NCBI RefSeq assembly: GCF_014196845.1
Contig: NZ_JACIEM010000003.1
Coordinates: 186,001-250,000 of the forward strand
DNA from: Aurantimonas endophytica
GTDB lineage: Bacteria; Pseudomonadota; Alphaproteobacteria; Rhizobiales; Rhizobiaceae
Direction of reading: 5' to 3'
DNA: 64,000 nucleotides
The notes under the pieces were generated by a model. It had not been told where the DNA came from. It ran no database searches and worked only from the letters and a program-made list of their open reading frames with translations. A program made the position numbers and the translations under genes. This document shows positions 1 through 64,000 of the stretch, piece after piece (positions within the stretch are counted from its first letter, which is position 1; the number at the start of each line of letters is the position of its first letter).

Positions 1-773
1 CGCTCGTGCCCGTAGGCGCCGATCTCCAGCGGCAGGTCGAAGTCGCGCACGAAGATCCGGTCGCCGGCGCCGCTAGCGGCAGTCGCCACAACGCCCTGCC
101 CCTCGACCGGGATCAGCGCGCGGATCGCCCGCACCGCCTCGAGCGTCACCGGCCCGTCGCGCGGCCCCGCGGTCAGGGCGCCGCGAAAGCCGAGATAGTC
201 CGGCTGCAGCACGACCAGCCGCGCCACGTCCGGCGGCTCCAGCGAGCCGGCAAGCCCGCTCATCAGCCCGAGCCCCCGGCTCCGCCGCACGAAATCCCAG
301 AGCCGGGCGGGGGAAAGCGAGGCCGTCAGCCGGCCGCTGGCTTTGCCGAGCGTATCGATCATCGCCCCGGCAAAGCCGGCCTCGGCCAGCACCGGCAGGA
401 GGTCGAAATCCGGGTCGCCATCGGCGAAGAACACCGCGATCAGGCGGGTCTTCGCGGCCAGCGGCCGCAACGCCTCGATCACCGAAAGCCGCGCCTCCCG
501 GCTCGCCGGGAACAGCCCGATCTTCACGTAGTCGGCCGCCAGCCGCGCGGTCACCTCGCGCACGACGACCTCCGGCTCCATCGGCAGGTCGCCGGCAACA
601 GCCGAGACCGGCCGCCGCCCCGCGACGGCCCGCAGCGTCGCGTCCAGCACCGCCGGCGTCGCGGCGCCCAGGGCTCCGAGACGCGGATCCTTCAGGTCGA
701 CGAAATCGGCGCCGCCGGCAATGACGATTTCCGCCTCCTCCGGCCCGGTGACGCTTGCGAGCAGCCTGATCAA
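1..773 (-). CDS. (5-formylfuran-3-yl)methyl phosphate synthase (MfnB-like) fused to a FolB-like domain, partial
   Basis: The frame is open from a TTG at 773 to the window edge, so the 3' end is missing. Residues 1-235 read as an MfnB/UPF0264 barrel: VDLKDPRLGAL near residue 26 holds the expected Schiff-base lysine (K28), and GAMIDTLGKASG and PDYLGFRGAL are family-like. MfnB makes the furan precursor of methanofuran; in methylotrophs this serves the methylofuran cofactor of formaldehyde oxidation. Without any stop, the frame continues from about residue 240 into IFVRDFDLPLEIGAYGHE, which matches the start of dihydroneopterin aldolase (FolB). The TTG start overlaps the TGA of the upstream gene (TTGA), implying translational coupling. 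The fusion is seen; cofactor synthesis is inferred from family. Confidence 0.8.
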   Translation of the reverse strand, partial: MIRLLASVTGPEEAEIVIAGGADFVDLKDPRLGALGAATPAVLDATLRAVAGRRPVSAVAGDLPMEPEVVVREVTARLAADYVKIGLFPASREARLSVIEALRPLAAKTRLIAVFFADGDPDFDLLPVLAEAGFAGAMIDTLGKASGRLTASLSPARLWDFVRRSRGLGLMSGLAGSLEPPDVARLVVLQPDYLGFRGALTAGPRDGPVTLEAVRAIRALIPVEGQGVVATAASGAGDRIFVRDFDLPLEIGAYGHE

Positions 774-1318
774 CGGGCGTCCTCGAACTGCTTCTTCAGG
801 ACGTTGTCCCACAGATAGTCGATGCCGCGTCGCCAGCTTTCCTCGGTGTTGGAGCGGATGTCCGCACTGCCCCGGGCGATCGGCCGGCCGGTCTCGGCGT
901 CGAACGCATAGGCATTGATGTTGAGGATCAGGTTGGAGACCTTCTGCACCGAGCCGATGACCGCGATCTCGGCGCCGACTTCCTTGGCGAAGCTCAGCGC
1001 ACAATTCCCGCAGCTTTCCAGATGATGCGAACGCGCCTTCTCGCGCACCGCCTCGGTCTCGACGACCTCATAGCCGCCGAGGCCCGCGATCGCCTCGCGC
1101 AGCTGCGGCGCCATCGTCTCCAGCCGCGCCTGCTCCCCCGCGTTCTCGCCCAGCATCTGACCGTCAAGGCTGGAATCGATCAGCTCGAAATCGAACACCG
1201 CCACGGTCTTGTCCGAAGCGAAGGCCGGAGCGGCGAAGAGGATGGCGAGAAGAACAACGGGAAAAAGTCGTGCTTGTCTTCCGACTTGGGCTCCGCGACA
1301 CAATAGGAATTCGATCAT
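770..1318 (-). CDS. DUF3280/DUF2380-like exported protein of the quinoprotein locus
   Basis: A 182-residue protein starting at ATG 1318, chosen because GAGGAGA lies eight bases upstream; the longer upstream frame has no such site. Residues 15-37 form a secretion signal ending in a Phe-Ala-Ser type cleavage site, so the protein should be periplasmic. The mature part begins KTVAVFDFELIDSS, as in DUF3280/DUF2380 proteins, and carries a CGNC pair in its middle. Such proteins occur beside PQQ-dependent alcohol dehydrogenase genes; the biochemical role is not known to me. It is transcribed away from the binding-protein gene at 1444 and is coupled to the MfnB-like gene by a four-base overlap. Confidence 0.75.
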   Translation of the reverse strand: MIEFLLCRGAQVGRQARLFPVVLLAILFAAPAFASDKTVAVFDFELIDSSLDGQMLGENAGEQARLETMAPQLREAIAGLGGYEVVETEAVREKARSHHLESCGNCALSFAKEVGAEIAVIGSVQKVSNLILNINAYAFDAETGRPIARGSADIRSNTEESWRRGIDYLWDNVLKKQFEDAR

Positions 1319-1443
1319 CCCGTTCTCCTCGACGCACGGCCCACCGTTCGACCGGGCAGACTTAGCGTGAAGGATGACGGGGAGCAAAGACGATTTTGGA
1401 AGAAGGGCTTACGCTGGGAGGCGTCGCCCCGGGAGGAAGTGCC

Positions 1444-2700
1444 TTGCACGCGACGCTCAGAAACACGTTCGGATCCCTGCTTCTCAGCGCTGCGATGCTG
1501 GCGCCGATGCCGGGCGGCGTTCTGGCCCAGGATACAGCACCCGCGGCAGGGGCTGCCAGCACGCCCGGCCAGCCGCAGGCCCAGGCGGTGCGGATCGGAT
1601 TCCTGCGCACCTACGAACGCACTTTGGCGCTGTCGGTACTCGACATTCCGCCCGAGGATATCGGCCTTGCGGGCGCCAATCTCGCCATTGCAGACAATAA
1701 CACCACCGGCTCGTTCATGGGCCAGAATTTCGAGCTCGAGGTCGTCACGCTGGCGCCGGGCGACGACGTCGCCGAGCCCGCCCGCCAGATGCTGGCGGAC
1801 GGCATCCAGTACATCGTCACCGACCTTTCCGCCGACGACACGCTGACCGTCGCCGACCTGGCCGGCGAGACCGACACGCTGGTGTTCAACGCCGGGGCTC
1901 TCGACGACCGACTGCGCGGCGAGGCCTGCCGGGCCAACATGCTGCACACCGCACCGTCGCGGGCGATGCTCACCGACGGCATCGCGCAATATCTGATGTG
2001 GAAGCAGTGGCGGAACTGGGCGCTCATCGAAGGCGAGCACGAGGGCGACCAGCTGTTCGCCGAGGCGATGAAGAAATCGGCGACCAAGTTCGGCGGAACG
2101 ATCGTCGGCGAGAAGATCTTCGAGGACGCCGGCGGCGCCCGCGCCACCGATTCCGGCCAGGCCCTGGTGCAGCGCCAGATCCCGGTCTTCCTGCAGGACC
2201 TGCCGGATCACGACGTGCTGCTCGTCGCCGATGAGAGCGAGGTGTTCGGGACCTACGTTCCCTGGCGCAACTGGGTGCCGCGGCCGGTCGCCGGCACCGC
2301 GGGCCTCACCGCCGGCTCCTGGCATCCGGCCAGCGAGCAGTGGGGCGGCGCCCAGATCCAGAACCGCTTCGAGGACATGGCCGAGCGCCGCATGCAGTCC
2401 AAGGACATGCAGGTCTGGACGGCGATCCGGGTGATCGGCGAGGCGGCGTCGCGGACGCAGTCCACCGACCCCGCGGCGATCGCCGAGTTCATCAAGGGCG
2501 ACGATTTCGCCATCGCCGCCTTCAAGGGCCAGCGCCTCACCTTCCGCGACTGGGACTGGCAGCTGCGCCAGCCCATCCTGCTCGGCACCGAGGATTCCGT
2601 CGTGTCGGCATCCCCGCAGGAGGGCTTCCTGCACCAGGTCTCCGAACTCGACACGCTCGGCGTCGACGAGCCGGAGACCGAGTGCAGCTTCGCGAACTAG
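1444..2700 (+). CDS. ABC transporter substrate-binding protein, PQQ-dependent alcohol dehydrogenase system type
   Basis: About 418 residues from TTG 1444, preferred over TTG 1396 because GGGAGGA sits eight bases ahead and a clean signal peptide follows (hydrophobic to about residue 24, then AQD). The mature protein begins with an Ala/Pro-rich stretch and then VRIGFLRTYERTLALSVLD, typical of the branched-chain-amino-acid-like binding proteins always found with quinoprotein ABC systems (TIGR03863 type). It should capture an unknown periplasmic ligand for the ATPase and permease at 7044-8689. In methylotrophs, homologues sit in clusters linked to lanthanide uptake, so the ligand may be a metal or metallophore; that is inference. 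Confidence 0.85.
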   Translation: MHATLRNTFGSLLLSAAMLAPMPGGVLAQDTAPAAGAASTPGQPQAQAVRIGFLRTYERTLALSVLDIPPEDIGLAGANLAIADNNTTGSFMGQNFELEVVTLAPGDDVAEPARQMLADGIQYIVTDLSADDTLTVADLAGETDTLVFNAGALDDRLRGEACRANMLHTAPSRAMLTDGIAQYLMWKQWRNWALIEGEHEGDQLFAEAMKKSATKFGGTIVGEKIFEDAGGARATDSGQALVQRQIPVFLQDLPDHDVLLVADESEVFGTYVPWRNWVPRPVAGTAGLTAGSWHPASEQWGGAQIQNRFEDMAERRMQSKDMQVWTAIRVIGEAASRTQSTDPAAIAEFIKGDDFAIAAFKGQRLTFRDWDWQLRQPILLGTEDSVVSASPQEGFLHQVSELDTLGVDEPETECSFAN

Positions 2701-2837
2701 TCGCGGCGTGAGGCCTGCCCCGATCAGGGGCTTGACGGGGCGGGTCGCACGGCGCTTTTCGGCGTGCGAGAATGGGCCGGGGCGTGCCGGGCCCCACCCC
2801 CGCAAACCGTCGCAACAGGATTGGCCGCCGCGCTCCC

Positions 2838-4202
2838 GTGTCCCTCAAAGCCCGCCTCGCCGCCACGCTGACCATCGCCTTCCTCGTCATCCTGACGATC
2901 GGCAGCGTGCTGACTTTCCGGCTGGCGACGGAGAACATCGCGGCCGAACTGACCGCTGCCCGTAGCGTCGCCTCCAACCGCGTCGCACAGCTGATCGCCG
3001 AGCTGCCCGCTTCCCGCGACGTTCCGGGCAAGCTGGCGAGCTTCGTGCGGGCCTTCAACGGCGATCGCCACGTGCAGATCATGCTGATCGACGCCACCGG
3101 CGCCGTCCGCAGTCTCTCTCAGCCGGCGCAGGACGGCGGCGCCCTGCCCGCCTGGTTCGTGCAGCTCCTCGCCCCCGATCCCTCGGTCACCGTCATGCCG
3201 CTTTCGGGGAGCGCCCTGCCGATGACGGGGGCGGTGGTGTCGATCGACCCGCGCAACGAGCTCGCCGACACGTGGACCGAACTGTCGGTCAGTTTCGCGA
3301 TCCTGTGCCTGTTCGTGCTGATCGCCTTCGTCGCCGTCTGGGTGGTCGCCGATCGGGCGCTGCGCCCGCTGGACGTGATCCAGGCGGGGTTCGGGCGCAT
3401 CGGCAAGGGCAATTACGGCACCGCCGTCGACGCCTTCGGTCCGCCGGAGATGCGCACCCTCGCCACCGGCTTCAACAGGATGTCGAACCAGCTCGACGAG
3501 GTCTCCGCCCGCAATCGCCGCCTCTCCGAGCAGTTGCTGCGGCTGCAGGACGAGGAGCGCGCCGATCTCGCCCGCGATCTGCACGACGAGGTCGGGCCGC
3601 TGCTCTTTGCCATCGATGTCGACGCCTCGGCGATCGCCCGGCTGGCCAGGGGCGACCCGGCGCAGGGACCGCTCGCCGAACGCGCCGAGGCGATCAAGCA
3701 GGCGGCGCATCGCGCCAGGCGCGAGGTCCGGCGGATCCTCGGCGATCTGCGGCCCGGCCTGCTTCCGGGCCTCGGTCTCAAGGTCGCGGTGGAGACCATG
3801 GTCGAGGAACTCGCGCGCCGGCACCCCGAGGTCACCTTCGTCGCCGACATCGCCGACGGCGACTGGGGCGGTCCGACGGAAACGCTGCTCCAGCGGGTCA
3901 TCCGGGAGGCGGTCAACAACGCCCTCCGGCACGGCCACCCGACGCGGATCGCCATACGCGTCGCGCCGAAGGACGGACGTCTGTGCTTCGAGATCGTCGA
4001 CGATGGCGGTGGCCTGCCAGCCGGCGGCCCGACGGGCGGATTCGGCCTGATCGGCATGCGCGAGCGGATCGAGGCGGCAGGCGGCGAACTCGCCGTGTCG
4101 CAGGTGGCGCTGCCGCCGGGTGTCCGGCTGGCCGGCACCCTGCCGCTTGCCGAGCGCACCGGCGCGGACGACGTGGCAGATGAAGGGGAAAGAGCGGCAT
4201 GA
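2838..4202 (+). CDS. Membrane sensor histidine kinase, NarL/HisKA_3 type (PedS2/FlhS-like)
   Basis: About 454 residues from GTG 2838; an in-frame ATG at 2772 would add 22 residues and neither start has a strong ribosome site. A first membrane segment (residues 7-27), a periplasmic sensor region of about 120 residues and a second segment (about 152-172) are followed by a HAMP linker. The phospho-acceptor motif RDLHDEVGPLLF has its His at 249, and the HATPase domain ends with DDGGGLPAGG and GFGLIGMRERI. The stop overlaps the response-regulator start (ATGA). In Pseudomonas, PedS2 of the equivalent neighbourhood senses lanthanides; in Paracoccus, FlhS controls methanol oxidation. A role for this kinase in controlling the xox and ABC genes is inferred. 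Confidence 0.88.
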   Translation: MSLKARLAATLTIAFLVILTIGSVLTFRLATENIAAELTAARSVASNRVAQLIAELPASRDVPGKLASFVRAFNGDRHVQIMLIDATGAVRSLSQPAQDGGALPAWFVQLLAPDPSVTVMPLSGSALPMTGAVVSIDPRNELADTWTELSVSFAILCLFVLIAFVAVWVVADRALRPLDVIQAGFGRIGKGNYGTAVDAFGPPEMRTLATGFNRMSNQLDEVSARNRRLSEQLLRLQDEERADLARDLHDEVGPLLFAIDVDASAIARLARGDPAQGPLAERAEAIKQAAHRARREVRRILGDLRPGLLPGLGLKVAVETMVEELARRHPEVTFVADIADGDWGGPTETLLQRVIREAVNNALRHGHPTRIAIRVAPKDGRLCFEIVDDGGGLPAGGPTGGFGLIGMRERIEAAGGELAVSQVALPPGVRLAGTLPLAERTGADDVADEGERAA

Positions 4203-4837
4203 AGATCCTGATCGTCGACGATCACACCGTGGTGCGCGACGGGGTGCGGCGGCTCGTCGAGGTACTGCCGGACACCGAGATCGCCGAGGCCGAAAGCCCC
4301 TCGGAGGCGCTGGCGGCGTTCCGGCGCTTCCGCCCGGACGTCGTCGTGCTCGACATCAACCTGAAGAACGGCAGCGGCCTCGACGCGCTGCGGCGGCTGC
4401 GGGCCGACGATCCCAAGGCCCGCGTCGTCGTCTTCTCGATGTATTCCGACATCGTCTATGCCGTGTCCGCCCAGCGCGACGGCGCGCTCGGCTACGTGTC
4501 GAAGAGCGCGCCGTCCGACGAACTGCTGGTGGCGATCGAGAAGGCCTTCGAGGGCCTCGCCTATGTCGACGCCGAGACCGCCGCGATGATGGCGGAGCAC
4601 GAGTCCCACGGCGGCGGGGCGCGCGACCTGTCGCGGCGCGAGCTGCAGATCCTGCACATGCTCGGCGAAGGCAAGAGCCTCGCCGACATCGCCGAGGGTC
4701 TCGGCGTCGCCTACAAGACGATCGCCAACACCTCCACCCGCATGAAGGAAAAGCTCGGCGTCGAGCGCACCTCCGACCTCGTCCGCTTCGCGCTCGAGAC
4801 CAAGGGCGGGCGGATGCTCGGCCGGGAAAACCCGTAA
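4199..4837 (+). CDS. Response regulator, NarL/LuxR type
   Basis: A 212-residue two-domain regulator. The receiver domain has the acidic pocket IVDDH at residues 5-9, the phospho-acceptor D52 in VVLDINLKNG, and the conserved lysine in YVSKSAP. A LuxR-type helix-turn-helix fills about residues 138-200 (LSRRELQILHMLGEGKSLAD, then IANTSTRMKEKLGV). Translation is coupled to the kinase by an ATGA overlap, so the two are a cognate pair. The position between the binding protein and the beta-propeller gene matches regulators such as PedR2 and FlhR that control quinoprotein alcohol dehydrogenases. Likely targets are the promoters around 4838-5216 and upstream of xoxF; this is inference. Confidence 0.92.
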   Translation: MKILIVDDHTVVRDGVRRLVEVLPDTEIAEAESPSEALAAFRRFRPDVVVLDINLKNGSGLDALRRLRADDPKARVVVFSMYSDIVYAVSAQRDGALGYVSKSAPSDELLVAIEKAFEGLAYVDAETAAMMAEHESHGGGARDLSRRELQILHMLGEGKSLADIAEGLGVAYKTIANTSTRMKEKLGVERTSDLVRFALETKGGRMLGRENP

Positions 4838-5216
4838 CCCCTGTCGGGAAGGGAAGACGGGAACTTATCCCGTTGTCCCTGCTGAATTATCCGGGCTAGC
4901 TTCGCACAACGGTCGTTTCCCGGCCTCCTGCCCCTCCCAAAGGCAGCGGGGTCGGGGGCGGCCGGGTCGCTTCGCCGGATCCTGAGGATCGCGGCGGGCC
5001 CGACGGTGGTGGGCACCGGACGTCGGGCGGGAGGGCGGCAGAGCCGGTCGGCCGTGGCTGGCATTCGATGGCTCGCAACGTGCCTTCACTCTTCGAAGCG
5101 TTGCGGGCATATCGGATCGGGCGGTGGCGGCCCCGTTCGACGCATTGTCTGGCTTGTCGGCATCCTGCCGGGAGGTTTTCAGGAGACGGGATATCGGATC
5201 CCGCCGGGAGGATGAT
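4838..5216 (+). other. Non-coding gap between the two-component genes and the beta-propeller gene
   Basis: About 380 bases without a convincing reading frame. It ends in GGGAGGA a few bases before the TTG start at 5217. No clear terminator or long dyad is visible. It probably carries the promoter of the beta-propeller gene, and is a candidate target of the response regulator encoded just upstream. Confidence 0.5.
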
Positions 5217-6191
5217 TTGAGACGACTGACGACGGCGGCACTGGCCGCGACGCTTGCTTTGTCCGCGAGCCCCGCTTTCGCCTACAAGATCTTCGTATCG
5301 AACGAGAAGGGCAACGACATCACCGTGCTCGACTCGGAGAATTTCGAAGTCGTCGAGACTTTCGCTGTCGGGCAGCGGCCCCGCGGCATCGCGGTCAGCC
5401 CCGATGGCAAGTACCTCTATATCTGTGCCAGCGACAACGACACGATCCAGGTCTACGACACCGAGACCTACGCGTTCATCCGCACCCTGCCCTCCGGTCC
5501 CGATCCCGAGCTCCTGGTCCTCTCCCCGGACGGCACGCGCCTCTACGCCGCCAATGAGGACGACAATCTGGTCACGGCCATCGATCTCGAAACCGGCAAG
5601 CGGCTCGCCGAGATCCCGGTCGGCGTCGAGCCCGAGGGCATGGGCATCTCGCCCGATGGCCAGACCATCGTGAACACGTCGGAAACGACGAACATGGCCC
5701 ACTTCATCGACCGCGACAGCCACCAGATCACCGCCAATGTCCTGGTCGATTCCCGGCCGCGCTTTGCTCAGTACAAGGCGGACGGTTCGGAAGTCTGGGT
5801 CAGCGCCGAGATCGGCGGCACGGTCAGCGTCATCGACGCCGAGACCAAGGAGATCAAGCACAAGGTCACCTTCGAGATCCAGGGCATCCGGCCTGAGGCG
5901 ATCCAGCCGGTCGGCGTGCGCATCACCGATGACGGCACCAAGGCCTACGTGGCGCTCGGACCTGCCAATCGCGTCGCCGTCGTCGATGCCAACACCTACG
6001 AGGTGCTCGACTATCTGCTGGTCGGGCAACGCGTCTGGCAGCTCGCCTTCTCCCCCGACCAGAAGCATTTGTTCACCACCAACGGCATCTCCAACGACAT
6101 CTCGATCGTCGACGTGGAGTCCGGCGAGGTGATCAAGTCGGTGCAGGTCGGCCAGGAGCCCTGGGGCGTCGCGGTCACGCCGGACAGCTGA
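5217..6191 (+). CDS. PQQ-dependent catabolism-associated beta-propeller (YVTN) protein
   Basis: 324 residues from TTG 5217, chosen because GGGAGGA lies directly upstream and the protein then starts with a signal peptide ending ASPAFA before YKIFVSNEKGND. Repeated blades read like PRGIAVSPDGKYLYICASDN and PELLVLSPDGTRLYAANEDD through to the C-terminus, giving a seven-bladed YVTN propeller. It fits TIGR03866-type proteins encoded with the quinoprotein ABC transporter. It should be periplasmic, acting as a binding or scaffold protein; no catalytic residues are evident. The gene is followed by a GC-rich hairpin and then the poly-aspartate protein gene. A second YVTN gene of the same length occurs at 17418, so the locus has two propellers. 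Confidence 0.9.
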   Translation: MRRLTTAALAATLALSASPAFAYKIFVSNEKGNDITVLDSENFEVVETFAVGQRPRGIAVSPDGKYLYICASDNDTIQVYDTETYAFIRTLPSGPDPELLVLSPDGTRLYAANEDDNLVTAIDLETGKRLAEIPVGVEPEGMGISPDGQTIVNTSETTNMAHFIDRDSHQITANVLVDSRPRFAQYKADGSEVWVSAEIGGTVSVIDAETKEIKHKVTFEIQGIRPEAIQPVGVRITDDGTKAYVALGPANRVAVVDANTYEVLDYLLVGQRVWQLAFSPDQKHLFTTNGISNDISIVDVESGEVIKSVQVGQEPWGVAVTPDS

Positions 6192-6199
6192 GATCTGCC

Positions 6200-6224
6200 G
6201 GCAGCCCCGGCAGGCGGGGCTGCC
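6200..6224 (+). terminator. GC-rich hairpin after the beta-propeller gene
   Basis: Perfect nine-base arms GGCAGCCCC and GGGGCTGCC enclose a seven-base loop, starting eight bases after the stop codon. No T-run follows, so it may be an mRNA-stabilising or attenuating hairpin rather than a full terminator. Confidence 0.45.
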
Positions 6225-6264
6225 CATCTCGACAATTTACCCACTGGAAGGGAGGACTCTACCC

Positions 6265-6888
6265 ATGAAACCACTTTGGCTCTCGCTGATGGCAGCGACG
6301 CTGGCCTTCGCGCCGATCACCGTCGCCGCGGCGCAGGACGCAGCGGGCAGTACCCCGGCAGCCGCCGCCGATGAAGACGATGATGACGATGATGATGATG
6401 ATGACGACGATGCCGGCAGCGACCGCGCCGCGATGGTGCCGACCGCGGATCAGCTGAACATCCCGCAGGGCTCGGAACTGATGCCGGCCAGCGCTCTCAA
6501 CGGCGACCAGATCGGCCTGCCGCCGGCGACGCTCTCCTCGCAGATCGTCACGCCGCTGGTTCTCGGCCAGGGCGGCGAGCCGTTCGCGGTCAGCCACAAC
6601 GACATCTACCTGCGCTCCAACCAGGCCTATCGCTGGGACATCTCCTCCGAAGGCGACGTCGAGTACAAGTTCAACGCGCCGGGCTTCTTCCGCAACGTCT
6701 GGATGAACCAGATCGTCATCGAGGATCTCGAGATCCACATGGCCGGCGCGCCGGCATGGCTCGAATACGACGCGCACGGCACGATCAGCGTGTCGTTCCA
6801 GACGATCCGGCCGGGCCGCTACGAGTGGTACGTGGAGGGCCTGGAAGGCGACCAGGACATGAAGGGGACGATCACCGTCGTCCCGTAA
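6265..6888 (+). CDS. Exported protein with a 12-aspartate tract and a cupredoxin-like C-terminal domain
   Basis: 207 residues with a good ribosome site (GGGAGG). A signal peptide covers residues 1-24. Residues 36-49 are Asp-Glu followed by twelve consecutive Asp, encoded by mixed GAT/GAC codons at 6370-6411. The rest (from about 60) is a beta-rich domain ending with WYVEGLEGDQDMKGTITVVP, resembling small cupredoxin-like proteins, but I see no clear Cys/His/Met copper site. It lies between the beta-propeller and the ABC ATPase genes, so it probably acts in the same periplasmic system. The acidic run could bind hard cations such as Ca or lanthanides; that is inference. I do not recognise a characterised homologue. 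Confidence 0.8.
   Translation: MKPLWLSLMAATLAFAPITVAAAQDAAGSTPAAAADEDDDDDDDDDDDDAGSDRAAMVPTADQLNIPQGSELMPASALNGDQIGLPPATLSSQIVTPLVLGQGGEPFAVSHNDIYLRSNQAYRWDISSEGDVEYKFNAPGFFRNVWMNQIVIEDLEIHMAGAPAWLEYDAHGTISVSFQTIRPGRYEWYVEGLEGDQDMKGTITVVP
6370..6411 (+). repeat. GAT/GAC codon run encoding Asp-Glu-(Asp)12
   Basis: Fourteen consecutive acidic codons, GAT GAA followed by twelve GAY codons in irregular order. Mixed codons argue for selection on the peptide rather than pure replication slippage. Confidence 0.95.
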
Positions 6889-6928
6889 GCCGTGCCTGGC
6901 GGCCGGTAGCTGAAGACAATCCGCGTCC

Positions 6929-6965
6929 GGCCCGCATTACCTCACGGTATGCGGGCCTTCGCTTT
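6929..6965 (+). terminator. Rho-independent-type terminator after the poly-Asp protein gene
   Basis: Arms GGCCCGCAT (6929-6937) and ATGCGGGCC (6949-6957) are perfect complements around an 11-base loop, followed by the moderately T-rich TTCGCTTT. It would separate the upstream genes from the ABC ATPase gene, implying a further promoter between about 6966 and 7043. Confidence 0.7.
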
Positions 6966-7043
6966 CCGGCGGCAGGCGCATCCTGTCTTCGCGTCGCGAG
7001 GCAGGCTAGTGTGCGCCGAACCGAACAACCGCAACGGACAGTG

Positions 7044-7838
7044 ATGGCCCGTATCGCCCCCGATCCAAGCACAGCTGCCGCGCCGCCCGCGCTCGAGGTC
7101 GTCGGCGTCAGCCATTCCTACGGTACCCGCAAGGCGCTAGACGACGTTTCCTTCACGGTGCCGCAGGGCTCGTTCACGGCGCTGCTCGGTCCGAACGGTG
7201 CCGGCAAGTCGACCCTGTTCTCGTTGGTCACCCGCCTGTTCAACGTCCGCGATGGCGCGATCCGCATCCTCGGCCAGGATCTCGCGGAGCGTCCCGGCGA
7301 GGCGCTGCGCCGGCTCGGCGTGGTCTTCCAGGCGCGCACGCTCGATCTCGAGCTGTCGATCCGCCAGAACCTGAAATACCATGCTGCCTTGCATGGCATC
7401 TCCGGCGCTGCCGCCGACCGGCGTATCGCCGAGATCCTGGCCGGCTCCGAGCTGCTGGAGCGGCTCGGCGACAAGGCCCGGAACCTCTCCGGCGGCCAGC
7501 TCCGGCGGGTCGAGATCGTGCGCGCCTTCATGCACCGGCCGCGGCTGATCCTGCTCGACGAGCCGACCGTCGGCCTCGACATCCGCTCGCGTGCCGAGAT
7601 CGTCGCCGAGGTCCGGCGGCTGGTGATGGACGAGAATGTCAGCGTCCTCTGGGCAACGCATCTGATCGACGAGATCGACGAGACCGACCGCGTCGTGGTG
7701 CTGCATCACGGCAAGGTGCTGGCCGAGGGGCTGGTCCCGGACGTGGTGGAGTCCGAGAGCGCCGGCTCGATCCGCGACGCCTTCTCCCGCCTCACGGGTC
7801 TTGCCAGCCGCCAGCCCGATCTGGAGATGGTCTCTTGA
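7044..7838 (+). CDS. ABC transporter ATP-binding protein, quinoprotein-associated
   Basis: 264 residues from ATG 7044. Walker A GPNGAGKST lies at about residues 49-57, then the Q-loop (VFQART), the signature LSGGQLRRVEI, Walker B LILLDEPTVGLD and the switch His in WATHLIDEI. This is the family tied to PQQ alcohol dehydrogenase systems (TIGR03864 type) and energises the permease that follows. Its stop overlaps the permease TTG start (TTGA), so the subunits are coupled. In Methylorubrum an ABC system of this class is needed for lanthanide import; whether this transporter imports, or exports like many ABC-2 systems, cannot be settled from sequence. Confidence 0.92.
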   Translation: MARIAPDPSTAAAPPALEVVGVSHSYGTRKALDDVSFTVPQGSFTALLGPNGAGKSTLFSLVTRLFNVRDGAIRILGQDLAERPGEALRRLGVVFQARTLDLELSIRQNLKYHAALHGISGAAADRRIAEILAGSELLERLGDKARNLSGGQLRRVEIVRAFMHRPRLILLDEPTVGLDIRSRAEIVAEVRRLVMDENVSVLWATHLIDEIDETDRVVVLHHGKVLAEGLVPDVVESESAGSIRDAFSRLTGLASRQPDLEMVS

Positions 7839-8689
7839 GCAGCCTCGCCTCCCCTCGTCCCGACGACGGCGCGTCGCGCGGCTTCCCGCTTTCGGCCTAC
7901 GCGATCTGCTGCCGCGGCATCGTCTGGCGCGAGGCGCTGCGCTTCCTGCACCAGCGCGGCCGCTTCGTCTCGGCGCTGGTGCGCCCGCTGCTCTGGCTGT
8001 TCATCTTCGCCGCGGGCTTCCGCCAGGTGCTCGGCGTCTCGATTGTGCCGCCTTACGTCACCTACATCCTCTACGAGGTCTACATCACCCCCGGCCTCGT
8101 CGGCATGATCCTGCTGTTCAACGGCATGCAGTCCTCGCTCTCGATGGTCTACGACCGCGAGACCGGGACGATGAAGACGCTGCTGGTCTCGCCGCTGCCG
8201 CGATGGTTCCTGCTGGTCTCCAAGCTCGCCGCCGGCGTCGCCGTCGGCATCCTCCAGGTTTACGTCTTCTTCGTCATCGCCTGGTTCTGGGACGTCAAGC
8301 CGCCCTGGCAGGGCTATCTCTACGTCCTGCCGGCGCTGATCCTCTCCGGCCTGATGCTGGGCGCACTCGGCATGCTGCTTTCCTCGCTGGTTCAGCAGCT
8401 GGAGAATTTCGCCGGCATCATGAACTTCGTGATCTTCCCGATGTATTTCGCCTCGTCGGCCCTCTACCCGCTCTGGCGGGTGCAGGAATCGAGCCCGCTG
8501 CTCTATACGATCTGCCTGTTCAATCCGTTCACCCACGCGGTGGAACTGGTGCGCTTCGCGCTCTATCGTCAGTTCAATCTGGAGGCTTTCGCGATCGTCC
8601 TCGGCTGCACGATCGCGTTCCTCGGCGCCGCGATCCTCGCCTACGATCCGTCGCGCGGGCTGATCAGCCGCAAGCGGCAGGCCGGCTGA
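7835..8689 (+). CDS. ABC-2 type permease, quinoprotein-associated (PedC-like)
   Basis: 284 residues from TTG 7835, which overlaps the ATPase stop. After a polar N-terminus of about 40 residues there are about six hydrophobic segments, including LVRPLLWLFIFAAGF and a C-terminal one ending before DPSRGLISRKRQAG. The middle carries SMVYDRETGTMKTLLVSPLP, the usual ABC-2 coupling-helix region. This is the TIGR03861/PedC-type permease found with quinoprotein dehydrogenases. It forms the inner-membrane channel with the ATPase at 7044. ABC-2 folds are mostly exporters, which sits awkwardly with the separate binding protein at 1444; the transport direction is open. Confidence 0.9.
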   Translation: MSSLASPRPDDGASRGFPLSAYAICCRGIVWREALRFLHQRGRFVSALVRPLLWLFIFAAGFRQVLGVSIVPPYVTYILYEVYITPGLVGMILLFNGMQSSLSMVYDRETGTMKTLLVSPLPRWFLLVSKLAAGVAVGILQVYVFFVIAWFWDVKPPWQGYLYVLPALILSGLMLGALGMLLSSLVQQLENFAGIMNFVIFPMYFASSALYPLWRVQESSPLLYTICLFNPFTHAVELVRFALYRQFNLEAFAIVLGCTIAFLGAAILAYDPSRGLISRKRQAG

Positions 8690-8749
8690 AGACTGCAGCG
8701 GATGAAGGCCGGAACGGTTCGTCCGAGGAAACACAAGGGAGGAGAGCCC

Positions 8750-9598
8750 ATGTCCGCTCGATCCAAGCGCACTGCCCTCTGGGCCACCGGCCTCGTCGCG
8801 GCAGGCCTCGTCATCATGCCGGCCAGCGCCCAGGATGGCGCGCAGCCGCGCGACGTTCCGGAAGGCTTCGTCGTCCCAGGCCCCGCGCCCACCAACGCGC
8901 CGGATAGCCCGGCCCTGGCGCCGGGCGCGCAGCCGCAGGAAATACCGGAGGGCTTCGTCGTTCCGGGGCCGCCCCCCACCAATGCGCCCGAGGCGGGCGC
9001 CGCCGATCAAGCCCCGCCCGCTGCCGCCAACCCGATGAGCTTCGCCATCGCCCCGCACGAGGGCACCACCGACTGGCCCTGCGTCCAGCGGCGGGTGGAG
9101 ACGCTCACCCCCGCCCAGCTCTGGGCAGGCCCGGATCTTGCGCTGGCCGATGGGGTGCAGCGGACGCCGGAGATGCGCCGCCTGGTGGGGACCGTGATCG
9201 CCCGCCGGCTTCCGCTCGCCGAAGCCGAAGCGACGGTCGCCGATTTCGTCGCGTCGCTGCCCGAGGCCAATCGGGAAGCTACCGCGACGGCGTTGTTCGA
9301 GGATCTGCTGGCGGCGCTCAATGCCGAGCGCAGCCAGGTCATGGAGGGGATCGAGCGCTACGGCGCCAAGCAGAAGGAACTGGCGACGCGGCTGCGGGAG
9401 GAGAACGCCTCCTTCTTTGCCATGCAGCGTGAGGAAGGCGCCGATGCCGCGGCCGTCGAGGAGGCGCGCCAGGCGCTCGTCTGGGACACGCGCATCTTCA
9501 ACGAGCGGCGATCGTCCCTTACCTACGTCTGCGAGGTCCCGACCATGATCGAGCAGCGCGCCTTCGCGCTCGGGCGGGCGATCAGCCGCGCGCTCTGA
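8750..9598 (+). CDS. Exported protein of unknown function with a duplicated PEGFVVPGP motif
   Basis: 282 residues from ATG 8750 (GGGAGGAGAG upstream). A signal peptide ends near residue 28. Residues 30-51 and 59-80 are near-identical 22-residue repeats built around PEGFVVPGPAPTNAP / PEGFVVPGPPPTNAP, forming a Pro-rich stalk. From about residue 105 follows a helical domain containing TDWPCVQRRVETLTPAQLWA and YVCEVP, whose two Cys could pair. A long charged helix (about 200-250) suggests coiled-coil assembly. It follows the permease in the same direction and may be the last member of the ABC operon, like the exported proteins that end lut-type clusters. I know no assigned function. Confidence 0.75.
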   Translation: MSARSKRTALWATGLVAAGLVIMPASAQDGAQPRDVPEGFVVPGPAPTNAPDSPALAPGAQPQEIPEGFVVPGPPPTNAPEAGAADQAPPAAANPMSFAIAPHEGTTDWPCVQRRVETLTPAQLWAGPDLALADGVQRTPEMRRLVGTVIARRLPLAEAEATVADFVASLPEANREATATALFEDLLAALNAERSQVMEGIERYGAKQKELATRLREENASFFAMQREEGADAAAVEEARQALVWDTRIFNERRSSLTYVCEVPTMIEQRAFALGRAISRAL

Positions 9599-9671
9599 GC
9601 TGCTCAGTCATGCATCCCTTCGCCGCCTGGGGAGTTGTCAGGGCGACGCAACTGCCCTCAAGGAGAAGACG

Positions 9672-9926
9672 ATGAGCCACGAGATCAAGCCGCATATGGA
9701 AGTCATCGGCGCCGACGGCACGCATGTCGGCACCGTCGACCGCGTCGAGAACGATCGGATCAAGCTGACCAAGGCCGATGCCGGCGAAGGCTCGCATCGC
9801 GGCCATCACCATTTCATCCCGATGGCACTGGTTGCCGAGGTCGAGGGCGACAAGGTGCGGCTGTCGGCCAATGCCGACGTGGCGGTCAGCTTCGAGGAAG
9901 AGGGCGACGCGTCGCCGGCCAGCTGA
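9672..9926 (+). CDS. DUF2171 domain protein
   Basis: An 84-residue protein preceded by AAGGAGAAGACG. The whole length fits DUF2171: an N-terminal HMEVIGADGTHVGTVDRVEN beta unit and the SHRGHHHFIPMALV stretch with a His cluster, then KVRLSANADVAV. These small cytoplasmic proteins of the PRC-barrel kind are common in Alphaproteobacteria and have no defined reaction. There is no signal peptide. It is the last + strand gene before the convergent xox operon, ending 28 bases from the stop of the rhodanese-like gene. A link to methanol oxidation is not evident beyond position. Confidence 0.85.
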   Translation: MSHEIKPHMEVIGADGTHVGTVDRVENDRIKLTKADAGEGSHRGHHHFIPMALVAEVEGDKVRLSANADVAVSFEEEGDASPAS

Positions 9927-9954
9927 CGCGGCCCGCCCCCGCCGCCGGTGGGGG

Positions 9955-10551
9955 TCACTCGTCCGGCCGGGGCTCCGGCTCCGCCGCGACGAGCGGCAGC
10001 CCGGCTTCGGCCCAACCCTCGGTTCCGTCCGGGTACCAGTGGATGGCGCTATAGCCGGCGGCGATCGCCCGCCTGGCGGCGTTCCAGCTCATCCAGCAGT
10101 CCCGCTGGCAGTAGATCACCACCGGCGCCGCCTTGTCGCCGCCGGTGGCCTTGGCGAGCCCTTGCATGAAATAGGCCTCCATCACCGGCGCCAGCGCGCC
10201 GTAGCCGGTGTCCACCAGCCACAGCGAGCCGGGAATGTTCGTCCGCTCCTTCGGATGCCAGATCGTGCCTTCGGGAAGGTTCTGCGGGCGGGGTGGCCTC
10301 GGCAGCACGTCGACGAAGGCAATGCCGCGGTCATGCAGCGCCTTTGCGGCCGGCGTGTCGACGACGGTCCCGCCCGACAGGCTGGAAGGCACCGGGGCGC
10401 GGTAGGCGTCCATGCGATACCCGTCGGGCTCCGCAACCGCACTCGGGAAATCCGCGGCCAAAGCCGCTCCGCCTTGCCCCGGAAGGGCAAGACACGCGGC
10501 CGCCAAGCCCACCGCGACCAGGCGCAGGGGCGCCGGCCGCAGCCGTTTCAT
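9955..10551 (-). CDS. Rhodanese-like PQQ-dependent catabolism-associated CXXCW-family protein
   Basis: 198 residues from ATG 10551, overlapping the xoxJ stop as ATGA. A signal peptide runs to about residue 33, so the protein is periplasmic. The C-terminal half has the rhodanese-like core with YCQRDCWMSWNAARRA, the Cys-Trp motif that names the TIGR03865 family, followed by WYPDGTEGW. In this family the motif replaces the usual rhodanese active-site loop. These proteins always accompany PQQ dehydrogenase gene sets; a redox or sulfur-relay role with the SoxYZ-like carrier at 16074 is plausible but unproven. It is the distal gene of the xoxG-xoxJ operon. Confidence 0.88.
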   Translation of the reverse strand: MKRLRPAPLRLVAVGLAAACLALPGQGGAALAADFPSAVAEPDGYRMDAYRAPVPSSLSGGTVVDTPAAKALHDRGIAFVDVLPRPPRPQNLPEGTIWHPKERTNIPGSLWLVDTGYGALAPVMEAYFMQGLAKATGGDKAAPVVIYCQRDCWMSWNAARRAIAAGYSAIHWYPDGTEGWAEAGLPLVAAEPEPRPDE

Positions 10552-11471
10552 TGCGCGTCGCCGGCAGCCGGCGCCGTGTCGCCGTCGGGACCGGGCGCTT
10601 CCTGCGCAGCCTGACCCGTTTTCGACAGGATCGGGCGATCCTCTTCGTCGAGCAGCGGCACGCCGTAGGACAGGAGAATTTCGTTGATCTCGTCCTGGTG
10701 CTGCGCGATCGCGCGGTTCAGCGTCCGCTTCCACTCCTGGTCCGCCGGACGCACACCCATGGTGATGCGGAAGGCCATGGCGGCCCCGCCCGCTTCCTTG
10801 TGCAGCGGCACGACGGTGTAGTCGCGCTCGGCCTGCTTGGCGTAGTAGCCGGCCATCGGACCCCAGAGTACCGCCGCGTCGATCTCGCCGGAGGCCAGAT
10901 CGTCGATCATCGCCTTGGCGGAATTGTCGACGCGGGTGTCGATCATCAGCTGGTACGCCTTGGCGCGGCCCATCAGCCCGGCTCGCGCCAGATAGCTGCC
11001 CGGCGGCGTGCCGGCGATGATGCCGACGCGCTTGTCCTTCAGCTTCGGGTCCGAGAGCGATTCGACGCCATCGAGTTCGCCGCCGCTGGGATAGACCAGC
11101 GCATAGGCCGTCCGGTAATAGGCGTTGGTGTTCTGGACGAGCTCGTCACCCTGCGGATAGCTGATGATGAGGTCGCAGACATTGGCGCCGAGCGTCATGC
11201 GCACGAAGCCGGTGGCCTGCGGGAAATAGGCGTAGGATACCGACTTCCGCCCGAGCTTTTCCGCCAAAAACCGTGCGACCGCCTGCTCGAACCCCTCTTC
11301 CGCCTGGTTCGAGAACGGCATGTTGTTGGGGTCGGCGCAGACCCGCAACACGTCCGGATCGACGAGTTCGATCTCGCCGCCGAACTCCCGATCCTGTGCT
11401 TGTGCCGCATGCGGCGCCGCGAGCAGAACCATGCTCGCGACACCGGCGACGACTGAGATGAGTCGTTTCAT
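10548..11471 (-). CDS. xoxJ: XoxJ, MxaJ-like periplasmic binding protein
   Basis: 307 residues from ATG 11471, directly after a secretion signal of 25 residues ending AAQAQ. The body is a family-3 type solute-binding fold: LRVCADPNNMPFSNQAEEGFE at the start of the mature protein, VGIIAGTPPGSYLARAGLM in the hinge region and AAVLWGPMAGYYAKQ near the end. XoxJ is encoded with XoxF and XoxG in lanthanide-dependent methanol oxidisers and is thought to help assemble or activate the dehydrogenase. It starts only four bases after the xoxG stop and overlaps the next gene, so the three form an operon. The C-terminus carries an Ala/Pro-rich tail after residue 285. Confidence 0.92.
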   Translation of the reverse strand: MKRLISVVAGVASMVLLAAPHAAQAQDREFGGEIELVDPDVLRVCADPNNMPFSNQAEEGFEQAVARFLAEKLGRKSVSYAYFPQATGFVRMTLGANVCDLIISYPQGDELVQNTNAYYRTAYALVYPSGGELDGVESLSDPKLKDKRVGIIAGTPPGSYLARAGLMGRAKAYQLMIDTRVDNSAKAMIDDLASGEIDAAVLWGPMAGYYAKQAERDYTVVPLHKEAGGAAMAFRITMGVRPADQEWKRTLNRAIAQHQDEINEILLSYGVPLLDEEDRPILSKTGQAAQEAPGPDGDTAPAAGDAQ

Positions 11472-11475
11472 AACA

Positions 11476-12291
11476 TCAGAATCCCAAGCAGTCGTACTCC
11501 GCCTTCTGGCCTTCCTCGTTCTTCTCCGGACGCGGCGGCTCGCCGCGGCCAATCACGCCATCGGTGCGCCCGCGCAGGTAGATATAGATCGCGTCGAGCG
11601 AGCACATGACGTTGGGATCCTCGCCCCAGGCCGGCATCACCGAATTCTGCGGATGCCACTTGTTCTGCTGGCCACTGACGACAATCCCGACAAAATCGAA
11701 ATAGCTCAGGTTCTGCAGCGACTCCGTCAGGTTCGGGGCGAAGGAAGAGCCCATGCCGTCCGGGCCGTGGCACTGCAGGCAATTCGCGCCGTATTTCTTG
11801 GAGCCGCGCCAGGCGTACCAGTCGACCTTGCCGTCCTCGCCGATATTGTAGGTCGGGTTGCCGGCCGGGTCGACCCACTTGCCCATGTCGCCTTCGGTCG
11901 GCGCGTTGCCTTCCGTGGCGGTGTCCTTCGACGGATGGGCGTCGGGCTGCATGCCCTCCGCGCTTGCCATCTGTGCGTCGGCAGATGGCGCCGGGGCCGG
12001 TGCTTCGGCTGCCGCAGGCGCTTCCCCACCGGCCGGTGCTTCGGCGGCGGCTGGTGCTTCGGCGGCGGCTGGCGCTTCTGCCGCAGCAGGCGCCTCGCCG
12101 GCAGCAGGCGCCTCGCCGGCAGCCGGCGCCGTGCTGGTCGCGGCTGCGCCGCCACCGGCGGGCGCCGTCGTGCCCGCCGCCGGTGCTTCCTGCCCCGCCG
12201 GAACGACCGTCGTGCCGGTGCCCTGGGCGCCGGCCAGACTGGTCGTCGAGAGGAACACGGCACTGGCAAGGGCGATCAGTCTATACGTCAT
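11476..12291 (-). CDS. xoxG: XoxG, c-type cytochrome electron acceptor of XoxF
   Basis: 271 residues from ATG 12291 with a signal peptide to about residue 23. One haem site CLQCH (C171, C174, H175) and a likely axial Met219 in NSVMPAWGE define a single-haem cytochrome cL. It accepts electrons from XoxF in the periplasm. Unusual is the linker between signal and haem domain: about residues 25-105 are almost only Ala, Pro, Glu and Gly, with seven consecutive six-residue units (A-P-A-A-x-E) from 60 to 96. Known XoxG proteins are shorter, about 170-210 residues by my recollection. The linker may tether or extend the cytochrome. xoxF lies just upstream on the same strand, separated by a terminator. 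Confidence 0.93.
   Translation of the reverse strand: MTYRLIALASAVFLSTTSLAGAQGTGTTVVPAGQEAPAAGTTAPAGGGAAATSTAPAAGEAPAAGEAPAAAEAPAAAEAPAAAEAPAGGEAPAAAEAPAPAPSADAQMASAEGMQPDAHPSKDTATEGNAPTEGDMGKWVDPAGNPTYNIGEDGKVDWYAWRGSKKYGANCLQCHGPDGMGSSFAPNLTESLQNLSYFDFVGIVVSGQQNKWHPQNSVMPAWGEDPNVMCSLDAIYIYLRGRTDGVIGRGEPPRPEKNEEGQKAEYDCLGF
11998..12114 (-). repeat. 18-bp tandem repeats encoding (A-P-A-A-x-E)7 in xoxG
   Basis: Glutamates recur at residues 60, 66, 72, 78, 84, 90 and 96 of XoxG, each followed by Ala-Pro. At DNA level these are imperfect 18-base units, for example GCTTCGGCGGCGGCTGGT on the + strand. Such arrays are prone to copy-number change. Confidence 0.9.
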
Positions 12292-12433
12292 GCAAACCTC
12301 ACGAATTGACAAACGGGCCGCTGGAGCGGTCCGAGCTTCGGTCGATACGCCCCGCAGGATCGCGTACCACCCTTCTCCCAAAGGGGAGGGCCCGGCGTCG
12401 AGGTGGTGCCTGACGACGAGCCCTCAAGTCATG

Positions 12434-12463
12434 AAAAGGCCCCGCTCCTGATGGAGCGAGGCC
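12434..12463 (-). terminator. Terminator between xoxF and xoxG
   Basis: Read on the - strand, GGCCTCGCTCC (12463-12453) and GGAGCGGGGCC (12448-12438) pair as eleven-base arms (one G-T) around a four-base loop, followed by TTTTC. It lies 14 bases after the xoxF stop, so xoxF may be made in excess over xoxGJ by partial read-through. Confidence 0.88.
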
Positions 12464-12476
12464 CTGTTTCGCAAGC

Positions 12477-14369
12477 TTAGTTATTGGTCGCCGGAGCGGC
12501 TGCATCAGCCGGAGCTGCCGGGGCCGCCGAAGCGGTCTGGTCCGGCACGGTGAAGACCGTCAGCTGGCCGCCGAGCGCGGTGTACTTCGACAGGGCCGCA
12601 TAGCCGCCGACCGCGCCGAGACCGGCGTTGGGATCGGTGAGGCCGGCCGCGAGGCCGATGCCGGCCCAGCCGCCGATGCCGGACAGGATGCCGACATACT
12701 GCTGGCCTTCATGCTCGTAGGTCATCACGTTGCCGATGATGCCCGACGGGGTCTTGAACTTGTAGAGCTCGTCGCCCGTCTCCGCGTCGACCGCCTTCAG
12801 GAAGCCTTCCAGCGTGCCGTAGAACACGACGCCGCCGGCGGTTGCCAGGGCACCCGACCATACCGAGAACTGCTCGGGCAGCGACCACTTGATCTCGCCC
12901 GTGCCGGCGTCCCAGGCAATGAAGTTGCCCATGCCGCCGTGGCTGTCCGGAGCCGGGTACATCGACAGGGTCGCGCCCACATAGGGCTGGCCTGCCGTGT
13001 AGGCGACGCGGAACGGCTCATAGTCCATGCAGACGTGGTTGGTCGGGACGTAGAACAGCTTGGTCTCCGGCGAGTACGCCGCAGGCTGCTGGTCCTTGGT
13101 GCCGAGCGCCGCCGGGCAGATGCCGGTGGAGTTCACGTCTTCGCCGTTCTGCTCGGTCGAGTATTCGGCGACCACCTGCGGCCGGCCGTACTGATCCGAG
13201 TTCGGGTCCATCACGACTTCGGTCGCCCAGTTGACGGCCGGATCGTACTTCTTGGCGACCAGCAGCTCGCCGGTCTCACGATCCATCGTGTAGGCGAAGC
13301 CGTTGCGGTCGAAGTGGACCAGCGCCTTGCGCTCGGTGCCGCCGACGTCGATGTCCGCGAGGATCATCTCGTTGACGCCGTCGAAGTCCCACTCGTCGTG
13401 CGGGGTCATCTGGTAGACCCACTTGGCCATGCCGGTGTCGGCGTCGCGGGCCATGATGGTCATCGACCATTTGTTGTCGCCCGGGCGCTGCGCCGGGTTC
13501 CAGGTCGAGGGGTTGCCGGTGCCGTAATAGATCAGGTTGAGTTCCGGATCGAAGGCGAACCAGCCCCAGGTCGTGCCGCCGCCGATCTGCCACTGGTCGC
13601 CTTCCCAGCTCTTCAGCGAGGAGTCGGCGCCGACCGGCTTGCCGAGCGACATGGTCTGCTCCGGGTCGAACAGCATCTCGTCGTCCGGGCCGGTCGAGTA
13701 GGCACGCCATGCCTGGCTGCCGTCCGACAGGTTGTAGGCGGTCAGCGAACCGCGAACGCCGAACTCGCCGCCGGAGATGCCGATATACACCTTGTCCTTG
13801 ACGATCATCGGCGCCGCCGTGCCGGTCTCGCCCTTCGACGGGTCGCCGTTCTGGACGGACCAGACCTGCTCGCCGGTCTCGGCATCGAGCGCCACGACGG
13901 TCGTGTCGGCCTGGTGGAGGATGACCAGGGCACGCCCGTCCGCACCTTCAGCCGGCGCATAGGCCACGCCGCGGTTGACGGTGTCGCAGCACATCACCGG
14001 GATGACGCTCGGGTCCTGCTTCGGCTCGTAGCGCCACTTGATCGAGCCTTCGTCGTTCAGGTCGAGCGCGTAGACGATGTTGGGGAACGGGGTGTGGACG
14101 TACATCGTGTCGCCGATCACCAGCGGGTTGCCCTCGTGACCGCGCAGCACGCCGGTCGAGAAGGTCCACGCCGGGACCATGTCGCCGACATTGTCCTTGT
14201 TGATGGCATCCAGCGTCGAGTAGCGCTGGTTGGCGTAGTTGCCGGTGGGCATGACCCACTGCTTGGCATCGCCCTGCAGATCCATGAGTGCCTCGTTCGC
14301 CGAGGCAGCGGCCCCGAACGAGACGAGCAGGCTCGAGGCGAGCGCGGCTTTCGTAATGGCTTTCAACAT
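12477..14369 (-). CDS. xoxF: XoxF, lanthanide-dependent PQQ methanol dehydrogenase
   Basis: 630 residues from ATG 14369 (GGAGGACAG upstream); longer frames upstream are spurious. After a 24-residue signal the protein follows XoxF throughout: [18 protein letters not shown], the adjacent-cysteine PQQ site [29 protein letters not shown] and [20 protein letters not shown]. The key site reads [11 protein letters not shown]: the catalytic Asp is residue 328 and a second Asp is at 330. Calcium-dependent MxaF has Ala at the second place, so this is the lanthanide type, closest to the XoxF5-like group by eye. It oxidises methanol in the periplasm and passes electrons to XoxG. A tail of 19 mostly Ala/Pro residues follows the usual C-terminus and is unusual. 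Confidence 0.97.
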
Positions 14370-15009
14370 CAACTGTCCTCCCAAAGACATATTCCGATGG
14401 CGTCCAAAGGCAGGATTGCCGATGACGACATGTAGCGAACTGGGGGAAGGTTTCCGGCAGCGTGTCACGACCGCCAATAGGGGTCTTGGTGGGCACCGTT
14501 GATCGAACGCCCTACCGTGGCCTTCGAGATTCGGAGTGCTCCCAACACCCCGACCTTGAAGCCGGAAACCATGGAGGATGCTAGTTCGGGAAATATTCCT
14601 GCGCAAGCGCAAAAACGGAAACTTGTAGGTGCACTGCAGCATTCTTATCGTGCAATGCAAAAATAACCATTCCGGCGTCATGATTTGGGTGGGCTCATGA
14701 TGATGACGCACAGCGAAATTCTCACTGCCCCCGAAAAATCCCAGCATGCGCCTTGCATTTGGTAGCAGGCTGAAGCTTTACCCATTGTAAGATTCCATTT
14801 TATTGGGTCCGGTCAGATAATGTTGCTGGGATCTATTCTCCGGCGACTTTCTCGCCCGGCCGGTTCTGCGGGCGCATCCCATCGGCCTCCTCGATCATCA
14901 CGAATGGCGTCGATGCCGGAAAGAACAGGCCGGCCGCGGACAGCTTGACGCAGGAGCGCGGCGCGCCGTCCCGCTTGCCTCCCGGTATCGAAGCGGATCA
15001 CATGGCCCC
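14370..15009. promoter_or_regulatory. Divergent intergenic region upstream of xoxF and the metallo-hydrolase gene
   Basis: 640 bases without a credible gene. The stretch 14580-14820 is far more AT-rich than its surroundings, as expected of the strong xoxF promoter. It contains the nine-base palindromic words TGCACTGCA (14630-14638) and TGCAATGCA (14651-14659), whose starts are 21 bases apart. A looser dyad ACCCAT...TTGGGT spans about 14779-14809. No transcription start can be fixed by eye. Confidence 0.6.
14630..14659. promoter_or_regulatory. Paired TGCANTGCA words, possible operator of xoxF
   Basis: Two copies of the self-complementary word TGCA-N-TGCA occur at 14630-14638 and 14651-14659, exactly two helical turns apart and about 260-290 bases ahead of the xoxF start. 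That geometry suits a dimeric activator such as the response regulator at 4199. This is inference from spacing only. Confidence 0.4.
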
Positions 15010-15942
15010 ATGCTGCCGATCCTCCGTTGCATCGCCGCCGCCTGTCTCTCGGGCCTGCTTGCCGCCACCGCCGCGCCGGCCGCCGAGCCGCTGCCGATGA
15101 CGGAAGTCGCCTCCGGCGTCTTCGTCCATGCCGGAGCGGTCGCGGAAACCACGCCCGGCAACCGCGGCGACATCGCCAATATCGGTTTCGTCGTCGGCGA
15201 CGCGGCAGTGGCCATGATCGACAGTGGCGGCAGCGTGGCGGTCGCGGAAGCCGCGCTGGCCGCCATCAGGCGCGTCACCGATCTGCCGGTGCTCTTTCTC
15301 GTCAACACGCACATGCATCCCGACCACGTCTTCGGGAATCAGGTCTTCGCCGGCATCGGCGCGACTATCATCGGGCATCGCCGGCTGCCGGCGGCGCTTT
15401 CGGCTCGGGCGGAGTTCTACCGCCAGTCGATGCGCGAGCAGCTGGGGCCTGCGCTGGCGGACCCGGTCGCGATCACCCTGCCGGACGAGACGGTCGAGGG
15501 CGAGCGGCGCATCGATCTCGGCGGTCGGACCCTGCTGCTGACGGCCTGGGGCACCGCCCACACCGACAACGACCTGACGGTTCTCGACGAGGCGACCGGG
15601 ACGCTCTTTGCCGGCGACCTCGTCTTCATGGAGCACGTGCCGGTGCTCGATGGCTCGATCAAGGGCTGGCTCGCCCAGACCCCGGAACTTGCCTCGATCG
15701 ACGCGCAGCGCGTGGTGCCGGGCCACGGCCCGCCCAGCGCGCCGTGGCCGCAGGCTCTGGAGGCCCAGACAGTCTACCTGGAGACGCTCGCCGCAGATCT
15801 GCGGGCCGCCATCGCCGACGGCGTCCCAATGGCCGAAGCGGTCGAGAAGGCCGCCGCGAGCCAGGCCGGGAAATGGCAGCTCTTCGAGGCCTACAACCCG
15901 CGCAACGCCACCGCGGCCTTCGCCGAGCTGGAGTGGGAATAG
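15010..15942 (+). CDS. Quinoprotein relay system metallo-hydrolase (SoxH-related, type 2)
   Basis: 310 residues with a signal peptide of about 25. It is a metallo-beta-lactamase-fold protein: THMHPDH at residues 100-106 is the dinuclear zinc motif, with further ligands in WGTAHTDND, FAGDLVF and VVPGHGPP. The N-terminal reading GVFVHAGAVAETTPGNRGD and the partner gene identify the SoxH-related hydrolases (TIGR04559 type) encoded beside PQQ dehydrogenases. It probably works in the periplasm on a thiol-bound intermediate held by the SoxYZ-like carrier that follows 131 bases downstream. The natural substrate is unknown. It is transcribed divergently from xoxF. Confidence 0.88.
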   Translation: MLPILRCIAAACLSGLLAATAAPAAEPLPMTEVASGVFVHAGAVAETTPGNRGDIANIGFVVGDAAVAMIDSGGSVAVAEAALAAIRRVTDLPVLFLVNTHMHPDHVFGNQVFAGIGATIIGHRRLPAALSARAEFYRQSMREQLGPALADPVAITLPDETVEGERRIDLGGRTLLLTAWGTAHTDNDLTVLDEATGTLFAGDLVFMEHVPVLDGSIKGWLAQTPELASIDAQRVVPGHGPPSAPWPQALEAQTVYLETLAADLRAAIADGVPMAEAVEKAAASQAGKWQLFEAYNPRNATAAFAELEWE

Positions 15943-16073
15943 CGGTCGGTTCCGCGTGCGCACCACTCTGCCGCAGGCAACTGCCGTGCCGCTTGCCGGA
16001 TGCGCGCTGCAGGCTCACATTAGCGGGCAGGATGACCGGCGACGGGCACGCGCCGCGGAACAGGGAGGTTCTG

Positions 16074-16919
16074 ATGCCGAACGCAAACCGGAAATGCCTG
16101 GGAATGGCACGGGCGGCCAGCCTGTCGCTCGCATGTCTCGCCACCGTTCTTGCCGCGCCGGCCACAAAAGCCGAGACGCCGCTGTCGCCCGAGGCCGCCG
16201 CGGCGGCGAGCCCCTCGACGTGGTCCGGCCTCAGGGGTGATCTGTTCGGCGCGCGCGAGTTGATCGAGGGCAGCGAGGCGATTCGCCTCGACGCGCCGGC
16301 CCGCGCCACAGATCCGGCGATCGTGCCGATCACCCTCACCCTCGATCCCGGCCACGACATCCGCAAGGTGACGCTGGTGATCGACGAGAACCCGGCGCCC
16401 GTCGCGGCGACCTTCGACATTGCCGAAAATGCCGGGGTGACGCAGCTGTCGACCCGCGTTCGGGTCAATGAATACACCGACATCCATGCCGTGGCGGAGG
16501 CCGCCGACGGCACGCTCTACGTCACCAGCCAGTTCGTGAAGGCGGCCGGCGGCTGCGCCGCCCCGGCGGCGAAGGATCCCGAGGTCGCCGCCCGCGAGAT
16601 GGGCCAGATGAAGCTGCGCTTCTTCGAGGCTTCGGCGGATTCGACCGAGCGCGAGGCGCAGCTGATGATCCGCCACCCGAACAATTCCGGCCTCCAGAAG
16701 GATCAGGTGACGCTTCTCTACATCCCGGCGCACTTCATCAGCGAGCTTGAGATCACCCGGAGCGGCGAGCCGCTGTTCTCGATGACCGGCGGCATTTCGA
16801 TATCCGAGGATCCGAGCTTCCGCTTCACCTATGCCGGCGATGCGGCGGACTTCCATGCCCGCGCCGTCGACACCGATGGCAACGTTTTCGAAAAGAGCTT
16901 CGAGCCCGGCCAGTCCTGA
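16074..16919 (+). CDS. Quinoprotein dehydrogenase-associated SoxYZ-like carrier
   Basis: 281 residues from ATG 16074 (GGGAGG upstream); the frame is open far upstream but that part is a shadow. A signal peptide spans about 33 residues. The N-terminal half is SoxY-like and ends with KAAGGCAAPAAKD, where C161 is the likely carrier cysteine in a Gly-Gly-Cys context; the C-terminal half (from about 175) is SoxZ-like, with LMIRHPNNSGLQKD and ending in a DGNVFEKSF strand. This matches the fused SoxYZ family TIGR04557. It presumably holds a substrate as a cysteine adduct for the metallo-hydrolase encoded before it. Its exact role in alcohol oxidation is not known. Confidence 0.88.
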   Translation: MPNANRKCLGMARAASLSLACLATVLAAPATKAETPLSPEAAAAASPSTWSGLRGDLFGARELIEGSEAIRLDAPARATDPAIVPITLTLDPGHDIRKVTLVIDENPAPVAATFDIAENAGVTQLSTRVRVNEYTDIHAVAEAADGTLYVTSQFVKAAGGCAAPAAKDPEVAAREMGQMKLRFFEASADSTEREAQLMIRHPNNSGLQKDQVTLLYIPAHFISELEITRSGEPLFSMTGGISISEDPSFRFTYAGDAADFHARAVDTDGNVFEKSFEPGQS

Positions 16920-16965
16920 GCCTGGCGCTCAGCGGCCTCGAGCAAGCGCCGGTCTGGCCGCTGCT

Positions 16966-17403
16966 TCAGTCGAAGCAGCGGATCTCGGCTTCCGCCTGGG
17001 CGCGGCGCAGCGCGTCGATGGCCGCCTTCTGCTGCACGCCGCCCCTGAACAGCGCCCCCTTCTCGCCGCTGACCTGCTGCATCGACAGGAAGGTCGAGGC
17101 CTCGACATAGCGATCGAAGGGCAGCAGCGAGGCCACCACGTCGAAGGAGCAGGAACATTGCTCCAGCGCCGTGCGCGTGTTGCCGTTGCTCGACATGCAG
17201 CCGAACACGTAGTCCGCCGTCACGTCGGTCGGATAGTCGGCGGTCGCCGGCGAAGGCGTGCTGCCCATGCCGGGCACCCGGGAGGCGCCGGCCGGGCCGA
17301 CGACGGTGCTCGGCGGCACCACCATCTGTGCGGCGGCGGATGCAACGCCCAGCAGCGTCGCAAGTGCCGCGATCGCGGCGTGCCGGAATGGGTTGGGCAT
17401 CAT
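16966..17403 (-). CDS. Exported cysteine-rich protein of unknown function
   Basis: 145 residues; two ATG codons overlap the start (17403 and 17400) with GGGAGG seven bases upstream. A signal peptide ends at about residue 25. The mature protein has four cysteines: one in FGCMSSNG, two in LEQCSCSFD and one in the C-terminal IRCFD. The CSC pair followed by a helix (FDVVASLLPFDRYVEASTF) suggests a helical, disulfide-bonded periplasmic protein. It is the last gene of a - strand group with the second beta-propeller and the MxaD-like protein, and converges with the SoxYZ-like gene. I recognise it as a recurrent companion of quinoprotein loci but know no function. Confidence 0.75.
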   Translation of the reverse strand: MMPNPFRHAAIAALATLLGVASAAAQMVVPPSTVVGPAGASRVPGMGSTPSPATADYPTDVTADYVFGCMSSNGNTRTALEQCSCSFDVVASLLPFDRYVEASTFLSMQQVSGEKGALFRGGVQQKAAIDALRRAQAEAEIRCFD

Positions 17404-17417
17404 TCAATCCTCCCTTT

Positions 17418-18392
17418 CTATTCCGTCGCCGGATCGGCGCCGATGAACGCGCCGAAGGCGCGCGGGCCGTCGCCGACCGTGACATGCCCGACGATCTCCA
17501 GCGTCTCGGCGTCGATCTTGGCGAGCGTGTTGTCGAACCAGTTGGCAACATAGACGAAACGCCCGTCGCTGCCGACATCGATCCCTTCGGGATATTCGCC
17601 GGTTTCCAGCGTCGTCAAGCGCTCCCGCGTCGCCGCGTCGAAGACGGTGACGGTACTGCCATACTGGTCGGTGACGAAAACCTTGCCGCGCGTCTCGGCG
17701 GCGGCATAGGGATGCGAGCCGACATCGACGGCACCGAGAACCGCGTGGCTGGCGGCATCGACGATGGTGACGCTGTCGCCGCCGACATTGGTCGCATAGA
17801 CCCGCGTCCCGTCCGGCGAAAACGCTACGCCGAAGGGGCGTGCGCCGACCGCCACGCGAGCGAGCGCTTCGCCCGTCGCGCTGTCGATGAACGAAATCTG
17901 GTCCGAGTCGCGGTCGGCCGTGACGATCACGGCGCCGTCGTCCGAAACCGCCACGCCGGAGGGCGATTCGCCGGTCTCGAAGGAGCCTGTCACCGTGCCG
18001 GCTTCCGGATCGACGACCAGCAGGGAATGGGAGAACCAGTCGGCGACATAGACGGGCGCGCCGGAGGGATGCACCGCGATGCCGAGCGGCCCGCCGCCGG
18101 TATCGATCTCGCCGATCACGGTGCCCGACGCCGTGTCGACGACGCTGATTGCCTTGGCCTCGGGGCGCGAGACGTAGCCACGCGTGCCGTCGGCCGAGAT
18201 GGCAATGCCGGCCGGCTTGCCGGATATGGGAATCGTCGAGCGCACGGTCATCGTGTCCAGATCGACGATCGCCAGCTCCTCGGCTTCCTGGCTGGTGACG
18301 TAGGCGAGGTCGCCGGCCGCGGCCGTGCCGGTCGCCAGGATGGCGGCCAGCACCAGGCCGGCACGGGCCGCGATGCCGCGCAGCGGGCTCAC
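17418..18392 (-). CDS. Second YVTN-type periplasmic beta-propeller protein
   Basis: 324 residues from GTG 18392, overlapping the upstream stop (GTGA). A hydrophobic leader ends GTAAAG before DLAYVTSQEAEELAIVDLDT. Seven blades follow the pattern PFGVAFSPDGTRVYATNVGG and IDVGSDGRFVYVANWFDNTL. Length equals that of the propeller at 5217 but the sequences differ clearly, so they are old paralogues rather than a recent duplication. It is probably periplasmic and belongs to the quinoprotein accessory set; no enzymatic residues are evident. The longer upstream open frame is a shadow of the SRPBCC gene. It is followed after 14 bases by the Cys-rich exported protein. Confidence 0.88.
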   Translation of the reverse strand: MSPLRGIAARAGLVLAAILATGTAAAGDLAYVTSQEAEELAIVDLDTMTVRSTIPISGKPAGIAISADGTRGYVSRPEAKAISVVDTASGTVIGEIDTGGGPLGIAVHPSGAPVYVADWFSHSLLVVDPEAGTVTGSFETGESPSGVAVSDDGAVIVTADRDSDQISFIDSATGEALARVAVGARPFGVAFSPDGTRVYATNVGGDSVTIVDAASHAVLGAVDVGSHPYAAAETRGKVFVTDQYGSTVTVFDAATRERLTTLETGEYPEGIDVGSDGRFVYVANWFDNTLAKIDAETLEIVGHVTVGDGPRAFGAFIGADPATE

Positions 18393-18925
18393 GAGCCGGA
18401 TTCGACCACCGTCTTGAGGTTGTCGAGGCCCTCTCGCAGGAAGGCCGAAACCCCGGTCACGGCCGCCTCGTCGTTGAGCTCCGCCGGCGGGTCGTTGTTC
18501 GGGTAGCCGCGATAGAAGGCCGCGCGCCAGGTGACCTCGGACCGCGCCCCGCCGTCGAGCGGCTTCACCGTCATCGTCGAGGAATAGTTGGTTGCCGGCA
18601 GCACGTCGACATTCACGTGGCCGATGAAGGTCGAGAGCGTCATCTTCGCCGGATCGATCTTCGAGAGCTCTTCCTCCATCGTCCCGCCGGTCGAGTAGCC
18701 GAGCGTGCGGATGGCCCCGACCTCCGCGCCCTTGGGCGAATCGGTCATCGCCACGCGCGGATGCCAGGACATGTCGCCGAAGGCGCCGATGACGGCCCAT
18801 ACCTGCTCCGGCGACGCGTCGATCTCGACGGTCTCGCTGGCCTTCTGGCGCGTCGGACCATGCGCGAGGGCAAGCCCCGGCATGACGAACAAGGCGATGA
18901 TGAAAGAGATGATGCGTATGGCCAC
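18389..18925 (-). CDS. MxaD-like SRPBCC family exported protein
   Basis: 178 residues from GTG 18925, chosen because GGGAGG lies eight bases upstream and a signal peptide (IISFIIALFVMPGLALAHG) follows at once. The mature protein is an SRPBCC/polyketide-cyclase fold: VEIDASPEQVWAVIGAFGDM at its start, STGGTMEEELSKIDPAKM in the middle and a C-terminal helix ending LDNLKTVVESGS. MxaD of methanol-oxidation clusters belongs to this superfamily and is reported to aid electron transfer between methanol dehydrogenase and its cytochrome. The setting supports the same role here. Its stop overlaps the beta-propeller start, so the two are coupled. Confidence 0.82.
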   Translation of the reverse strand: MAIRIISFIIALFVMPGLALAHGPTRQKASETVEIDASPEQVWAVIGAFGDMSWHPRVAMTDSPKGAEVGAIRTLGYSTGGTMEEELSKIDPAKMTLSTFIGHVNVDVLPATNYSSTMTVKPLDGGARSEVTWRAAFYRGYPNNDPPAELNDEAAVTGVSAFLREGLDNLKTVVESGS

Positions 18926-19159
18926 GATCGAGCCTCCCTGCTGATCACTGTCGGGGCGGCTCCCGATGGCACGGCCCGATTCGGTGCGGACCCTATTGCC
19001 AAGCGCGGTCGGCGAAAAGAGGAATTGATCCTGCCGCAGGCGGTTTCGCGAATCCTTGATGCCGCAGGGCATACCTTCCCTTGAGGCACTCTGACCCGGC
19101 TTTCGGTCCTTTCCCGACTGACATAGGTTGACGGCAAAACTGCTTGAGGAGATGCCGTG

Positions 19160-20926
19160 ATGGCCCGCCGGAAACTCGCCGCATGGCTATTGATTCTTGG
19201 CCTCGGCCTGGCCCCCGCAGCCTTTGCGCAGGAGCAGCCGAGCGATGCCTTCGAGCCGGAGGCCGCGACGCCTTCCGTCGAAGCCGGACTCGTGCGGGCC
19301 GAGCGGCAGATGGTGGCGGCGGCGCATCCGCTGGCCGCGGAGGCAGGGTTGGCGATCCTGCGCCAGGGCGGCAACGCCATCGACGCGATGGTGACGACGC
19401 AGCTGGTGCTCGGCCTCGTCGAGCCGCAGTCTTCCGGCCTCGGCGGCGGCGCCTTCCTGGTCTATTTCGATGCCGAGGCGGATCGGCTCACCACGTTCGA
19501 CGGCCGCGAGACGGCACCGGCCGGCGCCACGCCGACGCTCTTCCTCGACGATTCCGGCGAGCCGCTCGCCTTCATGGATGCCGTGGTCGGCGGGCGCTCG
19601 GTCGGAACGCCCGGCACGGTGAGGCTGCTCTTCGACACCCACCAGCGCTATGGCGCCCTTCCCTGGCGCGACGTCGTGCAGCCGGCGCTCGAGCTTGCGG
19701 AGAAGGGCTTCGCGGTCTCGCCCCGCCTCAACGCGCTGATTGTCGAGGACGCGGCCAACCTTTCCCGCCATACCGCCACGCGCGACTACTTCCTCGGCCC
19801 CGACGGCGCTGCCCTGCCGGTCGGCCACCTTCTGGTCAACACGGCCTATGCCGGGACATTGCGGGCGATCGCCGACAACGGCCCTGCCGGATTTTACGAA
19901 GGTCCTGTCGCCGAGGGGATCGTCGAGACGGTGCAGAACGCCGAGGGCAATCCCGGCAAGCTCGCCCTCTCGGACCTCGCCACCTACGCCATCGCCGAAC
20001 GCGAACCGGTCTGCGTCGACTATCGGGACATGGATGTCTGCGGCATGGGCCCGCCCTCCTCCGGCGCGCTGACCGTCGGCCAGATCCTCGGCATGATCGA
20101 ACCGCACGACATCGCGGCGCTCGGGCCCGAGAGCCTCGACGCCTGGCGGCTGATCGGCGACGCCTCGCGGCTCGCCTTCGCCGACCGCAGCCGCTACATG
20201 GCCGACATCGACTTCGTGCCGATGCCGCTGAAGGGCCTACTTGACCCGGCCTATCTCGCCGACCGCGCCAGGCTGCTCGAGGGCGACACGGCGCTCGCCG
20301 AAGCCGAGATCGTGCCCGGCTCGCCGCCCTGGGACCACGCGATGCTGCTCGGCGACGACACCGCCCTCGAGCTTCCCTCGACCAGCCATTTCTCGATCGT
20401 CGACGCGGCCGGCAACGTCGTCTCGATGACCACCACGATCGAGAGCGGCTTCGGCTCGCGGCTGATGACCGGCGGCTTCCTGCTCAACAACGAGCTGACC
20501 GACTTCTCCTTCGAGACCCGCGACGACGACGGCCGGCTGATCGCCAATGCCGTCGCGCCCGGCAAGCGGCCACGTTCATCGATGGCGCCGACCATCGTCA
20601 TGCAGAGCGGTGAACCGATCATCGCCATCGGCTCGCCCGGCGGCAGCCGCATCATCGGCTACGTCGCACAGGCCCTCGTCGCATTGATCGACTGGCGGAT
20701 GGACGCGCAGGAAGCCGTCACCATGCCGCATCTGGTCAACCGCTTCGGCCCGTTCGACGTCGAGGCGGGAACGTCCGCGACGGCGCTCTCTGGCCCGCTC
20801 CGCGCGCTCGGCTACGAGGTCAACGAGACGGCGCTCGATTCCGGCCTTCATGCCATCGTCATCGGCCCGGACGGGCTGGAAGCCGGCGCCGATCCGCGCC
20901 GCGAAGGCGTCGCGCTCGGCGATTGA
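19160..20926 (+). CDS. ggt: Gamma-glutamyltransferase
   Basis: 588 residues from ATG 19160 (a GTG at 19157 is also possible; GAGGAG upstream). A signal peptide of about 24 residues sends it to the periplasm. GGNAIDAMVTTQLVLGLVEP and SSGLGGGAFLVYFD are typical of the large subunit. The autocatalytic cleavage site is STSHFSIVD, with the nucleophile Thr408 beginning the small subunit, and SMAPTIV and GSPGGSRI form the oxyanion and lid region. It hydrolyses or transfers the gamma-glutamyl group of glutathione and related compounds. It is transcribed away from the MxaD-like gene and stands alone, so it marks the border between the methylotrophy locus and general chromosome. Confidence 0.95.
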   Translation: MARRKLAAWLLILGLGLAPAAFAQEQPSDAFEPEAATPSVEAGLVRAERQMVAAAHPLAAEAGLAILRQGGNAIDAMVTTQLVLGLVEPQSSGLGGGAFLVYFDAEADRLTTFDGRETAPAGATPTLFLDDSGEPLAFMDAVVGGRSVGTPGTVRLLFDTHQRYGALPWRDVVQPALELAEKGFAVSPRLNALIVEDAANLSRHTATRDYFLGPDGAALPVGHLLVNTAYAGTLRAIADNGPAGFYEGPVAEGIVETVQNAEGNPGKLALSDLATYAIAEREPVCVDYRDMDVCGMGPPSSGALTVGQILGMIEPHDIAALGPESLDAWRLIGDASRLAFADRSRYMADIDFVPMPLKGLLDPAYLADRARLLEGDTALAEAEIVPGSPPWDHAMLLGDDTALELPSTSHFSIVDAAGNVVSMTTTIESGFGSRLMTGGFLLNNELTDFSFETRDDDGRLIANAVAPGKRPRSSMAPTIVMQSGEPIIAIGSPGGSRIIGYVAQALVALIDWRMDAQEAVTMPHLVNRFGPFDVEAGTSATALSGPLRALGYEVNETALDSGLHAIVIGPDGLEAGADPRREGVALGD

Positions 20927-20930
20927 GACG

Positions 20931-20960
20931 AAAAAGCCCGCCGGGAGTTCCCGACGGGCT
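20931..20960 (-). terminator. Terminator of the DJ-1/PfpI gene
   Basis: On the - strand AGCCCGTCGGGA and TCCCGGCGGGCT pair (one G-T) around a two-base loop and are followed by TTTTTCG, a textbook intrinsic terminator. It lies just after ggt on the + strand and may end that gene too. Confidence 0.9.
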
Positions 20961-21008
20961 GGCTTGAACAGCGGACCGGGTGCGTCATTGTCGCGCCCGG
21001 CTATGCCC

Positions 21009-21683
21009 TCAAAGGAAGGTCAGCAGCTTGTGCGCGGCTTCCTCGGACGAGGCCGGATTCTGGCCGGTCACCAGCTTGCCGTCGGTGACGACGAAGGACG
21101 CCCAGTCGGCGCCCTTCTGGTACTTGCCGCCATTGGCGACCAGCATGTCCTCGACCAGGAACGGCACGATCTCGGTCAGGCCGACGGCTTCTTCCTCGGT
21201 GTTGGTGAAGCCGGTGACGGTCCGGCCCGCGACCAGCGATTTTCCGTCCGCCGACTTGGTGTGCCGGAATACCGCCGGTGCGTGGCAGACGGCGCCGACC
21301 GGCCGGTCGCTCGCTGCAAAGCTCTCGATCAGCCTGCGGCTGTCCGCATCCTCGGCCAGGTCCCAGAGCGGTCCGTGGCCACCGGGATAGAAGATCGCGT
21401 CGAAGCCGTCAGCGCCGACGGTGGACAGGACCTTGGTGTTCGCCAGATCCTGCTGCGCCGCCGGATCGGCCTTGAAGCGCTTGGTCGCCTCCGTCTGGGC
21501 GTCCTCGGCGTCGCTCTTGGGATCGAGCGGCGGCTGGCCGCCCTTTGGCGAGGCGAGCGTGATGTCGGCGCCGGCATCCTTGAAGACGTAATAGGGCGCG
21601 GCGAATTCCTCGAGCCAGAAGCCGGTCTTGTTGCCGGTGTCGCCGAGCTGGTCGTGCGACGTCAGGACCATCAGGATCTTCAT
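21009..21683 (-). CDS. DJ-1/PfpI family protein (type 1 glutamine amidotransferase-like, Hsp31-like)
   Basis: 224 residues from ATG 21683. The fold is the class I amidotransferase-like domain: MKILMVLTSHDQLGDTGNKT at the start, FYPGGHGPLWDLAED carrying the flavodoxin-like loop, and AVCHAPAVFRH with the nucleophilic Cys in the elbow. A nearby WLEEFAAPYYVF gives the conserved Glu. This subgroup resembles yeast Hsp31 and bacterial chaperone/glyoxalase III proteins, which detoxify methylglyoxal or repair glycated groups; in a methylotroph handling reactive aldehydes that is sensible but unproven. It is monocistronic, ended by the strong terminator at 20931. Confidence 0.88.
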   Translation of the reverse strand: MKILMVLTSHDQLGDTGNKTGFWLEEFAAPYYVFKDAGADITLASPKGGQPPLDPKSDAEDAQTEATKRFKADPAAQQDLANTKVLSTVGADGFDAIFYPGGHGPLWDLAEDADSRRLIESFAASDRPVGAVCHAPAVFRHTKSADGKSLVAGRTVTGFTNTEEEAVGLTEIVPFLVEDMLVANGGKYQKGADWASFVVTDGKLVTGQNPASSEEAAHKLLTFL

Positions 21684-21869
21684 GGTGGGTATCCTTCGAA
21701 TTGTCGTTATGAATTGGGGCGATGGCGCAGCCCTTACCGGACGTGCCATCCTCGCAAGGCCAATGACGGCAGAGGACCCATGTTCCGGACCGGCGATCAT
21801 TTCCTCGCGACGGACCGTCAATGGTCAGCCCGTTGCTCCGGCGCCCCGCCGGCAGCTGTGCGGGGAGTC

Positions 21870-23420
21870 CTACTCCATCGCCGGGGCATGCCCGCCGGCA
21901 TCGGCATTTCTGCCGGGCGGCTTCATGAAGGCCAGCAGCGGGACGGCGCAGAGCGTGATGATCATCATCAGCTTGAAGTCGTCGACATAGGCGATCATCG
22001 CCGCCTGCGCCTGGACCTGCTGGTTGAGGATCCCCAGCGTCGTCATCTGGTCCATCCCCATCGTCGCGACCGCATTGGTGAAGTTCGGGTTGAACGGATT
22101 CAGCCCGGCGACGAGGTCGGCGCGGCTGATGACGATGTTGTGGGCGAGCTCCACCGACACGATCGAGATGCCCACCGACGAGCCGATATTGCGGAGCAGA
22201 CTGAACAGCGATGCCGCGTCCGGCCGGAACTTCGGCGCCAGCGTCGCGAAGGCCAGCGTCGACAGCGGCACGAACACCAGGCCCAATCCGAGCCCCTGCA
22301 CGACGCCGGAGACGACGATCGGCGTCGAATCCATCAGGATCGAGAAGCCGCTCATCTGGTAGAGCGACAGCGCCGTCAGCATCAGCCCGGTGAAGATCAG
22401 GAGGCGCGTATCGACCTTGCCGATCAGCCGGCCGACGACGATCATCGAGATCATCGTGCCGACGCCGCGCGGCGCCAGCACGAGTCCCGTCGTCACCACC
22501 GGATAGCCGAGGATGTTCTGCAGCATCGGCGGCAGCAGCGCGAGGCCGGCGAGCAGGATCATGCCGACGACGAAGATCATCACCAGCGCCATGACGAGGT
22601 TGCGGTCGGTGAAGATCTTCGGGTCGATGAAGGCGCCTTCCCTCCCCGTTATGTGCAGCACGAAGGCCCACAGGCCCGTCACGGCGAAGCCGAGCTCGAT
22701 CCAGCATTCGGGCGAGGCGAACCAGTCGACCTGCTCGCCGCGGTCGAGGAAGAGCTGCAGCGCCCCGATGAACAGCGACAGCATGGCGAAGCCGAAGAAG
22801 TCGAAGCCCCTCTGCCGCTTCGGCGTCCTGGGCAGGAAAAGGATCATTCCCGCCAGCGCCAGGAGGCCGATCGGCAGATTGACGAAGAACACCCAGCGCC
22901 AGTTGAACGTCTCGGTCAGCCAGCCGCCCAGCGTCGGGCCGACAATCGGGCCGACCATGATGCCGGCGCCCCAGATCGCCATGGCCGAGCCGTGCTGTTC
23001 CTTCGTGTTGATGTTCAAGAGCACGGTCTGCGACAGCGGCACGAGCGCCGCGCCGCACAGGCCCTGCAGCAGCCGGAAGAAGATCATCTCGTCGAGGCTG
23101 GTGGCAAAGCCGCAGGCCATCGACGCGACGACGAAGCCGGCGGCCGAGGCGATGAACAGCTCCCGCAGGCCCACCCGGTCGGAGAGCCAGCCGGTCACCG
23201 GCGTCATGATCGCGGCGGCGACGATGTAGGAGGTCAGCACCCAGGTGATCTGGTCCTGCGCCGCCCCCAGCGAGCCCTGCATGTTCGGCAGCGCGACGTT
23301 GGCGATCGTGGTGTCGAGCACCTGCATGATCGTCGCCAGCATGATCGACACGGTGATCAGGCCCTTGTGGGCGACGACGCCATCCGGGCCGGCGGCGGCC
23401 GGCGCGGCCGCGGCGCTCAT
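21870..23420 (-). CDS. emrB: DHA2-family MFS multidrug efflux permease (EmrB-like)
   Basis: 516 residues with about 14 predicted membrane segments. LDTTIANVALPNMQGSLG at the start is the DHA2 signature, followed by TWVLTSYIVAAAIMTP and LSDRVGLRELF (MFS motif A); GPTLGGWLTETFNWRWVFFV is motif C of drug antiporters. It exports hydrophobic toxicants by proton antiport, working with the membrane-fusion protein encoded directly upstream (ATGA overlap at 23417-23420) and an outer-membrane channel not present here. The operon order MarR-EmrA-EmrB implies control by the MarR protein. Substrate is unknown. Confidence 0.93.
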   Translation of the reverse strand: MSAAAAPAAAGPDGVVAHKGLITVSIMLATIMQVLDTTIANVALPNMQGSLGAAQDQITWVLTSYIVAAAIMTPVTGWLSDRVGLRELFIASAAGFVVASMACGFATSLDEMIFFRLLQGLCGAALVPLSQTVLLNINTKEQHGSAMAIWGAGIMVGPIVGPTLGGWLTETFNWRWVFFVNLPIGLLALAGMILFLPRTPKRQRGFDFFGFAMLSLFIGALQLFLDRGEQVDWFASPECWIELGFAVTGLWAFVLHITGREGAFIDPKIFTDRNLVMALVMIFVVGMILLAGLALLPPMLQNILGYPVVTTGLVLAPRGVGTMISMIVVGRLIGKVDTRLLIFTGLMLTALSLYQMSGFSILMDSTPIVVSGVVQGLGLGLVFVPLSTLAFATLAPKFRPDAASLFSLLRNIGSSVGISIVSVELAHNIVISRADLVAGLNPFNPNFTNAVATMGMDQMTTLGILNQQVQAQAAMIAYVDDFKLMMIITLCAVPLLAFMKPPGRNADAGGHAPAME

Positions 23421-24757
23421 CGTGCCGGGGTCGTCGCCGTACCGGCGGTGGCCCCTTCCTGCGAGTCTGGTCCGGAGGCGATCACGTCCGTTGCCTCGGC
23501 GCCGGACTTGGCCGCGACCGCGCGACCGGCCGGCAGATAAGTGTCGAGCCCCAGCGCCGCGACGACGGGCGCGAGGAACGCCGGCACGCCTCGCGCATGG
23601 CCGGTGTCGACCGTGACGCTGGCGCTCATGCCGGCACGCAGGGACGGCATGTCGTCGGTCTCCGCGATGCGGATGCGCACGGGAATGCGCTGCACCACCT
23701 TCACCCAGTTGCCGGTAGCGTTCTGCGCCGGCAAGAGCGCGAATTCCGAGCCGGTGCCGGCCCCGATCGAGCCGACCGTGGCGTGCAGCAAATGGTCAGG
23801 ATAGGTGTCGAGCTCGACATCCACCGGTTGGCCGACCCGCATGTCGGTCAGCTCGGTTTCCTTGTAATTGGCTTCGATCCAGCTGTCGTGGGTTTCCATC
23901 AGGCTCATCACGGCCGAAGCCGGGGTGACATACTGGCCCTCCAGCAGCCGGTCGGTCTGGCTGATCACGCCGGCCGCCGGCGCGGTCACCTCGGTATGGG
24001 ATAGGTCGAGCTGGGCAGCGTGGAGCTGCGCGAAGGCCTCGAGCACCAGCGGATGCTTGTCCGTGGCGATGTCGGGATCGCCCGCCAGTGCCGCCCTTGC
24101 CGCAAGGACCTGGCTCTCGGCCGAGGAGAGCGCGCCCCGCGCCTGGCGCAGGGCAAGGTCGGCATCGTCGAGCGTGGACTGGCTGACGATGCCCTTCTGC
24201 ACCAGCGTCTGCTGGCGCCGGTCTTGAGTCTCGGCGTTGGTCAGCGCATCGCGTGCGGTCCCGGCTTCCGACACCGCCTGGGCATAGGCCGCCTTCAGCT
24301 TCTCGACATTGAGCCGGGCCGATTCCAGATTGGCCTGGTCCTGCTCCACGGCGTTGCGATAGACGCTGTCATCGATGGTGAAGAGCAGCGCCCCGGCTTC
24401 GACCTTCTGGTTTTCTGCGACCGCGACGCGGGCGATCTGGCCGCTCACCTGCGGCATCACCGTGACGCGGTCCTGCTGGACATAGGCGTCCTCGGTATTG
24501 ATGTAGCGCCCGCCCGTGACCCAGTAATAGGCCCCGCCCAGCGCCAGAGCGAGCGGCAGGGCGACGATCAGCAGCGTTCGGATCGGGCGACGCTTCTTCT
24601 TCGCCGCTTCCGGCGGGGGCGCGGCCTCTGCCGCAGGTGTCGCAGCTTCCGGCGGACCCGCATCTGCAGCCGGAGAGGGCTGCGATGCCGGCGTGACGTC
24701 GGGATCGACGACCGGCTCGGCTTCGTTCAGTCGGTTCTTGTCCGGTTGCACGTTCAT
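23417..24757 (-). CDS. emrA: HlyD/EmrA family membrane-fusion protein
   Basis: 446 residues from ATG 24757, overlapping the marR stop. A long Pro/Ala-rich cytoplasmic N-terminus (about 55 residues) precedes KKKRRP and one membrane segment (about 62-80). The periplasmic part has the barrel-sandwich half YVQQDRVTVMPQVSGQIARV, a coiled-coil of about 130 residues, and the second lipoyl half TEVTAPAAGVISQTDRL. It links EmrB to an outer-membrane exit duct. The C-terminus (last 50 residues) is low in complexity. Gene order and overlaps make it one transcript with marR and emrB. Confidence 0.92.
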   Translation of the reverse strand: MNVQPDKNRLNEAEPVVDPDVTPASQPSPAADAGPPEAATPAAEAAPPPEAAKKKRRPIRTLLIVALPLALALGGAYYWVTGGRYINTEDAYVQQDRVTVMPQVSGQIARVAVAENQKVEAGALLFTIDDSVYRNAVEQDQANLESARLNVEKLKAAYAQAVSEAGTARDALTNAETQDRRQQTLVQKGIVSQSTLDDADLALRQARGALSSAESQVLAARAALAGDPDIATDKHPLVLEAFAQLHAAQLDLSHTEVTAPAAGVISQTDRLLEGQYVTPASAVMSLMETHDSWIEANYKETELTDMRVGQPVDVELDTYPDHLLHATVGSIGAGTGSEFALLPAQNATGNWVKVVQRIPVRIRIAETDDMPSLRAGMSASVTVDTGHARGVPAFLAPVVAALGLDTYLPAGRAVAAKSGAEATDVIASGPDSQEGATAGTATTPAR

Positions 24758-25239
24758 GGGGTCACCTCTGACGGTTCGCGGACCGCGCCGCGAACGCTTT
24801 CGCCGGCCTCGATCGTCGATAGATTGGCGATCAGGGTCTCCAGCGCGGATATGAGATTGCGGCGCTCCGCCGCCGACATCCCCTTCTGCGCGTCCTCGAA
24901 GACGGCAGCGGCTCGCGCGCGCATCGGCTCGATCAGCGCCCGGCATCGATCGGTCGTGAACAGCTGGCGTGCCCGCCGGTCGTTCGGATCCTGCCGACGC
25001 TCCACCAGCCCGGCCGCCACCATGCGGTCGACATGCCGGGAGACGGTCATCGGCTCGAGTTCGAGGAGCGCCGCCAGCGCCGCCTGCCCGATGCCCTCGT
25101 TCTTGGCGAGGCGGGCGACGAGCTGCAGCTGCGCCGAGGTCATCGAGAGGTCGCGGCTCTCCTGTTCGAAGCGCCGGCGGATGAGGCGGGCGGCATCGAT
25201 GAGCAGGAAGCCGAGGCTCGGGGGGTGCTGCTGGCTCAT
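24754..25239 (-). CDS. MarR family transcriptional regulator
   Basis: 161 residues with the winged helix-turn-helix of MarR proteins: LQLVARLAKNEGIGQAALAA, then LELEPMTVSRHVDRMVAAGL for the recognition helix and RRQDPNDRRARQLF for the wing. The N- and C-terminal helices that form the dimer are present. It heads the emrAB operon (ATGA overlap) and most likely represses its own promoter in the short gap 25240-25333, releasing on binding a small phenolic or drug-like compound. A short AT-richer stretch with GGTCAGCAAGACTTATCTTA lies just upstream of the start. Confidence 0.92.
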   Translation of the reverse strand: MSQQHPPSLGFLLIDAARLIRRRFEQESRDLSMTSAQLQLVARLAKNEGIGQAALAALLELEPMTVSRHVDRMVAAGLVERRQDPNDRRARQLFTTDRCRALIEPMRARAAAVFEDAQKGMSAAERRNLISALETLIANLSTIEAGESVRGAVREPSEVTP

Positions 25240-25333
25240 GCAGCCGATTTAGTAATCCTGCTTATGGTCAGCAAGACTTATCTTATCCGCTCACGCAGAT
25301 TTTTTCGACGCCGAGGCCAGTCGCCGGGCCGTT

Positions 25334-26638
25334 TCAGACCGCGAGCGCCCGCTCCGCATAGGCCGCCTCGCCGAACACCCGGCGGTAGCGCGCCACAGCC
25401 TGCGGGTCGCCGCTCGCCTTGGCCGGATTGTCCGAGAGCTTGACGGCGGGCCGGCCGTTGACCTCGGTGACCTTGCAGACCAGCGAGATCGGGTCGAGCC
25501 CGCTGGTCGGCACCGGCGAGACGCCGCGGAAATCGTTGGTGAGATTGGTGCCCCAGCCGAAGCTCATCCGCACCCGCCCCTCGAAATGCCGGTAGGTCCG
25601 CTCGATCGTGTCGGCGTCCATGCCGTCCGAGAACACCAGCAGCTTGTCGCGCGGGTCCTCGCCCATGCGCTTCCACCAGGCGATGATCTCCTCCCCGCCC
25701 TCGATCGGCGGCGCCGAATCCGGCCGGAAGCCGGTCCAGGAGGACAGCCATCGCGGCGCCTGCTTCAGGAAGGCCGCCGTGCCGTAGGTGTCCGGCAGAA
25801 CGATCAGCAGATTGCCGCCGTAATAGCTCTGCCACTGCCGGAACACCTGGTACGGCGCCTGGCGCAGCTCCTCGTCGCTGTCGGCCAGCGCCGAAAGCAC
25901 CATCGGCAGCTCGTGGGCGTTGGTGCCGATCGCCTCGAGATCGGTTTCCATTGCCAGGAGCACGTTGGACGAGCCGATCAGCCGGTCGCCGAGCCCTTCC
26001 TTCAGCGCCTCGACGCACCAGCGCTGCCACAGGAAGGAATGCCGCCGCCGCGTGCCGAAATCCGAGATGCGCAGCTCCGGCAGGGCCTGCAGGCGCTCGA
26101 CCTTCTCCCACATCTTGGCCTTGGCGCGGGCATAGAGCACGTCGAGCTCGAAGCGCTTGAAATCCTTCATCGCGGCGCGCGAGCGCAATTCGTTGATGAT
26201 CGCCAGCGCCGGGATCTCCCACATCATCGTGTGGGTCCAGGGGCCGTGAAAATCCAGCTCGAACTGCCCGTCGACCCGCCGCAACTCGTATTCCGGCAGG
26301 CGGAAATGCTGCAGCCATTCGAGGAAGTCCGGCCGGAAGATCTGCCGCGTGCCGTAGAAGCTGTTGCCCGCCAGCCAGATCATCTCGCGCTTGGTGAAGG
26401 AGAGCGAGCGCGCGTGGTCGAGATGGTCGCGCAGTTCCTGCTCGTCGATGATCTCGGCGAGCTTCACCTGCCGCGTCCGGTTGTGCAGCGAGAACGTCGC
26501 CTGCACGTCCGGATGCAGCCCGTGCACCATCTGCAGCATCAGGAGCTTGTAGAAATCCGTGTCGAGCAGGCTGCGCACGATCGTGTCGAGCTTGAACGTA
26601 TGGTTCCAGACCCGTGTGGCGATGTCGGTCGCGACCAT
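25334..26638 (-). CDS. pncB: Nicotinate phosphoribosyltransferase
   Basis: 434 residues, the normal length. [20 protein letters not shown] at the N-terminus and [19 protein letters not shown] in the middle are PncB signatures, the latter near the phosphorylated active-site His; [22 protein letters not shown] and [20 protein letters not shown] complete the phosphoribosyl site. It converts nicotinate plus PRPP and ATP to nicotinate mononucleotide in NAD salvage. It is a single gene on the - strand, 94 bases beyond marR and 94 bases after a small unknown gene, so it probably has its own promoter. Housekeeping function, not linked to methylotrophy. Confidence 0.97.
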
Positions 26639-26732
26639 GCGGGGCTCCTCTTGTGCGGGCGGGAGGGCGCGGCCGGCTGCATGCGAACCGATCCCTGCGG
26701 CTTCTCCGGGCAGGGCCTCGGCGGCGGGCGGG

Positions 26733-26933
26733 TCAGCCCTCGACGTTGTCGAGGCGCTTGACCACGCGCTTCAGGCTGTTCATCGACTGGCTGACATTGG
26801 AGCAATCGTGCACCGCATCGGCGAGCGCCGCCGGATCGACCGGCTGGCCCGGCTCGAGTTCGTGCAGGAATTCGCAGATATGGGTAACGCGTTCGCCGAT
26901 CGAGTCGATCGCGGCGTCGAGATTCTTGGTCAT
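26733..26933 (-). CDS. Small unknown protein (66 residues)
   Basis: A 66-residue frame with coding-like composition and an acidic, helical product: [20 protein letters not shown] followed by [20 protein letters not shown] and a basic C-terminal VVKRLDN. Two Cys are present but no motif or membrane segment. It could be a soluble helical-hairpin protein. It sits upstream of pncB in the same direction, 94 bases away. I do not recognise a family, and the evidence that it is a gene is its reading frame and plausible protein alone. Confidence 0.5.
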
Positions 26934-27050
26934 GGCGCGCCCCCGGAGCCGGCTGATTACCGCGGCAACTCCGTTACACCAGAAGCAGGCGCGAATAAAG
27001 CGCCGTTCACGCGTCCGATCGCCCGCCTGACCGAGCCGACGGCGCTTTGC

Positions 27051-27230
27051 CTAGCGGGCGCGCGAGCGCTCCTGCTGCATGCGCCGCTCGGCCATCTCCA
27101 GCCGCTCCAGCTTTTCGCTGAGCTGCGCCGGCAGATCGTGGACGGGCTGGAACACGTGGAGCCGCTCGAGATGGCGCGCAACTTCCGACCGCCGTCCCGG
27201 ATGGGAGACAATGTTGGCAAGTTCGGACAT
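27051..27230 (-). CDS. Small unknown protein (59 residues)
   Basis: 59 residues from ATG 27230; an earlier ATG at 27326 would add 32 residues but codes an unlikely leader. The protein MSELANIVSHPGRRSEVARH continues into a charged coiled-coil-like C-terminus (SEKLERLEMAERRMQQERSR). It might be a small DNA- or protein-binding helical peptide. AGGTG lies about six bases upstream. Not recognised; moderate doubt that it is real. Confidence 0.45.
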   Translation of the reverse strand: MSELANIVSHPGRRSEVARHLERLHVFQPVHDLPAQLSEKLERLEMAERRMQQERSRAR

Positions 27231-27626
27231 CGATAGCACCTCGCTGGACACGCATTGTTCGGTACACAATGCGCGTACGGAGGTAATAATCCGTAAAGCT
27301 CGAAAAGGTTCCCTTGTTTCAGCCACAATTGCGTGCGGTGCACACGGTTATTTGAACCTTACCTTGGACCTTGTCGACGTCGCCTTCAGTCTCAAGACGT
27401 TAGTTGCCGACGGTTGGGCCGCGGCTTCCTTGATCTTGGCTTTCAGCGACGACGGCGATTGCCGGAACTCTGCCGGCCATTTGGCCTCACCTTCGCGGAC
27501 ATTCGAGGAATGCCAGGCGGCGGACGCAATTCCGGCACGGCCTGACAGGCATGAACGACGTTGAGCGGCGTGGGATCAGGATATGTCGGCAGGCTCACCG
27601 CCATCGCGCAGCGACATGGCCGGAAA
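27231..27626. other. Gap upstream of tRNA-Thr without a convincing gene
   Basis: 396 bases. Open frames on both strands exist, including a - strand frame reading EFRQSPSSLKAKIKEAAAQP around 27460, but none has a clear start, ribosome site or recognisable product. The stretch 27250-27360 is less GC-rich and may hold the promoter of the small gene at 27051-27230. Confidence 0.4.
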
Positions 27627-27701
<75 letters not shown>

Positions 27702-28056
27702 CTCTGGCCTTCCAGGGGAGCGGCCCCGGTCGCGACCGAGGCAAGCGGGGCCTGGAAAGCCCTTGGTTCGACCGCCCTGGCCCCGGAGTGCTCCCCCGCT
27801 GAGGGAGGCTCGACCGATGGGCTACGGCAGCGATGCGCGCTCTTTCCTTGATTTTCCGGCGAAGGTCAACAGGGCCCGGCCGCAACCCGGCGCTTTGTCG
27901 GCAGATCGGCGGGGCTCCAGGAAACCGATCGGGAGGACCGTCGTCTTTTTCTGCCTTCCACCATTCGGACGCTGGACAGGGTCGGGCAGCTTTTCTATAA
28001 GGCCCCAGCCCTCGCCGGGCCGGCATCGATGCGAAGCCGCTCCCGGCGGCCGCGGC
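27702..28056. other. Gap between the two tRNA genes, holding the tRNA-Phe promoter
   Basis: 355 bases between tRNA-Thr (- strand) and tRNA-Phe (+ strand). Apart from the promoter at 27973-28001 I see nothing identifiable; open frames here are short and lack start signals. Confidence 0.5.
27973..28001 (+). promoter_or_regulatory. Sigma-70-type promoter of tRNA-Phe
   Basis: TGGACA (27973-27978) and TATAAG (27996-28001) are separated by exactly 17 bases and lie about 55 bases upstream of the tRNA-Phe gene. Both hexamers are near consensus, and a GC-rich discriminator follows, as in stable-RNA promoters. Confidence 0.7.
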
Positions 28057-28132
28057 GCCCAGGTAGCTCAGTTGGTAGAGCATGCGACTGAAAATCGCAG
28101 TGTCGGCGGTTCGACTCCGTCCCTGGGCACCA
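28057..28132 (+). tRNA. tRNA-Phe (anticodon GAA)
   Basis: 76 bases with acceptor GCCCAGG paired to CCTGGGC, D-arm GCTCAGTTGGTAGAGC, anticodon loop CTGAAAA giving GAA, and T-arm GGCGGTTCGACTCCGTC. CCA is encoded. Its 3' end is a common integration target for genomic islands, and accessory catabolic genes begin 0.5 kb downstream. Confidence 0.97.
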
Positions 28133-28642
28133 TTTAACTGTACAGCAGCAACCAGCTAGGCCCTGACGGATAGCCAAAAGCTGCAATGCAAGAGCTTGGC
28201 GTCCAGCATTGTCCAGAGACAACGCGTGACATCCGAAAGAGTTGGGAGCTTCCCCGGCGGCGTCGATATCGTCTCGGTAGACCACGTGAAGCCCAACGCC
28301 CCTCTCGGACGTCGAGATTCGCAGCAGCTCGGCGCGCGACAAGTCCTGCAAGATTTTCGACGGTGGTGGCCTGCATTTGCTCGTCACCCCGAAGGAGGCG
28401 CGGCTGTGGCGCTTCAATTATTGATTCGCCGGGCGTTGGCACGGGCGTGACAGACAGCGGTTCTAACGGTCTGCTGAACCGTGAGAGGCTTGGGCGCAGG
28501 AAATGCCTCTACGAGTCCCGACCCTTTTGCCGCAGACCCACTTCGAGCGCTTGACGAGGATGGTCGTGTGGGGAGCCGCCTGCCCCCTGATGCTTCGACC
28601 GTGACACAAGTGAACGACAGTATTGCTGCAAAGGAAGGAGTC
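28133..28642. other. Non-coding or degenerate stretch directly after tRNA-Phe
   Basis: About 510 bases with overlapping open frames on both strands and no ribosome site. A - strand frame through 28417-28140 reads ELLRISTSERGVGLHVVYRD with fairly biased third positions, and may be the remnant of an unidentified gene; it then runs into the tRNA, which is not expected of a live gene. No integrase, IS end or duplicated tRNA 3' end was found by eye. Confidence 0.45.
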
Positions 28643-28655
28643 CTATATCCTATAG
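28643..28655. promoter_or_regulatory. Dyad CTATA-N3-TATAG before the GntR gene
   Basis: A perfect short inverted repeat, CTATA TCC TATAG, lies 12 bases before the ATG at 28668. Its ATATCCTA core is shared with the operator-like site at 43225, so it may be an autoregulatory site for the GntR protein. Confidence 0.4.
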
Positions 28656-28667
28656 AAAATTTGGAGA

Positions 28668-29492
28668 ATGTTGGCCTTCATGTCACGCAATCCTGGCGAG
28701 CCGTTTCCCTTTGCGCGCCTGATGGAGGTGAACGAACAACGACCGTCGTACCCCAGGTCTCTGGTCGAGATGGCGTACGAGCAATTGCTGTCGATGCTCG
28801 TCACGATGAAGATCCCGCCAGGCGCGCATATCGGCATCGAGGCACTGGCAAGACAGCTGAAGATTTCTCAGACGCCGATCCGCGAGGCGCTGACGCTGCT
28901 CGAGGCGCAGAAACTCGCCTACAAGATTCCCAATGTCGGTTTCCGGGCCGCAAACCTGCTGACGCCTGAGGACATCGACGCCCTGTTCGAAATCCGCCTG
29001 ATGATCGAACCGGCCATGGCTGCGCTGGCCGCGGAGCGAGCCAGCGAGGAAACGCTGCAGGCGCTCGTCTCGCTGTCGCACGCAATGGCGGAGGCGGCGG
29101 ACGGGAACGACGTCGCCTACGCCCAGTTCGCGGAAGGCGATGCCCGGCTGCATCACCTCGTTGCCACCGCCAGCGGCAACCGGTTCATCGCTGAGGCGAT
29201 CGAGGGACTGCACGTCCACCTCCATATCTTCCGCTTTCTCGTCAACACCAACGCGACCCGCAAGGCTCTTTCGGAACATCAGGTGCTGATCGATGCGCTG
29301 TTGGCGCGCGACGCGGCAGCGGCGGAAGCTGCCATGCGTGCGCACCTTCATGCCTCGCGCCAGCGCATGGACAGCGTCATGACGGCCGATCACGAGCCGG
29401 AGCTGCCGGTCGACGACACCGCCACGGCGAAGCCCAGCACGCGGCGCGGCCGGCCCCGCAGAAAGGCCGCGGCGACCGACCCCGCCGATTGA
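28668..29492 (+). CDS. GntR family (FadR/FCD subgroup) transcriptional regulator
   Basis: About 274 residues; ATG 28668 is given but 28680 or 28722 are also possible, as no strong ribosome site decides. The N-terminal winged helix-turn-helix has PGAHIGIEALARQLKISQTP and IREALTLLEAQKLAY. The all-helical FCD domain follows (EDIDALFEIRLMIEPAMAAL, then histidines in LHHLVATAS and LSEHQVLIDALLA that usually bind a metal and a carboxylate ligand). The last 35 residues are basic (RRGRPRRKAA), which is unusual and may add DNA contact. It sits at the head of the catabolic operon starting at 29630, and similar AT-rich dyads precede three operons, so it likely controls all three in response to an organic acid. 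Confidence 0.9.
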   Translation: MLAFMSRNPGEPFPFARLMEVNEQRPSYPRSLVEMAYEQLLSMLVTMKIPPGAHIGIEALARQLKISQTPIREALTLLEAQKLAYKIPNVGFRAANLLTPEDIDALFEIRLMIEPAMAALAAERASEETLQALVSLSHAMAEAADGNDVAYAQFAEGDARLHHLVATASGNRFIAEAIEGLHVHLHIFRFLVNTNATRKALSEHQVLIDALLARDAAAAEAAMRAHLHASRQRMDSVMTADHEPELPVDDTATAKPSTRRGRPRRKAAATDPAD

Positions 29493-29509
29493 CAGCCAAT
29501 CAACCTAGG

Positions 29510-29527
29510 TATATCATATATGATATA
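29510..29527. promoter_or_regulatory. 18-bp perfect palindrome, GntR operator candidate (site A)
   Basis: TATATCATATATGATATA is self-complementary over 18 bases and stands out in GC-rich surroundings, 103 bases before the CoA-transferase start. ATATC and GATAT halves are six bases apart. The same halves with the same spacing recur at 43225-43240, and a close relative at 47892-47905. Confidence 0.75.
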
Positions 29528-29629
29528 TTATGAAGGCCTGCAGAAGCCGTCCCGGCGGCTCTGACTGCGTCTTCGCATCGGCAGATCAGGTTCGGTCTGC
29601 CTCGACGATCCCACGGGAGGGGGAACGGC

Positions 29630-30814
29630 ATGAAGCTGCCACTTGAGGGCATCAGGGTACTCGACATCTCACAAGTCATGGCGGGGCCGTTCTGCTGCAT
29701 GTTGCTCGGCGACATGGGCGCGGATGTCATCAAGATCGAGCCGCCGGAGACCGGCGACTCGACGCGACATTCCATGGGTTTCCGCCTGAAGGGCAGCGAC
29801 AGTCCCGGCTTCCTGGCCTTGAACCGCAACAAGCGCAGCATCACGCTCGACCTCAAGTCCGAGGAAGGCCGGGAAACCCTTTATGCGTTGGTGAAAACTG
29901 CGGATGTGCTCGTCGAGAATGCCCGCCCCGGCGTCGCCGGGCGGCTCGGCATGGATTACGAGACACTGCGGGCGATCAATCCCCGGCTGGTCTATGCGAG
30001 CATCTCCGGCTTCGGACAGACCGGACCGTGGGCGCAGCGGCCGGGCTTCGACCTGATCGCGCAGGCGGTGTCGGGCGTGCTCAGCTCCAACGGCTTTCCC
30101 GGCATGGAGCCGGCCAAGAATTCGATCGCGGTGGCCGATCTCGGGGCCGCGATGTTCGCCAGCTATGCGATCCTGAGCGCGATCATCGGGCGCCAGACCA
30201 CCGGCGAAGGCCAGCATATCGACGCCTCGCTCTTCGAGGCGGCGCTGGCCCTGTCGATCTGGGAAACCACGGAATTGTGGGGCACCGGCAAGTCGCCGGT
30301 GCCGATCGGTTCGGCCAACCGCATGTCCGCGCCCTATCAGGCCGTCGCGGCGTCGGACGGCTGGTTCGTCATCGGCTCGGCGAACCAGGGATTGTGGCTG
30401 AAGCTCATCAAGGTGCTTGGCGTCGAGAATCTGCAGGACGACGAACGCTACGCAACCAACGCGGCGCGGGTCGTCAACCGCATCGCGCTGATCGACGATC
30501 TGGCGCCGACCTTCGCCACCCGGACCCGGGAAGAGTGGATCGAGGCGCTTCTCGCCGCCGGCGTCCCGGCCGCCCCGATCCTCGACTATGGCGAGGCGGT
30601 GGTGAGCGAGCAGGCTGTCGCGCGCGACATGGTCCAGATGGTGCCGCATCCCGTCGAGGGCGAATTCCGCTCGCTCGGCTTCCCGGTCAAGCTCAGCGGC
30701 ACGCCGCAGCAGGTGCGCAGGCCGCCCCCGCTCCTCAATGAGCATGAGGACGAGATCCTCGCGGAACTGGCCGAGAAGGGCCTCCTCAACCCAGCACGTA
30801 CGGCCGCCGAATGA
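29630..30814 (+). CDS. CaiB/BaiF family (class III) CoA transferase
   Basis: 394 residues. LEGIRVLDISQVMAGPFCCM and LGDMGADVIKIEPPETGDST form the family N-terminus, LNRNKRSITLDLKSEEG the CoA-binding part, and D170 in VADLG stands where the nucleophilic aspartate is expected. Such enzymes move CoA from one acyl-CoA to a free acid. As first gene of the operon it probably activates the substrate, which the crotonase and beta-hydroxyacid dehydrogenase encoded next would then process. The stop overlaps the crotonase start (ATGA). The donor and acceptor acids are not readable from sequence; paralogue at 57286 is of a different subgroup. Confidence 0.92.
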   Translation: MKLPLEGIRVLDISQVMAGPFCCMLLGDMGADVIKIEPPETGDSTRHSMGFRLKGSDSPGFLALNRNKRSITLDLKSEEGRETLYALVKTADVLVENARPGVAGRLGMDYETLRAINPRLVYASISGFGQTGPWAQRPGFDLIAQAVSGVLSSNGFPGMEPAKNSIAVADLGAAMFASYAILSAIIGRQTTGEGQHIDASLFEAALALSIWETTELWGTGKSPVPIGSANRMSAPYQAVAASDGWFVIGSANQGLWLKLIKVLGVENLQDDERYATNAARVVNRIALIDDLAPTFATRTREEWIEALLAAGVPAAPILDYGEAVVSEQAVARDMVQMVPHPVEGEFRSLGFPVKLSGTPQQVRRPPPLLNEHEDEILAELAEKGLLNPARTAAE

Positions 30815-31593
30815 GCGAGCCCCGCATCCATTTCGACAAGGTGGGCAGCGTCGCGCATATCCGCTTCGACAATCCGCAGGCGTTTAATGCTCTGACCAGC
30901 CAGATGTGGCTCGACATGCGCGATGCCGCGCGCGACGCGGCTGCCGATCCGGACATCCGCGTGGTGACGTTCCGAGGCGTGGGCGGCAAGGCGTTCGTCT
31001 CCGGGACGGACATCACGGGCTTCACGAAATTCACCAGCGGCGCTGACGGCATTGCCTATGAAAGCCGGATCGACGACTGCATGCGTGCGCTCGACGAGAT
31101 CCCCGTGACGACGATCGCCGTCATCGACGGCTGGGCCGTCGGCGGCGGGCTGAACATCGCCGCCGCCTGCGACTTTCGCATCGCAACGCCCGATGCCCGC
31201 TTCGGCTCCCCGATCGGGCGCACGCTGGGCAACTGCCTGTCTCCCCTCACCCTTGCCCGCATCGGCGGCGCGATCGGCGTCTCGATCGCCAAGCGCATGG
31301 TCCTGCTCGGCGAGATCATCCACGCCCCGGAGCTGCTGGCGACCGGCTTTCTGCTGAAGATGGCGGAGCGGGACGCGCTTGACGGCGAGGTCGAAGCCGT
31401 GTGCGCCAGGGCGGCGGAGAACGCGCCGCTGACGACGCGGGCGGTCAAGGAGATGCTGCGCCGCATGTCGCTGGATGACCTGCCGGAGGCCGACGAGATC
31501 GTCAGCGAGGTCTATGGCAGCGATGATTTCCGGCGCGGGGTCGAAGCCTTCGTCGCCCGCACGAAGATCGTTCCCGAGTGGAGCGGGCGTTGA
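30811..31593 (+). CDS. Crotonase-fold protein lacking the usual hydratase glutamates
   Basis: 260 residues of the enoyl-CoA hydratase/isomerase superfamily. The oxyanion-hole stretches GKAFVSGTDITGFTKF and VGGGLNIAAACDF are present. However, the first catalytic Glu (normally GGGCE) is Asn here, and the region after it reads FGSPIGRTLGNCLSP instead of the usual Glu-containing helix, so it is probably not an ordinary hydratase; other crotonases such as decarboxylases, hydrolases or lyases are possible. It is translationally coupled to the CoA transferase and followed at 118 bases by the dehydrogenase gene. Substrate is likely the CoA ester made by its neighbour. Confidence 0.88.
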   Translation: MSEPRIHFDKVGSVAHIRFDNPQAFNALTSQMWLDMRDAARDAAADPDIRVVTFRGVGGKAFVSGTDITGFTKFTSGADGIAYESRIDDCMRALDEIPVTTIAVIDGWAVGGGLNIAAACDFRIATPDARFGSPIGRTLGNCLSPLTLARIGGAIGVSIAKRMVLLGEIIHAPELLATGFLLKMAERDALDGEVEAVCARAAENAPLTTRAVKEMLRRMSLDDLPEADEIVSEVYGSDDFRRGVEAFVARTKIVPEWSGR

Positions 31594-31710
31594 CATAGCC
31601 GGCACCACTGGAATTGGCCCCGTCGCCTTGCTGGGAGGCGCGCGACGGGGCGGCGGGGTTTCGCGACGCCGGTGGGACGACGGGTGACTGGGTTCAGGGA
31701 GGAGTGGGCT

Positions 31711-32625
31711 GTGGATCAGAGCGGCAGGCAACGGATAGGCTTTATCGGCATCGGTCTGATGGGCGAGGCAATGGTGCGCCATCTCCTTGACCTCGGCCAC
31801 AAGGTGACCGTGTGGAACCTCGAGCCGGAACGGCTGGAGACGGTGGTGCCGCACGGCGCGATCGCGGCGGACTCGCCCGCCGCCGTCGCCCGCGACAGCG
31901 ATGTCGTGATGCTGTGCGTCCTGAACATGGCGGCGGTCGAGCGCTGCATCTTCGCCGAGGATGGCGTCGCCGCGGCCGGGAGGGGACCCGCCGTCATCGT
32001 CGACTTCTCGACCGCTGATCCCGACGGGACGCGGGATGCGGCAGCCAGGCTGAAGGCCCTGACCGGGGCCGGCTGGGTCGATGCGCCGGTATCCGGCGGC
32101 CCGCAGCTGGCACGCACCGGCGAGATGACCGTCATGGCCGGCGGATCGCAGGAAGACTTCGACGCGGTGAAGCCTCTCGTCGAGCAGATGTCCGGCAATC
32201 TGACGCTGATGGGCCCGGTCGGCGCCGGGCAGACGACCAAGATCCTCAACCAGGCCATCGTCGGCACCGGCTACGTCCTGATGGCGGAAGCGCTGGTGCT
32301 GGCCGAAGCGGCCGGCATCGACGCCGCACGCCTGCCGCAGTGCCTCGCCGGCGGTCACGCCGACAGCAGCCTGCTGCAGCGGCTCTACCCGCAGATGCAG
32401 CAGCGCGCCTTCGATCCTCCCTCGAGCTACGCGCGACAGCTGCTCAAGGATCTGAAGGCCGTCTCGGAATTTTCCCGCGGCCTGGGTCTCGACCTGAAGG
32501 TGATCGAGCAGGGCGTGCAGCGCTACAAGGACTACGTCGCGCTCGGGCACGAGATGACCGACTCGGCCGCCGTGGTGAAGCTCTACGAGCACGACGCCGC
32601 CGAACGTCGCGCCTCGAAAAGTTGA
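31711..32625 (+). CDS. NAD(P)-dependent beta-hydroxyacid dehydrogenase (3-hydroxyisobutyrate dehydrogenase family)
   Basis: 304 residues from GTG 31711, chosen since GGGAGGAG lies about six bases upstream; an ATG at 31672 opens the same frame but has no site. The Rossmann motif is IGFIGIGLMGEAMVRHL, the substrate loop VDAPVSGGPQLARTG, and the catalytic lysine lies in GAGQTTKILNQ. Members oxidise 3-hydroxyisobutyrate, tartronate semialdehyde or similar acids. In this operon it would act on a product from the CoA-ester steps. Cytoplasmic; the precise acid is unknown. Confidence 0.92.
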   Translation: MDQSGRQRIGFIGIGLMGEAMVRHLLDLGHKVTVWNLEPERLETVVPHGAIAADSPAAVARDSDVVMLCVLNMAAVERCIFAEDGVAAAGRGPAVIVDFSTADPDGTRDAAARLKALTGAGWVDAPVSGGPQLARTGEMTVMAGGSQEDFDAVKPLVEQMSGNLTLMGPVGAGQTTKILNQAIVGTGYVLMAEALVLAEAAGIDAARLPQCLAGGHADSSLLQRLYPQMQQRAFDPPSSYARQLLKDLKAVSEFSRGLGLDLKVIEQGVQRYKDYVALGHEMTDSAAVVKLYEHDAAERRASKS

Positions 32626-32749
32626 CCGCCATGGGTCCGGCATCCGCCATGCCAACCGGTCCGCTCCATCGTCAGCGCGCGCCGCGTGCTGGCTGGATGG
32701 AGACTGCGGCAAGGTCCCCTCGCCTCGACTATCGCGCGAGCGACTGGGC

Positions 32750-33670
32750 ATGACCAGGCCCGCCCCCCGCCCGAGGGCAGTCATCGACGCTCATCACCAT
32801 ATCTGGGATCTGCAGAACGACCTTCCGTGGCTCAAGGAGGAGCGAATCGCGTTCCGCTACGGCGACTATTCGTCGATCTGCCGGGACTACATGCCGGAGG
32901 ACTACCGGGCCGACACGAAGGGCTGGCCGGTCGTTGGATCGGTCTATGTCGAGGCCGAATGGAACCGGCGGAAGGCCGGCGACGAGAGCCGTTGGGTTGG
33001 CGAGATCGCCGCGCAAACGGGCGTGCCGACCGTGATGGTCGCCTGGTGCGATTTCGCCGCGCCGGACGCCGAAGCGCTGCTGGCCGACCACGCACGAAAC
33101 GCCATCGTCCGCGGCGTCCGGCACAAACCGGCGGCCGCGCCCTCCCCCGCCGATGCCCGTCGCGGCGCGGCCGGCTCGATGGACGATCCTGCATGGCGGA
33201 GAGGCTACGCGCTGCTGGAGGGCCATGGCTGGTCCTACGACCTGCAGACGCCGTGGTGGCATCTCGATGCCGCGGCGGAACTCGCCCGCGACTTTCCGCA
33301 GATCCCGCTGATCGTCAACCACACGGGGCTTCCCTCTGACCGCAGCCCGGAAGGGCTCGCCGGCTGGCGCAAGGCGCTCGGCCGGGTCGCGCAGGAGCCC
33401 AATGCCTTCATCAAGATCTCGGGGATCGGCCAACCGGGCCTGCCATGGACCGTCGAGGCTAACGGCCCCATCATCCGGGAGGCCGTGGAGATCTTCGGGG
33501 TCGATCGCGCGATGTTCGCCAGCAATTTTCCGGTCGACTCGATCGTCGCCGATTTCGACACGGTCTTTTCCGGTTTCGTGGCCGCGACGGCCGATCTCGA
33601 GGAGGGAGATCGGGCGAAGCTGTTCCACGACAATGCAGCGCGCGTGTACCGGTTGCCACGCGCGCCCTGA
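32750..33670 (+). CDS. Amidohydrolase-2 family hydrolase (LigI/PDC-lactonase-like)
   Basis: 306 residues of the metal-dependent TIM-barrel family. VIDAHHHIWDLQNDLPWL carries the first metal or substrate histidines, VNHTGLPSD the barrel His, and FASNFPVDS the catalytic Asp. These resemble lactonases that open sugar-acid or 2-pyrone lactones, and decarboxylases of the same fold. An amidohydrolase next to a beta-hydroxyacid dehydrogenase and a PdxA-like gene suggests breakdown of a lactone or polyhydroxy acid. Start at ATG 32750 directly follows a gap of 124 bases; no strong ribosome site is visible. Confidence 0.9.
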   Translation: MTRPAPRPRAVIDAHHHIWDLQNDLPWLKEERIAFRYGDYSSICRDYMPEDYRADTKGWPVVGSVYVEAEWNRRKAGDESRWVGEIAAQTGVPTVMVAWCDFAAPDAEALLADHARNAIVRGVRHKPAAAPSPADARRGAAGSMDDPAWRRGYALLEGHGWSYDLQTPWWHLDAAAELARDFPQIPLIVNHTGLPSDRSPEGLAGWRKALGRVAQEPNAFIKISGIGQPGLPWTVEANGPIIREAVEIFGVDRAMFASNFPVDSIVADFDTVFSGFVAATADLEEGDRAKLFHDNAARVYRLPRAP

Positions 33671-33705
33671 CGGCACCACTGCAACCAAAACGGGAGGAGA
33701 AAGAT

Positions 33706-34704
33706 ATGAACCGCAGACTGACACTGAAGACGATGGTCGCCGCCGTGGCCCTGACGCTCGGGCTGGCGACGTCCGTCAGCGCCCAGACCACCGTCCGCTA
33801 CGCCCATGTCGGTTCGGAAGGCGACATCCAGTACTGGTACGCCGAGGAATTCGCCAAGCGCGTCGGCGAGCGGACGGATGGACGCATCACCGTCCAGGTG
33901 TTCCCGAACTCGCAGCTCGGCGGAGCACAGGAAACCGTCGACGGCGTGCGCAGCGGTGCCATTCCCCTCGCCCACCATGAATTCGGCTCGCTGGCGACCC
34001 TCTATCCCGACATCGCCGCCTTCGCGGCGCCGTTCGCCTACCGGGACGGCCGGCACGCCATGGCCGCCACGGATCCCGAATCCTCGGAAGTCATGCAGGA
34101 GCTTGCCGAGAAGATGGTCGAGCAGGCGAACGTCCGCATCATCGGGCGGCTCTACCGGGGCGCCCGGCAGATGACGGCGAACAAGGCGGTCTACGGCCCC
34201 GAGGATCTGGCCGGGGAACGGTTCCGCGGCGTGCCGCTGCAGCTCTGGACGACCATGATCAATGGCATGGGCGCCATCCCGACACCGGTCGAGGTCGCCG
34301 AGCTGCCGACTGCGCTCATGACGGGCATGGTGATCGGCCAGGAAAACCCCCTGACCATGATCAACGCCAACAAGCTGTATGAAGTGCAGACCCACGTCAT
34401 GCTGACCGGGCACATGCAGAACGTTCTGCCGGTCTTCATCAACGAGGATGTCTGGCAGTCCATTCCCGAAGCGGACCGCGCGATCATGTCCGAGGTCGCC
34501 GCGGAAGTCGGCGAGGAGACGCTGGAACTCGGTCTCAAGGCCGAGACCGACCTGATCGATGAGCTCACCGGAAAGGGCATGACCTTCATCACCGAGGCCG
34601 ACGGCTTGCAGGTCGACGCGTTCCGGGCGTCGGTCGGCAAGCAGGTCGCGGCCGACTATCCCGACTGGGCACCGCTGATCGAGCGGATCCAGGCCATCCA
34701 GTAG
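33706..34704 (+). CDS. TRAP transporter substrate-binding protein (DctP family)
   Basis: 332 residues with GGGAGGAGA upstream. A signal peptide (to about residue 27, SVSAQ) is followed by TTVRYAHVGSEGDIQYWYAE. PNSQLGGAQETVDGVRSGAI is the usual DctP helix, and the conserved ligand-binding arginine lies in RIIGRLYRGARQMTAN or the later FRGVPLQLW stretch. It captures a carboxylate in the periplasm for the QM permease encoded next. A hairpin separates it from dctQ, typical for producing more P than QM. Second TRAP system of the window is at 40099-42985. Confidence 0.95.
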   Translation: MNRRLTLKTMVAAVALTLGLATSVSAQTTVRYAHVGSEGDIQYWYAEEFAKRVGERTDGRITVQVFPNSQLGGAQETVDGVRSGAIPLAHHEFGSLATLYPDIAAFAAPFAYRDGRHAMAATDPESSEVMQELAEKMVEQANVRIIGRLYRGARQMTANKAVYGPEDLAGERFRGVPLQLWTTMINGMGAIPTPVEVAELPTALMTGMVIGQENPLTMINANKLYEVQTHVMLTGHMQNVLPVFINEDVWQSIPEADRAIMSEVAAEVGEETLELGLKAETDLIDELTGKGMTFITEADGLQVDAFRASVGKQVAADYPDWAPLIERIQAIQ

Positions 34705-34719
34705 GATCTGGAGGGATCG

Positions 34720-34749
34720 GGGCCAGTCTCTGGCTCCGGTCCCTGGCCC
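34720..34749 (+). terminator. Intra-operon hairpin between dctP and dctQ
   Basis: GGGCCAG (34720-34726) pairs with CTGGCCC (34743-34749) around a 16-base loop that can pair further. No T-run follows, so it is likelier an mRNA-stability element raising binding-protein yield than a full stop. Confidence 0.5.
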
Positions 34750-34786
34750 ATCGACAACGATCATCCTCCTGCCTGAGAGGCACCAG

Positions 34787-35392
34787 GTGCAGAACGCCAA
34801 CTCGGCCCCGGACGTCCCGCGCATCCTGGCGACGGTCGACAGTCGCCATTACGCCATCGACCGCCTGCTCGAACCGGTACGGTGGTTGTTCCGGATAACG
34901 AGCCTCACGGTGCTCACCGTGATGGTCTCGCTCCCGTTCATCCAGGTCGTCCTTCGTGAAATCTTCTCCCGCCCCATCGTGGGCGTGGAAGAACTGACGC
35001 GCTTCATGCTGATCTGTTCGGTGTTCCTTGCGCTGCCCTACGTGGTTGCCGCAGGCGCCAACATCCGCATGGAAGAGCTAGTAGCGATGCTGCCCGAGCG
35101 CGTGCTGCGCATGCTGAAGGTGCTGACGGGGGCCACCGCGGCCGCCACCTTCGCGGTGATGGCGTTTGCGAGCCTCGTCGCCATTCGCAGCAATCTCGAC
35201 AACGCCACGCCGACCCTCGGCATTCCGTACTGGATATTCCTCGGGGCGGCATTCGCCAGTTTCACCATGACCGCCATCGAATGCGCCGTACAGCTTCTCA
35301 AGGTGCTGCAGAACCGGCCGCTCTACATCACCTTTCCCATGGAGGAGGAGCCGCCGGCCGACTTCGATCCCGTGGCCGAGCAGCGCAGCTAG
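34787..35392 (+). CDS. TRAP transporter small permease (DctQ family)
   Basis: 201 residues from GTG 34787 with a GAGAGG site upstream. Four hydrophobic segments are seen: one at about 42-60 (LTVLTVMVSLPFIQVVL), one around FMLICSVFLALPYVVAAG, then ATAAATFAVMAFASLVA and the segment from FLGAAFASFTMTA. The second is preceded by the family motif GVEELTRFM. The N-terminus has about 35 extra polar residues, and the C-terminus is acidic. It forms the membrane partner of the large permease whose gene starts 10 bases later, and of the binding protein at 33706. Confidence 0.93.
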   Translation: MQNANSAPDVPRILATVDSRHYAIDRLLEPVRWLFRITSLTVLTVMVSLPFIQVVLREIFSRPIVGVEELTRFMLICSVFLALPYVVAAGANIRMEELVAMLPERVLRMLKVLTGATAAATFAVMAFASLVAIRSNLDNATPTLGIPYWIFLGAAFASFTMTAIECAVQLLKVLQNRPLYITFPMEEEPPADFDPVAEQRS

Positions 35393-35402
35393 GGGCACCA
35401 CC

Positions 35403-36677
35403 GTGGCGATCATCATCATCCTCGCCTTCATGGCTCTCTTCATCCTGGGCTTCCCCGTGGTCGTGGCGATCGCGGTGCCGGCACTGGTGTACGTCATCAT
35501 GCAGGGATTTCCCCTGGAGCTGATGGCCCAGCGCATGACCTATGCGCTCGACTCCTTCCCGCTGGTCGCCGTTCCGGTCTTCATCTTCGTCGGCAGCCTG
35601 ATGAACCAGTCCGGCATCACCGGGCACATCTATCGCTTCGCCCAGACCCTCGGCGGGCGCGTTCCCGGCGGCCTTGCCCAGGTGAACGTCATCGGTTCGC
35701 TGGTCTTTTCCGGCACGTCCGGCGCGGCACTGGCCGATATCAGCGGACTTGGCCGCATCCAGATCAAGGCGATGACAGAGGCCGGCTTCACACGTTCCTA
35801 TTCCGCCGCCGTCACGGGCGCCTCGGCGGTCGTGGGGCCGATTTTCCCGCCCTCGATCCCGCTCGTGATCTACGGCTCGGTGACCAGCGTCTCGGTCGTG
35901 CAGTTGCTGGTCGCGGGAATCCTGCCGGCGATCTTCTATACCGTCCTGCTGATGCTGACGGTTGCGTTCCTGTCCTTCCGCTACAACCACCCGCGCTCGA
36001 GTCGCTGGCCGACGGCAAGGGAAGTCTGGACCACCTTCGTCAAGGCAGCGCCCGCCCTTTTCGCGCCGGTGCTGCTGGTCGGCGGGATGCTCAACGGGAT
36101 GTTCACCCCGACCGAGGCGGCATCGGTGACCGTCGCCTACGTTCTCTTCATCGCCCTGTTCGTCTATCGCGGCCTGACCTGGCGGCGTTTCCGGTTCGCG
36201 CTGTTCGAGACGATCAAGACGACCTCCGCGGTGCTGATCATCGTGTCGGCCGCCGCCCTGTTCGGCTGGGTGATGGCCGTCGAACAGCTGCCGCAGATGT
36301 TCACCCTCGCCCTGCTTACCATCTCGACCGATCCGCTGATCCTGCTGCTCGTGGTCAACGTCCTCCTGCTCATCGTCGGCATGTTCCTCGACAGCACGAC
36401 GGCCACGTTGCTGGTCGCACCGCTCGTCGCCGCCCCGCTCGTCATGGCCGGCGTCGATCCCGTCCACCTCGGCATCATCTTCGTGTTCAACCTGATGATC
36501 GGACTGCTGACGCCCCCGCTCGGACTCGCCCTGTTCACGCTGTCCGACGTCGCCAAGATATCGATGTGGTCGATCCTGAGGGCGGTCCTGCCCTTCTATG
36601 TCCCGCTCGTCGTGGCACTGATCGTCATGACGCTCTGGCCCGACCTGACGCTCTGGCTCCCCAGATTGCTGCAATAG
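35403..36677 (+). CDS. TRAP transporter large permease (DctM family)
   Basis: 424 residues from GTG 35403, the normal DctM length. About 12 hydrophobic segments; the family signatures LVFSGTSGAALADISGLGRI and ASAVVGPIFPPSIPLVIYGS are intact, the latter being the stretch at which the remnant permease at 48090 is cut off. It imports the substrate with sodium ions in an elevator mechanism. Together with dctP and dctQ it forms a full system within the GntR-linked operon, and is followed by the PdxA-like gene after 33 bases. Confidence 0.95.
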   Translation: MAIIIILAFMALFILGFPVVVAIAVPALVYVIMQGFPLELMAQRMTYALDSFPLVAVPVFIFVGSLMNQSGITGHIYRFAQTLGGRVPGGLAQVNVIGSLVFSGTSGAALADISGLGRIQIKAMTEAGFTRSYSAAVTGASAVVGPIFPPSIPLVIYGSVTSVSVVQLLVAGILPAIFYTVLLMLTVAFLSFRYNHPRSSRWPTAREVWTTFVKAAPALFAPVLLVGGMLNGMFTPTEAASVTVAYVLFIALFVYRGLTWRRFRFALFETIKTTSAVLIIVSAAALFGWVMAVEQLPQMFTLALLTISTDPLILLLVVNVLLLIVGMFLDSTTATLLVAPLVAAPLVMAGVDPVHLGIIFVFNLMIGLLTPPLGLALFTLSDVAKISMWSILRAVLPFYVPLVVALIVMTLWPDLTLWLPRLLQ

Positions 36678-36710
36678 GCCTTGCTCGAACAAGTACTGGA
36701 ACCGCAAACG

Positions 36711-37739
36711 ATGACAGATCCTTCCGCCAGCGCCCGCCCGGTCATTGCCCTTGCCATGGGCGATCCCGCCGGCATCAGTCCTGAACTTACGGCGAAACTC
36801 CTCGTCTCCGAGACCGTCCGCGAGAAGGCGGCGATCATCGTGCTGGGCGACCGGCGCGTGCTCGAGCAGGGCGCTGAAATCGCCGGGGTCCCGCTCGATC
36901 TCGCCGTCGCGGAAAACGAGGACGCCGCCCTCGCCGCAGGCACGGACCGGCATGTCCTCGTGGATCTCGGCCATCTCGACCCGAAGGACGTGATCCCGGC
37001 GAAGGCGACCGCCGTCGGCGGCGCGTTCGCCAGCGAGAACTTCCGGCGCGCCCTCCTCTTCGCCGCGGCCGGCAAGGCCGACGCCGTCTGCTTCACGCCG
37101 TTCAACAAGCAGGCGATGCGCTACGTCAATCCGGACTATGACGATGAGAACCGCTTCGTCTGCCGCGTGCTGGAGTGGAAAGGCGCCGCGCGCGAGTTCA
37201 ACGTCCTGCCGGACATCTGGAACGCCCGCGTGACATCGCATATCCCGCTGTCACAGGTGGCGGCCGCCATCACCGAGGACGGCATCCTGCGGGAGCTGCG
37301 GCTGACCTGCGAGACCATGCGCCTTGCCGGCATCGCCGAGCCGCGCATCGCCGTCGCGGCACTCAACCCGCATGCCGGCGACGGCGGCAATTTCGGTACC
37401 GAGGAGATCGACATTCTCGAGCCCGCCGTGCGCCGCGCGATCGCCGAGGGCCTGCCGGTCGACGGGCCGTGGCCATCCGACACGGTTTTCCTGCGATCGA
37501 AGAAGGGGCTCTGCAACGCGGTACTGACGATGTACCACGACCAGGGCCAGATCGCGATGAAGATGATGGGCTTCGACCTCGGCGTCACCCTGATGGGCGG
37601 CTTCCCTTTCCCCATCTGCACGCCGGCGCACGGCACCGCCTACGACATCGCCGGACAGGGCATCGCCGATATCGGCGCGAGCGTCGAGGCGCTGCTTCTG
37701 GCGGCCCGCATCGCCGCGCGCCGGAAGGCTGCTGCCTGA
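36711..37739 (+). CDS. PdxA-family dehydrogenase (PdxA2/4-phospho-threonate dehydrogenase-like)
   Basis: 342 residues from ATG 36711. PVIALAMGDPAGISPELTAK is the PdxA start, and metal ligands are seen in the histidines of TSHIPLSQV, NPHAGDGGNFG and TMYHDQGQIAMKMM. True PdxA oxidises 4-phospho-hydroxythreonine for vitamin B6. Copies in catabolic operons (PdxA2) oxidise phosphorylated threonate or erythronate-type acids. The matching DUF1537 kinase is not in this window, which leaves the source of a phosphorylated substrate open. It is the last gene of the + strand operon and converges with the SAF-domain dehydrogenase. Confidence 0.9.
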   Translation: MTDPSASARPVIALAMGDPAGISPELTAKLLVSETVREKAAIIVLGDRRVLEQGAEIAGVPLDLAVAENEDAALAAGTDRHVLVDLGHLDPKDVIPAKATAVGGAFASENFRRALLFAAAGKADAVCFTPFNKQAMRYVNPDYDDENRFVCRVLEWKGAAREFNVLPDIWNARVTSHIPLSQVAAAITEDGILRELRLTCETMRLAGIAEPRIAVAALNPHAGDGGNFGTEEIDILEPAVRRAIAEGLPVDGPWPSDTVFLRSKKGLCNAVLTMYHDQGQIAMKMMGFDLGVTLMGGFPFPICTPAHGTAYDIAGQGIADIGASVEALLLAARIAARRKAAA

Positions 37740-37744
37740 TCGAT

Positions 37745-37772
37745 CAGGCCAGGGCCTGTCGCCCCTGGCCTG
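37745..37772. terminator. Hairpin between two convergent operons
   Basis: Perfect ten-base arms CAGGCCAGGG (37745-37754) and CCCTGGCCTG (37763-37772) with an eight-base loop, five bases after the PdxA-like stop. No T-run on either side, but the position between convergent operons favours a terminator role. Confidence 0.6.
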
Positions 37773-37846
37773 GCGCCAGGCCAAGGACCGGCAGGGTCGA
37801 CGCGCTTTGCCGGTCCGTCGGGCTTCGAGCGCCCGATCGTCGCCCT

Positions 37847-39229
37847 TCAGCCAAAGAAATGCGCGTCCTGCATCTGGCGGAGCGCGAACATGTCCGATCG
37901 CGCATCGACCGCGATGTCGGCCAGCAGGATGTTCTGCCCGCGTGCGACCGGACGAACCAGAACCCGGTTCGCCGCCAGGTAGAACGGAACCGGAGCGTCG
38001 GGAGCAAGTCGCTGCGCCGGCACGACGCGGCCGGAGACCCCTTCGATCCGGTGATGGTGTCCGCTCGCGGTGAGCAGCGTCCCGGCCGGCAGGTCGATTT
38101 CGGCGCGGGCGACGAGGTCGACGCGATGCCTCGGTTCGACCATGCCCTGGGATACGCCGTGGACCGCCGCCGCCAGGACGCTGGTGGCCGCTTCCAGTCC
38201 CAGCAGGTGACGCGGATTGTAGATCATCGCGGTCGCGCCGTTCCGGCTCACGACGTGCCCTTTCTCCGCCAGCATGTCCCAGGTCGCCTCGTCCTCGCAG
38301 CGCACCACGACGAACACGCCGCCGGCGAAGCTGATCTCGTCGGGGGACCGCAGACAGTGGAAGACGTCGAGACTTCCGCTCGTGTCGAGCAGACCGCCAT
38401 CAGCCTTCATCGAGAGGAAGGTAGGCACCTCGTCGATGCGGGCGATCGGCGCATGAAAATCCTCCCGATCGAAATTCAGACCGGTCGCGTTGGCGACGAG
38501 GCTCATCTCGCAGAGATCGGGGACGAGGTGCTGGTCGAAAGCCGCCGCCGCTTGCGATCGGGCCCGCGCCCGTTCCGCAGCGTCGGCGTCCCCGAGCCGG
38601 TCGAGACCAGCGAACGCGTCCGCATCGATCGTGACGCCGTTGCTGGTGAGGGTTCCCGCGGCCGCGTCGTAGACGAAGTCGTACTCGCTGGACTTTCCTG
38701 CCGCGATGATCTCGAACCCCAGAAGCTCCGCCCATGTCACGAGGGAAATCAGCAGGCTCGGCTGGTCGCCGTCCACCGGCGTGACGACGACGCCCTTCTG
38801 CCGGGCGAGCAGGGCGAGCCCCGGCCCGACGACGCTGTCGGCCTCCTTGGTGACCATCACGACATGCTTGCCCGCCTCGATCGCCAGGCGGGCGTGGCGC
38901 GCACCGGCCTCGGGATGGCCGGTCGCTTCGAGCAGGACCGCGAACGGCAGTCCGATGACAACCGCGATGTCCCCGGCAGCGACATGCTTTCCGGCCGACC
39001 AGGCGGCTTCGGCCTCGTCCGGGGTCCGGCAGATCGCGATTGCGTCCCGAGCGACGCCCGCCGACTGAATGGCTTGCGCGGCGCTCTCGGCGTCGACGTC
39101 GACGGCGATCCGCGCGTTCATCAACGGCACGCGCAGACCCTGGACGAGAAAACTCCGTCCGAAACCGCCGGTACCCACGATGCAGGTCTCGACGACCGCC
39201 GCTCCCGCGAAATAGGTGTGAAAGTTCAT
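37847..39229 (-). CDS. NAD(P)-dependent homoserine-dehydrogenase-like oxidoreductase with SAF domain
   Basis: 460 residues from ATG 39229 with GGGGAGG nearby upstream. The N-terminal Rossmann fold has VETCIVGTGGFGRSFLVQGL, then HVVMVTKEADSVVGPGLALL, as in the homoserine-dehydrogenase-like proteins often misnamed after FlgA. A C-terminal SAF-type region follows (LAANRVLVRPVARGQNILLA). Relatives occur with TRAP transporters and sugar-acid catabolic genes and oxidise or rearrange branched sugar acids, though few are characterised. It is the distal gene of the - strand TRAP operon, 81 bases after the SDR gene. Substrate unknown. Confidence 0.85.
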   Translation of the reverse strand: MNFHTYFAGAAVVETCIVGTGGFGRSFLVQGLRVPLMNARIAVDVDAESAAQAIQSAGVARDAIAICRTPDEAEAAWSAGKHVAAGDIAVVIGLPFAVLLEATGHPEAGARHARLAIEAGKHVVMVTKEADSVVGPGLALLARQKGVVVTPVDGDQPSLLISLVTWAELLGFEIIAAGKSSEYDFVYDAAAGTLTSNGVTIDADAFAGLDRLGDADAAERARARSQAAAAFDQHLVPDLCEMSLVANATGLNFDREDFHAPIARIDEVPTFLSMKADGGLLDTSGSLDVFHCLRSPDEISFAGGVFVVVRCEDEATWDMLAEKGHVVSRNGATAMIYNPRHLLGLEAATSVLAAAVHGVSQGMVEPRHRVDLVARAEIDLPAGTLLTASGHHHRIEGVSGRVVPAQRLAPDAPVPFYLAANRVLVRPVARGQNILLADIAVDARSDMFALRQMQDAHFFG

Positions 39230-39310
39230 CGCATCCTCCCCCCGGTCTTGCCTGGCGATGCCGGTCGCTCCCGGCGACCGGCTCCCGCGTTCTTCGTGTT
39301 GCGTCGGAGG

Positions 39311-40084
39311 TCAGGTGACGAAGCGGCCGCCGTCGACCATGATGACGGACGCCGTCATGTAGGACGCCTCGTCCGAGGCCAGCCACAGGACCGGATAGGC
39401 CATCTCCATCGGATCGGCCCAGCGGCCCATCAGGCAGCCGCCCTGCGCCTCGGCGTCGATGTCCTCCTGCGTGCGCCCGGCCGCCTCGGCGCGCTTGCGG
39501 TGAAACGGCGTGAAGGTGAGGCCCGGACAGACGGCATTGGCGCGAAGCCCGTGCTTCGCCTCCTCGAAGGCCAGCGTCTTCGTCATCGAGACGATGCCCG
39601 CCTTGGTCACGTCGTACTGTCCCATGCCCGCCCGCGGGTTGACCGCATGGGTCGATGAGACGTTGATCACGCTGCCCCGGCCCGAAGCCCGCAGATCCTC
39701 GATCGCCGCCTGCGTCAGCCAGGCGTAGCTGAGAAGATTGACCGCAAGGATCCGCTCCCAAGTCTCCGTCTTCGCGTCGGCGAGCGGCTCGTAGGAGCGC
39801 ATGCCGGCGCAGTTGACCAGCGTGTCGATCGGCCCCAACTGGTCACGCGCGGTCGTAACGATCAGCCCGGCGCTGGCCTCCTGTCCGACATCCGCCACGA
39901 GCGTCGCCAGTCGTGCGTCCCCCTGCCCGGCGCGGATGTCGCCGGCGACTTCCTCGAGCGCGGCCGCATCCGTATCGACGAGCAGGACGCTGGCACCCTC
40001 CTGGCACAGCACCTTGCCGATGGCCGAACCGATACCCCCCGCGCCGCCGGTGACGACCGCCACCCTGCCTTCAACACGACCCAT
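39311..40084 (-). CDS. Short-chain dehydrogenase/reductase (SDR)
   Basis: 257 residues from ATG 40084; an upstream extension in the same frame lacks a start signal. The classical SDR pattern is complete: VAVVTGGAGGIGSAIGKVL for the cofactor, D63-type and LVNCAGMRSYEPL (NAG-like), catalytic Ser in NVSSTHAVNP, and Tyr/Lys in YDVTKAGIVSMTK. The acidic residue after the glycine motif (VLLVDTD) indicates NAD(H). It lies 14 bases after dctQ in the TRAP operon, so it should oxidise a hydroxyl group of the imported acid or its product. Confidence 0.93.
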   Translation of the reverse strand: MGRVEGRVAVVTGGAGGIGSAIGKVLCQEGASVLLVDTDAAALEEVAGDIRAGQGDARLATLVADVGQEASAGLIVTTARDQLGPIDTLVNCAGMRSYEPLADAKTETWERILAVNLLSYAWLTQAAIEDLRASGRGSVINVSSTHAVNPRAGMGQYDVTKAGIVSMTKTLAFEEAKHGLRANAVCPGLTFTPFHRKRAEAAGRTQEDIDAEAQGGCLMGRWADPMEMAYPVLWLASDEASYMTASVIMVDGGRFVT

Positions 40085-40098
40085 GATATTACTCCCGA

Positions 40099-40608
40099 TT
40101 ACCCGATCAGATTGTTGTTCTGGTCCAGCGTCTCTCGTTGCCAGATCACCCGCCACAGCCAGACGAGGCTGTAGATCGACATCAGAACGCCACCCACCGG
40201 CAGGGCGGCGTGCCAATAGACCTTGTTGATCCGGAGAAACGGTGCCGTCTCCCCCGCGCTGACGGCAAAGAGCCAGCCGTAATAGACGAGGATCAGGGCG
40301 AGGCCGAGCATCGCCAGATTGGTGACCACGGCGAGGACTACCTGGCCCCGCAACGGCAGCATCGTCTCGAACAACGTGACCCGGTACAGCACGCCTTCGC
40401 GCCAGAGCGCCACCGTCGTCAGCACGATCAGCCAGATGAACAGGAACTCCACCACCTCGTCATAGCCGCTGATCGTGAACAGCGGCACGAGCCGCAGGAT
40501 GATCGACAGTCCGAGCAGGAAGAACAGCACCAACAGCAATGCGATGCTGGCATATTTGCAGAACAGGCCGATCCCCCGGTCGAGGGTTTGCAGCACGCGC
40601 ATCATCAC
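40099..40608 (-). CDS. TRAP transporter small permease (DctQ family)
   Basis: 169 residues from GTG 40608, which overlaps the DctM stop (GTGA). Four hydrophobic segments: SIALLLVLFFLLGLSIILRL, then FLFIWLIVLTTVALW preceded by GYDEVVEF, the segment LAVVTNLAMLGLALILVYYG and a C-terminal one ending in SLVWLWRVIWQRETL. It pairs with the DctM protein encoded just upstream. The order here (dctP, dctM, dctQ on the - strand) is inverted relative to the more usual P-Q-M order of the other system, so the two TRAP sets are not recent copies of each other. Confidence 0.92.
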   Translation of the reverse strand: MMMRVLQTLDRGIGLFCKYASIALLLVLFFLLGLSIILRLVPLFTISGYDEVVEFLFIWLIVLTTVALWREGVLYRVTLFETMLPLRGQVVLAVVTNLAMLGLALILVYYGWLFAVSAGETAPFLRINKVYWHAALPVGGVLMSIYSLVWLWRVIWQRETLDQNNNLIG

Positions 40609-41900
40609 TGGAGACCATAGCCGAAGTAATTGGGCAGCCAGAGCGAGATCGCCGGCACGAAGGTGATCAGGAGCAGGCTGGCGATCAGCCCCAGCAGATA
40701 CGGCCAGATCTCCCGCGTGATCTCGGCGATCGGCACCTTGGCGACGCCGGCGACTACGTAGAGGCAGAGCCCGACCGGTGGCGTCACGAGGCCGATCATC
40801 AGGTTCAGCACCAGGATCACGCCGAAATGGATAGGATCGATGCCGAGGCTGAGCACCACCGGCATCAGCACCGGGTAGGCGATGATCATCAGGGCGATCC
40901 CCTCGATGAACATGCCCAGGATCAGCAGCACAACGTTGATGATCAGGAGCACGACCCAGGTCTCGCTCGAAATGCCGAGCAGCGCCTGCAGGATCGCGTT
41001 GGGGATCTGCTGCTGGATCAGCACCCAGCTGAACGGCGCCGACAGTGCGATGATGAACATCACCTGCGCCGTCTGGCGCGCGCTCTCCCAGACCACCTTG
41101 ACGACATCGGCATAGGTGAGTTCACGGTAAACCCACCGACCCAGCCCGAAGGCGATCGCGGCCGCGACCACCGCGGCCTCGGTGGGAGTCGCGATGCCTG
41201 TGAAGATGACGATGAGGATCATCGGCGGAAGCATCAGCGCCGGCAGCGCCACCAGCACCGTGCGCGCCGCGACGGCGAAAGGGGGAAGGCGCTCGCCACG
41301 CGGCAGGTTTAGATACGACGCCGAGACCGCGATGATGATCATCAGCGAGAGGGCCATGACGAGCCCCGGCAGGATGCCGGCGAGGAACAGGGCCCCGACC
41401 GAGATGTTGGCGAGGCTGCCGTAGATCACGAAGGGAATGGAGGGCGGAACGATCGGGCCGATGGTCGAGGAGACGGCCGTGATCGTTGCGGCGTAGCGGG
41501 CCTTGAAGCCGGCGTTTTCCATCGCCCGCTGCTGGATCACGCCAAGGCCCGCCGCGTCGGCGACGGCCGAGCCGGACATGCCGGCGAAGATCAGGCTGCC
41601 CAGCACGTTCACATAGGCCAGCCCGCCACGGATCCGCCCGATCAGCAGCTGCGCGACGGCAAAGATGCGTTCCGTCGTTCCCCCGATATTCATCAAGTTG
41701 CCGGCCAGCACGAAGAACGGGATGGCAAGGAGCGGGAACGAGGTCGTTCCAGCGTAGGTGCGCTGGATGAAGATGAACAGGAGGTCCGGGCCGATGGTCA
41801 CGACCATGGTGACTGCCGCCACCAACCCGAGCGCGACCGCGATCGGTATCCCGCCCAGGATGACGACGCATATCGCCAGTAGAATCGCCACCGTGAACAT
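40605..41900 (-). CDS. TRAP transporter large permease (DctM family)
   Basis: 431 residues from ATG 41900, preferred to GTG 41915 because GGGGA lies about eight bases upstream of it. About 12 hydrophobic segments with the family stretches LIFAGMSGSAVADAAGLGVI and ISSTIGP-like ISAVSSTIGPIVPPSIPFVI (read here as AVSSTIGPIVPPSIPFVI). It is complete, unlike the remnant at 48090, to which its motif GMSGSAVADAA is closer than the permease at 35403. It imports a carboxylate captured by the binding protein at 41978. Confidence 0.94.
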   Translation of the reverse strand: MFTVAILLAICVVILGGIPIAVALGLVAAVTMVVTIGPDLLFIFIQRTYAGTTSFPLLAIPFFVLAGNLMNIGGTTERIFAVAQLLIGRIRGGLAYVNVLGSLIFAGMSGSAVADAAGLGVIQQRAMENAGFKARYAATITAVSSTIGPIVPPSIPFVIYGSLANISVGALFLAGILPGLVMALSLMIIIAVSASYLNLPRGERLPPFAVAARTVLVALPALMLPPMILIVIFTGIATPTEAAVVAAAIAFGLGRWVYRELTYADVVKVVWESARQTAQVMFIIALSAPFSWVLIQQQIPNAILQALLGISSETWVVLLIINVVLLILGMFIEGIALMIIAYPVLMPVVLSLGIDPIHFGVILVLNLMIGLVTPPVGLCLYVVAGVAKVPIAEITREIWPYLLGLIASLLLITFVPAISLWLPNYFGYGLQ

Positions 41901-41977
41901 TGTTGCGGTCCCCACTCAGCATGGCGGGATCGAGTGCCAGCGTCGGCACCCGATCCCCTGGTCGCTCGAAGCCTGGA

Positions 41978-42985
41978 TCAGGCCTTGCCGGCTTCGACCA
42001 GCCCGGCCCAAGTGGTCCAGGTCTCCTCGCCGAGCGCCGCGCGCAGCTGCGCGTAGGCGGGCTCCATGCGGGCCCGGAACGGCTCGACCTCGGGACGCGT
42101 CACGGCGACGCCCAACCCCTCCATCTGCGTGATGTAGTCCTCCTCGCTGCTCTGCACCTCCTCGCGGGCAGCGGCGCCGGCGGTCGCGGCCTCCTCGCTG
42201 ATGATCGCGCGCTGCTCCTCCGTCAGCCCGTTCCAGACCCGCGGATTGGCGCACATCATGATCGTCGCGTAGATGTGCTTGGTCAGCGCCAGATGGTCCT
42301 GCGCCTCGTAGAACTTGGCCGCGAAGGTGGTCGAGACCGGGTTATCCTGCCCGTCGACCAGCCCGTTGGCGAGGGCGAGGTAGACCTCCTGGAACGCCAC
42401 CGTCTGGGTCGACGCGCCCAGCGCCTCGAAGGCCGCCTTGATGGCGAGCTCGGGCGGAACGCGGATCTTCAGCCCGGTGACGTCCTCAGGCGCGTTGACC
42501 GGCCGGCGGCTGTTGGACAGGGCGCGGAAGCCCCATTCGAAATTGGCGATCCAGGCGAACCCAGCTTCCAGCAGCTGCGCCTCGATCCAGTCGCGCGCCG
42601 TCTCGTCGAGCACGCGATGGGCGTGCGCGTAGTCGTCGAACTGGTAGGGGATGTTGATTGCCCCGATGCTGTTCGACAGGGCCTCGATGTTGGCCGGGTT
42701 CATCAGGATGAAGTCGATGGCGCCGAGACGTGTCTGCTGGGCGGTGTCGGTCGGCGATCCCAGCGCATTGGACGGGAAGATCGAGATGGTGATCTCCCCG
42801 CCGGTGCGCTCGGCGACCCGTGCCGCCATCGCCTCGGCGGCCGTGTGGATCGGGTGCGACGCGTCGGCGGGATGCGTCAGCCGCAGCTCGGTCGCCGCGA
42901 AGGCGAACGGCGAGCGCAGCACGAAGGGGGCGGCGAGGCCACCCGCAAGAACAGCTCGACGATTCAGGCGAAAGATCTGTGACAT
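41978..42985 (-). CDS. TRAP transporter substrate-binding protein (DctP family), Tat-type signal
   Basis: 335 residues from ATG 42985. The N-terminus has LNRRAVLAGGLAAPFVL, a twin-arginine style signal, in contrast to the plain Sec signal of the other DctP. The mature part opens TELRLTHPADASHPIHTAAE and carries FPSNALGSPTDTAQQTRLGA and the conserved arginine region around GLKIRVPPELAIK. It is the promoter-proximal gene of the - strand TRAP operon. The operator-like site at 43225 lies about 240 bases upstream. Confidence 0.94.
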   Translation of the reverse strand: MSQIFRLNRRAVLAGGLAAPFVLRSPFAFAATELRLTHPADASHPIHTAAEAMAARVAERTGGEITISIFPSNALGSPTDTAQQTRLGAIDFILMNPANIEALSNSIGAINIPYQFDDYAHAHRVLDETARDWIEAQLLEAGFAWIANFEWGFRALSNSRRPVNAPEDVTGLKIRVPPELAIKAAFEALGASTQTVAFQEVYLALANGLVDGQDNPVSTTFAAKFYEAQDHLALTKHIYATIMMCANPRVWNGLTEEQRAIISEEAATAGAAAREEVQSSEEDYITQMEGLGVAVTRPEVEPFRARMEPAYAQLRAALGEETWTTWAGLVEAGKA

Positions 42986-43323
42986 GGTTCCTCCCGTGGG
43001 TCACACCCGTTCGATCGCCGCGGGAAGCTGATCCGTCGGCAACCGGCAAATGTCAGGCCGCGATCGTTCCGCCGCCCGACGAGCATTGCCCGATAGGGGC
43101 CCATGCCTTCTCCCACCTCGCTCCGGGGACCCGCCGTCAGGCCGGACACGCAGGTCCGGAGCGATGGCAGGCCGGGCTCCTCTCCCGACCCCGACGCGGC
43201 TTTCGGCCGCGATCACGAAGTATAATATCCTAGATGATATATGATCTATGTCGCTGGTCAAGCGGGACCGGCCATTTGCAGCAGACCCCGGTTGCCCCTG
43301 CAGTTCCCGCAAGCCAGCTTCGG
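42986..43323. promoter_or_regulatory. Gap upstream of the second TRAP operon, with operator site B
   Basis: 338 bases between the TRAP operon and the cyclase stop. Frames here are shadows. The AT-rich stretch 43218-43250 stands out and holds ATATC-N6-GATAT. The rest is GC-rich with no identifiable element. Confidence 0.55.
43225..43240. promoter_or_regulatory. GntR operator candidate (site B)
   Basis: ATATCCTAGATGATAT has the same ATATC and GATAT halves six bases apart as site A at 29511-29526, with two of six spacer bases shared. It lies in an AT-rich island upstream of the - strand TRAP operon (start 42985). Confidence 0.65.
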
Positions 43324-43998
43324 TCAGCCGTCCAGCAGCCCCTCGATCGCGTAGACCCGACTGGGCGATCCGTCCGCGTCCGGCAGCTTCAAGGGCGCGG
43401 CGCTGAGAAAGCAGTACGGCCCGGCAAGGCTCGCGGTGTTGACGAGATACTCGATCAGGGTGATGCCACGCCGCAGGCAGACATCGTGCGTCACATGCTC
43501 CTCGGTCGGGGCCATCACCCCGTCGAGCAGCAGGCGGATCGAATAGTCCTGCGGAAAGTCGAAGGCGATTGCGGTCGGCTTGCGGTCCGCCAGCCACTCC
43601 GCCGCGTCGCGGGTCAGGTAGGGTGAATCGGTCCAGAATTCGCGCGTGCGATAGTCCCGCTGGCCATCCCAGCCGCTCGAGAGCAGCAGGATTTCGCCTT
43701 CCGACCCGCCCGGATCGGCGGCCGAAAGCCGTTTGGCGTCGATCGCTTCGTTCGGCGCAACGTCGCGCAGGTCGAGGATGCGGCAGCGCCCGACCACACG
43801 TTCGAGCGGTGTCGCCTCGATCGTCGGCGCGCCGGCGATGAAATGCGCCTGCGCGTCGACATGGGTGAAGCCATGGCAGGTCGTCGACAGGCGCGACACC
43901 CGGAACTGCGCCCCTGCTGCAATGTCGCCGGTGACGTCAACTGTCACGGGCCACCGCAGATGCGGCTCGATCGGCATGCTGAGATCGACGATCCTCAT
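43324..43998 (-). CDS. Cyclase family protein (kynurenine formamidase-like metal hydrolase)
   Basis: 224 residues from ATG 43998; an earlier start in the same frame is unlikely. The metal motif is CHGFTHVDAQAHF, the family His-x-x-x-His-x-Asp-x-x-x-His arrangement, and FDFPQDYSIRLL with EEHVTHDVCL gives the remaining His/Glu residues. Family members hydrolyse amides, lactones or isatin-type rings. It is the distal gene of the group Ldh2-like, Fe-ADH, semialdehyde dehydrogenase, cyclase, but with a 148-base gap before it. Substrate unknown; a lactone of a hydroxy acid would fit its neighbours. Confidence 0.88.
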   Translation of the reverse strand: MRIVDLSMPIEPHLRWPVTVDVTGDIAAGAQFRVSRLSTTCHGFTHVDAQAHFIAGAPTIEATPLERVVGRCRILDLRDVAPNEAIDAKRLSAADPGGSEGEILLLSSGWDGQRDYRTREFWTDSPYLTRDAAEWLADRKPTAIAFDFPQDYSIRLLLDGVMAPTEEHVTHDVCLRRGITLIEYLVNTASLAGPYCFLSAAPLKLPDADGSPSRVYAIEGLLDG

Positions 43999-44146
43999 TG
44001 CACTGCCTGGTCTTTTACTGTGATCTTCACGACGTTCCCCCAACGAACATGATGCGGATGCTCGCGGTCTTCCCGGCGAATGCCGCGAGGCCCGGCAGAA
44101 TGAGCAAGGCAGGAGCGACGGACGATGCCGCCCGCGCTCCCGCCCG

Positions 44147-45610
44147 TCAGAACTCGACGGCGTAATATTTGGCTTCCATGAACTCCAGAATGCCGGTGAC
44201 GCCGCCTTCGCGGCCAAGCCCGCTCTGCTTCACGCCGCCGAATGGCGCCGCAGGATCGGACATCAGTCCGCGGTTGATGCCCAGCATGCCGGCTTCGATG
44301 CCCTTGCCGACCCGCAAGGCGCGCTTCAGATCCCCGGAATAGATATAGGCGGCAAGCCCGTATTCCGTGACGTTGGCGAGGCGGATCGCCTCTTCCTCCG
44401 TCTCGAACCGGTAAACCGGCGCCACCGGGCCGAAGATTTCCTCATGCGCGAGCGCCGCGTCCGTCGGCACGTTCTCGAGGACGGTCGGCGGGTAGAAGAA
44501 ACCGCTCCCCTCCAGCGGCGCGCCGCCGGTGGTGGCCCTGGCGCCGCGGGCCACGGCGTCCGAGACGAGCTGGTCGATCTTCTGCACGGCCTTCTGCGTG
44601 ATCATCGGCCCGCATTGCGTTTCGGCGTCGGTGCCCGCGCCGATCTTGAGCGCCGCCATGCGCGCGGTGAGCCCCTGCACGAACGCGTCGTGAATGCCGG
44701 CCTGGACGTAGAACCGGTTGGCGGCGGTGCAGGCCTCGCCGGCATTGCGCATCTTGGCGACCATGGCGCCATCCAGCGCCGCGCCGAGATCGGCGTCGTC
44801 GAAGACGACGAAGGGCGCGTTGCCCCCCAACTCCATCGAACAGTTGACGACCGACTTCGCCGCCTCCGCCAGGAGGATCCGGCCGACGCCGGTCGAACCG
44901 GTGAAGGAGAGCTTGCGCACGCGCGGATCGGCCAGCATCGCGGCCGTCACCGGCCCCGGGTTCTGCGTGGTCAAGACGTTCACGACACCGGCCGGAACGC
45001 CCGCTTCCTCGCCAAGCCGCGCCATCGCATAGGCGGTCAGCGGGGTTTCGGACGCAGGCTTCAGGATCACCGTGCAGCCGGCGGCGAGCGCCGGACCGAT
45101 CTTGCGGGTCGCCATCGCCGCAGGAAAGTTCCACGGGGTGATCAGGACGCAGATGCCGATCGGCTCGTGGTCCACCAGGATATTGTGCGAGCCCGACGGC
45201 GTATGCCGGAACTCGCCCGGGATCCGGGTCGCTTCCTCGGCGTACCAGCGGAAGAACTCCGCGGCGTAGGCCATCTCGCCGCGCGCGTCGGGCAGCGCCT
45301 TGCCGTTTTCCAGGGAGATCAGCCGCGCGAGATCCTCGGCATGCTCACTCATCAGCTGGAACCAGCGGCGCAGGATCTCCGAGCGCTGCCTTGGCGGCGT
45401 GGCGCGCCAGCCGGCAGCGGCCGCCTCGGCCGCGTCCACCGCGCGCATCGCGTCCTCGATCGAGGCGTTAGGAACTTCGGCGAGCGTCGCGCCGGTCGAC
45501 GGATCGAGCACCTTGATGCCCCCGCCGGCTTCCCAGCGGCCGCCGATATAGAGGCCCTGGGCATGAAGTGCGGGATCGGCGTAGCCGGAGATGCTGGTGT
45601 GCAAATTCAT
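44147..45610 (-). CDS. NAD(P)-dependent succinate-semialdehyde dehydrogenase-like aldehyde dehydrogenase
   Basis: 487 residues, the GabD-like length. Cofactor-binding ITPWNFPAAMATRKIGPALA and FTGSTGVGRILL, catalytic Glu in MELGGNAPFVVFDDAD and nucleophilic Cys in NAGEACTAANRFYVQ are all present, and the C-terminal PFGGVKQSGLGREGG is typical of succinate-semialdehyde dehydrogenases. It would oxidise the aldehyde made by the iron-containing alcohol dehydrogenase whose gene ends 19 bases upstream. The exact aldehyde is uncertain since this family has wide specificity. Confidence 0.92.
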   Translation of the reverse strand: MNLHTSISGYADPALHAQGLYIGGRWEAGGGIKVLDPSTGATLAEVPNASIEDAMRAVDAAEAAAAGWRATPPRQRSEILRRWFQLMSEHAEDLARLISLENGKALPDARGEMAYAAEFFRWYAEEATRIPGEFRHTPSGSHNILVDHEPIGICVLITPWNFPAAMATRKIGPALAAGCTVILKPASETPLTAYAMARLGEEAGVPAGVVNVLTTQNPGPVTAAMLADPRVRKLSFTGSTGVGRILLAEAAKSVVNCSMELGGNAPFVVFDDADLGAALDGAMVAKMRNAGEACTAANRFYVQAGIHDAFVQGLTARMAALKIGAGTDAETQCGPMITQKAVQKIDQLVSDAVARGARATTGGAPLEGSGFFYPPTVLENVPTDAALAHEEIFGPVAPVYRFETEEEAIRLANVTEYGLAAYIYSGDLKRALRVGKGIEAGMLGINRGLMSDPAAPFGGVKQSGLGREGGVTGILEFMEAKYYAVEF

Positions 45611-45629
45611 GCGGAAAAATCCTTCGAGA

Positions 45630-46829
45630 TCAGGTCAGTGCCGTGCGGTCGCCGCTGAAGGCGGAAGCGACGAGCCGGCTCATGTCGGATGCGGGCAGCG
45701 GGCGGGGATTGTTCTGGATCAGGCGGGCAATGCCGCAGCTCTGCTCGGCGACCCAGTCGAGCCGGTCCTCGGCAAGGCCGAGCTCGGCCAGCGTCTTCGG
45801 GATGCCGATGCGCGCGAACAGGTCAGCGACGGCGGGAATGACGGCGTCGGCGTTCTGAAGGCCCATGACCGAGGCCATCTCGGCCAGTTCCGGGCCGATC
45901 GCCGGGGCGTTCCACTGCATGACATAGGGCATGAGGCAGGCGACGCCGGCGCCGTGCGCGGTATGGGTCAGGGCGCCGACCGGATACTGGATCGCGTGCG
46001 CCGCCGCCGTGCCGGCGACACCGAAGGCGAGCCCGGCGAGCGTCGCGCCCATCATCACCTTCTCCCGCGCCTCCATATCGCCTCCGTCCTGGCAGGCGCG
46101 CTCGAGCCCTTCCCCGAGAAGCGCGATGGCGCGCAGCGCGAAATGGTCGGAGAAGCCGTTCTTGCCGACGAACACGCGGTCCTGCGCGATCTCCGGCACC
46201 GGATCGCGCCGGATCGCCGTGAAGGCCTCGATCGCATGGGTGAGCGCGTCCGCCCCGGCGATCGCCGTCAGGCCGGGCGGGCAGCTGACGGTCAGGTCCG
46301 GATCGCAGATCGCGGCGGTAGGCACCAGATAGGGGCTGGAAATGCCGACCTTCAGTGTCCGCTCGTCGTCCGAGAGCACGGCGACGGGCGTCACCTCCGA
46401 ACCGGTGCCGGCCGTGGTCGGGATGGCGAGGAGCGGCATGACGGGTCCGGGCACTAGGTGCTCGCCGTAATAGTCCTGCGGCCGCCCGCCATGAGTGAGA
46501 AGCACCGCGACACATTTGGCCATGTCGAGGCAGGAGCCGCCGCCGACGCCGATCACCAGGTCGGGCGCGAAATCGCGGGCGGCCTCGGCGCTCGCCACCG
46601 CAGAGGCGACGGGCACGTCCGGCAGGGTCGAAGCATCGATCCTGACCACCATCCCCGCCCCCTCGAGCTGGGCGGTCATGGCGCGGAAGTCGGCGTTTCC
46701 GGCCAGCCTTTCATCCGTCACCACGAGGGCGCGGCTGCCCAGCTTGGCGGCCATGCGGCCGAGCGAATGGCGCTGGCCGGAACCGAAGACGAGCTCCCGC
46801 GGCGCCCTGATCGTGCCGAACAAGTTCAT
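45630..46829 (-). CDS. Iron-containing alcohol dehydrogenase
   Basis: 399 residues of the group III (Fe-ADH) family. NAD binding is seen in VIGVGGGSCLDMAKCVAVLL; metal ligands lie in DALTHAIEAF, HAIQYPVG and HTAHGAGVACLMPY. LLAIPTTAGTGSEVTPVAVL is the family phosphate loop. It oxidises a primary or secondary alcohol, or 4-hydroxybutyrate-type acids, to the aldehyde. Spacing of 19-22 bases to its neighbours on both sides makes one operon with the Ldh2-like and semialdehyde dehydrogenase genes. Confidence 0.93.
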   Translation of the reverse strand: MNLFGTIRAPRELVFGSGQRHSLGRMAAKLGSRALVVTDERLAGNADFRAMTAQLEGAGMVVRIDASTLPDVPVASAVASAEAARDFAPDLVIGVGGGSCLDMAKCVAVLLTHGGRPQDYYGEHLVPGPVMPLLAIPTTAGTGSEVTPVAVLSDDERTLKVGISSPYLVPTAAICDPDLTVSCPPGLTAIAGADALTHAIEAFTAIRRDPVPEIAQDRVFVGKNGFSDHFALRAIALLGEGLERACQDGGDMEAREKVMMGATLAGLAFGVAGTAAAHAIQYPVGALTHTAHGAGVACLMPYVMQWNAPAIGPELAEMASVMGLQNADAVIPAVADLFARIGIPKTLAELGLAEDRLDWVAEQSCGIARLIQNNPRPLPASDMSRLVASAFSGDRTALT

Positions 46830-46851
46830 GGGTCATTTCCTTCCGATGGTC

Positions 46852-47877
46852 TCAGGCGGCTTCCATCGCCTTCAAGTCGTCGTAGAGCGCGTCCGGCAGC
46901 TCGATGCCGGCCGCCATCGCGGCGGCGCGTCGCGCGCGGGCGCCGTCGCCGGGCACGGCGACCGGCCGCGCCGGATCGAGCGGGCGCGAATCCCGGATTC
47001 TGTCGAGATAGGCAGCCAGCGCGCCGCCGTTCCCGGCGCCCGCCGAGGGATCGATCATCAGGATGACGTCGCCCTTGTTGGCGGCGTGCGTATCGTCGAG
47101 CGTCCCCCGCACCTCGGGCGCGAAGGCCGAGCCGGCGAGCGCGGCGACGAGAAGCTCCACCGCGAGGCCGAGACCGTAACCCTTTGCATCGCCGAACGGG
47201 GCGATGGCGCCGGCCTTTGCCGCCTCCGCGTCGGTGGTCGGCCGGCCGGCCGCATCGACCGCCCAGCCGTCGGGGACCGCCTCGCCGCGCAGCGCATGAT
47301 TATGGATCTTGCCCATCGAGACGAGGCTGGTGGCCAGGTCGAGGACGAAGGGTTCCCGGTCGGTGGGAATACCGATCGCGATCGGGTTGGTGCCCAGCAT
47401 CGCCTGCGTCCCGCCGTAGGGATGAACGAGCGCTTCGCTGGTCGAAAGCACGATCCCGATGAAGCCCGATGCCGCGATGGCTTCGACGTAATAGGCAAGC
47501 ATGCCGATATGGTTGGCGTTGCGGATGCCGCCTGCGGCCATGCCGTTACGCGACGCCACGCTCGACATCTCGCCGATCGCCGCCATCATCACGACCGGCC
47601 CCAGGCCGCGCTGACCGTCGACGCTCAGAAACGAGCGCTCCCACTCCATCGCCCCCCCGGCCTTCGCATCAGCAAGGCCCTGGCGGATGCGCGACAAGAG
47701 ACGGGGCAGCCGCTGCAGCCCGTGGGACGGCAGGCCGCGCAGCTCCGCCTCAATCAGGAGATCGGACTGCAGCTGTGCATGGTGCGGCGGGACGCCGTGC
47801 CGTTCCAGCAAAGCGACCGTCAGGCCGAGCAGCTCCTGGGGCGGCACCCTCATTTCCCGTGATCCTGTCGCATCCAT
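46852..47877 (-). CDS. Ldh2/malate-L-lactate dehydrogenase family oxidoreductase
   Basis: 341 residues from ATG 47877; ATG 47853 (GGATCACGGGAA upstream) is an alternative that drops eight residues. The family features are the N-terminal SHGLQRLPRLLSRIRQG, GIRNANHIGMLAYYVEA and GTNPIAIGIPTDREPFVLDL, all of the NAD(P)-dependent Ldh2/YlbC/DpkA fold. These reduce or oxidise 2-hydroxy acids or imino acids. It is the first gene of the operon, and the AT-rich operator-like sequence at 47892 lies only 15 bases before its start, ideally placed for repression. Confidence 0.92.
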   Translation of the reverse strand: MDATGSREMRVPPQELLGLTVALLERHGVPPHHAQLQSDLLIEAELRGLPSHGLQRLPRLLSRIRQGLADAKAGGAMEWERSFLSVDGQRGLGPVVMMAAIGEMSSVASRNGMAAGGIRNANHIGMLAYYVEAIAASGFIGIVLSTSEALVHPYGGTQAMLGTNPIAIGIPTDREPFVLDLATSLVSMGKIHNHALRGEAVPDGWAVDAAGRPTTDAEAAKAGAIAPFGDAKGYGLGLAVELLVAALAGSAFAPEVRGTLDDTHAANKGDVILMIDPSAGAGNGGALAAYLDRIRDSRPLDPARPVAVPGDGARARRAAAMAAGIELPDALYDDLKAMEAA

Positions 47878-47891
47878 TTACCGTATATTTG

Positions 47892-47905
47892 ATATCATAT
47901 ATCAT
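47892..47905. promoter_or_regulatory. GntR operator candidate (site C)
   Basis: ATATCATATATCAT matches site A (ATATCATATATGAT) in 13 of 14 bases, and lies in an AT island (47880-47906) immediately upstream of the Ldh2-like gene. The overlapping TGATAT-N3-ATATCA is itself a dyad. Confidence 0.6.
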
Positions 47906-48021
47906 CCAAGCCATGCAGGGCATTGTCAAGCGCAGGAGCGGCCTCCTTCTTCACCCTGCCAGCGTGAAGCCGCCACCTTGTCTTGCCGATCAGCGGGCGC
48001 CTCCCGCGTCCTGCTCACCTC

Positions 48022-48077
48022 ATGTCGCGAGCCCGGACGTTGCACGAGGATGTCGCGAGCCCGGACGATGCACGAGG
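48022..48077 (+). repeat. 28-bp head-to-tail tandem duplication
   Basis: Positions 48022-48049 and 48050-48077 are adjacent copies of a 28-base unit starting ATGTCGCGAGCCCGGACG, differing at one base (GTT versus GAT). The unit is not a multiple of three, so it shifts frame. It lies just ahead of the truncated TRAP permease. Confidence 0.95.
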
Positions 48078-48089
48078 CAGCTGACTCGG

Positions 48090-48578
48090 ATGTCGCCGCA
48101 ATCGGAGGGTGGTCAGCTCCTCCTGACCGGGCTGATGATCGGTCTCGCTGTCCTTGGCGTTCCTCTCGTGTTCGCCCTGCTCGCGTCCTCGATCGTCACC
48201 CTGGTGATCACACGGCCGGAATTGCCGCTGGCGGTCGTCCCGCAACTCTTCACGCAGGGGATCGACAGCTTCGCGCTGATCGCGATCGTTCTCTTCTTCC
48301 TGGCGGGGGAACTGATGAGCGCCGGCGGCGTCACCGAGCGCATCCTCGCCTTCGCCCGCGCCCTGGTCGGCCATCTGCGCGGCGGTCTCGCACAGGTCGG
48401 GATTTTCGGCTCCGTCATCATGTCGGGCATTTCCGGCTCGGCCGTTGCCGATGCGGCCGCGATCGGCCCGCTTCTCATTCGCTCGATGAAAGCCGCCGGG
48501 TATCCGGCCGGCTTCTCGGCTGCGCTCATGGGCTCGGCCTCGATCCTCGCGCCCATCCTGCCGCCAAAAGCATCGTGA
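48090..48578 (+). pseudogene. Truncated TRAP large permease (DctM remnant)
   Basis: An open frame of 162 residues from ATG 48090 whose product is clearly the first third of a DctM protein: LGVPLVFALLASSIVTLVI, ALIAIVLFFLAGELMSAGGV and GSVIMSGISGSAVADAAAIG. Homology stops abruptly at ILAPILPPKAS where intact relatives read on as a Pro-Pro-Ser-Ile-Pro loop, so the break is near 48562; the other 260 or so residues are missing. No dctP or dctQ genes flank it. A 28-bp tandem duplication lies just upstream and an unidentified 210-base stretch follows. It is most likely a deletion remnant of a third TRAP system. Confidence 0.88.
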
Positions 48579-48775
48579 GTTGAAGCGGGCTGTCGATGGG
48601 CAAGTCGAACAGGGCGCGATTGCGCTGTTCGCCCTGCCTGATCAAGCCAGGAGCGGATGGCCAAGCCCGGCAGCGGCTTATGCGTATGCTGGCGCGGGCG
48701 GTTCGGCCCGCGGTCCAAGCCCTGCCTGCAGTACCGTGAATTCTGCCCTCATCATTCCAGATGGGGTCGCGAATT
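48579..48775. other. Unidentified stretch at a rearrangement junction
   Basis: About 200 bases between the broken permease and the enoyl-CoA hydratase stop. The + frame reads ELKRAVDGQVEQGAIALFAL and the - frame NRALFDLPIDSPLQLTML, neither of which I can place. No IS inverted repeats are evident. It may be a fragment of a lost gene or element. Confidence 0.4.
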
Positions 48776-49582
48776 CTACCGGCCTGTAAAACGTGGCTTG
48801 CGCTTCTCGTTGAAAGCGCTGACTCCCTCTCGGCGGTCTTCCGTCGGCACCATGCGGTTATAGGCTTCGATCTCGAAGGCGATCCCGTCGGCAAGCGACA
48901 TGTCGATCCCGCGTCTGATCACCTGCTTGGCCTGCCGCACGGCGATCGGCGCATTTCCTGCGATGCGACGGGCCGCCGCCAGCGCCGCGTCCATTAGCAC
49001 CTCCTGCTCCAGGACTTCGTTCACGAAGCCCCAGCGCTCGGCCTTCTCTGCGGAGAATGCCTGGCCGGTCAGGATCAACTCCATCGCCCTGCGTGTTCCG
49101 ATGGCGCGCGCCAAGGTCTGGGTGCCGCCCGCGCCGGGCATGATGCCGAGCGTCACCTCTGTCAGGGCAAACCGAGCCGTGCGCGCCGCGTAAACGAAGT
49201 CGCACGCGGCGGCAATCTCGCATCCGCCGCCGAAGGCGGCACCATTGACAGCGGCAATCATCGGTACAGGACAGCCAAGCAAGGCGCGCAGCATGCGCTC
49301 GAATATCACGTGCTGCGCCTGCCATTCCTCGTCGCTCATGGTGCGGCGCTCGACGAGGTCGCCGCCCGCACAGAACGCGCCCTCGCCGGCCCCGGTCACG
49401 ATGAGGCAACGCGGCGCTTCACGATCGATCTGCAGTCCCTCGAAGAGGGTCATCAGGTCGAGGCTCATCCGGGTGTTCAGCGCATTGGCCGATTTCGGCC
49501 GGTTGAGCCGAACGAGCCCGATGCCGGCGTCGAGCAGTTCGACATCCAGGGTCTCGAAGCTTTCGCGGAAGAGTTTGCTCAT
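48776..49582 (-). CDS. Enoyl-CoA hydratase
   Basis: 268 residues with both catalytic glutamates in place: GGGCEIAAACDFVYA and LTEVTLGIMPGAGGTQTLAR, unlike the crotonase at 30811. The oxyanion hole is AFCAGGDLVERR and VNGAAFGGG, and the C-terminal helix ends EKRKPRFTGR. It adds water across a trans-2-enoyl-CoA. It is the distal gene behind tctA (22 bases), on the same strand as the TctCBA operon, so it may act on the CoA ester of the imported acid. It also lies beside the rearranged stretch at 48.6 kb. Confidence 0.93.
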   Translation of the reverse strand: MSKLFRESFETLDVELLDAGIGLVRLNRPKSANALNTRMSLDLMTLFEGLQIDREAPRCLIVTGAGEGAFCAGGDLVERRTMSDEEWQAQHVIFERMLRALLGCPVPMIAAVNGAAFGGGCEIAAACDFVYAARTARFALTEVTLGIMPGAGGTQTLARAIGTRRAMELILTGQAFSAEKAERWGFVNEVLEQEVLMDAALAAARRIAGNAPIAVRQAKQVIRRGIDMSLADGIAFEIEAYNRMVPTEDRREGVSAFNEKRKPRFTGR

Positions 49583-49604
49583 GACGTTCCGGTGCGCTTG
49601 ATCT

Positions 49605-51110
49605 TCAGTCCGCGGCCGGATCTGCCGTCTCGCGGTGCGACCCGCTCCCTACCACGCCGCGCCAGATGGCGGCAGCAACGATCGCCAGCGTCACGGCGAT
49701 GAGGCCGAGCGCGATCGGACGGCCAAGGAAGTAGCCCAAACCGTCGGCCCGCGCCGTCGCGATCCCGACATTCTGTTCCAGCACGCCGCCCAGAATGAAG
49801 GCGAGCACGATCGGCAGGATAGGGATCCCGATGGTTCCCACGCCGATCGCCAGCAGCGCCGAGAGGAACATCACCCAGACGTCGAACAGATTGCTGTTCA
49901 CCGCATAGGCGCCGAAGATCGAGAAGAAGGCGACGAATGTCGCGATGACCGCCTTCGATACCCGCAGGAACACCGCGATGTAGCGGGCACCGTAGAGGCC
50001 GATGACCGTCATCAGCAGGTTGACGATCACGAAGCCGGTGAAGAACGTGTACATCACGTCCGGCCGGCTGGTGAACAGGAGCGGCCCGGGCTGCAGGCCG
50101 TGGAGGGTAAGCGCTCCGACGAACACCGCCGCCGCGCCGCTGCCGGGAATGCCGAGTGCCAGAAGCGGGATCAGCGATCCGCCGACATTGGCGCTGACCG
50201 AACTCTCCGCCGAGATCAGCCCGGCCTCCGAGCCGTTGCCGAACGCTTCCGGGTTCTTCGAGAGCTTGCGTTCCATCGTGTGGGCGACCAGCGGGGTCGA
50301 TTCCGGCCCCACCGCCGGCAGGATGCCGAGAAACGTTCCGATTACCGACGAGCGCAGCACATTCCAGCGGTTGCTGGCGACGATCCGTGCGACGAGGCCC
50401 GGCTGGCTCGCGCCGATGCGTCCGACGGTGCTTTCCGTGGCACCGCCGATGCTCTCGGCCGCCAGCACGATCGCCTGCGGCAGACAGAAGAACCCGACCA
50501 GCACGGCGACGATGTTGAGCCCGGAATAGAGCTGGTAGAAGCCGAAGGTGAAGCGGGCCGTCCCCTGCACCGGGTCGATGCCGATGGCGGCGATGATCAG
50601 GCCGAGAAACACGCCGGTGATGTTGGCAAGCACCGGTGTGTCGAGCATCACCACGACGATCACCAGGCTGAAGATCACCAGCGCGACATATTCCGGCGCG
50701 CCGAAGCGCAGCGCCAGCTGGGCCAGCACCGGCGTAAGGAACATCAGCGCCAGCGCCGAGATCAGCCCGCCGACCCCGGAGCTGACCGCCGACAGGCCGA
50801 GCGCCAGCGGCGCCTTGCCCTGCCGCGCCATGGCGTTGCCTTCCCAGCCGGTGACGATCGAGGCCGGCGTGCCGGGGATGTTGATGAGGATGGCCGAGAT
50901 GCTTCCGCCATAGATGGCGCCGGCGTAGATTCCCGCCAGCATGATCATGCCGTGCACCGGTTCCATCAGAAACGTCACCGGGATCAGCAGCGCGATGCCG
51001 AAGGTCGCGGTGAGGCCCGGTATCGCGCCGAAGATGATCCCGAGCACCACGCCGCATGCGGCGAACAGAATGCTCATCGGCGACAGGGCTGCGATGACTC
51101 CATCGATCAT
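49605..51110 (-). CDS. tctA: Tripartite tricarboxylate transporter large permease (TctA family)
   Basis: 501 residues with about 12 hydrophobic segments. The family motif GIIFGAIPGLTATFGIALLI near the N-terminus and GTFLGILPAVGPESTPLVAH in the second half are the two inverted-repeat ligand loops of TctA, although the second loop has Val-Gly-Pro-Glu rather than the more frequent Gly-Gly-x-x. It imports a di- or tricarboxylate with cations, working with TctB (10 bases upstream) and the periplasmic TctC. The operon is divergent from a LysR gene. Confidence 0.95.
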   Translation of the reverse strand: MIDGVIAALSPMSILFAACGVVLGIIFGAIPGLTATFGIALLIPVTFLMEPVHGMIMLAGIYAGAIYGGSISAILINIPGTPASIVTGWEGNAMARQGKAPLALGLSAVSSGVGGLISALALMFLTPVLAQLALRFGAPEYVALVIFSLVIVVVMLDTPVLANITGVFLGLIIAAIGIDPVQGTARFTFGFYQLYSGLNIVAVLVGFFCLPQAIVLAAESIGGATESTVGRIGASQPGLVARIVASNRWNVLRSSVIGTFLGILPAVGPESTPLVAHTMERKLSKNPEAFGNGSEAGLISAESSVSANVGGSLIPLLALGIPGSGAAAVFVGALTLHGLQPGPLLFTSRPDVMYTFFTGFVIVNLLMTVIGLYGARYIAVFLRVSKAVIATFVAFFSIFGAYAVNSNLFDVWVMFLSALLAIGVGTIGIPILPIVLAFILGGVLEQNVGIATARADGLGYFLGRPIALGLIAVTLAIVAAAIWRGVVGSGSHRETADPAAD

Positions 51111-51120
51111 GACGACAACC

Positions 51121-51588
51121 TCACCGCAGGCGATAGAGCAGGGTTTCGAGACTCTGGTCGAGCCACCCCTGCGGGACCGGCACGTAGAGGACGATCTTCA
51201 TCAGCACCGCGAGCACGGCGACGAACAGCGCGGTCGCCGCCGCGTCGAGCAGCGTCACCCTGCCCCGCACGATGGTCAGCGAGGCGAGCAAAGCGAGCCA
51301 CGTCGCCAGGATGAAGCCGCCATGGGGAAGCAGCATCACGTAGGCGAGCCAGACTGCGACGAAGGCGGCGACGCGCAGCGCTGCCGGCCGGGGGACGCTG
51401 AACGGCGTGTCCGACAAAGGCTGCCCCCAGCCGCGCACGGCGCGCTGCAGCGTGTAGGCAAGGGAAAACAGCAGGGCGCCGCTCGTTACCACCAGCGGAT
51501 AGACGCCGGCCGAACCCTGAATCTGCACCGCCTCCCAGGCAAGGGCGCCGGCAAGGGCGATCAGCAAACCACAAAATGCAAAGCGCAT
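51121..51588 (-). CDS. tctB: Tripartite tricarboxylate transporter small permease (TctB family)
   Basis: 155 residues with four hydrophobic segments: an N-terminal one (FAFCGLLIALAGALAWEAV), one around YPLVVTSGALLFSLAYTL, a pair in the second half (VAAFVAVWLAYVMLLPHGGF, then DAAATALFVAVLAVLMKIVL). The motif YPLVV after GSAGVYP is typical for TctB. It is the small membrane subunit partnering TctA. It stands between tctC and tctA in the usual C-B-A order. Confidence 0.93.
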   Translation of the reverse strand: MRFAFCGLLIALAGALAWEAVQIQGSAGVYPLVVTSGALLFSLAYTLQRAVRGWGQPLSDTPFSVPRPAALRVAAFVAVWLAYVMLLPHGGFILATWLALLASLTIVRGRVTLLDAAATALFVAVLAVLMKIVLYVPVPQGWLDQSLETLLYRLR

Positions 51589-51656
51589 GACGTACTCCGG
51601 CGCATGCCGGCGAACGACGACAAGGTCGTCGTCCGCCGCTAGCGCGATCGTCGTAT

Positions 51657-52646
51657 TTACTGGGAGACGCGGCCGGTCTCGGCCAGGAACGCCTTCAGCG
51701 TGTCGAAGGACTCCTGATACTGCGCCTGGGCGGCCTGCGCGCCTGCGGGTGTCAGGGTCAGGCCGGCTTCCTTGAAGGCGGCCTCGGCCTCGTCCGATTC
51801 GAGGACTTCGAGGAACGCGCTCTCCAGATAGGCCTTGCGATCCTCCGGCACGCCCGGAGAAAGGGTGAAGATCCGCGTCGCACCCCAGGCCTGCCCGCCG
51901 GCCGGCACGCCCAGCTCCGAAAGGGTCGGCGTGTCGGGAAGCATCGGATGGCGGTTGTCGCCGGTCACCGCCACGGGCTTCAGGTCGCCGGACTGCACAT
52001 ACTGCTCGATTTCCGAGTAGAAGCTCGCCGTGGCGTCCACGTCACCGGCCAAAAGCGCAACCACGCCCTGCTTGCCGCCGTCGAAGGGGATGAAGTTGAA
52101 TTCCAGATCCTTGGCGCGTTCGATGAACTCGCTGACGAAGAGGAACACGCTGTTGGGATTCATGCCGACCTGCAGCTCGGTCTCCTTGGCGTGTTCGACG
52201 ATCTCGTCGAAGGACATGGAGCCGACGTCGGACTTGGCGTTCACCACCCAGACCACCGGATCGAAGCTGATCTCGTTGATCGGCTCGAACTCCTCGATGG
52301 TAAAGGGGGCATTCTTGAGCAGGATGTCGGTGTAGAGGAACGGGTTGGCGACCACGCCGACGGTGTAGCCGTCGGCTTCCGTGTTCTTGGCAAGGCTGGT
52401 GTGGCCGACCATGCCGGCACCGCCAACGCGGTTCTCGACACGGATCGACACGCCCATCTTCTCTTCGGCGAGCTGCGCGAAGGTCCGGGCGGTCACGTCG
52501 ACGGCGCCGCCGGCCGGATACATCACCACGAGATTGATTGGCCGCTGCGGGAAGTCCGCCGGCTTTTCCTGAGCGTGGGCCTGCGTCGCCATCAGCGCGC
52601 CTGCCGCCAGAGCCAGGCCGAGCCCGCGCAAAAGCTTCGATGTCAT
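51657..52646 (-). CDS. tctC: Tripartite tricarboxylate transporter substrate-binding protein (TctC/Bug family)
   Basis: 329 residues from ATG 52646 with GGAGGAAG upstream; the longer frame to 52718 is unlikely. A signal peptide ends ATQAHAQ. The mature protein starts FPQRPINLVVMYPAGGAVDV, where the Bug family binds its carboxylate, and continues VENRVGGAGMVGHTSLAKN (the second loop). LPDTPTLSELGVP near the end is also typical. It captures an organic acid for TctAB. The gene is divergent from lysR at 52952, whose product most likely regulates it. Confidence 0.95.
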   Translation of the reverse strand: MTSKLLRGLGLALAAGALMATQAHAQEKPADFPQRPINLVVMYPAGGAVDVTARTFAQLAEEKMGVSIRVENRVGGAGMVGHTSLAKNTEADGYTVGVVANPFLYTDILLKNAPFTIEEFEPINEISFDPVVWVVNAKSDVGSMSFDEIVEHAKETELQVGMNPNSVFLFVSEFIERAKDLEFNFIPFDGGKQGVVALLAGDVDATASFYSEIEQYVQSGDLKPVAVTGDNRHPMLPDTPTLSELGVPAGGQAWGATRIFTLSPGVPEDRKAYLESAFLEVLESDEAEAAFKEAGLTLTPAGAQAAQAQYQESFDTLKAFLAETGRVSQ

Positions 52647-52951
52647 GTGTCTTCCTCCCAAGTCGTGCTCTTGCGGCACGATCACGGCGCGTTCTGGCGC
52701 CAGGAACCGTCTGCGCAAGAGCGGATGAGGCCGGGTCCGACAGACCGCGGCGCGCCTCCTCCGGCACGAGAACGGTCGCGAGCATCGCCACCCGGCTCGT
52801 TCGCACCTCGCACTATGAAGGGCTTCCCGACCGTGTCTAATTATTTTATCTGATCCTTTAAGAACGACAGCTTATCACGTCCTCCGCCCTTCGGATCCAC
52901 GGCGAGCGGCTTTCCGACGCGGGGGAAACCAGCTCACAAGGAGCATCGTTC
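52647..52951. promoter_or_regulatory. Divergent control region between tctC and a LysR gene
   Basis: 305 bases without a gene. An AT-rich island at 52836-52880 contains TAATTATTTTATCTGAT (52838-52854) and two TTATC words; a related sequence, CAATTATTTTGCTGGAT on the - strand, occurs at 53896-53880. As in most LysR systems the regulator probably binds here to control both its own gene and tctCBA. Confidence 0.55.
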
Positions 52952-53893
52952 ATGGATCGCCGGCGCCTGGAGTGTTTCGTCGCCCTTGCAGAGGAGCTGC
53001 ATTTCGGCCGCGCGGCCAGCCGCAGCGGCATCAGCCAGCCCGGTCTCAGCCAGCAGCTTCGCCAGCTCGAGGAGCAGTTGCAGGTCCAGTTGCTTCACCG
53101 CAGCAAGCGGCAGGTCTCCCTGACCCGGGCAGGCGAAGTCTTCCTCGACGAGGCGCGGAAAATCCTGCGCTCGATGTCCGCGGCGGTCGAACTGACACGG
53201 CAGACCGATGACGGGCTGATCGGTACGTTGCGCGTCGGCACGACGCCCTCCGCGCTGTTCATCACCATGCCGGAGATCCTGCTGCGTTTTCGCGCCGCCC
53301 TGCCCGAGGTGCATGTCGACGTCCAGCAGATGACGACGGACGAGCAGCTGGCGGCGCTGCGGAGCGGCGAGATCCATGTCGGCCTTCTGCATCCCCCGAT
53401 CGAGGATGAGTCGGTGCACTGCGAGGTCATTGCGGAGCTGCCGTTCAAGTTGGTGCTGTCGGAAGAGAACCCGCTGGCAAGGAAGCCGACGCTCACCCTT
53501 TCCGATCTTGCCCACGAAACCTTCATCCTGTTTCCGCGTGGGGTCGCGCCGCATGTATACGACCACCTGATCGCACTCTGCCACAATGCCGGTTTCAGCC
53601 CCCGTACGATCATCGAGATCTCGCCCGCGCAGTCGATCGTCGCCATGGCCGCCTGCAATCTCGGGGTCGGGTTTGTCGCGGCCCATGTGCAGCATTACGA
53701 TCGCGCCCTTGCGGCCTATCGCACCCTCGAATCCGCCACGCCGCGCCTCAGCGTCGCCGCCGCCTACCCACGCAAGGCTCCGGCACCCCTCGCACAGCAA
53801 TTCGTTGCGATCGGCGCGGCGGCGCTGGCGGGATACCGCGGCGAGAAGGCTCCTTCTGATAAGTCGGGATTATCAGACCATCCAGCAAAATAA
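52952..53893 (+). CDS. LysR family transcriptional regulator of the tct region
   Basis: 313 residues with AAGGAGCAT upstream. The winged helix-turn-helix is RRLECFVALAEELHFGRAAS followed by GISQPGLSQQLRQLEEQLQV, and KILRSMSAAVELT is the linker helix. The effector domain begins GTLRVGTTPSALFITMPEIL. The protein resembles BenM/CatR-type regulators of carboxylate catabolism. Its position between tctCBA (divergent) and the 2-hydroxyacid dehydrogenase operon (codirectional) suggests that it controls both. Its last codons overlap a perfect dyad that may be the operator for the downstream operon. Confidence 0.93.
   Translation: MDRRRLECFVALAEELHFGRAASRSGISQPGLSQQLRQLEEQLQVQLLHRSKRQVSLTRAGEVFLDEARKILRSMSAAVELTRQTDDGLIGTLRVGTTPSALFITMPEILLRFRAALPEVHVDVQQMTTDEQLAALRSGEIHVGLLHPPIEDESVHCEVIAELPFKLVLSEENPLARKPTLTLSDLAHETFILFPRGVAPHVYDHLIALCHNAGFSPRTIIEISPAQSIVAMAACNLGVGFVAAHVQHYDRALAAYRTLESATPRLSVAAAYPRKAPAPLAQQFVAIGAAALAGYRGEKAPSDKSGLSDHPAK
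53856..53876. promoter_or_regulatory. LysR-type dyad CTGATAA-N7-TTATCAG
   Basis: Perfect seven-base arms CTGATAA (53856-53862) and TTATCAG (53870-53876) with a seven-base spacer satisfy the T-N11-A rule for LysR boxes. It lies inside the 3' end of the lysR gene, about 80-100 bases before the 2-hydroxyacid dehydrogenase start. Confidence 0.6.
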
Positions 53894-53956
53894 TTGGACC
53901 ACATGATATTCGGCAATTAGCGTCGCGGTCTTTCGGAGGGGAGGCCGGACGACGCG

Positions 53957-54943
53957 ATGAAGATTTTCATGATCGGCGAAGCCGCCAATCACGCCGAGAA
54001 GCTGGCGGCAGGCCTCAGGGAGCCGCTCCAGATCGTCCCGCTGCCGCGCGAAGCCGCCTATTCCGATGCCTTCGACGCGCAGATCGCGCCCGAGGATGCC
54101 GTCATCTCGCTGCGCCTGAAGCGCCCTGGCGGTTTGTGTCCTGCCTTCCGGCTGCTTCATGTCCCGGGGGCGGGATTGGACGGGATCGATTTTTCCGCGT
54201 TGTCGGCCGGCACCACCGTGTGCAACGTCTTCGAGCACGAGATCCCCATCGCCGAATACGTCCTGGCAGCGATGCTGGAATGGGAGATCCGCGCCGTGGA
54301 GATGCGGCGGAGCTTCTCGCCGGAGAGCTGGCCGGACATCTATCGCCAGCGCGTGCCGCACGACGAGATCCACGGCAAGACGCTCGGCCTCATCGGTTTC
54401 GGGCGGATCGGCCGCGCCATCGCCTCCCGCGCCAAGGCCTTCGGCATGCGCATTCTGGCGCTCGATGCCTATGCGGCGGATCTCGGGCCCGCCGACCGCA
54501 TCATGCCGCCGGATCAGCTGGATCAGCTGCTCCCCGAGGTCGACTATCTCGTCCTTGCCTGCCCTCTGACGGAGGCGACGAACGGGCTGATCGGCCGCGA
54601 CCAGCTTGCGGCGATGAAGCCGAGCGCCGTGCTGATCAACATATCGCGGGCCGAGATCGCCGACGAGGCGGCGCTGTTCGAGGCGCTGTCCGGCAAGGTG
54701 ATCGGCGGCGCCTGTCTCGACGTCTGGTATCGGTATCCGACCGGGTCGGACGATCGTGTCGAGCCTTCGGCCTTCCCGTTCCACCAGCTCGAGAACGCTG
54801 TCTGCACCCCGCATTCCTCGGCCTGGACGCGCCAGCTGCCGCTGCGGCGCTACGCCTTCATGGCCGCCAATCTCGACCGGCTGGCCCGCGGCGAGGCACT
54901 TCTCAACGTCGTCCGCGCGCCCGCAGCCGAACCCGCCCAATGA
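53957..54943 (+). CDS. D-2-hydroxyacid dehydrogenase family protein
   Basis: 328 residues. The NAD-binding motif LGLIGFGRIGRAIASRAK lies in the middle, and the catalytic set is complete: Arg in NISRAEIADEAAL, the following Glu region and the His in TPHSSAWTRQLP. The N-terminal catalytic domain lacks a strong leader, so it is cytoplasmic. Members reduce or oxidise 2-keto and 2-hydroxy acids. It is the first gene of a three-gene operon with the enolase-superfamily dehydratase (17 bases on) and the maleylacetate-reductase-like gene. It could act on a 2-keto acid released by the dehydratase. Confidence 0.92.
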   Translation: MKIFMIGEAANHAEKLAAGLREPLQIVPLPREAAYSDAFDAQIAPEDAVISLRLKRPGGLCPAFRLLHVPGAGLDGIDFSALSAGTTVCNVFEHEIPIAEYVLAAMLEWEIRAVEMRRSFSPESWPDIYRQRVPHDEIHGKTLGLIGFGRIGRAIASRAKAFGMRILALDAYAADLGPADRIMPPDQLDQLLPEVDYLVLACPLTEATNGLIGRDQLAAMKPSAVLINISRAEIADEAALFEALSGKVIGGACLDVWYRYPTGSDDRVEPSAFPFHQLENAVCTPHSSAWTRQLPLRRYAFMAANLDRLARGEALLNVVRAPAAEPAQ

Positions 54944-54960
54944 CCGGAGCCGATACAAGC

Positions 54961-56151
54961 ATGTCCAGCCCGACCCCGATCCGCATCACCGGCGTGACGA
55001 CGCTCGTCGTCAACGCGGAGATGCGCAACTGGATCTTCGTCAAGGTGCAGACCGACCAGGACGGTCTCTACGGCTGGGGTGAAGCCAGCCTCAACTGGAA
55101 GACCCGCGCCGTCGCCGCGACCGTGGAGGATCTCGAGCCGCTGCTGATCGGCAAGGACCCGCGCGACATCGAGCAGATCGTCCGCATCCTGAACAAGCAC
55201 AGCTACTACAAGCTCGGCATCATCGGGGCGACCGCCATCAGCGGCATCGAGCACGCGCTCTGGGATATTTTCGGCAAGAGCGTCGGCCTGCCGGTATGGC
55301 GCCTGCTCGGCGGCCAGACGCGCAACGAGGTCCGGGTCTACACCCATCTTGGCCTCGGCGACATGCGCTCGGTCTACGAGACCTTCGACGAGGGGGCGCT
55401 GCGCGACAAGGCGCTGGCGGTGGTCGAGAAGGGCTACGACGCCCTGAAGGTCGTGTTCATCCCCTACTCTCACTACTCGGTGGACATCCCGTCGCGCCGG
55501 CACGTCGGGCGGCTGATGAAGGTCCTTCGCGAGGCGGTGGGCGAGAGCGTCGACATCATGGTCGATTTCCACGGGCGTCCCGCCACCGTTGCGGGTGCGC
55601 TGCAGTATATCGAGGAGCTGGCGCCCTACAGCCCGATGTTCTGCGAGGAGCCGGTGCAGCCGGGCGACACCCAGGCGCTGCGCATGGTCACCGAGCGCGC
55701 CAACTGCCCGATCGCCTCCGGCGAACGGCTGGTCGGCTACAAGGAATTCGAGCCGCTGTTCGAGCAGAAGGCCCTGCACATCATCCAGCCGGACCTCAAC
55801 CATACTGGCGGCATCCTCGAGGGCAAGAAGATCGCCGCCGCTGCCGAGCAGGCGATGATGGGCGTCGCGCCGCACAACCCGAACGGGCCGATCGCCGGCG
55901 CGGCGGCGCTGCACTACGACATCTCGATCCCGAACTTCGTCATCCAGGAAGAGATGTCCGGTGCCGTGCCCTGGTACGACGACGTCGTGTCGACGCCGAT
56001 GCGCCGGGTCGGCTCGGCCTGGCAGATCCCGCATGCGCCGGGCCTCGGCGTGGAGATCAACGAGGCCGAGGCCGCCAAGCACCCCTTCAAGCCGGAAGTG
56101 ATGCATACGCTGAGCGCCGTGCTCGGCGACGGCACCATCGTGGACTGGTAG
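54961..56151 (+). CDS. Mandelate racemase/muconate lactonizing enzyme family dehydratase (D-galactonate dehydratase-like)
   Basis: 396 residues from ATG 54961; the upstream open frame is a shadow. Metal ligands lie in MVDFHGRPA (Asp, with a His two residues on), MFCEEPVQPGD (Glu) and ASGERLVGYKE (Glu), and the base His is in GVAPHNPNGPIAG. The Asp-x-His arrangement is that of D-galactonate dehydratase, which dehydrates a sugar acid to a 2-keto-3-deoxy acid. Many such proteins are active on other acids or inactive, so the substrate is left open. Gene spacing implies one transcript with its two neighbours. Confidence 0.9.
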   Translation: MSSPTPIRITGVTTLVVNAEMRNWIFVKVQTDQDGLYGWGEASLNWKTRAVAATVEDLEPLLIGKDPRDIEQIVRILNKHSYYKLGIIGATAISGIEHALWDIFGKSVGLPVWRLLGGQTRNEVRVYTHLGLGDMRSVYETFDEGALRDKALAVVEKGYDALKVVFIPYSHYSVDIPSRRHVGRLMKVLREAVGESVDIMVDFHGRPATVAGALQYIEELAPYSPMFCEEPVQPGDTQALRMVTERANCPIASGERLVGYKEFEPLFEQKALHIIQPDLNHTGGILEGKKIAAAAEQAMMGVAPHNPNGPIAGAAALHYDISIPNFVIQEEMSGAVPWYDDVVSTPMRRVGSAWQIPHAPGLGVEINEAEAAKHPFKPEVMHTLSAVLGDGTIVDW

Positions 56152-56154
56152 AGC

Positions 56155-57264
56155 ATGAACCTGATCAGAAAAGTCGCGCCCACCGCCGCGCCGACGACCT
56201 TCGAGACCCCGGGCGACGTCTATAACGCCACTCCGCCCCGCATCGTCTTCGGCGCCGGTTCCGCCGGGCGGGTGGCGGACGAGGTCCGCCGGCTCGGATG
56301 CAGCCGCGCGCTGGTCGTCTCCACCCCCGGGCGCGGAGCGATGGCGCAGCGTGTCGTGGCGAGCCTTGGCGATCTCTGCGTCGGGCTGCTGGCCGAGGCG
56401 ATTTCGCAGGTACCGATCGAACTGGCGCGCTCCTGCCGGATCAAGGCGCGCGAGATGGAGGCCGACTGTCTGGTCAGCGTCGGTGGCGGCGCCTCGATCG
56501 GGCTCGGCAAGGCGATCTCGCTCGAACTTGCGCTGCCGATCATCGCCATCCCGACAACCTATTCCGGGTCGGAGGTCACGGGGTTCTGCGGCATCACCAT
56601 CGACAACGTGAAGCGCATGCACACGAGCCTGCGCATGCTGGCGGCGACGGTCATCTATGATCCGGAGCTGTCGTTGTCGCTGCCGGTCGATGTCAGCGCC
56701 GCGAGCGCGATGAACGCGCTCGCCCACTGCGTCGACGCGGTGTACGTGCCGACCGTCAACCCGATGAACGCCATGGCCGCGGCCGAGGGCGCGGGTGCCA
56801 TCACCGAGGGCCTGCGCGGTGTCGTTGCCGATCCGCGCGATCTCGGCGCCCGCACGCAGCTTCTCTACGGCGCTTATCTCGCAGGAGCGGCCCTGGCCGG
56901 CGGCTTTGCCCTGCAGCACGGCCTCGCCCATACGCTGGGCGGATCGTTCGGCGTGCCGCACGGCCTGTCGCACGCGCTCGTCCTGCCGCACGTCGCCGCC
57001 TACAATGCGCAGTTTGCCCCTGACAAGATCGGGACCCTCGAGGCGGCGCTGGCGGTGCCCTCGCTCGGCGGCGCGCTGTTCGACCTGCTCGGCGACATCG
57101 GCCTGCCGAACCGTCTGACGGATGTCGGCATCAGCGAGGCCGACATCCCGGAGATCGCCCGGATCACCGTCGAGACCGACAACGGGCTCAATCCCGGGCC
57201 CGTCACGGAAGAGGCGGTGACGCAGATCACCCTCGCGGCGCTCAGGGGCGCACGGCCGCGCTGA
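56155..57264 (+). CDS. Maleylacetate reductase-like iron-containing alcohol dehydrogenase
   Basis: 369 residues, starting three bases after the dehydratase stop. It lies in the maleylacetate reductase branch of Fe-ADH proteins: PPRIVFGAGSAGRVADEV near the N-terminus, LVSVGGGASIGLGKAISLEL for NAD, IAIPTTYSGSEVTGFCGITI for phosphate, and metal residues in LAHCVDAVY, LQHGLAHTLGG and VPHGLSHALVLPH. True enzymes reduce maleylacetate to 3-oxoadipate in (chloro)aromatic breakdown. No ring-cleavage gene is seen nearby, so it may reduce another keto acid. It converges with the Mct-like gene, 21 bases apart. Confidence 0.88.
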   Translation: MNLIRKVAPTAAPTTFETPGDVYNATPPRIVFGAGSAGRVADEVRRLGCSRALVVSTPGRGAMAQRVVASLGDLCVGLLAEAISQVPIELARSCRIKAREMEADCLVSVGGGASIGLGKAISLELALPIIAIPTTYSGSEVTGFCGITIDNVKRMHTSLRMLAATVIYDPELSLSLPVDVSAASAMNALAHCVDAVYVPTVNPMNAMAAAEGAGAITEGLRGVVADPRDLGARTQLLYGAYLAGAALAGGFALQHGLAHTLGGSFGVPHGLSHALVLPHVAAYNAQFAPDKIGTLEAALAVPSLGGALFDLLGDIGLPNRLTDVGISEADIPEIARITVETDNGLNPGPVTEEAVTQITLAALRGARPR

Positions 57265-57285
57265 GCCGCGCCGGCAGGCCCTCCC

Positions 57286-58491
57286 TCAGAGACTGACGAC
57301 GCCCTTTTCCGCGAGCCGCGCGATCTCGTGCGCGCAAAGCCCGAGACGATCGTGCAGGACCGCTTCCGTGGCGCTGCCCAGCCGCGGCGCCGGCCCCGGC
57401 TCCTGCCGCGGCACCGCGCCGAAAGCGAGGGGGCTGCCGGGCGTCAGGAACCGCCCGATCCCCGGATGATCGACCTGGCTGAACATCGGATTGGCCGTCG
57501 AGAAGCGCGGATCCTCGCCGACCAGCTGCACGAAATCCTGATACGCGCCCCAGAGCACGCCCCCGGCGTCGAGCGTCTCGCGGATCTCGGCCAGCGTGCG
57601 CCCGGCGAACCAGGGCTCGAGCACGGCCGAGATCGCATGGCGGGCGGCGAAGCGGCCGCCTTCGGTCGAAAGATCCACCGCCATCATCGGCCCGATCATC
57701 GCCAGCCGCTCCGATAGCCCCGTCGCCTTGCCGAGCGCCGCCCACTGGCGGTCGGTGATCGCCACCACCATGATCCGCCGCCCGTCTCGCGTGGCGAAAT
57801 CGTGCCCGTAGGCGCCGTAGAGATCGTTGCCGATCGGCTGGCGGCCGGCACCGTTGATTTCGACCTCGGCGGTGAAGCCGAGATTGGCCACGGTCGCCAG
57901 CATGACGTCGGCGAGCGACAGCACGACCTTCTGACCGGCCCCGGTGCGCGAGCGATGCCGCTCCGCCGCCAACAGACCCGTGGCGATGTAGAGGCCGGCG
58001 GCGATGTCCCAGACCGGCAGCACGTGATTGACGGGATCGGCCGTGGCGCCCGTCGCGAACGGCAGCCCGCTGGCGCAATTGACCGTGTAGTCGACGGCAC
58101 TCGACCCGTCCGGATTGCCGGTGAGTTGCAGCATGATCAGGTCCTGCCGGCTTTGGCGCAGCACATCGTAGTCCATCCAGCCCTTTGCCGGCAGGTTGGT
58201 GACCAGCATGCCCCGCCCCTCTCCCGGCGCGGCAATCAATGCCCGGGCGAGTTCCTGTCCCTCGGCATGGCGGAGGTCGATCGCCACGGAGCGCTTGCCC
58301 TTGTTGAGCGACGCCCAGTAGATGCTTTCGCCTGCCGCGTTCAGCGGCCAGCGGCGATAGTCGATATTGCCGCCGATCGGATCGATCCGGATCACCTCGG
58401 CGCCGAGCTGGGCAAGGGTCATGCCGCCGAGCGGCGCCGCGATGAAGGCGGAAACCTCGATCACGCAAAGATCGGTGAGAAGCGGCGTCAT
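57286..58491 (-). CDS. mct: Mesaconyl-CoA C1-C4 CoA transferase (2-methylfumaryl-CoA isomerase) family protein
   Basis: 401 residues from ATG 58491. It is a CaiB/BaiF-type protein but with the traits of the Mct subgroup: EVSAFIAAPLGGMTLAQLGA, IDPIGGNIDYRRWPLNAAGE, YWASLNKGKRSVAIDL, VDYTVNCASGLPFATG and GQKVVLSLADVMLATVANLG. By recollection of Chloroflexus Mct the match extends over the whole length. Mct moves CoA inside mesaconyl-CoA from C1 to C4 in the 3-hydroxypropionate bicycle. The methylsuccinyl-CoA dehydrogenase-like gene at 59668 would supply mesaconyl-C1-CoA. A LysR gene lies between them, all on one strand. Confidence 0.78.
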   Translation of the reverse strand: MTPLLTDLCVIEVSAFIAAPLGGMTLAQLGAEVIRIDPIGGNIDYRRWPLNAAGESIYWASLNKGKRSVAIDLRHAEGQELARALIAAPGEGRGMLVTNLPAKGWMDYDVLRQSRQDLIMLQLTGNPDGSSAVDYTVNCASGLPFATGATADPVNHVLPVWDIAAGLYIATGLLAAERHRSRTGAGQKVVLSLADVMLATVANLGFTAEVEINGAGRQPIGNDLYGAYGHDFATRDGRRIMVVAITDRQWAALGKATGLSERLAMIGPMMAVDLSTEGGRFAARHAISAVLEPWFAGRTLAEIRETLDAGGVLWGAYQDFVQLVGEDPRFSTANPMFSQVDHPGIGRFLTPGSPLAFGAVPRQEPGPAPRLGSATEAVLHDRLGLCAHEIARLAEKGVVSL

Positions 58492-58555
58492 GAGTCTCTT
58501 CCTCTTGGTGCTGTCCCCCGCGGCACTGGGGGCGGCGCGGGATCGGGCGCGGCGC

Positions 58556-59491
58556 TCAGTCCGACGACATGCCGTGCATGGTGCCGTCGATCTTGCCGGC
58601 ACGGACCAGCTCCTCGACACATTCATGGACGAGGCTCAGCACGGCGCGCGTCACCCGCGACACGGGCTGGTTCAGCGGCGTCGCCGTGATCAGCTTGGCC
58701 TGCATCGCCGGCGAAGAGATGCGGCGGGCGACGAGGCGCCCCGCCTCGACCTCCTGGTGGACGGCACCGAACGGCAGGATCGTCGCGCCATGGCCGTTCA
58801 GGACGAGCTGCTTGAGGGCGGCGACGGAATCCATCTCCGCCTTGATCTGCAGCACCACCCCCGCCTGGCGCACCGCCGCGTCCACCACCCGTCGCAGCCC
58901 GTTTTCGGGCCCGGGCAGGACGAACTCGAACTGATCCAGCGCATCGATCGCGAGAGGCGAGGAATCGCCGTTCGGTGCCGGCGGCTGGATCAGGTACAGA
59001 TATTCCTCGAGCAGCGGCGCCACATGCATGCTTCGTCCGCGTCGCGCGTCGTAGAGGATCGCGAGATCCAGCCGCCCGGCTTCGATCCATTCCATCAGGA
59101 TGCCGCTGAAGCCCTCGCGCGTGCGCAAAACGGCGTCGGGATAGCGCCAGCGAAAACGCTCGTCGAGCGGCGCCCCGAGTGTCGCGCAGAGCGAGGGCGG
59201 CAGCCCGATCGTGACAGTCCCGGTCATGCGCTCGGAATCTTCCTGGATCGCCTCGCGAATGTCGGCCAGCGCCTCCAGCAGCGGCTTGACCGCCGCGTAG
59301 AGCTTGCGCCCCGACGGGGTCAGGGCGATGCCGCGACCGTGGCGATAGAACAGCTCGGTCCGAAGCTCCGATTCCAGCTTGCGCACCTGCCGGCTGAGTG
59401 CCGGTTGGGTCAGGCCCAGCGAAGCCGCCGCCCTGGAAAAGCTCCCGAGCTCGGTCACCTGGACGAAATAGCTGAGCGTCAGGAACTCCAT
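58556..59491 (-). CDS. LysR family transcriptional regulator
   Basis: 311 residues from ATG 59491. The DNA-binding region reads FLTLSYFVQVTELGSFSRAA followed by SLGLTQPALSRQVRKLESEL. The effector part starts GTVTIGLPPSLCATLGAPLD, and resembles CbbR/NAC-type regulators of acid metabolism. It stands between the acyl-CoA dehydrogenase and Mct-like genes on the same strand, with gaps of 176 and 64 bases, so it probably regulates this small cluster. The 176-base gap (59492-59667) may hold its promoter. Not closely related to the LysR protein at 52952. Confidence 0.92.
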   Translation of the reverse strand: MEFLTLSYFVQVTELGSFSRAAASLGLTQPALSRQVRKLESELRTELFYRHGRGIALTPSGRKLYAAVKPLLEALADIREAIQEDSERMTGTVTIGLPPSLCATLGAPLDERFRWRYPDAVLRTREGFSGILMEWIEAGRLDLAILYDARRGRSMHVAPLLEEYLYLIQPPAPNGDSSPLAIDALDQFEFVLPGPENGLRRVVDAAVRQAGVVLQIKAEMDSVAALKQLVLNGHGATILPFGAVHQEVEAGRLVARRISSPAMQAKLITATPLNQPVSRVTRAVLSLVHECVEELVRAGKIDGTMHGMSSD

Positions 59492-59667
59492 CCGGCCTCG
59501 ATCAATCCCGTCGCCTGCGGCGAAGCACCCTTCCCACGCTGGCGACGGACGCGTCATCCTCCGCGCGGCCTTCGCCCGCCGTGGCGTCAGCCTTACGGGA
59601 ACGGCGCCTCGGCGCGCAACAGAATCGGCTCCTGCCGAGGGATCGGCCATCGCGGCCATCGACCGTG

Positions 59668-61365
59668 TCAGTTGCGCCCGGCAAGCACGCCACGCGCCAC
59701 GACCTGCGCCTGGATTTCGGCTGCCCCCTCGAAGATGTTGAGAATGCGCGCGTCGCACAGGACGCGGCTGATCTCGTATTCCAGGGCGAAGCCGTTGCCG
59801 CCATGGATCTGCAGCGAATTGTCGGCGTTGGCCCAGGCAGTGCGCGCAGCGAGCAGCTTGGCCATGCCCGCCTCGATGTCGCATCGCCGACCGCTGTCCT
59901 TCTCCCGTGCCGCGAAATACGTCAGCTGGCGTGCCGCCATCGTCTCCACAACCATGCGGCCGAGCTTGCCGGCGATGCGCGGAAAATCCAGCAGCGACCT
60001 GCCGAACTGAACGCGTTCGCTGGCATAGCGGAAGCCGAGCTCCATGGCGTTCTGCGCCACCCCCACGGCGCGTGCGCCGGTCTGGATGCGGGCGGATTCA
60101 AACGTCGCCATCAGCTGCTTGAAGCCCTCGCCCTCGCGCCCGCCGAGCAGCGCATCGGCCGGCACCGTGAAGCCCTCGAAGCTCAGCTCGTATTCCTTCA
60201 TGCCGCGATAGCCGAGCACGGCGATCTCGCCGCCAGCCATGCCCTCGGCCGGGAACGGGTCCGCGTCGCTGCCCCGCGGCTTCTCGGCAAGCAGCATGGA
60301 AAGACCGCGATAGCCGGGTTCCTCCGGATTTGTGCGCACCAGCAGCGTCATCAGGTCGCTGCGCGCCGCGTGGGTGATCCAGGTCTTGCTGCCGGTGACG
60401 GCGTAGGCATCGCCCGTCAGGACCGCCCTTGTGCGCAGCGCGCCGAGGTCGGAGCCGGTGTTCGGCTCGGTGAAGACGGCGGTCGGCAGGATCGCGCCGC
60501 TGGCGATGCCGGGGAGATAGCGGGCCTTCTGTGCGGGCGTCCCGGCCTGCCCGATGAGTTCCCCGGCGATCTCGGAGCGGGTGCCGAGCGAGCCGGCGCC
60601 GATATAGCCGCGCGACAATTCCTCGGTGACGACGCACATGGCGAGCTTGCCCATGCCGAGGCCGCCATCGGCTTCCGGGATGGTCAGGCCGAAGACGCCC
60701 ATCTCGGCCATGTCGGCGATCAGCGGCAGCGGGATCAGTTCGTCCTTCAGGTGCCATTGATGCGCGAAAGGCGCGATCTTCTCCTCGGTGAAACGCCGGA
60801 ACTGCTCGCGGACCATTTCCAGCGTGTCGTCGCACAGGCCCGGATCGCCTCCGCCCCCTTCGCCGATCGTGTCCGCCACGCAGTGCGCGATCCACACCGC
60901 CAGTTGCGGATCGGTGCCGATCCGGATGATGTCCGCCACGCCCGCCTGAAACGTCGAGAGCTCGTCCGGGGCAACCCCGAAATCTGCCGGCCGGACGATC
61001 TCCCCCTGGCTCATCCAGATGCCGCCCGCCATCTGGGCGAGATACTCGCCGAACAGCGCGGCAAGAATCGCCCGTTCCGTGGGACCGAGGCGGCCCGCCT
61101 CGTCCAGTCGCCGGCCCCAGTCATGCGACTGCGCCAGCGCCTGCGCATAGGTCGCGTACCAGGCAAAGCCGTGGACGATCGCCTGGTGCCGATCGATCCC
61201 GTCCTTGTCGATCACGCCGCCCGGCGCCACCGCCGCAAGCACGGCCTGGCGCAGGCTGCGGACGAGCTTATGGACATGGAGGAGCGTCGCGCCGACCCTT
61301 TCGAGGATATCGGTCGCGTCGCCGATGGGCGGCTGGCTCGGCTCGGCGCCGGACACTGGGTTCAT
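59668..61365 (-). CDS. mcd: Acyl-CoA dehydrogenase, (2S)-methylsuccinyl-CoA dehydrogenase-like
   Basis: 565 residues, about 180 longer at the N-terminus than ordinary acyl-CoA dehydrogenases. That length, the N-terminal domain with GGIWMSQGEIVRPADFG, and the core (LTIPEADGGLGMGKLAMCVV, AVFTEPNTGSDLGALRTRAV, and the C-terminal LQIHGGNGFALEYEISRVLC with IFEGAAEIQAQ) fit Mcd of the ethylmalonyl-CoA pathway, which oxidises (2S)-methylsuccinyl-CoA to mesaconyl-C1-CoA. Serine-cycle methylotrophs use this pathway, so this may be the housekeeping enzyme or a catabolic copy. The nearby Mct-like gene supports mesaconyl-CoA as product. Assignment is by recall of family traits, not alignment. Confidence 0.75.
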   Translation of the reverse strand: MNPVSGAEPSQPPIGDATDILERVGATLLHVHKLVRSLRQAVLAAVAPGGVIDKDGIDRHQAIVHGFAWYATYAQALAQSHDWGRRLDEAGRLGPTERAILAALFGEYLAQMAGGIWMSQGEIVRPADFGVAPDELSTFQAGVADIIRIGTDPQLAVWIAHCVADTIGEGGGGDPGLCDDTLEMVREQFRRFTEEKIAPFAHQWHLKDELIPLPLIADMAEMGVFGLTIPEADGGLGMGKLAMCVVTEELSRGYIGAGSLGTRSEIAGELIGQAGTPAQKARYLPGIASGAILPTAVFTEPNTGSDLGALRTRAVLTGDAYAVTGSKTWITHAARSDLMTLLVRTNPEEPGYRGLSMLLAEKPRGSDADPFPAEGMAGGEIAVLGYRGMKEYELSFEGFTVPADALLGGREGEGFKQLMATFESARIQTGARAVGVAQNAMELGFRYASERVQFGRSLLDFPRIAGKLGRMVVETMAARQLTYFAAREKDSGRRCDIEAGMAKLLAARTAWANADNSLQIHGGNGFALEYEISRVLCDARILNIFEGAAEIQAQVVARGVLAGRN

Positions 61366-61434
61366 GTTCGTCCTTCCAGCTCATGCTCGGCATGTGGCTT
61401 CCCGGGTACGGCGCTCCCGTTCCGCCTCCGCCCG

Positions 61435-64000
61435 TCATCCGGCAGCGAACGCCGCCTCGACGATCACTGCTTGGTCGCGGTCGTGGTCGCCATGAAAGCT
61501 GCCCGCCGGCGAGGCCGCTTCCGGCCGGGCGACGCAGGCAAGCTGCGGCCGGCGGACACCCGCCTGCGTCAGCAGGCTTTCGATGCGGCGATCGAGATGG
61601 CGCCACGCCCCGAAATTCTCCGGCTCCTCCTGCACCCAGCGATACGCCGCGTCCGGCCAGCGCCTGAACAGTTCCACCAGCTTCAGCACCGGCAGCGGAT
61701 AGAGCCGCTCGAGGCGGACGATGGCGGTGCCGTCATGGCGTTGGTCCTCGCCACGCCGCCGCTCCAGTTCGTAGGCGATTTTGCCCGTGCAGAGCAGCAC
61801 CCGATCGACGGGCGTGTCCGGGACACAGCTGGCGATCACCGGCCGAAACCGCGTTCCGGCGTCGAAGTCGGTGAGCGGCGACACCGCCGCCGGCAGCCGC
61901 AGGAGCGTCTTCGGGCTCATGACGATCAGCGGCTTGCGCCACGGCGCGAGCACCTGCCGGCGCAGCAGGTGAAAGTAGTTAGCCGGCGTTGACGGATTGG
62001 CAATCTGGATGTTGTCGCGCGCCGCCAGCTGCAGGAACCGCTCCATCCGCGCCGAGGAATGTTCCGGCCCCTGCCCCTCCAGCCCGTGCGGCAGGAGCAT
62101 GACGAGGCCGGAGGGCTGGCGCCACTTGTCTTCGGCCGAACAGACGAACTGGTCGACGATGATCTGCGCGCCATTGGCGAAATCGCCGAACTGCGCCTCC
62201 CAGATCACCAGCGCCTCCGGCGCATCGAGGCTGTAGCCGTACTCGAAACCGAGCACCGCGTGCTCGGACAGCGGGCTGTTGACGACGTCGAACCAGGCCT
62301 GATCCGGCGAAAGCTGGTTGAGGCTGATATGGCGGCGGTCGCTGGCAGTGTCGGTGATCGCGAAGTGGCGGTGCGAAAAGGCGCCGCGTATCACGTCCTG
62401 GCCGCTGAGCCGCACCGGGACGCCCTGCGTCAGCAGCGTGGCGAAGCAGGCGGCCTCGGCGACCGCCCAGTTGAGCCCCGCCTCGATCGCGTCCGCCCGC
62501 TGGCCGACCAGCCGCGCCACCTTGTCGTCGGCTTCGACCGTCGCGGGGACGGCGGCGAGACTCCGGATGAGGCTTTCGAGGCGCTGCCGCTCGACGCCCG
62601 TCCCGATGTCCCAGCCCCCGGTTTCTCCGCGCCCCGTCGGCGCATAGGCTGCCCAGATGCCGTTGGGAAAACCGTCGGCGTTTGGCCGATACTCCTCTGC
62701 CGCCGCAAGCCCCTCCCGATAGGTGCCTCGCCACCGCTCGGCAGCCTGCGCCTCGTCGTCGGCACCGATGACCGAGGCTTCGGCAAGCATCTCCGCATAA
62801 TGCTGGCGGACCCGCTTGTGCGCGCCGATGGTCCTGTAAAGGGTCGGATGCGTGAAACGCGGCTCGTCGATCTCGTTATGGCCCTTGCGGCGATAGCAGA
62901 CGAGATCGATCACCGTATCGCAGTCATGCGCGTTCCTTGCGGCGACGGCGAGATCGGCCGCCAGCAAGGCCGCGTCCGGCTCGTCGCCGTTCACGTGGAA
63001 GATCGGGCTGTCGATGCTTTTCCAGATGCCGGTGCAGTGACGCGAGCTTCGGGCCTCGTCGCGGTTGGTGGTGAAGCCGATCTGGTTGTTGACGACGACA
63101 TGGATCGTGCCGCCAACGCCGAATCCGCCGAGTTCGGCCAGTTGGCAGGTCTCGGCCACCGAGCCCTGGCCGACGACGCTGGCGTCGGTGTGCAGCAGGA
63201 TGGCCAGCACCTTCCGCCGCTCTCCGCCCGCTTTTACCCTCCGGTCACCGGCAGCGCGCGTCCGGCCGAGGACGACCGGGTTGACCGCTTCCAGATGCGA
63301 CGGGTTCGGGGAGAGGACCACGCGCAGCAGCCGCTCGCCGTAACGCAACTCGCCCCCATGACCGAGATGATAGGGAACGTCCGCAGGCACCGGCATGTCG
63401 GTGGCGAAGGGATGAGTCCCGGTGAAGGTCGCGAAAAGCCGGGGCAACGCCATCCCGAAGACGTTCGCCATCAGGTTCAGCCGGCCCCGATGCATGGTGC
63501 CGACATGCACCTCGTCGATGCCGGCCATGGCCGCCTGGTGCAGCAGGCGATCCACCAGCGGTATCAGCGTGTCGCCCCCCTCGATGCCGAAGCGCTTCTT
63601 CGTCGGGTATCGCGTACCCAGCAGAAGCTCGAACTCTTCCGCCGCCACGAGCAGGTCGAAGGCGCGCCGCCTCGCCGCCGCCCCCGGCCGTTGCGGACGC
63701 GCTTCGAATGCCACCCGAACCGCATTCCGGCGGACGGCGTCGTCGATATGCGCGCTTTCGAGGCTGAGGGAGCCGCAATAGAGTTCTCGCAGCCGTGTCT
63801 CTGCAGTCTGCCTGCCCGGGCCGTCGGCCGGAACACGGTGCAGCGGATCGAGGTCGGCAACGAGATGGCCCCGGTCGCGAATCTCTTCGCAGGCGAGGCT
63901 GTCGAGGCCGCACCTGTCGGCTTCGTCGAGCCCCTCCAGTTCCCGTATGGCGTCGAAGACGAAGCGCCAGTCCGGGCTCACCGCACCCGGCTCGACACCA
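61435..64000 (-). CDS. 2-oxoglutarate dehydrogenase E1-like thiamine diphosphate enzyme, 5' end beyond window
   Basis: The frame is open from the stop at 61435 through the right edge, giving about 854 residues and lacking perhaps the first 40-80. It aligns by eye with SucA along its length: the substrate histidines in VPYHLGHGG and PNPSHLEAVNPVV, the thiamine site HTDASVVGQGSVAET (most SucA have Gly where Thr stands in HTD) with VVNNQIGFTT, RKGHNEIDEPRFTHP, and EAQFGDFANGAQIIVDQF. It decarboxylates 2-oxoglutarate or a close 2-oxo acid. No E2 or E3 gene is seen, and the acyl-CoA dehydrogenase gene follows after 69 bases, so it may be a pathway-specific copy. Confidence 0.88.
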   Translation of the reverse strand, partial: GVEPGAVSPDWRFVFDAIRELEGLDEADRCGLDSLACEEIRDRGHLVADLDPLHRVPADGPGRQTAETRLRELYCGSLSLESAHIDDAVRRNAVRVAFEARPQRPGAAARRRAFDLLVAAEEFELLLGTRYPTKKRFGIEGGDTLIPLVDRLLHQAAMAGIDEVHVGTMHRGRLNLMANVFGMALPRLFATFTGTHPFATDMPVPADVPYHLGHGGELRYGERLLRVVLSPNPSHLEAVNPVVLGRTRAAGDRRVKAGGERRKVLAILLHTDASVVGQGSVAETCQLAELGGFGVGGTIHVVVNNQIGFTTNRDEARSSRHCTGIWKSIDSPIFHVNGDEPDAALLAADLAVAARNAHDCDTVIDLVCYRRKGHNEIDEPRFTHPTLYRTIGAHKRVRQHYAEMLAEASVIGADDEAQAAERWRGTYREGLAAAEEYRPNADGFPNGIWAAYAPTGRGETGGWDIGTGVERQRLESLIRSLAAVPATVEADDKVARLVGQRADAIEAGLNWAVAEAACFATLLTQGVPVRLSGQDVIRGAFSHRHFAITDTASDRRHISLNQLSPDQAWFDVVNSPLSEHAVLGFEYGYSLDAPEALVIWEAQFGDFANGAQIIVDQFVCSAEDKWRQPSGLVMLLPHGLEGQGPEHSSARMERFLQLAARDNIQIANPSTPANYFHLLRRQVLAPWRKPLIVMSPKTLLRLPAAVSPLTDFDAGTRFRPVIASCVPDTPVDRVLLCTGKIAYELERRRGEDQRHDGTAIVRLERLYPLPVLKLVELFRRWPDAAYRWVQEEPENFGAWRHLDRRIESLLTQAGVRRPQLACVARPEAASPAGSFHGDHDRDQAVIVEAAFAAG

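Follow-up and report, generated by a model that had tools for sequence, protein, structure and literature searches.

A predicted cupredoxin-fold exported protein with a poly-aspartate tail encoded in a lanthanide-uptake locus of Aurantimonas endophytica

There are several descriptions of bacterial systems that take up lanthanides (Ln). The importer is described as PedA1A2BC in Pseudomonas putida and as lut in M. extorquens (PMC6839425; PMC12997753; PMC7391723; papers are cited throughout from excerpts of their text). In strain AM1, the genes are arranged in the order lutA-lutB-lutC-lutD-lutE, LutD binds Ln, and loss of lutC causes a small growth defect (PMC7391723). In Beijerinckiaceae RH AL1, lutAEF and the lutD homologue are found at separate places, and the latter responds to Ln (PMC10848612). 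A study of Sinorhizobium meliloti 2011 on methanol names homologues of lutA, B, E, F and G, and in its excerpted text not those of lutC or lutD (PMC12628762). Other small periplasmic Ln-binding proteins have been described, lanpepsy and landiscernin (PMC11996626), in addition to the EF-hand protein lanmodulin. Cupredoxins occur in metal transport as well: according to the excerpt, FtrB is a cupredoxin of an iron transporter, and its D118 is needed for Cu binding (PMC11966278). A paper on the copper protein PmoD names cupredoxin, lanthanide and XoxF together (PMC6189053, excerpt). Only a small number of natural folds are known to bind Ln.

The locus in Aurantimonas endophytica and the distribution of the family

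The window is a stretch of 64,000 nucleotides from the Aurantimonas endophytica contig NZ_JACIEM010000003.1. The features around the gene under study are as follows.

1396-2700, plus strand: ABC substrate-binding protein, TIGR03863, LutA/PedA1-like; start uncertain
2772-4202, plus strand: sensor histidine kinase
4199-4837, plus strand: LuxR-type response regulator
5124-6191, plus strand: PQQ-associated YVTN beta-propeller, TIGR03866, LutB/PedA2-like
6265-6888, plus strand: gene of the poly-Asp, cupredoxin-like exported protein (207 aa, with homologues)
6929-6957, plus strand: RNA hairpin downstream of this gene and ahead of lutE, lacking a T-run (fold z -2.8)
7044-7838, plus strand: ABC ATPase, TIGR03864 over cut-off, LutE/PedB-like; start by inspection, open frame from 6756
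7835-8689, plus strand: ABC permease, TIGR03861, LutF/PedC-like
8702-9598, plus strand: exported protein at the place of lutG, without a family match over cut-off
9955-10734, minus strand: PQQ-associated CXXCW protein, TIGR03865
10548-11552, minus strand: MoxJ/XoxJ-like binding protein, TIGR03871
11476-12381, minus strand: XoxG-like c-type cytochrome; its TIGR03874 score of 157.8 bits is slightly below the cut-off of 161.75
12477-14747, minus strand: PQQ methanol dehydrogenase, TIGR03075, with a WDFDG motif

TIGR03863, TIGR03866, TIGR03864 and TIGR03861 are thus all found near a PQQ methanol dehydrogenase, as expected of a Lut/Ped importer locus, and these matches of the neighbours support the original prediction that the gene at 6265-6888 lies in a locus for Ln uptake and methanol oxidation. 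WDFDG is the motif of Ln-type XoxF. The predicted xoxF neighbour is present, at a distance of about 5.6 kb. The other predicted neighbour, a quinoprotein beta-propeller, is indeed a propeller, but not an enzyme, since its YVTN/TIGR03866 match makes it an accessory propeller of the PedA2/LutB type. The YVTN propeller is equated with LutB in an excerpt on Methylocella (PMC9291206), and on this basis the gene at 6265-6888 occupies the place of lutC/lutD in AM1.

Three further observations concern the surroundings of the gene. In the exported protein at 8702-9598, two near-copies of one segment, VPEGFVVPGPAPTNAPD and IPEGFVVPGPPPTNAPE, follow the signal region, and in the XoxG-like cytochrome a long Ala/Pro/Glu repeat linker precedes the heme domain. 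The hairpin 3' of the gene also folds in four of five orthologous loci (L007, L009, L010 and L011; z -3.5 to -4.5), where its sequence differs, and is absent from the fifth (L008; z +0.6); the stretches were picked by eye, and the shuffle tests took in the hairpin of the window and these five loci. It is not a classical terminator because it has no T-run, and a scan of the locus detected no promoter-like or terminator-like site. As a speculation, the hairpin may lift the level of the protein relative to the transporter.

BLAST-level relatives of the protein occur in 19 of the 60 nearest-relative genomes, A. endophytica included; the nearest named relative is A. aggregata (96% for this protein), and the product is annotated as 'hypothetical protein' in all three annotated named records of family members. 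A profile of 24 proteins (A2) was used for the family searches of genomes, and all genome tallies count A. endophytica's own; counts throughout take no account of kinship. By this profile, 70 of 297 genomes from the order Hyphomicrobiales carry the family. In samples of the class and of the phylum, with overlap between the draws, it is present in 23 of 289 and 29 of 249 genomes, respectively. Seven of the 23 class matches and 13 of the 29 phylum matches are weak only, with E values that exceed about 1e-15; the weak ones from the class include at least two canonical copper proteins, L170 and L172.

Within the order, TIGR03864 is over its cut-off in 68 of the 70 family-positive genomes versus 33 of the 227 family-negative ones (Fisher p 6e-39, kinship ignored), so that the family is strongly associated with the Ln-type ABC system; the two exceptions are G237, with a TIGR03864 match of 277.9 bits, below the cut-off, and G249. 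XoxF matching that of the window at E<=1e-200 is present in 51 of 70 versus 25 of 227 genomes, kinship again ignored. The nearest TIGR03864 gene lies less than 1 kb from the family gene in 22 of the 70 genomes, at 1-10 kb in 15 and beyond 10 kb on the same contig in nine, whereas the remaining 24 have it on a different contig or have no such hit. This count omits seven weak places, one of which (G145, E 2e-5) is about 200 bp from its TIGR03864 gene and would, if counted, make one of the 24 genomes an adjacent case. The order propeller - family gene - ATPase is seen in 18 of 22 loci fetched from near relatives and members of the order, which include at least one genome twice, and also on plasmids of Rhizobium leguminosarum, Phyllobacterium, Ensifer adhaerens and Sinorhizobium sojae. 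In S. meliloti, the family gene comes after the propeller, and between it and the LutE/LutF-like genes there is a second ABC set. In two S. meliloti loci (L249, and L251 on pSymB of strain 2011), this second set (binding protein, permease and ATPase, annotated in L249) lies upstream of gfa and RuBisCO genes. At another locus (L228, in G193), two family matches stand back to back in one open frame, forming a tandem-domain member.

The association has its limits in both directions. Family members outside Ln loci exist (L141, L146 and L149), and the family was not found in 33 of the 101 LutE-positive genomes of the order. None of 117 Methylobacterium genomes matches the profile at E<=1e-3. Since LutE-positive genomes without the family, Methylobacterium among them, are this common, the family cannot be a general requirement for Ln uptake.

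The exported protein and its core domain

The gene starts with ATG behind a purine-rich stretch and encodes a signal peptide (judged by eye), a short linker, the run D-E-D12 and a beta-rich domain.

6265-6333, plus strand: signal peptide MKPLWLSLMAATLAFAPITVAAA, residues 1-23, by inspection
6370-6411, plus strand: acidic tract D-E-D12, residues 36-49, read from the sequence
6535-6885, plus strand: predicted cupredoxin-fold domain, about residues 91-207, from a structural model and a sequence link for other family members

The D-E-D12 run of the exported protein is confirmed. The original prediction had it directly after the signal peptide; the N-terminal location is right, but about 12 residues (QDAAGSTPAAAA) intervene between the likely cleavage site, again judged by eye, and the run. 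The beta-rich domain predicted downstream of it is borne out by an AF2 model.

Sequence searches with the window protein itself were silent: no family was over the cut-off in NCBIfam or Pfam, and no meaningful match was obtained from NCBIfam, Pfam or the PDB sequences. In the PDB-sequence search, the rows named 'Bagel' sum up repeats, and no single stretch passes. Weak Pfam matches to DUF3246 and ribosomal P-proteins were rejected, as they resemble low-complexity acidic matches.

The AF2 model, built from 8 sequences, has a mean pLDDT of 78.4; the blocks of the domain mostly reach 77-96, two weak ones have 51 and 70, and confidence is low over the acidic tract. The best Foldseek match is auracyanin (E 3e-06) with modest TM-scores of 0.40/0.52, in a list that also includes non-cupredoxins such as a protease inhibitor. 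VIA aligned the model with a mutant chain of AcoP (Z 10.4, rmsd 1.9 A, 102 aligned residues), with a Cupredoxin_1 protein (4hcf, Z 9.6) and with FtrB (Z 9.2). Among 26 diverse family members (A4), 10 match PF13473 (Cupredoxin_1) at E<=0.1, the best at 2.7e-07, and 14 match the NCBIfam plastocyanin model TIGR02656 at the same threshold, the best at 3e-04. Neither the window protein nor any of the 24 A2 members matches Cupredoxin_1, the latter at E<=1. Against the PDB, the A2 profile gave one weak row, nitrite reductase (E 1.7), the A4 profile gave weak rows for filamin, plastocyanin and nitrite reductase, of which filamin was best (E 0.0026), and one member searched singly gave chance rows only. 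The model, together with the Pfam and NCBIfam matches of other members, predicts a cupredoxin-fold domain as the core of the protein.

Residues of this domain were compared among homologues made distinct by their last 60 residues, with close copies (e.g., L007/L015, L019, L020 and L023) counted once and with named plasmid relatives and loci of the phylum draw excluded. This gave 109 homologues, or 103 core members after removal of six remote proteins (E>=1e-20). Of the six, four carry the first-ligand His and two the whole copper set; the full set of His plus Cys-His-Met is kept in the remote lipoprotein-like relatives L170 and L172. None of the 103 core members has the first-ligand His, and none has Cys-His-Met in its last 35 residues; the type-1 blue copper ligand set is therefore absent from the core of the family. 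Four acidic columns are conserved instead.

6661-6663, plus strand: Glu133, immediately N-terminal to the position at which canonical relatives have the first copper His; E in 98 of 103
6730-6732, plus strand: Glu156, where the confidence of the model is low; E in 100 of 103
6763-6765, plus strand: Glu167; E in 100 of 103
6769-6771, plus strand: Asp169; D or E in 101 of 103

All four are acidic in 95 of the 103 members, and D and E together make up 15% of the domain residues. Trp146 is likewise conserved, in 98 of 103. Glu156 and Glu167/Asp169 are located in the two blocks of weak pLDDT; by the cupredoxin topology that we assume, the strands bearing Glu133 and Glu167/Asp169 should end at the metal pole. 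In four homologues (L028, L090, L094 and L168), a Cys directly follows the first acidic position and another lies in the old copper loop, perhaps as a disulfide replacing the metal site. As far as alignment and model can tell, the conserved feature of the family is the predicted cupredoxin domain with four near-invariant acids and no copper ligands.

Conservation and origin of the poly-aspartate tract

At least four consecutive Asp residues after the signal peptide are found in 19 of the 109 homologues, at least five in 17 and at least eight in 10. The runs of at least eight belong to Aurantimonas, Jiella, Fulvimarina and other genomes of the window's own family, and those of 6-7 to Nitratireductor and Aureimonas; shorter ones occur in other branches (L030, L051, L075 and L197), and R. 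leguminosarum and Phyllobacterium, outside the 109, also have at least four. The tract is thus kept in some orthologues, and its total absence, which would have spoken against the original prediction, was not seen. That prediction also made the acidic run the functional heart of the protein, and this part is not supported: 90 of the 109 homologues are without four consecutive Asp, the run varies from 5 to 14 within the genus, and the E. adhaerens ortholog, in the same slot and with a domain 57% identical, has no tract. A tract absent from so many members cannot be the conserved function of the family, and we propose that the poly-Asp tail is a lineage-specific add-on to the core domain.

In the window, the tract is encoded by GAT GAA GAC GAT GAT GAC GAT GAT GAT GAT GAT GAC GAC GAT, a mixture that rules out a pure GAT microsatellite. 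Over 21 tract-bearing proteins, the tracts hold 122 GAC, 82 GAT, 5 GAA and 1 GAG versus 153 GAC, 64 GAT, 95 GAA and 116 GAG in the rest of the same proteins, i.e., 204 Asp and 6 Glu codons versus 217 and 211. The share of GAT among Asp codons is 40% in the tracts, 29% in the rest of these proteins and 26% in seven neighbour genes. As a control, one heuristic for signal peptides and starts was applied to the fetched loci of 9 kb or more: of the 240 other secreted-like ORFs that it identified, none has four consecutive Asp in the same N-terminal zone, as compared with 19 of the 109 homologues. This result speaks against a random origin of the tract and rules out a general poly-Asp habit of secreted proteins at these loci.

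The mixed codons had been taken to mean that the run is kept as peptide. They are indeed mixed and the tract is nearly pure Asp, which from codon usage favours upkeep of Asp, but partly neutral growth may still have contributed. Asp codons alone can lengthen by slippage. One alternative, with a substantial minority chance, is a tract without a metal role, either a tail that serves electrostatics or solubility or a GAY-codon expansion that is partly neutral. Such a tail would fit the variable length, the tract-free ortholog in E. adhaerens and the low model confidence over the tract. On the other hand, a tract without a metal role is less easily reconciled with the mixture of GAT and GAC without long pure repeats, with the runs of at least four Asp in the other branches, R. 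leguminosarum and Phyllobacterium, and with the lack of such runs in the control ORFs.

Proposed role and comparison with known systems

We give a probability of about 0.5 to the reading that the protein is a periplasmic accessory protein of the Lut/Ped Ln importer, with a carboxylate hard-metal site in its core and the tail as a dispensable cation antenna. The four carboxylates would form a candidate hard-metal site for Ln3+ or a Ln-chelate at or near the old copper pole. The protein would take up Ln3+ in the periplasm and hand it on to LutA, LutB or LutEF, or to apo-XoxF. The poly-Asp tail would be disordered and bind cations weakly with high capacity; it would raise the local Ln concentration weakly and reversibly, and the basic function would not need it. 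A bolder version, which we hold only tentatively, is that a copper fold turned into a Ln chaperone: the copper ligands would have been lost and the four carboxylates would have taken over close to that pole, and the protein would have become a recurrent part of importer operons and a partial stand-in for lanmodulin, to which one lineage added a poly-Asp sponge.

Conserved carboxylates can also serve folding or partner contacts, and cupredoxin folds without metal exist. The core might accordingly be a structural or assembly subunit that binds no metal and docks the propeller or the substrate-binding protein to the ABC permease. The recurrence of the gene slot beside propeller and ATPase would suit such a subunit, as would the Methylobacterium loci, 29 of 30 of which lack a gene in this slot in an otherwise similar order. 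It is nevertheless somewhat unlikely, because the gene lies on a different contig from TIGR03864, or TIGR03864 is missing, in 24 of 70 genomes, and because four near-invariant E/D among few other invariant residues look more like a ligand set than an interface.

An unlikely alternative is that the protein is a simple ortholog of M. extorquens LutD (or LutC), and that its Ln binding is hence already known. The gene position between lutB and lutE is equal, and the lutD homologue of RH AL1 is apart from lutAEF just as the family gene is often away from lutE. Against orthology, the family profile finds nothing at E<=1e-3 in the 117 Methylobacterium genomes, and S. meliloti 2011 has a family member, yet lutC and lutD are unnamed in the excerpted study of this strain (PMC12628762). 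LutE matches are present in 57 of 60 Methylobacterium genomes, and at 29 of 30 loci the propeller directly precedes LutE, at 0-84 bp, the remaining one (L123) being without an adjacent propeller match. The AM1-type cluster lutABCDEFGH-lanM was not found in these 30 loci, in twenty more or in L135 and L136, as judged by matches to LutE, LutF and the propeller; several of the loci in the last two sets have LutE/LutF without a propeller match. Binding of copper or iron through other ligands, as by Asp118/His121 of FtrB, with a role in redox or iron handling rather than for Ln, is very improbable, for although FtrB is among the structural matches and Met199 is retained, no core member has the Cys-His-Met set and the family is associated with the Ln-type transporter and XoxF.

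The family is likely an uncharacterised metal-handling component of the already known Lut system. No cupredoxin-type Ln protein was found in the literature searched, as far as its excerpted texts go, and AM1 LutC/LutD and landiscernin could overlap with it. If Ln binding is true, the domain would be a further fold, not yet among those known to bind rare earths, and members that share the core but differ in the presence of a poly-Asp tail would offer a natural comparison; members occur in the tractable rhizobia S. meliloti 2011 and R. leguminosarum.

Compared with described importers, the window shares the parts TIGR03863, TIGR03866, TIGR03864 and TIGR03861 with PedA1A2BC of P. putida, but the four-gene ped transporter, as the excerpt describes it, has no such extra protein (PMC6839425). 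AM1 LutC and LutD are alike in being exported and encoded between lutB and lutE, a likeness of position alone, and differ in that they come from a group in which the family profile has no match at E<=1e-3 (117 Methylobacterium genomes). Cupredoxin_1 proteins, FtrB and AcoP share the predicted fold, but the family is without their type-1 copper set and has the four acids and the Ln context instead. Lanpepsy carries PepSY domains, and neither the window protein nor any of the 26 A4 members gave a PepSY match in Pfam (E<=0.1).

The predicted distinction from EF-hand lanmodulin stands: the window protein has no EF-hand match in Pfam at E<=0.1 and no EF-hand loop visible in its sequence. The A. endophytica genome has no lanmodulin match at E<=1e-8. 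Among the 101 LutE-positive genomes, those with a lanmodulin match of at least 47% identity have the family less often (6 of 19 versus 62 of 82, p 6e-4); this threshold was set after the hits were seen, and kinship may account for the effect. If every lanmodulin-like match at E<=1e-8 is counted, the anti-correlation is gone (18 of 31 versus 50 of 70, p 0.25). Outright replacement of lanmodulin is weakened by this null result and by the six genomes with both a strong lanmodulin match and the family. Lanmodulin, likewise a small periplasmic acidic protein of Ln users, is the described protein that the family may resemble in the way it works, although lanmodulin is built of EF-hands and the family protein has a predicted cupredoxin fold.
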